Source: Syncephalis fuscata (taxonomy: Eukaryota; Zoopagomycota; Zoopagomycetes; Zoopagales; Piptocephalidaceae). Taken from it: a stretch of DNA of 32,020 nucleotides. This document shows positions 1 through 32,020 of the stretch, piece after piece. Numbering within the stretch: the stretch's first letter is position 1; each line of letters starts with the position of its first letter. The stretch covers positions 1 to 32,020 of the forward strand of contig JAHLTZ010000083.1 in assembly GCA_025786725.1 (NCBI GenBank), in the 5' to 3' direction. Made by a program: the position numbers and the translations under genes. The notes below the pieces were generated by a model. The model was not told where the DNA came from and did no database searches. It saw only the letters and a program-made list of their open reading frames with translations.

Positions 1-819
1 AACGAATAGAGCTGCCTAGTATGTTATGTATGTCATTTTAACCTATAACATACTTCACGCTTAATCGGTTGAATCCTGTAACACGAATGCTATTCGTCAG
101 TTTATCACATTGTAAAGATACTGCTAATAATGATGTCTATTCAATATGAGCAATAGCAATAATGATTATTTGTATCACGGATGTAAAGAATGGTGTTTAA
201 ATAAAAGCATGGCTGTTGAATATTACACGAGTAGTTATTTATACGGAAGAATAACTGCATAGTACATTGGTCTTAGACGGTTTCAGGTGAGTCATGTTTT
301 ATTGCAAAAATTCGTAATCGTCACAATATAAGCCGGCCTTGCTGCTTTTGAACCAAGCATTATGTTTTTATCTCCTCTTGCTATTCTTTGTCGCTCGATA
401 TGACCTACGCCCCTTTCTCTTACCGCTGTTTGTTGCTCGATATGCTTATCATTTTTTAAATGTCCGATAATTACAAGACCGCAGCAACTTACTGTTTTAT
501 ATGCTTAAGTTTAGTAAATGAGCGTGTGAGGAGCAATGCGGTTGTGTTCTTTGGCTATGTGAGCACCATTAGATATATAGTAAACTAGACACTATATGAT
601 TTGGCAGCATGCATTCCAACATGCTGTATACGGTGTTAGACTGCACATAGCCAATAGGCCTTCTGTTCAGTGATATGGCGTTTGCTGTGTGTTTGTTTGT
701 GGTAATTGCATTGCTAAGTATTTGGTGTATGGGCAGTAAAGATCTTTAGATATCGCCTATAACTAAATTGACTTGGATGTGGTGGTAGGATTAGTTGCTG
801 TTTATATAACAGCCACTAG
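1..819. other. AT-rich sequence without a confident gene
   Basis: No long open frame or recognisable domain is visible. A short hydrophobic frame starts with ATG at 675 and stops at 747-749; it could be the first exon of the gene that ends at 1044. An 11-bp inverted repeat (TTGGCTATGTG at 548-558, CACATAGCCAA at 644-654) could form a hairpin. Nothing else here can be assigned. Confidence 0.4.
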
Positions 820-1044
820 CTTGACCCTGTACGAACGTACATAGTGTTGCATACGGATAACGTATGCGATAGAGCCAGTGCGGTTGTGCGGGATGAGAGT
901 AGTGGTTTGTGCGGCTGGTTGAATAGCCTATTGTCGCGATGGTTCTGGGCTTCACGCGATATTTGGTACAGTGGTATTGCGGCCGGATGCTATGCCCAAC
1001 AGTTATTTCGGATGCTTAGCAATGTGATTATGCGGCAAGCATAA
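820..1044 (+). CDS. Probable terminal exon of an unidentified small protein
   Basis: An open frame of 74 codons follows an acceptor-like CACTAG at 814-819 and ends with TAA at 1042-1044. It is clearly richer in G+C than its surroundings, as the known exons here are. A tandem AATAAATAAA poly(A)-signal-like stretch lies about 150 nt downstream, near 1195, which supports a plus-strand gene ending here. The residues contain three cysteines and a Trp-rich hydrophobic stretch (LSRWFWASRDIW); I do not recognise the family. Upstream exons are not resolved. One option is a donor at 703 (GTAATT) that joins a nine-residue start at 675 in frame. It could also be a chance frame. Confidence 0.35.
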   Translation, partial: LDPVRTYIVLHTDNVCDRASAVVRDESSGLCGWLNSLLSRWFWASRDIWYSGIAAGCYAQQLFRMLSNVIMRQA

Positions 1045-2151
1045 TTGCTATAGTTTATTTACATGTATCGTTTGCTAATGTCACTTTTAATAGATATAGA
1101 TTCCAGGCATGGTTATATTCAGCAAGCATAGAATTGCAATACATCGTTTAGTCACTATTCTGTACCATTATCATTATACATGTGTATTTTTATGAATAAA
1201 TAAAGTTATTTTGCAAATATTACTGTTACAATCAGCTATATTTGATACAACTTCAGCACACTGCTTATCTTAATAGCAATAGTTTATTTAGTTAATTGTA
1301 TTATTTATTATGTTATTAGACAGCTTGTCAACAATTTAGTGTAATTCGGTAGTATTCTTACAGTTGCGATAACACTTAGTCTGTTAAAAGTGTAAAATGA
1401 ATTATTCACCAAATGTGTGTTAAACATTTTTTGCAAAAAGTGGGCAAATGTGCAAAATGGCTAGTACCTGAAAATAAACTCGGGCATGGTAGCACAATGG
1501 AAAAAAGATTATACGTTAAAGTTTGCAAATGCACCTTAAAATAATTGAACAACATGCAAGGGCTGTGCAGCTCATGTAACAGCTTGATAATTAAATGCAA
1601 CGAATGACAAAGAAGTAAATAAGCATGCAGGAAATAAAGTGGTGTAATACTACTGATTAGCATATAATTTACGCAATGTTGCGCGTATCGCTTGCTATGT
1701 TAACCAGATACTCAATATCAATTTAGTGAGTCATCCATCCGGAACAGCAATTGTGTAAAGAAAGTAAGACCAGTTTCACCTATACAAAATCGTCATTATG
1801 GCAGCAGCATGTTATGTGTATTGCTGTCGCGGCGACTTTTAACGCCATTAATATTACAGCGCCGATTAATTGATTAGTTCACAACAATCGGACCTTTAAT
1901 AAATAAAATAAAGTATGTTTAGTCTTGCTGGCAACTTAACGCGTTTTTATGCAGTTTTAGTGTATATTATTCATAAATAAAGCAATAGCAATACTCGCTG
2001 TATTCCGATAGACATCTGTAACTGTGTAACTAGTGCATTGTGAAAAGAGCAAACTAGCCAGCAGTCGTATGTGACCTTCCTTTTTATTCGCGGCTGCTGC
2101 GTATTTTCATTGTTGCATAGCAGATTCATATTGAAGCTATTGCCATTGAAT
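1045..2151. other. Intergenic AT-rich DNA
   Basis: After the putative poly(A) signal near 1195 the sequence is AT-rich. A minus-strand frame at 1406-1663 has no coding character. The stretch just before 2152 is the likely promoter and 5' leader of the F-box gene; no clear TATA box was seen. Confidence 0.5.
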
Positions 2152-4097
2152 ATGCCATCGAATACAAATAGCTACCGTTTTTTTGAACACCATGACGTCG
2201 TGCTCTACATGCGGCGTTTTATGGATGATAAAGAGGTAGTCCTCCTGGCAAGTACTTGTCGTCTTCTGTATCGGACGATGGCCAATCGTCCCGACTATTG
2301 GAAGCGACAGTACAGACGGACGTTTTCATTAGGCGATCCAAAGGAACAAGAGTGGATCAAATGGTACAATTGGAATATGAATGCCATACCAAACTCTACT
2401 CCTTCATCGTCTACTTCTAGTCTTGAGCCTGCGTCATGGTTTCAAGCCTACCAGCGACGCCAACAGGTTGATTGCAACCTAATGGCAGGCCAATTCGAAA
2501 GAAGAAACTGCCAACTACCGGTCGATAAATGTGATCAACTGAAATTGGTTGATTTAAATCCTTGGCATGTGCTGGCACAAGACAAAGAAGCATCGAAGCT
2601 ATGGTCTATTCAGCATGGCTGTTTTGGCGATGATGATGAACACAGCAACGAAGAACTGGCCTGCAACGAGCTGACCATTCCTTTGCCCGCATCATTATTT
2701 ACCGGTCAACCTCGAATCAAGACTGTCTATGGAACACATCAGTTTGTGTTGGCTGGTGTTTTCATAGACACATATGAAGATTTAGCTTCCATTTACGCAT
2801 GCGATCCAATAAGCAAGTAGTAATGGCAATTTTAACGATAATACTAAATATTTATTAATACTGTTATATAGTGAGTATTGATGATATAGAAGCACAACAC
2901 ATATTAAAAAATGAGCTAGAAAATCCAGTTGCTTTATATGAACACACACCTACTATTTCAACAACCGAACCTTCAAAAGAACAAGAAAGTTGGCCGCAAA
3001 AGGTCATTTTAGTATGGTTTGTTACTGACTGCTCATCTCCAAAAGTTATTCAGCTTCAACGCGAAAATGGAGGAGTGCGCCATGAAGAGCGACTGGACTT
3101 GGCTGACATTTATAACGAATGGGTCCTTTTCCGCACCATCAATATCGAAGAACAATATTATCGATTCGATCTATTTGATTTGGATGGCAATCGATGGGTA
3201 CAAGGTCCAGCAGTAATCGATAACATTTCACGCGCCTGTATCCAATTCGCTTCTCCCGACAAATGCCAGTTTTTAACATGGACAGTAATGTCCGGATCTG
3301 CAAATGAGGCTGCTTCTACGGCAGCAGCAGCTCACCATTCCGAAACTATTGGCAGCGATCGTGAAAGAACGCACATCCAATGGGAGCTACTAGAGGCTCA
3401 GAAAGGTCATTTGCAGTGTAAGGCGATATTATCAGGTCAAATCGCCATTCCATACTGCCTGGACGTCATCATTAAGGTCGAGATGTATTCAAACAAAATG
3501 TGTTTAGTCATGGCAAAAAGCTTTTTCCATCCAAAATATGGCACTGTATTATCACTGCTCGTATTCGGAAAATTTGCATCGGACAATGTGCCAGAGTCAA
3601 TATTCGACTCCAGCGATTATTGCCAGTCACTGCCAATTGATAGCTCTAAACAAGGACGTATATTATGGCAGCGAAAGATAGATAGCGACAACATTACAAA
3701 GTTATTCAGCAAAAAACTGATTATTGTCAATACTGGTGAAAACTATAGAGTGCTGGATGCTTGCAGTGGAAATAGCCTGCTTGTAGTTATTTATCCGTAC
3801 CACGAAAGACTTGCGCCTTTCCTTGGGTCTTTGTGCGCCATGGTCGGCAACAAGATAGAGAAAATTTGGTTTACTGATATGAAAACCCGCCAGTATTACG
3901 AAGCACCGCCATGCCTTACTGGCAGACGAGTTCGTGACGCCAATGCCACAACTCGAGGTCTTGTTAGAGTAGAAACTAGCAACTTTCCAGGTTTTGAAAT
4001 AGAGCCTGAATGGTCAAACTATCATATATCAAGTGCCGTCTTTGGTCGAATTGCCAAGGAAGAAGGCAATGTTGTCTACAAAGCTTATATGTTATAA
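2152..4097 (+). CDS. F-box domain protein, two exons
   Basis: Exons are 2152-2816 and 2876-4097, giving 628 residues. Residues about 6-56 have the F-box pattern: an aromatic/acidic start, a DVVLYMRRFMDD helix, the LASTCRLLYR helix and a W-K-R-Y ending. F-box proteins normally tether substrates to SKP1-cullin-F-box ubiquitin ligases. The remaining ~570 residues match no family I can name; alternating beta-type segments with regular tryptophans suggest a substrate-binding beta domain (inference). The donor is GTAGTA at 2817. The acceptor must be GTGAG at 2871-2875, because the earlier TATAG at 2867-2871 would put an immediate stop in frame. The first in-frame ATG of the open frame could be the one used at 2152 or an upstream non-ATG; I chose 2152, directly before the F-box. 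AATAAA lies near 4125. Confidence 0.75.
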
Positions 4098-4270
4098 AAA
4101 GCTTTAATTGCAAACTCTTATTGTAAATAAAATTTGTATTACATCTATTGAATATCCAAATTGAATAGTCCATTAAGTATGCAAAAGTAATACCATAATA
4201 ATAATGATATTTTTATTAGCAGTTTATTGGACACTTAGTGTAATTGGGGCAAATGAATAAACTTGATAAC

Positions 4271-5218
4271 ATTCGCGTAATTGAACTACACATTTAATCT
4301 ATTGAACATGGGACAAGTGGTGAGTTTTACTTAATCATTACACCATCACATTTATTGTTTGTTTGATGGTAAATGACTAACAACTAATAACAACCAACCT
4401 ATTGAACATGATGATGGGTGGTGAGTGACATCAATCATCAAATACTCATCATCATAGATTCATTATCAGTATGCATATGTCCAGTATACATATATACTTT
4501 ATTCACTTATACCATTATTATTCTATGACATATTGGATACATTATATTTGCTATATATCCCGAATACATATGCTTTGATGAATAAATAAGTTGAAATAAA
4601 TATACTTTTATCAAGGATAAAGCTAGAACCAAACGGACAACGGCACTAGGTAGCACGTAGTTATTAGACAATAAAGCAATATAGCAATGTGATGAATATA
4701 CAAGATGAAGTGGCGATTAGCTATGTTAAAGCTACATTGCATATAGACTAGTAAGCGAATGAGCAACATTAGTCGGGCTTTATTAATAATAAGGCTAGAA
4801 CAAACATAAAAGCTGTTTTAGATAGAGGAAGGCTAGGTGAGCATGAAATGACATAGGATAGAATGAGTACACAATGGGAAGAGTGTGTATAATGCAATGA
4901 CGGGAATGAGCAAAGTATATTGGAACATATAAAAAATAGAATGTGTCTAGTATGTCATAGAGTATTATATAGTAGTATGTAATAGAATGGAAATGATATA
5001 AACACTAGTTATATGCATACTGATAATGAATCTACAATGATGAGTATTTGATGATTGATGTCACTCACCACCCATCATCATGTTCAATAGGTTGGATGTT
5101 ATTAGTTGTTAGTCATTTACCATCAAACAAACAATAAATGTGATGGTGTAATGATTAAGTAAAACTCACCACTTGTCCCATGTTCAATAGATTAAATGTG
5201 TAGTTTAATTACGCGAAT
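4271..5218. mobile_element. Non-autonomous DNA transposon (MITE-like), copy 1
   Basis: Terminal inverted repeats of about 208 bp (4271-4478 and 5011-5218) are nearly identical, beginning ATTCGCGTAATT and ending AATTACGCGAAT. Each repeat contains two related sub-blocks built around CTATTGAACATG...GGTGAG. A 3-bp AAC duplication (4268-4270, 5219-5221) flanks the element, extendable to ATAAC if the boundary is moved. The ~530-bp core has no open frame, so the element would need a transposase from elsewhere. A second copy at 18985-19830 is nearly identical over the core, so the family has moved recently. The superfamily cannot be assigned from the ends. Confidence 0.85.
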
Positions 5219-6685
5219 AACAATAAATATGATTATTTAACTGCAACTTTAACACAATTATTATTACTACAAACACCATGCTATTACTTTGCATGACTGG
5301 AACTATCATACACACTGCCTTCTTTCTCTACTACCATTCTCGCGGTCATTTCAGTATATAGCAAGGTTGGAGTAACTATATCTGTGTCATTTAACTTCTT
5401 TTAATTCTGTTTAATTAAATGAGACAGCTTTTCTGTTGGTTTTCACTATTATCAATATCAAGTAAACAATACATTAGCATTTAAATATCAATTGACACAA
5501 CTACGATAATCATCTATCATTGACACTGAAAGCAAACGTTTATCAATTCATTCACAATGTTGTATCGACTAAAAAGCCTTAACAAAACTTCAAATACAAA
5601 GAAAGAGTGTGAATGGCACATATCAAACAATGGAGCATGCGCTGCCACCACCATCACGACAATTACTGCAGTAATAGTACGAATAGTAGGAGAAACGAGA
5701 GCTTGTATCGGTGCGTATCAATAAGTAATCAACGCAAACAGAAATAAAAGAAAAAGAGAAATGAAGAGTAGAAGAAGAAAAACGCCGAAAGAAACAACAC
5801 GGAGAACAAACAAATGAACGAATAAGTAGATGTGTTATCGGTGTGGTGCGTATGTGCGTGCAACACTACACGGCTAGCGTGTAATATATGCTGAACAATA
5901 AAACCATATACAATCAAAAACAACATGCGATACAATCGACACGACTGAAATGTGATATGTATTGGAAGAATAATGGCCACAAAAGGGAGCGAAAAAAAGA
6001 TTAGGAAGCGACCAGCATGAAGATGGTAGCCGCAAAGCGAAAAGTAATATGATAACAAGCACATCGAGTGCCAAAACAACTTTCAACGTATTTAACATCG
6101 ATGACAAGCAGCATAAAAGGTGATACCTAGATAACTAGATAGCTAAAAAGTAGATAGAAATAGAGAAGCGAAACTAGACCGGATAGATTATCGTTGGTCG
6201 TTGATAGCATCAAGAATAAAAGTGGTAGGATCGGTAATGACTAGGACGTGGCCATAATGATAGTGGTGGTGGTGTGTGTTTAATAATGATGACAAGTGCG
6301 AGAGAAAAGGTATACACAACTGCCAGCAATTGTGCAGCTAGCCACAGCCAAAAAGGGACCTGCGACCAGCGCGGGCAAGTCCATTTGCGTATTCTAGATC
6401 TGTCACACGCGCAGAAATAGAATATTGCAAAGGACATTAACAATGGAGTCTAATAATATATAATAATAGTATAACGGTGGTATAAAAACTAATAAAGCGG
6501 TGACGTCCAAAGTTGACTTCCATAAGTAACAGAAAGAATAAAAACCAATACCAAGTGTATTATCATCGTAAAGATTAATAATGAATATGGTATTAATATT
6601 TGTATACTAATATAACTGAATAATGTATGAAAAGTCACGCTGCCGATAAACTAAAACAGCTGCGTACAGAAAAAAAATAACACCG
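5219..6685. other. Intergenic region downstream of the ankyrin/DIL gene
   Basis: The plus strand is purine-rich, so several minus-strand frames (5729-6079, 6210-6443) stay open, but their translations are low-complexity Phe/Leu/Ser/His sequences with no domain. I see no RNA gene. The part next to 6686 is the likely 3' UTR of the minus-strand ankyrin/DIL gene. Confidence 0.5.
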
Positions 6686-9199
6686 TTACGTATGCTTAGG
6701 ACCGTCAAGTAGACTAAAGAATTCATCGGGTACCGAAGGTGTAAAGTCTTTGCCACCGCTGTTCTTGCCCCAACATACGCCCATTTCATTGTTTGATGGG
6801 ACGGAGAAAGGAAGCATATGAGCTGAATCCACGAGTTCCTGTACATCGTTAGGATCACCAGCACCTTCACCACGTGCATCACGATCTAGATCGCGTACAC
6901 TACGCACACTGCTAACTGTGCACAGATCGGCATCGTCGGTAGGCGGCTGTTCACCAGCAGGCAATGCTTGTTGTGCTGTTGCATCGGATACTGCTTCAAT
7001 GTAGCGACGAACATCGCCGGTAACACGGGCTTCACCGATTTCGTAGCGATACATGCGTACGGCACGCATTAACTGCAGTGCATTAAGTTGGTCAAGTGCC
7101 TTGATTGTTTCGACGTAGGCTTCAACTTCGCGTAATTGCGACATGCATTGCAAGAATTGCAAAAGCTGTGTGACGGGTGCAATACGTGTCAATAACGAGG
7201 TAGGCAAATGATTAGAGCGAACCCATGACTCAAGTTCAGACAGGTTCATTCGGATTTGCATAGCCTTTGAGCGACTGCATAATGCACGGTCGGTCAATAT
7301 ACCGTTAAATAGCTCGGAATTAATGTAGTAAAGCAGCTGTGTCGTCGCTTGGTGAATAAGCGATGGGTGAACTTCGTAAGTTTGTAGCACGAAAAGCGAC
7401 GAGCTTAGCAAGGCTGTCACTGATCGTGGTGTAACTGATGCTTGTGGCGTAAATGAGCGACGGAAAGAAATGCGTCGATTCATAGGACTAGACGGGCGAA
7501 TTGCATAACTGCCGCTAATTGTTTTTGACCGGTGAAGGAAGCGAGCATTGGCAGCACTTACGCTATCGTTGGCCGACGTTTGTGAGAAAGAATTGTCGTT
7601 TTTAAGGTTGAATAAAAAGCTGCGTCGACTTTCACGTTCAAACTTTAAATCCTCCAATGGAATCGGGTCGTGCATAAGAATGGCCGTATTGAGCACAGCC
7701 GATAGACGAGCTTGCACGTCACGTACCAATAAAATATACGTTTCTTGAATAATTTCGGATAATCGGCATTGATAATTGACGGTCACACCAACGAGACCGG
7801 CATCTTTCCGAAGATAGTAAAGTAGCTGTGTGCAATTAGATAGCCAAAAAGCAAGGAATGGCACCTCATTGCTACGGGCCTGTGTCATCTTGGAGATTGT
7901 TTCAACGGCAGTACCGAGTAATTCGTCCAATAAGTCCGACATGCCAAAGCTATTAGCGTAGCGTGCAGCCAAGAAAAGCACATTGGCTGGTGTGGCGCGC
8001 TTTTCACGCGAACACAGCGGCTTCATGTCGCGTACAAGAATGTCGATAAGCTTTTGTACGTGATTTGGTGAAAATACCAGCATTTGTGTAGGCAGGCAAT
8101 TTTCCCAGTCAAATTCAAGTGGAATATCGTCTTCGTCCTCCTCTTCATCGTCGAAACCAAGCGAATCAAGGTCCATATTAAGTTCGCTGGCATTGGCAAG
8201 TGCGCGTTTTAGTGCTGCCTCAGTTTCCATAACTGACATTTCTGGGTCAAATCCAATAGGCATAGCCTCGCCTTGCAAATAGTACGAGTTATCTTCGCGC
8301 CAGTTATAGCCAACAGGACTATTGCCGCGTAGACCACCGCCACGAGGTGACGCAAATGCTTCAATCAGCTTTTCGTTTGATGCACCTTCGTGGTTAAAGC
8401 CGTGTTTGACATATTGCAAGACTGTACGACCAGTAGCCGAACGCTTATTGGTAGATGCGCCATTATCAAGTAGTAACTTAACAATGCGCTCGTGGCTATT
8501 GTTTGTAGCCCACATAAGTGCACTCCAGCCAACTAAATATCAAGATAATAAACGTATATATTAGTTAGTTAATAATTTACTATCGCTTATTAATGTTATA
8601 GTATACGTACATCGATCTTGGGCATCAACATTGGCGCCGGCACGCAATAAAGCCTTAGCAACGTCCAAATAGCCGAAACAGGCCGAGTAGATGAGCGGTG
8701 TTGTGCCATCTTCATCCTGTGCATCCGGATCGATCCAGTGACGAGCATCGACGTTTTCAAGTAGCTCACAGACACGCTTATCATCGCCGCTTGAAGCAGC
8801 ACGCGATAAAAGACGCGACATTTTAGCACGCTTCATTTCGTCAGCCATTGATTCATCGGCTAAAATGTCGTGTTCATTGGCAAATTGATCTGGATCAACA
8901 ACGCCTGGTGTGCTATAATCGATTGGTTTGATTTCAAATGTGCTAATAGAAGTAGCAGCCGCCTCTTCATCAACAATATTGTTTTCATTTGAAATAGGAT
9001 CATCGCCAGATGCTGAAGACGAAGAGCTGTGATTGTCCAGTTCAGGTTCCGATAAAGCCAATTCAACATTAGATTCAGAATGTTGATCGTGGTGGTGGTG
9101 GTGTTCATGTTCAGACAACATTTTGTCACCAAAGGCAGTAGTGTCCATATTAGACACGGCAGTGATAACGTCTATAGTGCTGTCGGGTGACATACTCAT
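6686..9199 (-). CDS. Ankyrin-repeat and DIL-domain protein
   Basis: Exons run 9199-8611 and 8532-6686 on the minus strand, with a 78-nt intron (GTACGT...TTTAG) that restores the ankyrin motif GWSALMWATNN across the junction. The protein has 811 residues. Residues about 128-245 form two to three ankyrin repeats (TPLIYSACFGYLDVAKALL, then WSALMWATNN...IVKLLLDNGA). An acidic patch lies near 326-332 (EEEDEDD). A DIL (dilute) domain fills roughly 340-760, ending in the typical P-x-x-P-x-E-F-x-x-L-L-D. DIL domains occur in class V myosin cargo tails; fungi carry this ankyrin-DIL combination without a motor, probably as an adaptor. The N-terminus is disordered, with a HEHHHHHDQH run. First in-frame ATG after an upstream stop used as start; an ATG two codons later is also possible. 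Confidence 0.9.
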
Positions 9200-12100
9200 T
9201 TAAAACCGATAGCTGCAAATAATGCACTTAGGCAATAATTGAAATATTGCTAAACTGTAAAACCGGCTATTACTGCAAAACAACAAAACACAAATTGGTT
9301 CAGGTTATGCTGCTGCTGATAATAGCTGGTTGGTTACGATAAAGAATTGGTGTTGGTTGGTTAAGTTGATAAGTGACCGAGGCCGGCGGCACCGAGCTTG
9401 AACACTACTATGACTAGACAATACAACAAAAATAGTCAGTATTGGTAATTAGTAATTACGAGTATATCACTCTATCAGATGATGCATCAATAATAAGGCT
9501 AGGCAGGGGCCAATTTAAAGCAATTAAACTAACAAATAGCAATACGTGCCAGTATATGCTTACATACGCTATATATGTCCAAAAGAAAAAGAGATGACAA
9601 ATACAAGTCGTCAAAGTTTACAATAATTGTAGTGAAATAGACTAGAGGTTGCCAAGCGGAGTCAGCTCATGTCAAATAGGCGTTGAACCAAATAGCATTG
9701 CATGTTTTGTCGTCGTTGTTATGACGGCTATGTTTGTTGACAAATACTGCAAAACAAAAGAACAAAGAAGATATGACCCTTGTTTGTTCAACGTTACATA
9801 AAAAGGATGGAGTTATAGACTTGTGCGTTGTCTGTTACTCAGTAGGATATGCAGTAGTGTAGAAAGTTAAGATGACCATTAATAAAAAGCGACATGTAAC
9901 TACTCAGCAATTCAGCGGAGACTATAGTCTTGCCTATTATCGCCGCTCTATCACTTTGCCCGTCAAAAATAAACAATAACAATAGCCGTGATGACGACAA
10001 CGACGAAAAGTATGGCAAAAACACCTACCAATGCCAATAAAGTGAACGCAGTGGACGCAAGCGTCGATGCCGAATAATGAATAAGCGACAACAGGTGATG
10101 AACAATAAAAGATGGTACCAGTCAACGCAATGACCGATAAATCAGTAAAAAAAATTGAGATGATGTAGCCAGAACCGCTGTAGCTGCAAAGGGCGTCAGA
10201 AGGAAGAAGGAAAAGCAACTGCAGTCGTTCGTATCTCGCACTCACTTTCTTTCTTTCTTCTCTGTGTGGATTGAAATATTTCTCAATTGAGAAAGGCGAG
10301 GGGGAAAACACAAGCTTGGGTGGTGGATGAAGAATGAAGAATGAGTGACTGAGTGAATACATTCATAAGATTAATATAGATAATTCTATCTTTCACTCAT
10401 TCTCTGTAAAACTACAACAGGTCAACTGATAACTGCCCCAATTAAGCAGTCAGCCAGATTAATTATAACTATTCACATCATCCATGCGTTATCCTTGCTA
10501 TGATTACTCAAACAGTCTGAATTAATGGCACCATTGCCCAAAACTATGGAGTAAAAGCCTTTGTCGCCTTAATCAACCAACACTGAATCCATCATACCGG
10601 CTGTTGTTACCACTCTCTATTCCTCACTCTCTATCCTATGCATTATCGCTGCCATTCAAGGCATTGACATCATAATTATCTCCGCCACATGGAGTAGACA
10701 GTTATGATCAGCAACGAGGGGTTTGGTTGTACCAAGTAGGTCTGTGTGTCTCTCTTTCCAACATGCGGTAGCCATGTGAAGATAGAACAATACTTTACCA
10801 ATCTTACAATAAAATAGATTATCTTATTATCTTATTGTGATGGCTATAATTACTATAAGCTTTTCTATTGTGCTTATTTGTATGATTCACCAAAGTGCAG
10901 CCATCTAAGTTGTCTATTCAAATAGTAGAAATGAATAGTATGGCATGCAGTATAAATCAAGGGTGTCAAGTAATGTAATGACTGCTGTAGCATGTGGCAG
11001 TGCGTGCCTCTGTGTGCAGCAAATTGTTTTTTTAGTCAGGTGCGTGTCTGTGTATTGACACATGTCTATCGCGCTCTTTATGACGGCCACTGTGGTCACA
11101 ATAGCGCCCCTTTCAAGTTATAATCGATTATTGTATCCATGATCGAATTATGCTCGTACGAATATACAAATATCAACACTATACCACTTCTCTCATCCTC
11201 CTTATCCTCCTTTCCACTCATCGCTTGTTGTTTGATAGCAAGTACTTTGTTGATTATATTGAAAATAAACGAGATCCCAATCAACAACGCTTTTATAAAT
11301 AACTACTTACTTGTCCTTGAATGATGTGACGCCAAAAGTATCGGTCACAATAGCGAGAATAGTGCTCAAAATACGTCTATTCGATAAAACCAACAGTGTA
11401 ATAGTTAGAGCAGTGGCTGTAATAGTAGTAGAAATAGTAGAAGTTGTAAAGTAAAAGTTGTAGCAGTTGTAGTTGTAGTCGTTGTAGAGTAAGTAAAAGA
11501 AAGCTATTAGAAAGAGAAACAACTAGGCCTCCTTATGCACGTTAGCTGCGTGTGCAAATGTTGTAGTTATTTGCGGATGTATGACCACGCAAAAAACTGA
11601 TAACTAAGCACTGTAGCCACCACACCAATCGATATCAAGGTAGAGGATGTGTGAGGATGTGTGAATGGTCAATGAGTGGGTGACACGCTGCGTATTGATT
11701 CTCAATAAAATATGCGTGGTAATATGTGCGCGTGCGTGCGTGCCTGTCTGCTGTTGCTTTGCCTGTCTGTCTGTCTGTTGTTTGTCGTTCTTGTCGTTCT
11801 TTCTGTCTTCTGTTGGTAAAAACCGGTCAAAGTAAAGCACACGATAATTTGCTATCGTTGCTATTGTTACTGGTGATAGTAGTGTTGGGAACAAGAATAC
11901 CGATAATCGTTGTCATCAAATTGAGAAAATGGCTGCCCATTCAAGTTGAGCACATGAATACCGGCCTATTAAATAAAAAGTCCCCTTGACTAGAAATGGA
12001 TCGTAACGATGTATGTGTGTTGTGTGTTGTGTGTGCGTGTAGAGGTGCCCTTTCTCTTTAACTGCAGTGCCATATTTGGAATAGGCGGAGTTCAAGGATG

Positions 12101-12601
12101 TTTGTGTCGCGGGTACACGTGAAACTTTGGCAAACTCCTTGATTTCATTTGGGTGCCAGATTCATAACAATGACCTGTATAAACAGGAATATATAAGAAT
12201 GACACTGCTAACGATAAAGAGAAGAATATCAGTGATGAATTTTATCAATATCCATTGTACTTTTGGCCCTTATAAGTAACTTTGTATTCGGACTTTTACG
12301 ATAAACAAGACAAATAGCAAAAGAAAATCCCTTACAGCTTAATAAATAGCAAAACAAAGGACTATTCTCCTAAATACTGTTTTAGCCTAGTCTTTTACTG
12401 CCAAACACAGTATCGGCTTATTTTAAAAAGTATTCATGTTTTCTATTAATAAGTGCTTTTGTTCGTTTGACTGATGATTCAAGTATAATGCAATAAACAG
12501 TGCAAATAGTAGTAATAACTTTATTATAACCAATGACTATCAATGGATAGTATTACAAATATATAGAATATATATACATTAGTTTTAAATAGCAAACTAG
12601 C
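9200..12601. other. Long gene-poor intergenic region
   Basis: It includes the 5' leader and promoter of the ankyrin/DIL gene. Low-complexity tracts are common: a GTA/GTT-rich stretch at 11415-11500, CTGT repeats near 11745-11780 and TGTGTG runs near 12005-12040. A perfect 16-bp palindrome lies at 10279-10294 and an AT-rich inverted repeat near 10805-10842. Open frames such as 9937-10362 (-), 11604-11894 (-) and 11726-11989 (+) show no recognisable domain, and I judge them non-coding. Confidence 0.5.
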
Positions 12602-13972
12602 CTATCGTTGTTCTAAAAGCTGCATAAAATTCAGTGCTTTCCATCCTACGTCCATTGGAGGAAGCATTTGACCGGTACCAGGAAATGCAATTAATTGACG
12701 CTTAGATGTTGATGGTGCCAATAAAGCGCCTGTATCATTGCGTTTGACGATTCCAAGTGCCTGTTGCGTAGGATCCAGTGCTGCACGTTCGTCCAGTTCA
12801 CCATGAAATGCGAGTATTGGTACGTCTTTAATTGCATTGATTAGTCCAGCTTGACGATTAGCATCAATTCGCCAAAGTAGACGATAATCGCGTAAAAGAC
12901 CAGCCCGTCGCTCACCGCCCCAAGCAAAGCATGTCTCGTAGTGAATAAATAGTTTAATAGCTTCGGGATGATGCGCCAGTTCGTCAAACAAAGCGCTATT
13001 CGGCATAGGTAGTTTGGCGCGCAATAGCGGGTCAGTAAGGAATCGCTGCGAAAACTCTATGGTTGCAGCCATTCCTGAAATAATCCGATGCATTTGATAG
13101 GCGCGGATATTAGAAACAAGGTTTGTGCCGAATGTAAATAGCTCACTAGCCATGGCACGTAATGAACGAGTAAATGCTGGTCCTAATAACGCAGATATAA
13201 GCGTAACAGAATGGACACGATCGGGATATCGCGCTGCCAATGCCAATGCAGCTGTTGCGGATAAACGCCGCGCAACAAGATGTACTGGGCGCTTAACGCC
13301 AAGGCTATCAAGAAATGCAATTATAGCGTCGATCTCAGCATCAAGTGACGATACAGTAGTGCTACGCAAATAGCCTGGTCGACCAATTGATAAAAGTGAA
13401 AAATGTGCCAACTCCTTATTATCACCTTTTTTTGTTGCTAGCTCGGCCTCCGATACGACGGACGCTGGCTGAGTTATTTTTGATAACGGTGAGCCGTAAA
13501 TATCAGCTAGCATGGATAATTTACGTGCAAATATCTCATTTTCATCTAAATCTATAGCACAACAAGATTCTGTTGTTAGTGGCTTTTTTGTGCCTATTGT
13601 ATCGATATAGCCATCACTGCCACCACCACGTGAATGTTGCCACGCCCAAGCAAGCCATGACGCAAGCCAACGTCCTTCGATGTAGCCACCATCAAGACAG
13701 ACGACAACTGGATGTGCCATCACTTTAGCAGGATCGGGTGCCCCTTTCGAAAAGCTCGGACTTGCTCGTAAAAATGGTAAAGGAAATTCATCACAGACAT
13801 CAAATGTATACTGCAGTTGTACTGGAGACCGTTGCTGACCCACTACAAGCGGTGGTAGTGTCATACTACGCTGGTTGTATGTCATTAGCTGGTGTGTAAA
13901 AGCTGAATGACGACGTAAATGTCGAAATGACATGACAATTTGTTGGTAGAAGGAGGGCATTTGAGTAGACAT
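12602..13972 (-). CDS. Alpha/beta-hydrolase-fold protein, probably catalytically dead
   Basis: An intronless frame gives 456 residues from the ATG at 13972; a longer start at 14023 would add 17 residues. The fold signature is clear: a strand VVVCLDGGYIEGRW near residue 90, where HG of the oxyanion loop is DG; a helix ALALAARYPDRVHSVTLIS after the nucleophile elbow; strand VPILAFHGELDERA carrying the acid; and a final GTGQMLPP. The elbow, normally G-x-S-x-G, reads A-R-R-L-S, so Arg236 sits at the catalytic serine. The usual histidine (GxGHxLP) is Gln435. Two triad members are therefore missing. A long insert (about 110-200) separates the early strands. A basic start (SFRHLRRHSAF) may be a mitochondrial presequence (inference). 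A shifted nucleophile, Ser238, cannot be excluded. Confidence 0.75.
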   Translation of the reverse strand: MSTQMPSFYQQIVMSFRHLRRHSAFTHQLMTYNQRSMTLPPLVVGQQRSPVQLQYTFDVCDEFPLPFLRASPSFSKGAPDPAKVMAHPVVVCLDGGYIEGRWLASWLAWAWQHSRGGGSDGYIDTIGTKKPLTTESCCAIDLDENEIFARKLSMLADIYGSPLSKITQPASVVSEAELATKKGDNKELAHFSLLSIGRPGYLRSTTVSSLDAEIDAIIAFLDSLGVKRPVHLVARRLSATAALALAARYPDRVHSVTLISALLGPAFTRSLRAMASELFTFGTNLVSNIRAYQMHRIISGMAATIEFSQRFLTDPLLRAKLPMPNSALFDELAHHPEAIKLFIHYETCFAWGGERRAGLLRDYRLLWRIDANRQAGLINAIKDVPILAFHGELDERAALDPTQQALGIVKRNDTGALLAPSTSKRQLIAFPGTGQMLPPMDVGWKALNFMQLLEQR

Positions 13973-14393
13973 TTCGACTTGACGGCAAATAATAACACTA
14001 TAAATAACGCAAAAGTGGAACAAAATGGTTTATTGCTGACGTGAAAAAAGAATAATACGCTACGCCCTATATTGTTCTAGGATTGCATGTGTTTTATCGC
14101 GGATTAACTTTTATTACATTTATCCAACTCTTTTCTTATGCTAAATATCTACTGACAATAAATTTTAGGATAATGATATTTGGTGTCAAATGGCTTTGTT
14201 CTTTGAATACATTTGCTAGTTTACTAAAATGCCCTTTATGATAATAAGTGTTTTTTAGTGCTAAATAGCTTTTATTATATTTTAATTGGTCTTATTACTA
14301 TAACTCATTATTTTACTGCTAACGTATTTTATAATATACAGGAATATTGGGTCAATTGCCTTTTATTTATTATTACTTAATTACCTGTTGTTA
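13973..14393. other. AT-rich spacer between the hydrolase gene and a candidate exon
   Basis: It contains the upstream region of the minus-strand hydrolase gene. Short plus-strand frames starting near 14172 and 14189 stop within 25 codons. If the frame at 14394-14664 is a terminal exon, its partners should lie here, but no donor-acceptor pair was convincing. Confidence 0.35.
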
Positions 14394-14664
14394 ATATTTC
14401 GTCTTACACTTTTATAAGTATTGTCTGTCAGTTCCACGGCACATAGTCTACGTTTCTTATGCTACTTCCAACGCTCAGGCTCAACCACGTCCTGCCACTA
14501 CCACATGCTCTTCGGCCATTCGTAATGCAACTGTAATGGCCCAAATAAAGGCAGCTACACAACAAGTAGAGGCTGACAATCTGAAAGCACTTGATACTCG
14601 CAGTGCGATAAACAAGCACAGTATCTACACTGAAGATGCTAGCGATCATTGGTCAAGCGACTAG
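14394..14664 (+). CDS. Candidate terminal exon, unidentified protein
   Basis: An open frame with coding-like composition (Ala, Thr, Gln, Ser rich, sharply richer in G+C than its flanks) runs to a TAG at 14662-14664. Plausible acceptors are CTGTCAG near 14433 and CACATAG near 14447. The only internal in-frame ATG (14536) would leave 42 residues. The C-terminal part (TRSAINKHSIYTEDASDHW) is hydrophilic and probably helical; I do not recognise it. An AATAATAAAA stretch near 14727 could serve as a poly(A) signal. A decayed gene fragment is the main alternative. Confidence 0.35.
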
Positions 14665-15149
14665 AATGGTTGAAATGAATTAGCCAGCTAATTCGACAGT
14701 ATCGAATCTTGTTACATAAAAAGCAAATAATAAAATTAAAGCTATTGAGAAAACAGTTGATTAGCACAAAGTGTTGAAATATGTAAATTTAAGCTTCTGT
14801 ATTTTTGCAAACATGTTAATAATATAGCTGATTATCATTTGCTAATTGTTGGATGTAAATAAAACATGAGCATAGACATGATGACTTGATCAAACAAAGT
14901 AAAATGGAACCATGTATTTATTACTAAAAATCTGAATAGTTGAATAAACACAACTGAATTCAGGTTTGCTAGTGATATAATGGTGCCACTGATTAAAAGA
15001 AATAAACCGGATCATTGGCTGGAACTTGCTATATAAATAAGCTGAACGGCACTTGTCAAACGATCTTGCCTTGCACCTAGTATATACCTAGAATAGATTG
15101 AACTAGTCGTTCAATCCTACTGCCAATGCCAATGTATTGGATGTACCGG
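14665..15149. other. 3' flank shared by two genes
   Basis: On the minus strand this holds the 3' UTR of the micro-exon gene. A minus-strand AATAAA appears as tttatt near 14916, about 230 nt past its stop. No open frame or RNA gene was seen. Confidence 0.4.
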
Positions 15150-17064
15150 TTATTCTATGTTTATAAATATATACACAAGTGATATGAATTAATGTATAAA
15201 CCAACAATGTATAACATCACCTACTCTCTATTAATGTCAAGTTATCGAACATAAAACATCACATAAAATTAATTCATAATCGACTAATATACTGTAGTAC
15301 TTACTAACTATTAATATTAAATTATTAATGCATAAAATATATAATATACAATTAGCGCATAAATAATTAATATAAATTATCACCTACCGCCTATTAGTAT
15401 TAGCATCAGCATACAAAATAAACGTGTAATTAGTAAACAGTTAATTAGCATACAATATCGCTTACATTCTATTAGCATTAAATTATTGATATAAAACATG
15501 TAGTGTATAAGCAATACATAGTTAATTAGTATGCGCTAGTACTTACTGCCTATTAATATTAAGTTATTGATATGCAATGAATATGCAATTAGTAAATAGT
15601 AATTATCATATAATAGCACTTACAATCTAATAGTGTTAAATTATTGATATGAAAATAAATTGCAATTAGTATATAGATGGCCAATATATAATACGACTTA
15701 CTCTCTGTTGATATCAAGTTATCAAACAGCACATAGCATGTAATTAGTGTATAATCCATTGACATATAATGTCACTTACCAGCTATAATATTAAAATATT
15801 GATACACGTTGCATAACATGCAATTAGTACATATTCAATTAATATATAATGCCACTTACGATCTAATTCTATAAGTTATTTAATAAATACAACGCATAAA
15901 ATATAGTCAACACATAGCCAATTGCTATAAAATATCACTTACCATCTATTGATATTAATTTGTTTATGCGCATTACATATATAACAAAATTAGCGTGTAG
16001 CTGCTTGATATACAATACTACTTACAGCCTATTATATTAATTTGTTGACACATACAGCACATAGCATGTAATTAGTGCATAGCCAATCAGTATAAAATAC
16101 CACTTACCGTCTGTTAATATTGAGATATTAATTTAAGTGTCACATAACATATTATTAGTGTGTAGTCGACTAATATACAATCTTACTTACCACCTAGTGT
16201 ATTGAATTGTTCATTTACATAATGCATAGCATATAATTATTATTTAATTGATTAATATAAAATATTACTTACGACCTATTATATTAAATTGTTCATTCAC
16301 ATAATTTGTAGCATGTAGTTAGTATATAAACGATTAATACACAATGTTACTTACGACCTATTATATTAAGTTGTTGATGCACACAGCAATACCATGCAAT
16401 TAGTGTAAACTCGATTAAAATACAATATTACTTACAAACTATTGATATCAAGTTGTCAATACAGATGGTACATAGTAAGTAATTGATTACAATTAATTAA
16501 TGCAAAATATCACTTACCAACTATTAGTATCAAGTGGTTGATGTAGATTATACGTATAATGCAATTAGTACATAAATAATTAATATTTAGCAAAACTTAC
16601 GATCTATTGTATTAAGTTGTCGATACACATAGTACAGTACATTTAATTAGTATACAGCTAATCAATATACAATGCCACTTACTGCCTATTAATGTTAAGT
16701 TATTGACATGCACAATAAACGGTATATAATTAATGCATATCCAGTCATTATATGGTGTACTTACAAGCTATTAATTTAAAGTGTTAAATAAAACATATAT
16801 TTAGTTAAATTGTCAGTTGACATATAATATAACTTACCTCTGACTAATTTTAGTTTGGCAAATATAAACAATATTTAGTTAAATATTTAGTCAACGTGCA
16901 ACACCACTTACATCCTATCAATGTTGTTATTACATATTAGCATTGCATATTTATTATAAATGTAACCTACTGCGATCAACCAAAACTGACTTAGCATCCA
17001 CTGTGGATGTACTGGCCACAAAAGCCACGACGAGGGTGCAGATAACGGCAATAGAAAGCTTCAT
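15150..17064 (-). CDS. Secreted Cys-rich peptide gene with 22 micro-exons
   Basis: Exon 1 (17064-16971) encodes 31 residues. The first 24 are a textbook signal peptide (MKLS, a hydrophobic core of I/V/A/L/F, cleavage after T-V-D-A). It ends in phase 1 at donor GTAGGT. The following exons, in gene order, are 16914-16912, 16843-16838 (6 nt), 16767-16765, 16685-16683, 16603-16601, 16520-16518, 16438-16436, 16357-16355, 16275-16273, 16193-16191, 16110-16108, 16028-16026, 15945-15943, 15862-15860, 15782-15780, 15704-15702, 15626-15624, 15549-15547, 15468-15466, 15390-15388, 15307-15305, 15227-15225. A final exon starts at 15154, with TAA at 15152-15150. Introns are 56-80 nt. Every acceptor is AG (mostly TAATAG) and every donor GTAAG or GTAGG. 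The product has 55 residues; the mature part is basic, with cysteines C-x3-C-x9-C-x-C, as in the CxxxC/CxC core of defensin-like CS-alpha-beta peptides. The role is unknown; antimicrobial, effector or signalling functions are possible. The gene structure is inferred, without transcript data. Confidence 0.8.
15210..16930 (-). repeat. Degenerate ~80-bp tandem array, 22 units
   Basis: The plus strand repeats the pattern ACTTAC-NNN-CTATTAATATTAAGTTGTTGA, followed by a less conserved part with CATGTAATTAGT and AATTAATATACAAT, about every 75-83 bp. Conservation is highest on both sides of the three N positions, and those three positions vary freely. Read on the minus strand, each unit is a complete intron plus one 3-nt exon of the peptide gene. 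The array appears to have grown by tandem duplication of an intron-exon unit followed by divergence. Confidence 0.9.
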
Positions 17065-17194
17065 GATGATAATGTTGATTGTTGAATCAAAGTAAAATGA
17101 ATACTGCAAGCTTTTTGAAACAGTGTGAAAAATAGTGAGTAGCAGAAAGTGGGGTTTGATATGATGATGCCACTGATAATTGTGCGTTTTTTGT

Positions 17195-17212
17195 GGACTA
17201 TTTAAATACATT
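17195..17212 (-). promoter_or_regulatory. TATA-like box of the micro-exon peptide gene
   Basis: On the minus strand the sequence reads GTATTTAAATAG, about 135 nt upstream of the ATG at 17064. The enolase and polyubiquitin genes have similar AT boxes about 140-160 nt upstream of their start codons, so the spacing is consistent within this window. Confidence 0.4.
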
Positions 17213-17689
17213 GCTATTTTGGAGAACCAAACAATGTGTTCTATCAATTACAACACTGATACGCGATGTAAATCAATGAAACACATCCATGTGATAGCTT
17301 AAACCATCCATATACCGATGTAGCAACGCCATAGTAATATGTAATTAGGCCTTAACCCAATATGCTCGGATTGGGCCAGATGAAACAGCAATTTCAGCGA
17401 TTCCGTACATATGTGGTAGAGTTGCAATAGAATTCTATTGCCTTGTTTAGAATTTGGACATGCGTCGCAAATGAAACATATTGGTTCCATTGGAGCATTG
17501 CAATGTATCACTATGCCTTTTACCGCCGCTTTTATCAACAACAACTCAATTTCAAATATTTTTATCCTTTCAAACCGAGTATAGCGCTAAACTTGTATTA
17601 TTTACAGGTATATACTTTTATGCACAAGCTAGCTACACTTTTAAATTATAGATATATCGATTGGTTTACAAATTCATTCAATGTGACAT
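17213..17689. other. Unassigned sequence upstream of the peptide gene
   Basis: Overlapping frames at 17299-17544 (-) and 17443-17694 (+) are open. The minus frame contains a small Cys cluster (CFICDACPN) but no known domain, and neither has splice or poly(A) support. It may be a remnant of a mobile element. Confidence 0.3.
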
Positions 17690-17770
17690 TGTAATTAAGC
17701 TACAAGAATAAACGGGTTATATTTAGCCCCGTGTAAATAAATGCTGATACAAGCTTTATTGTTAATGAGT
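17690..17770. repeat. Diverged direct repeat, left copy
   Basis: Shares ordered blocks (ACATTG, CGGGYTAT, TGCTGATACAA, CTTTATT) with 18208-18295. The two copies directly flank SINE copy 1. Confidence 0.55.
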
Positions 17771-17787
17771 GATCTAACATGATGGCC

Positions 17788-18200
17788 TGAAATGGTGTTT
17801 TGGCCTATTGGTTGGTTAACACGCCCTCCTCAGTTTTAGAAAGCGAGAGAGGGGGGCTTTCGTTTAGTTTGAAACCCGTTTTATGGATGCGTAATGGATT
17901 ATTCCGTAAGAAAAAGGTCAATATTCCAAGATGTGAGGAGGTCACTACAGAAAATACTGTATGTGGTGAGGTCTGCTTTGCGCGTGGTAAGGTCTGTTTT
18001 GCGCGTGGTAAGGTCTGCTTTGTGTGTGGTAAGGTCTGCTTTGTGTGTGGTAAGGTCTGCTTTGCGTGTGATAAGGTCTGCTTTGCGTGTGGATATGTTC
18101 GAAAAAAATTGTCTTTTTTTCCTACTTATGGCAGAAAAATTTCGCAATGCACGAATAAATCCTGATGGTTCATTATCTTAAACTAATTAATTTAATTAAT
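17788..18200 (+). mobile_element. tRNA-derived SINE, copy 1 (diverged)
   Basis: Aligns with copy 2 at 18526-18829 through the tRNA-like head, the block TCAATATTCCAAGATGTGAG and the 3' end CTTAAACTAAT. The head has an A-box-like TTGGCCTATTGG (17800-17811), a long variable-arm stretch and a B-box-like AGTTTGAAACCC, resembling a Leu or Ser tRNA. It is expanded by an internal 21-bp tandem array. No clear target duplication remains, so it is older than copy 2. Ends are approximate. Confidence 0.65.
17965..18090 (+). repeat. 21-bp tandem repeat, six units, inside SINE copy 1
   Basis: Six consecutive units of the type GGTAAGGTCTGCTTTGYGYGT. The unit length is a multiple of three, so frames on both strands stay open (one gives a KVCF-type repeat). 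The corresponding part of copy 2 has a single related segment, so the array expanded after insertion. Confidence 0.85.
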
Positions 18201-18207
18201 CTAATTT

Positions 18208-18295
18208 ATAACATTGCAGTTTGATTATAGAAGTGAGCGGGCTATTTTTAACACAGCGCAAATAGCTGCTGATACAAAGCCTTATTCTTGACTAC
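18208..18295. repeat. Diverged direct repeat, right copy
   Basis: Partner of 17690-17770, immediately downstream of SINE copy 1. It ends with TGCTGATACAAAGCCTTATT. Confidence 0.55.
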
Positions 18296-18525
18296 TAATT
18301 ATTTGTGTTGATTCTTGGCTGTTATGCATCGACTTGTTCGACGATCAAACATTAAATTTAGGTATTGGTGTTGTCAAATGTTTGATCATAAAGTACATAT
18401 ACTAGGTACCCATTATAATATAAGACTTTATTGGTTGCTTGGATTACATTACAATTATATATATTATAATTTTTATTGTTATTTGTGAAATTAACATGTT
18501 ATAATTAAATATATTCAATAATTGC

Positions 18526-18829
18526 GGGGGAGGCGTGGTGGCCTAAACGGTCAACGCGTCTTCCCTAAAGTAGGAAAATGTTGGTTCGCCTAGTTCGAAT
18601 CTTGTTTTCAGGAAATGCGTGATGGGATCCTTCCGTAGAAGAAATGGTCGATATTCCAACACGTGAGGAGAGCCACCAACGGTTTCAGTTGTAGATGGCA
18701 GGTTCTGCGTTGCGCGCGGATAGGTTCGAAATGAACCGTCTATTCTCCTAGGGGTGGCAGACAAATGCTGCAAATGCGCGGTTAGGTCCTACGGACCGTT
18801 GTCTCACTTAAGCTAATAAATTCAAATTC
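18526..18829 (+). mobile_element. tRNA-derived SINE, copy 2, with target duplication
   Basis: A 304-bp insert lies between two perfect 19-bp direct repeats (18507-18525 and 18830-18848, starting AAATATATTC). The head carries an A box TGGCCTAAACGG at 18539-18550 and a B box TAGTTCGAATC at 18591-18601, with tRNA-like spacing and a long variable region as in Leu/Ser tRNAs. The 3' end is an AT-rich TTCAAATTCA-type tail rather than poly(A). SINEs are non-coding retroposons transcribed by RNA polymerase III and mobilised by a LINE, which is not in this window. Confidence 0.8.
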
Positions 18830-18984
18830 AAATATATTCAATAATTGCATTATATTATTCATTTTAACAATAATATTAATAATTTATTTTTTTCTATATT
18901 TTATTAGTATTAAACTACTATTAAACAATTTTATAAATAATTTTTAATCATAATTTAGTGATAAAATGACTAAAATTGATAAAA

Positions 18985-19830
18985 ATTGCGCAATTTAATA
19001 ACATCCAATTTATTGAACATGATGATGGATGGTGAGTGACATCAATCATCAAATACTCATCATCATAGATTCATTATCAGTATGCATATGTCCAGTATAC
19101 ATATATACTTTATTCACTTATACCATTATTATTCTATGACATATTGGATACATTATATTTGCTATATATCCCGAATACATATGCTTTGATGAATAAATAA
19201 GTTGAAATGAATATACTTTTATCAAGGATAAAGCTAGAACCAAACGGACAACGGCACTAGGTAGCACGTAGTTATTAGACAATAAAGCAATATGGCAATG
19301 TGATGAATATACAAGATGAAGTGGCGATTAGCTATGTTAAAGCTACATTGCATATAGACTAGTAAGCGAATGAGCAACATTAGTTGGGCTTTATTAATAA
19401 TAAGGCTAGAACAAACATAAAAGCTGTTTTGGATAGAGGAAGGCTAGGTGAGCATGAAATGACATAAAATAGAATGAGTACACAATGGGAAGAATGTGTA
19501 TAATGCAATGACGGGAATGAGCAAAGTATATTGGAACATATAAAAAATAGAATGTGTCTAGTATGTCATAGAGTATTATATAGTAGTATGTAATAGAATG
19601 GAAATGATATAAATACTAGTTATATGCATACTGGATAATGAATCTATGATGATGAGTATTTGATGATTGATGTCACTCACCACCCATCATCATGTTCAAT
19701 AGGTTGGTTGTTATTAGTTGTTAGTCATTTACCATCAAACAAACAATAAATGTGATGATGTAATGATTAAGTAAAACTCGCCACTTGTCCCATGTTCAAT
19801 AGATTAAATGTGTAGTTCAATTACGCAAAT
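18985..19830. mobile_element. Non-autonomous DNA transposon (MITE-like), copy 2
   Basis: Nearly identical to 4271-5218 over the core and the whole right inverted repeat, which ends TTACGCAAAT. The left repeat lacks its outer ~100 bp: after a terminus-like ATTGCGCAATTTAA the sequence jumps to the inner CTATTGAACATGATGATG-like block. No target duplication is evident. The outer deletion may have immobilised this copy. Confidence 0.8.
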
Positions 19831-20068
19831 GTTATTAATTTTAAGCATCTTGACACCAAATCGTATTAAATAGCTAATAAGTTGTTTAATAACAATAGCA
19901 GAAATAAATAAAAAATCAATTAAATGAACAAATACTATACTTGGTCCTAATGTTCGGATGATCATACAGTATTTTATAATCATTTTACAATAAACGTTAT
20001 ATAATACTCTATCAATTATATTATTAGCAAATTGCTACTTTTTATTAGCAATGTTCAGTATCGGCCAT

Positions 20069-21434
20069 TTAAATAGGATGGCGGAAGTTTTCACCGGCAT
20101 ATCGTGCATTGGTACCCATCTCCTCTTCAATGCGTAGCAACTGATTGTACTTGGCAAGGCGCTCAGATCGGCATGGTGCGCCCGTCTTGATCTGGCCTGT
20201 ACCAAGACCGACGACCAAGTCGGCAATGAAAGTATCCTCGGTCTCGCCAGATCGATGCGATACCATGGTACCCCAGCCATCATCGCGAGCCATCTGCGTA
20301 GCACGGATCGACTCGGTGACGGTACCGATTTGGTTAACCTTTAGCAAAAGACCATTGCAAGCCTTTTTGACGACTGCCGTTTCAATACGTGAAGGATTTG
20401 AGACGGTAAGATCATCGCCGACCACTTGGACTTGCTGACCAATCTTGCTTGTAAAGGTAGACCAAGCACTCCAGTCGTCTTGTTCAAATGGATCCTCAAT
20501 TGAAACAATTGGATAATCATTGACAAAGGAAGCATACAAGTCACCAAGCTGTTCGCCAGTGATCCATTCATCTGGGTTGGAGGCTGAGTTTTTAAAGTCA
20601 AGATCGTACTTGCCATTATTGTAGAATTCAGAGGCAGCCGAGTCCATGGCAATCTTCACCTTGTCGGTGTAGCCTGCCTTGGCAATTGCTTGCTTCAACA
20701 GCTCAAGACCTTCACGGTTATCCTGGATATTAGGGGCAAAGCCACCTTCGTCACCAACATTGGTAGCTAGAAATATTGAAATTAGATTTAAAAAATAAAA
20801 AAATATTAATTAACTTACCATCCTGTCCGTATTTGGTCTTAATTACACCCTTAAGTGCGTGGTACACTTCGCTACCAATCTTCATGGCCTCGGTGAAGCT
20901 AGCGGCACCAGTAGGCATAATCATAAACTCCTGCATGGCAAGTTTGTTACCAGCATGTGAGCCACCGTTAATTACGTTAAAAGCAGGTACAGGCAAAACA
21001 ATTTCGCTTTCTTTACGGCCAGCCAATTGAGCGATGTGGCGGTAGAGTGGAATGCCTTGTTGGGCGGCACCAGCCTTGCACACGGCAAGAGAAACACCCA
21101 AAATAGCATTAGCACCGAGCTTGCTCTTGTTTTGAGTGCCATCGAGCTTATTCAAAAAGTCATCAATGGCAGCTTGATTCGTTACATCCAAATTGGCGCT
21201 AATAAGTGCTGGTGCAATAACACTTTTGACGTTATCGACAGCTTGGTAAACACCTTTGCCAAGATAGTCGGCTTTGACACCGTCCCGTAGCTCGTGCGCC
21301 TCATGAATACCAGTAGAGGCACCGGAAGGCACAGCAGCACGGAATACACCGAGGTTGGTCGTGACCTCGACTTCAACGGTTGGATTGCCGCGTGAGTCGA
21401 AGATCTGGCGGGCGTGAACCTTAGTAATAGCCAT
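20069..21434 (-). CDS. Enolase (2-phosphoglycerate hydratase)
   Basis: Exons are 21434-20819 and 20766-20069, giving 437 residues, the normal fungal length. The 52-nt intron (GTAAGT...TTCTAG) restores [13 protein letters not shown]. Enolase interconverts 2-phosphoglycerate and phosphoenolpyruvate in cytosolic glycolysis and binds two Mg2+. Visible landmarks are the N-terminal [17 protein letters not shown], the SGASTG loop, the substrate loop [12 protein letters not shown], the catalytic Glu in GDEGG, metal ligands in [11 protein letters not shown] and GDDLTV, the catalytic Lys in [10 protein letters not shown] and the active-site SHRSGETED. All key residues are present. It is divergent from the ankyrin-FYVE-RING gene, sharing a 650-bp intergenic region. 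A TATA-like box lies about 140 nt upstream of the ATG. Confidence 0.98.
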
Positions 21435-21570
21435 AGTGCTCGAGTAACAAGTATACGTCGTTAGTAAAACAACAAATAGCGCAAACAGCCTTATCTGTTC
21501 GTAGAAATAAAAGAAAAAGACGACAGAGCGATAACGATAAGCAATTGTCGTATTTTCGACAATTAGGACG

Positions 21571-21583
21571 CCTTTTATAAATC
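21571..21583 (-). promoter_or_regulatory. TATA box of the enolase gene
   Basis: The minus strand reads ATTTATAAAAGG, about 140 nt upstream of the enolase ATG, as expected for a highly expressed glycolytic gene. Confidence 0.55.
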
Positions 21584-21645
21584 CTTAACTACAAACTGCC
21601 CCAATTAGTGTCACGATTAAATCAGTGATGACGTTCGCTGTTGTT

Positions 21646-21675
21646 AATAACTGTTAATTTTTAACAGTTGTTATT
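21646..21675. promoter_or_regulatory. 30-bp inverted repeat in the divergent promoter
   Basis: AATAACTGTTAA, a 3-nt spacer, then TTAACAGTTGTTATT form a near-perfect palindrome. It contains two inverted TAACTG/CAGTT cores, the classical Myb-type recognition motif. It lies between enolase and the ankyrin-FYVE-RING gene. The binding protein is inferred from the motif only. Confidence 0.4.
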
Positions 21676-22084
21676 CACACTCAGTAGATCCGAATGAGCG
21701 ACCATTGTGTCAATTGATGTGAATGTGTGACCTGCTTTCTTTTCCACTCTGTATTGCGCCTCGTTTTCTTCTTATTATCGTGTTTTCTACTACGGGACAC
21801 CGTTGTCATATGCACACGCCTCCACACGTGTGGAATGAACCTGACAAGGCGTTGTTGCCGTTGCCATTGTCACTTTTGTTGTTTTTATTGTTGAGCTGTT
21901 CTTGGCTCGCGCGCTATTAGTGCACTTGTGCATACACAAGTTGACTCATCCTTCTTTCGCATCTATTTCTGTTTTAGCATAAGTTATTCGTACAACAGCT
22001 TGTTTATCTCCTATCAACGCGTACCGTTCTTCCTTCTCCTTTTCCTATTCTTTTTATTCGTATTCAATAACGTATTCAGCCGCT

Positions 22085-25000
22085 ATGTCTGGTAGTATAC
22101 CCAACTCGCCGATGGCTGTGTCGGCAGCAACTACGGCTGGGTTTGCGTCTGGTACAAAACCTTCGCGCATTCCTGACTTTGTTCATCCACCAGTGCCTGG
22201 AGAGACTCATCCATTTTATGGTGCTGACCATAATCGCACTGTACGACTGCCCTCGCTGTTGACAGAGCCTGAGCCAACGCCAGAGCAATTAGCGGCGCAT
22301 GCACGCCTATTTACTGCTGCCGAGTGCGGTGCAGCCCGTATTGTACGAGATATTCTAACGGGTCCAGAAGAGCTTGATATTAATGCGCCGTCAACGCAAT
22401 CGGGTATGACACCTATGCAATACGCAGCATCTCGAGGTCATTTGGAAGTGGTACAAATGCTTGCTGACCAATTTAATGCATTTGTGGATATTGCTGATCG
22501 CGAAAGTGAAGTAAGTGTTTATTAACAATATATGCTCAATGCTAATGATCGACAATACAATGATTAGACGGCTTTATTAAAAGCAGCTTATAATGGACAT
22601 TTGCCAATTGTGCAATGTCTTGTTCAACGACGAGCCAATGTACATCACCGAGACCGTGACGGATGGACTGCTCTGCACAATGCATGCGGCCGAGGTCATT
22701 TACGTATTGTACAGCATTTAATCGAGCATGGATCGGCCAATATTGATGTCCAGAGTCAACAAGGCCATACGCCACTAAGTAGGCATGATTAATATATAGT
22801 ATTATAGTATGCTAACGATTATTCTATAGTGAATGCTGCTTCAAAAGGTTTCAGCGAAATTGTTGCCTATTTACTCGGGCCAGCCGGTGCTAATCCATTG
22901 ATTAAAAATCAAAATGGTGAAAATGCCTACGATGCTGCGGCGGCGAATCAACAATCGTTTGTATGTGAAATGCTTGAAACGGCCGAACGTGAATGGTGGA
23001 GCAGATTAGAAAATCCAGGTAGTGGATATATGCATTACTAAACTATATTACTTATTGTTGATTTTATTAGATGGCCGACTACCAGCATATGATCTACTTG
23101 CTCAGCATGTAACTGCCATGATTACAATTCATGAAAATCAACGAGCGGCCACAATGTTTTCTCGTTTACTTTCGATGCAACCACCCAAGTATTCATCAAA
23201 TGCTCTTACACGAGCCGATCCAGCACCATGGACTCGTCCACCCAATCATGAGCCATGCACGCTAGATGATGTTCAATTACCGGTAGATCCACGTTATCAG
23301 CACTTGCGTAGTCCGCGCGAGGATCAACGTGCGTGGTTCTGGCTTACGGATTGGCAGCCAGATGTACACCATCCTCGTACTGACGACGAAGGCTTTGAAT
23401 ACGCGTCTTCATTCATGTCACCTGCGCATGAATGGCGGCCCACTCCGCCACAGAACACACCTGGTGTACGTCGTCGACGCTATGTGCGTGTAATGAAACG
23501 TGTAGTTGAAATCGATGGCATGGATGCTGCAAGTATTGCTGCAAATAACATGGCAACGGATTCGCAAATAGCTACAAGCGACGACCCACGTCGACGATCA
23601 GGATCGTTTGCAGCAATCCAGCCAGATTACATTCAAGAGGCACGTACAGCACTTGAAGAAGCAGTTGCAGAGGCAGAAGATTCGTTGCGATTAGCTGCTC
23701 AATATGAGTATTCGGCTATTGATTTGTTAGATAAAGCAAGAAGTAAGTATAGGTATTTTATTTAGCATTCACTGTGATTAACTAGCATATGTATTAGATG
23801 ACTTGGACTTTGAACGTCGTCAGCGTGCAGCCCACTGTGCTCGTTTATGGCTGGAACGAGCTGAAAACGGACTGCCAGGTGGACGTCGACGTGTAGCCTT
23901 GGCCAAGGCATTTAATCTAGCCAATACACTACTTGATGCGCCCATTCTATCACCTGGCGTGGAACAAGCAACATTTACCAATGAAACTATATCTCGTATT
24001 CCATTTCTAAGCTCGTCGTTTCGTCAGAAATTCACAGGAATGAATGCCGAAGACTTGACTGTAGCCGAACCTATTCGACACGATGACGACGGTTTTGAAC
24101 GCACTGTATTAACAACAAGTTTACAACAATCAGCTCCACCTTTACCGATAGCAACTTTGAATTGGCGTCATTCTGATGATATACACGAATCGGTAGAGTA
24201 CAAGAACGAAGACGAAGACGAAGAAATGGACAATACAAGAGACGAGCATAACCAGCTACCGTTGGATATTGCTAATGATGCTTGCTGTAAGTAGCGGATA
24301 ATTGTTCTGCTTTCATTTATCGCTGCAGTCTTTATTTCTATTTTCCTTTTAATTCTTTTATTTCATTTATTGTGTGTGTGTGTGCAGTGTTTACTTATAA
24401 GACCAACTATTAATACACTTAAATAAATATTCCAGATGTGCAAGACCCTCTTGAAGACCATTCTACAACCGCATCAGGACGGTCCTTGACGGCAAATATG
24501 CCCGATAGTCCTCCTCTGATCTTTTTAGTACCGGACTCGAATCAAGATGACTCGGATGCCGTTGTTTATGCATCATCATCATCATCATCATCAGTAATTG
24601 AAAATGAAACAACAGTTAAAGAAGACTCAGTAGTTGCCTGTGAGTCGTCTCCATTATTGACAACATCAATCGATGCATCAGATAGAGATGATGATGAAGT
24701 AGTAGCGTTGATTAATGCTAATATAAGTTCTATTGAGCTAACAACTAGTTCAAACGAACAAAGCAATATGCACACAATGAATGAGTCTAGCCATTCTAGA
24801 TCATCTAGTATTGCATCCAATTTAGATTCATCTACTATGCCACCAGCCACTACACAAATCAATATCAACAACACTGTATCTAGCTCTGTTTTAGCTACAG
24901 ATGCGTTAGCGGATAGTATTCAACCAACACCATCAGTACCATTATCGATCAATACGCAGCCTTCATCAACAACTATCACAACAATGCCATCTCATATTAC

Positions 25001-26084
25001 GGCTGATCATCACCCACCATCATTGTCGCCGCCATCATCATCATCAGTTCTTTCATCGCTACTACGTCATGGACAGTATTCAATACCAAGTGATGTCTAT
25101 AACGATACAATTACAACCGAGACTATTCCATCAGCACTTGATCCATCGGCTTGGGAGTCGGATCGTGAAGCTACTGTTTGTCGAAACTGTCAACGTAGAT
25201 TTACTCTTTGGATACGTCGACACCATTGTCGGTAGGTTTATTTATATATAAAAATAGATATTAGCGTTACTTAGCGACATTTCCATTATTTAGCCGATGC
25301 GGTTTAGTATTTTGTAATCAGTGTTCCATGGGACGAGCAATTATGATGATATCACTAGGCAGTCATAACGGTGCTGATATTGAAGATGGATTTCAACTTG
25401 GTCCGCTTCTCCTTGAGCGTTTTCCTTCGTTGCAACGGGTTTGCAACAATTGTCAGCAATGGCTGTCGTCACCAACGACCGGTGCAACGGCTGCTGCTGC
25501 CACCACTCCTGCCACGGCCATAGGAGCAACAGCGAGCATGAGACCTACAAACACACCGTTGTCTTCTATACCTCTTGCCTCGTCTTCGTCTTCGATCATT
25601 TCTCGCAACTCCAATCTACATCGCCGCAATAGTCTTTCTAGCGTTCAGAGCACAATGATGGACTGTCCAGTATGTGGTGTTCGTCTTGATAGCTTAGGAG
25701 AGCGTGAACAGCAAGAACGGCATTTGCGCGACTGCTTTGACCAGCCAGATGGCACGCCTCGTGGATTGACCACTGTAAGCTATGCTGGTAAGTACAATGA
25801 ATCACTAATCATTTTACACTACACATATGTACTAAATTATTGATAGTACATATTCTAGCGGCCAATTCACCACTACTAAACAAAGAATGTCCAATCTGCT
25901 TTGAAGAATTTGACCTTGGTAACTAACTTTATCAATACAACCAGCTATTTGTAACTAACTATTGAATGGTCGATTTATCATAGGACATCAAGTGGCTCAT
26001 TTGAATTGTTTGTGTATTTATCACCGCCAATGTATCGATGGTTGGCTTGTTCGCGGCCATTTATGTCCAGTTCATGGCCAATAG
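22085..26084 (+). CDS. Ankyrin-FYVE-RING protein, PIB1-like E3 ligase
   Basis: Nine exons: 22085-22510, 22568-22778, 22830-23018, 23071-23742, 23798-24286, 24436-25231, 25294-25787, 25847-25918, 25984-26084. Together they encode 1149 residues with consistent phases. Four to five ankyrin repeats occupy about 70-275. A Ser/Thr-rich disordered part follows, including a serine run from (CAT/TCA)n. A FYVE zinc finger lies at about 902-985 (CRNC, RRHHCRRCG, FCNQC, VCNNC). A C-terminal RING-H2 lies at 1107-1147 (CPIC...C-x-YHRQCIDGW...CPVH). FYVE binds PtdIns3P on endosomes and vacuoles, and the RING recruits a ubiquitin E2. Yeast Pib1 has the FYVE-RING pair, so endosomal ubiquitination is the likely role; the ankyrin part would choose partners. 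The exon 8 acceptor could instead be at 25858, dropping four residues in frame. Confidence 0.9.
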
Positions 26085-26276
26085 CATTTTACTGAATAGA
26101 CCAGTCAATGAAATGAAGTAGTCTATTTGCACAAGTTGATTTTTAAAGCGTTTTTATATGTTGGATGCTGGTCATCATTATTATATTTTGTTATTCTGTC
26201 TTGTACGAATAAATCTATCCATCCACCACTATATAAATATATACCTAATTATTTCTTTTATTTCCCATCTAGCAAT

Positions 26277-27516
26277 ATGAAGTAAGTTGTAGAGGGAATG
26301 ACACGCTGACTATCCCTTTAATAACAGCGAAAACTACTAGTGTCATAAAAGAGATTCAGCGCATCAATGTACGTGAACTAGATCACGGCATTGAGGGGCG
26401 GGGATCGTGGCATGACCAGTACAAGGACAGTGCCTACGTGTACATTGGCGGTCTGCCTTTGATCTATCGAAGGCGATGTTATTTGTATATTCTCGCAGTA
26501 AGTTATTTAACGCATTCAATACATAAATATAACACGATTCAAGGTTTGGAGAAGTTATGGACATTAACCTAATGAGAGACCAAAAGACCGGCAAATCACG
26601 CGGCTTTTGCTTTCTAAAATATGACAATCAGCGAAGTACAGTGCTAGCCGTTGATAATTTGAACGGTGCTCAGGTAAATAAATTAACTGAACGATGGAGA
26701 GGACTATCTGCTAGCTCAATAGCCAATATTAAATAATTTATTATAACTATAATGTACATTCTAGATATTAGGCCGAACAATACGTGTTGACCATATAGAG
26801 AAATACAAACGTCCTAAAGCGAAAGAAGGAGAGAAGCACGCCGAGACAGAAGAGGAAGCAATGAACTGCGCGCCACAGCCAATTGAAGGTAAGATATATT
26901 AATAACGACAGCAATAGTACTAGTTATTTAATATAAATATGTATATTTAATATATATATTAATGTATATATTAATAATAATAATAGGTACAAACGAATCT
27001 TCAGAAGAGGATAACAACTCAGAGGCAGAATTAATGGCGCAAATTGATCCAGAAGACCCAATGGCCGAATTTATACTTGATAAATTAAGAAAAAAACGAG
27101 CAAAAGAGAAGAAAAAGGCTGAGAAAGAAGAGCGCAAGTTAAAGAAAGACGAGAAGAAAAAGAGTAAAACGGATAAAAAGAAGAAAGGCCGTACATCAGA
27201 CGAGGAGTCTAGTCGAAAGACAATGGAGAAAGAACGTAGAACAGATCGTCGACAGAATCGTAATGATGATGTTAATGATAATGATCATAGTAAAAGTGAT
27301 TATCGTAAAAGTACAACAATAGAAAAGTATCGTCAAAGATCACGATCTAGATCACCAGCACAGTATGACCGACATGCTAAACGATCTAGTCCAAAAAGAT
27401 ATGATCGTTCTCGTTCTAGATCACCTAGAAGACACTATCGTCAAAGAGACGATTGCAAAGATGATGACTATCGTCGGTCACGTAATAGTAATGGTCGTGA
27501 TCATTACCGTCGTTAG
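26277..27516 (+). CDS. IST3/RBMX2-type RRM splicing factor, frame disrupted
   Basis: Exons: 26277-26281 (ATGAA only), 26341-26497, 26544-26673, 26765-26888, 26987-27516; about 315 residues if the frame is intact. The start MNVIKEIQRIN, then SWHDQYKDSAYVYIGGLP (RNP2), GEVMDINLMRDQKTGKS and RGFCFLKY (RNP1) match Ist3/Snu17, the RRM subunit of the RES complex of the activated spliceosome. The C-terminus is a KE-rich coiled region followed by RS repeats (RSRSRSP, RSRSRSPRR). After GGLP the conserved text resumes as EGDVICIFSQ only in another frame. Two bases seem missing, near 26460 and 26468. Everything else is intact, so sequencing error is likelier than pseudogene decay. It converges with the polyubiquitin gene. 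Confidence 0.88.
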
Positions 27517-27525
27517 TTGGCTGCA

Positions 27526-27842
27526 TTTTTAATACATTTTACATTTGTTTAAATAATACATAGACCTGTTTACATATCTATAATTTAATTGTTAATTAAT
27601 AGAAATAAAATGTGATTGAGTTAATTTTAAAAACTAGAATATTAATGATTGTGTATAACAAAATACACTAGTGCATTACTATTGTTAATTGATCGTTTTT
27701 AATACACTTTACTACATTTGTAACAAATACATTAGTATAATTGCATATTTATAATCTAGATGTTAATTAGAAGAAATAAATGTGATCGAGTTTATTTCAA
27801 AAGCCAAAACGACAGTAATTGTTCATAGCAAAATGTAATAGT
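27526..27842. repeat. Tandem duplication in the shared 3' region
   Basis: Two diverged copies (27526-27671 and 27695-27841) share ordered blocks: TTTTTAATACA, ACATTTG, GTTAATTA, AGAAATAAA, TGTGAT.GAGTT and CATAGCAAAAT-like ends. They sit between the convergent IST3/RBMX2 and polyubiquitin genes, so both 3' UTRs fall in the duplication. Each copy carries a plus-strand AATAAA. Confidence 0.7.
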
Positions 27843-27895
27843 TTATTTGATATGGCAGAAGGAGCTAAAACCAGTCAATATTGCTATTGAATTGC

Positions 27896-29449
<1,554 letters not shown>

Positions 29450-32020
29450 TTAAACCTCTTCTAGCTTGTTGCTAGGATCTTCGTCCTCAACCTGGCTTAC
29501 AATGTTCATAAACACGTCTTCCAAGCTGTGAATGAACCAAATGTGTATTAGTAATAGCAAATGAGTAGCGGTAATTAGCACTCACCTTGTCTGACTAAGA
29601 CCCCAGTCGTCAATGCCAAGCGCGTCTTTATTCTTTTGCATATTAAGAAAAACCTCGGATATCTTGGATCCTTCCGATCGAAACTCATACAATGCTGTAG
29701 TAGCAAAACGATCAATGCGCTTCCAGCCGCGCGGCAATATTGACTCTACGAATCTATTGATAGATGATGCATTGTTCTATTAAAATATTGTCAATAAAAA
29801 CACTGGCTCATTCTTACCGGCAAGCCGTCTCTAATTTATGAGGCGTTGCAGCAAGCGATAAACGGTAGCCGCTTCCATATTCCTTTTTCAAATAAACTTG
29901 ATTCTGCATTAAAGTGATAGCGTATAAATAAATAACCGGTAAGTACAAGTCTGTCTACAAAGTACAAGTCTACTGACCCCAATGCACCGTAATGCGCCAC
30001 TAGCCATTATACCAATTTGGCTGCAAAGTGTATCGGCTTCTTCCATCTGATTGGAAAGGCTTGTTTGTTAGTATAATAAAAATAGTAGCGATACTGCTCT
30101 TATAGCATTCATGAGCATCACTTACGGAGTGTGTAGTGAGTATAACAGTTCTATGTCGCTTAGCATTCAAAATAATGCGCCATATAACGCGGCGCACTTG
30201 GGGATCAAGCCCAGTCTAAATACAGCGTATGGTTAATTATAAATACAACTGCGAATAGGCGGTACTTACTGTGGGCTCATCTAAAAAGACAACCTTTGAA
30301 TTACCTAGCAATGATATACCAATAGATAGACGACGCTTTTCGCCACCACTCAATGACTGCAAACAGATGTAGCAATTAAGATTAGCACTTGAATGGGCCA
30401 TTGTTTAATGCATACGGCCACTTACCTGAGCTTGTTGGTGGCTCTGACGTAGCAACTGCACCTCCTTAAGAGCCCGGGTTGCCTCGGCTACTTCATGCTC
30501 CTTAGGAATACCCCGTAGTCGAGCATAGAAGAGCATGTGTTCCATTGGTGTCTATATAATATAAAAATTACAATTAATGACATGTGTAACAAATAATAGT
30601 GTTTAACTTACCAGATCACCCCAATGAATATCGTGTTGTGGACAGACACCTAGTAATCATCGTTAGTTGCTATTAATACTTGTAATTAATAAACTATAAT
30701 AGCAAATACTTACCGATATTAGTGTGAACTGTACCCATTTGTTTAGTAATATCATGACCAGCGATTAAAGCAGTGCCTAAATATACAATAACCATGAGTC
30801 ATTGAATAATCTACTTGTGTATGATATATATATATATATATATATATACGTTACTTACCTGAAGTAGGCTCAATGAGACCAGTAAGCATGTGAAGCAGTG
30901 TACTTTTCCAGCACCATTAGGACCTAGCATAGCAAATAAGCAAATAATAATAATAATAATAATAAACAAATTACTTACCCAATAGACCAAATACGATATT
31001 AGGCTAATTAAAATTATATATTAATTATCAAATCCATTACTATCAAATCTACTTACTTGAACCGAGAATGAAACATCATTAACAGCTGTATTACCAGCAG
31101 CAAATGTCTTTTCAATGTTCTTGACGACCACATTACAATGTGCATCGTAGGTGCCATTCTCTATCTTTTTACGCTCATTCAAAGCATTGACATCTTTAAT
31201 CTAATGAATATAAATATAGTCAGATATACATTCAAATATGTATAGATAGAATACATACAACGGCATTGGGCTTGACAAATGTCTAAATATAAAATATTAA
31301 TAACTATATAAGTTTATCCGATCCATTATTACTTACAGGTGCATCTACTTGTTTTCGGCGACCGAATAAACCAGAAACAACCTTATAAAGAACATGGTGG
31401 TTTGCTCTACGCATATTAAATATAAACTATTAGCTATTTCTATCGTTTGTGCATGTTATTACATACAATGTAAGCAGTGAAAGAATAATACTTTCAATGA
31501 ACAAAATGCCAAAATAACTGATAACGGATCTGACATATTCCAATTGCCAAATGTATATGGCTAGACAATTTAATGTTAGTCTATCGTCTATCCATCTAAT
31601 TACACGCTATATTTACCTGTAGACGATTGGTAAAGGCAGCATGGACGGTAATCAAATGAACTGCATGGTACATAGCAAACGACGGATGAATATACCAAAA
31701 GTATGGTACAGCAGCTTTAAAAATAACACCTATAATTAAATGGTTAGATGGAATCAATTTAATAATATCGTATAACTTACTCGACATACTGCCCACAATA
31801 ACCGATAGAGTTACAAACAAATACGTCAAAACTGTTTATCGTTAGTTTACAAGGAACAAATTATCAATTAAATATTGCTTACTTAATGCACGGCGTGATG
31901 AATTAAATAATGATGCTAAAAAGAAAGCAAAGCAAACTTGTACATGAGACCAAAGAAGCATCAATAAAATATAAACTAAAGGATTGGTACGAGTAAAAAA
32001 GACATCTACCAATAGTAAAA
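29450..32020 (-). CDS. ABCA-subfamily ABC transporter, 3' part, 18 exons
   Basis: Minus-strand exons: 32020-31883 (partial), 31831-31781, 31729-31617, 31560-31467, 31406-31337, 31282-31259, 31200-31057, 31003-30979, 30923-30859, 30776-30714, 30649-30612, 30551-30426, 30356-30270, 30215-30126, 30046-29978, 29903-29818, 29753-29586, 29525-29450. The 5' part lies beyond the window. Membrane helices come first ([16 protein letters not shown], then [16 protein letters not shown]). Next is a complete nucleotide-binding domain: Walker A GPNGAGK, Q-loop GVCPQHD, signature [10 protein letters not shown], Walker [14 protein letters not shown] and H-loop [12 protein letters not shown]. The ABCA-type tail follows (LRCIG, then LSQTSLEDVF). 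ABCA proteins flip or export lipids. Two exons are one base short (65 nt including Walker A; 94 nt at 31467-31560), breaking frame; probable assembly errors. Donor 29977 is GTCAGT. Confidence 0.92.
30824..30848. repeat. (TA)n microsatellite in an ABCA intron
   Basis: About 12 TA units lie inside the intron 30777-30858, not overlapping the splice sites. A TAA run near 30946-30963 lies in the next intron. Confidence 0.9.

Follow-up and report, generated by a model that had tools for sequence, protein, structure and literature searches.

Can a fungal gene encode the body of a secreted peptide in exons of one codon each? The question is raised by a 32,020-nucleotide stretch of DNA from Syncephalis fuscata (Zoopagomycota, Zoopagales; contig JAHLTZ010000083.1), referred to here as the window. 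A sequence-only reading of the window had proposed that about 22 three-base units, each lying between a splice acceptor and a donor, are joined in series behind a signal-peptide exon.

Predicted structure of the window gene

The predicted gene runs along the minus strand (17064-15150) and consists of exon 1, 22 micro-exons, and a final AA-TAA exon (Table 1). The 22 units listed agree with the number proposed: 21 are 3 nt long and the sole exception, TCAGAG (16843-16838), is the single 6-nt unit that had been described. They are spaced 71 to 83 bp apart, and their donors are GTAAGT in 19 units, GTAGGT in two, and GTAAGC in one. For micro-exon 2, unit calling at one point preferred only 2 nt (AG), counted from a closer acceptor AG; this shorter unit would break the frame. 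Joined in order, the predicted exons give 168 nt that encode 55 residues and a stop, MKLSIAVICTLVVAFVASTSTVDA-KSVLVDRRFRACNLVCRRDGYDPENCKCVKK-stop; the 31 residues past the likely signal peptide carry the cysteine pattern C-x3-C-x9-C-x-C, the one seen in the sequence-only reading. One detail of that reading required correction, as the stop codon does not directly follow the last acceptor: the acceptor ends at 15155, and two bases, AA (15154-15153), finish a lysine codon ahead of TAA (15152-15150). Upstream of exon 1, a TATTTAAATA stretch near 17208-17199 appears TATA-like by eye only.

Within the window, the string ATAGNNNGTAAGT by itself has 13 occurrences, every one in the array; 100 dinucleotide shuffles gave a mean of 0.09 and a largest count of 2. 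Rfam gave no match in the window, and a tRNA scan of the window found none. Elsewhere in the window, a 21-bp tandem repeat (17962-18092; 6.2 copies, 91% matches) sits in a 124-aa open frame on the plus strand (17791-18165), in which KVCF-type motifs recur; it lies some 0.9 kb upstream of the array gene. A polyubiquitin gene whose five 228-bp units are 96% alike occupies 27896-29200 on the minus strand.

Table 1. Features of the predicted array gene, in window coordinates.
Feature	Positions	First base	Strand	Remarks
Upstream region and most of exon 1	16991..17222		-	Common to intronless paralog L056 (blastn: 240 aligned columns, 70.8% identity)
Exon 1, 94 nt	16971..17064		-	Predicted signal peptide MKLSIAVICTLVVAFVASTSTVDA and KSVLVDR; one base of next codon left over
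Micro-exon array, 22 exons and introns between	15225..16914		-	Units AG, NNN, GTARGY
Micro-exon 1, GAT		16914	-	
Micro-exon 2, TCAGAG	16838..16843	16843	-	Sole 6-nt unit
Micro-exon 3, CTT		16767	-	
Micro-exon 4, GCA	16683..16685	16685	-	Cys 1 with last T of micro-exon 3
Micro-exon 5, ATC		16603	-	
Micro-exon 6, TTG		16520	-	
Micro-exon 7, TTT		16438	-	
Micro-exon 8, GTC	16355..16357	16357	-	Cys 2 with last T of micro-exon 7
Micro-exon 9, GTC		16275	-	
Micro-exon 10, GTG		16193	-	
Micro-exon 11, ACG		16110	-	
Micro-exon 12, GCT		16028	-	
Micro-exon 13, ATG		15945	-	
Micro-exon 14, ATC		15862	-	
Micro-exon 15, CTG		15782	-	
Micro-exon 16, AGA		15704	-	
Micro-exon 17, ATT		15626	-	
Micro-exon 18, GCA	15547..15549	15549	-	Cys 3 with last T of micro-exon 17
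Micro-exon 19, AAT		15468	-	
Micro-exon 20, GCG	15388..15390	15390	-	Cys 4 with last T of micro-exon 19
Micro-exon 21, TTA		15307	-	
Micro-exon 22, AGA	15225..15227	15227	-	End of array
Final exon start	15150..15154		-	AA finishes a Lys codon ahead of stop TAA; identical in paralog L010
3' UTR	14843..15129		-	Common to array-bearing and array-less paralogs; to intronless L056, 69.2% over 292 columns

Array loci across the genome

The S. fuscata genome (28.95 Mb, 299 contigs) holds at least 109 matches to the window array DNA, the best 40 of 329 candidates having been scored. We worked with 40 array loci, 39 of them picked for likeness to the window array and the window itself. Strict unit scoring skipped units at double spacing, and relaxed scoring recovered them; because relaxed scoring also made spurious antisense chains with long units that were not multiples of three, antisense chains were left out. 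Exon 1 was in reach in 30 of the 40 loci, in which 862 units were called, 815 of them 3 nt long. These genes have 18 to 49 units each, with a median intron of 78 nt, and 694 of the 815 three-base units have a donor that is exactly GTAAGT. A GC donor (GCAAGT) was seen at 16 of the 815.

Our unit caller favors 3-nt units by design, but pattern counts do not. The pattern TTAATAG-NNN-GTAAGT is found 1992 times genome-wide and its reversed control once; with 2, 4, or 6 bases between the sites, the pattern is found 13, 5, and 6 times (controls 8, 4, and 2). The three-base length is therefore not imposed by the caller. Exact pattern matches make up 367 of the 815 called 3-nt units, and if this share holds everywhere, the genome total can be estimated at about 4,400 three-base exons (1992 divided by 0.45). 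Allowing up to three mismatches, we located the exon-1 DNA pattern at 180 places (none for the reversed control), and the family exon-1 peptide has matches at 150 places or more (150 scored, of 341 candidates). Both are counts of places and not of array genes, because they include array-less relatives and near-identical pairs that may be unmerged haplotypes or recent duplicates. Among such pairs, L049/L048 (on C222/C278) and L051/L052 (on C95/C68) have one copy on a small contig and one on a large contig and are 97 to 99% alike in the 3' UTR, consistent with either origin.

One array intron carries an insert of about 420 bp (L017:3663-4154), beyond which the units resume, and 11 sense-strand array chains contain one gap of length 470-600. 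Judged by eye, the end of the insert in L017 and L018 resembles an antisense tRNA-derived SINE, with A-box- and B-box-like stretches and a T-rich end. A reading frame of the insert is also present in L027, L028, L035, L039, L040, and L045.

Stop codons are avoided only when neighboring units are joined

Wherever exon 1 was in reach (30 loci), it ended one base into a codon. The first frame test used 23 of these, as seven were left out for a called unit that was not a multiple of three (in L009, this unit sits past the array). In the predicted frame, the 23 loci comprise 673 codons, of which 1 is a stop and 124 encode cysteine; one of the other frames gave 8 stops and 4 cysteines in 696 codons, the other 75 and 23, respectively, in 673. 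When exon order was shuffled 2000 times, we obtained 41.6 ± 4.7 stops (minimum 26) and 56.7 ± 5.3 cysteines (maximum 73).

The same 23 genes were examined junction by junction. Joins between neighboring units produced 1 stop in 645 junction codons, with 124 cysteines, while joins from unit i to unit i+2 produced 48 stops in 622, with 41 cysteines, and joins to units i+3 through i+8, which skip two to seven units, produced 28 to 50 stops in 484 to 599 codons. Over all non-neighbor joins the count was 346 stops in 4935 (binomial probability of the neighbor count, about 2e-19). When all 30 loci were read up to the first unit that was not a multiple of three, which in L010 is already the second, 28 were free of stops, and the total was 2 stops in 824 codons (L031 and L046; binomial 2e-23 at the background of 346/4935). 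Near its stop, the chain of L031 is interrupted by a 162-nt gap, where a unit was missed or has been lost.

These counts bear on two alternative explanations. In one, the arrays are tandem DNA repeats whose likeness to splice sites reflects common descent, there is no spliced product, and the open frame has arisen by chance or is a remnant. In its favor, the units are alike in sequence, part of the window array is called a tandem repeat by TRF, and no deposited gene model that we examined reads through an array; such repeats would not, however, confine the avoidance of stops to neighbor joins, match the mature part of one array to an intronless gene, or leave AG and GT hardly changed between paralogs (see below). 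On the junction test, we rejected a reading as tandem repeats alone, and we regard this explanation as highly improbable. In the other, the arrays are spliced mainly combinatorially, with exons skipped at will to give many isoforms per gene. Skipping would be tolerated by nearly all units, which keep the frame, and schistosome micro-exon genes appear to vary their proteins by alternative splicing (PMC5825161). Nevertheless, one-unit skips run into stops at the background rate (48/622) and form fewer cysteines (41/622 versus 124/645), so that selection appears to have kept only the full, in-order reading clean. Some skipping would still be compatible with these data, but mainly combinatorial splicing is unlikely.

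Not every locus reads well. L042 and L046 read poorly, L042 going wrong after an odd unit, and L023, L042, L046, and L018 have odd-length units inside the array or, in L018, an exon 1 that is seemingly shifted. It is possible that these four are pseudogenes beside intact members, and some family members, for example L042, may be dead.

Relatives without introns and deposited gene models

In L048, L049, L051, L052, L053, and L056, exon-1-type sequence runs uninterrupted into a cysteine-containing body. Alignable sequence between the window gene and L056 extends from about -158 into exon 1 and resumes in the 3' UTR; between these two blocks, L056 has a contiguous reading frame where the window gene has the array. 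In 28 of 31 array genes, the exceptions being L013, L030, and L045, a matching 3' UTR starts 21 to 130 nt past the last called unit, and it is present in all nine array-less loci, in one of which (L059) exon 1 and the body seem to be in different frames.

The bodies themselves can also be aligned. Array gene L054, with predicted exons of 94, 9, and 33 nt followed by 3-nt exons, yields TCKCQDEDGNCTSC; this matches intronless L048 (ACKCRDDDGYCTSC) over CKC.D.DG.CTSC, with 10 of 14 residues identical (E 9e-7 for the single comparison), and spliced L021 aligns with the intronless protein P0001 (E 3e-5). Both E-values are uncorrected for choice, because the pairs were picked for likeness. In a FastTree tree of exon 1 and 3' UTR (35 of 40 rows; five dropped for a short or missing UTR), genes with and without arrays interleave, and several nodes are weak. 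It is doubtful that the intronless paralogs arose as simple retrocopies, because the match to L056 extends back to about -158; cDNA-mediated conversion or an intronless ancestor may account for them instead.

The interleaving would also fit a history in which the array-less paralogs are the functional genes and the arrays arose as a by-product when introns proliferated, are now decaying, and are tolerated or dead; the badly read L042 and L046 and the shifted look of exon 1 in L018 could be cited for it. Decay would not be expected to leave 28 of 30 loci free of stops as far as their first unit of a length not divisible by three, to spare cysteine codons, or to preserve splice sites between paralogs, which makes this history very unlikely.

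The deposited S. fuscata models that we examined are either intronless relatives (P0001 and P0002) or stop early, and none reads through an array. P0011 contains exon 1 of L021, followed by AQ, as the first two micro-exons predict, and then by one misfit residue; read by eye, it then matches the translation of the third intron of L021. P0012 holds RRAPEDDTDVVYMRPG, which needs the 9-nt exon of L054. None of the canonical splice-site paths in L021 and L054 gives P0011 or P0012 exactly. If P0011 were taken as the rule, the product would end early, comprising exon 1, a few micro-exons at most, and intron sequence to the first stop. Deposited models of this kind do exist, but an early end would not account for the maintained frame and cysteines or for a 3' UTR lying past the array, and we find it scarcely credible.

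Splice sites are preserved between paralogs while triplets change

Changes by site were counted in 14 close pairs, with some genes used twice; a fifteenth pair had no countable columns. Differing positions numbered 1 of 610 at AG, 3 of 613 at GT, 20 of 1220 in the rest of the donor, 720 of 17328 in the intron interior, and 110 of 974 in the triplet bases. Triplets differed at 2.0 to 2.5 times the rate of the intron interior in 12 pairs, over intron-identity filters from 0.75 to 0.93. The triplets had been described as the only unconserved positions; they are indeed the fastest-changing, but the introns vary too, with a within-gene median identity of about 0.73 to 0.75. At the loosest filter, 2 of 33 cysteine codons were changed and 35 of 128 other codons. 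Diversifying selection was considered as a cause of the fast triplets. The triplet excess is also present at synonymous sites, and because pN (0.119) is not above pS (0.150), we claim no positive selection.

By our count, 13 of 17 indels of at least 20 nt in ten close pairs are near whole multiples of the unit and four are not; L015 and L025 differ by an eight-unit indel at 99.4% identity. Within genes, 39 intron pairs are identical at 97% or more, and the triplets preceding such introns are the same in 14 of 38 cases and differ at all three bases in 11. Between paralogs, 7 of 154 triplets have two changes, above the 1.2 expected from the mean. These patterns suggest either that introns are homogenized or copied apart from the exons or that codons are replaced whole. 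In L014, CAA and ACC partly alternate from about the eighth to the twentieth called unit, with introns 96 to 100% identical, giving an NPNP-like stretch indicative of recent whole-unit duplication.

Predicted peptides

The spliced mature parts of the 30 loci have six cysteines in 13 cases and four in eight, including the window gene; the remaining loci have 0 to 3, 5, 7, or 8, and the one without any, L010, was read with a frame-breaking 2-nt unit. An alignment of 20 selected spliced and three contiguous peptides has the consensus C-x2-C-x3-C...C-x3-C-x3-C, and the signal and pro-region ahead of the cysteine body are conserved, ending in ALVRR. Read by eye, the N-terminus is hydrophobic and conserved and ends in VDA.

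Alpha-hairpinins and other known cysteine-rich peptide families were considered and rejected for want of a Pfam or solved-structure match. Pfam returned five families at E <= 1, none reaching its cut-off (best E 0.018; 15.6 bits versus a cut-off of 26.6), and a PDB profile search gave nothing significant (best E 0.18; hairpin-type peptides 0.46 to 3.7). Fold prediction of the intronless P0001, run with three others, was not interpretable (mean pLDDT 60.7). A search with the family alignment against a collection of 5.8 billion proteins, limited in reach, returned 15 relatives at E <= 1 (294 candidates), all from S. fuscata.

Proposed gene model and splicing mechanism

We conclude that the window very probably contains a protein-coding gene of a large S. 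fuscata family whose cysteine-rich part is read from serial single-codon exons, spliced in order. Comparison among the loci demonstrates the units, their frame, their in-order reading, and the ends common to array-less paralogs, and from these we infer 23 splice junctions in the window gene. The gene model of the sequence-only reading is supported by the family, the frame, the junction stops, and the paralogs without introns, with splicing deduced from the DNA. The series of micro-exons is confirmed as real and is larger than first reported.

In the proposed model, exon 1 would encode the conserved signal peptide and a short pro-region, and the array would encode the mature, variable, cysteine-rich part, with each micro-exon supplying the last two positions of one codon and the first of the following one. 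The predicted introns would have the form GTAAGT...AATAG and a length of about 78 nt, and the last exon would carry the stop and the conserved 3' UTR. Introns would be recognized singly, by intron definition, and they are short and have strong donors, as such splicing needs. Because an acceptor and the next donor, 3 nt apart, can hardly be occupied together, the introns are probably removed one by one, in sequence. Every removal step would then regenerate the next donor, making a recursive, codon-adding ratchet. The peptide is presumably secreted. Syncephalis species are mycoparasites (PMC10386755), and the peptide would most plausibly act on other fungi or on kin, as a weapon or a signal.

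As nearly all units contribute a single codon each, losing or gaining a whole unit shortens or lengthens the peptide by one residue and keeps the frame. We tentatively hypothesize, as a possibility somewhat short of probable, that the array is a device for evolution codon by codon. Introns would copy themselves or convert each other beside existing splice sites, cutting a continuous exon into single codons; unequal exchange inside the introns would then add, remove, or swap whole codons with the frame unbroken, and recursive splicing would read the result. The introns of 97 to 100% identity that flank different triplets and the whole-unit indels between paralogs would fit this hypothesis.

If the model is true, the spliceosome joins about 20 to 50 single-codon exons in a row, gene after gene, an estimated 4,400 or so three-base exons in a 29-Mb genome. 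Such genes would test the lower limit of exon size, would imply that exon definition is not needed, and would offer a natural system for recursive splicing. They would also provide a frame-proof route by which secreted peptides evolve one residue at a time, in a family that the examined deposited models do not read through.

Comparison with known systems

In the open-licence PMC literature, we found nothing on serial single-codon exons or on the S. fuscata family. Aphid bicycle and pea-aphid KQY/KHI effectors resemble the S. fuscata genes in their conserved signal-peptide region, divergent body (secreted in the aphids and presumably so in S. fuscata), and many small exons (PMC7495047, PMC9168663), and the internal exons of bicycle genes nearly all start at codon position 2, as the S. 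fuscata units do (PMC9168663). However, KQY1a has exons of 6 to 416 bp in a 45.7-kb gene (PMC7495047), and bicycle genes average about 17 exons (PMC9168663), as opposed to 18 to 49 called units, nearly all of 3 nt, in S. fuscata. The protein search showed no homology to bicycle or cassette proteins within its limited reach: all 15 relatives at E <= 1 (294 candidates) were from S. fuscata.

The 1-nt exons of Arabidopsis APC11 (PMC4674806) and Fusarium CYP621A (PMC12940212) are likewise too small for exon definition. For APC11, the flanking introns are proposed to be removed one after another (PMC4674806), and for CYP621A, an intronless relative was used as support (PMC12940212). These genes have one tiny exon each, unlike the 18 to 49 in a row in S. 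fuscata. A ratchet point of recursive splicing leaves no bases behind. Ratchet points share with the arrays a juxtaposed acceptor and donor and stepwise processing (PMC8605326), but each step in S. fuscata would leave a codon. Fungal introner-like elements also consist of many similar, presumably copied, short introns (PMC4457414), and near-identical introns at several positions are present in S. fuscata as well (39 pairs at 97% or more); among the loci compared, those similar to the array, exon 1, or a family protein, they differ in following one another with only 3 nt between them, in a single gene family.

Micro-exon genes of schistosomes and tapeworms have mostly secreted products, as is presumed for S. 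fuscata, and are alike in their long runs of micro-exons divisible by three (PMC5825161, PMC7653826). Their exons measure 6 to 36 bp (PMC5825161) or less than 70 nt (PMC7653826), whereas the fungal array is nearly all single codons: 815 of the 862 called units in 30 loci, at 3 nt, fall below the schistosome range. The S. fuscata genes are furthermore fungal and have intronless relatives, and their relatives in the protein search, limited in reach, are in S. fuscata only. A micro-exon gene has been defined as having at least seven exons, half or more of them micro-exons shorter than 70 nt and divisible by three, in runs of at least four (PMC7653826). With 22 of its 24 predicted exons of 3 or 6 nt in one run, the window gene falls within this definition, and by published structural definition, the S. 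fuscata genes, as predicted, are an extreme form of micro-exon gene.
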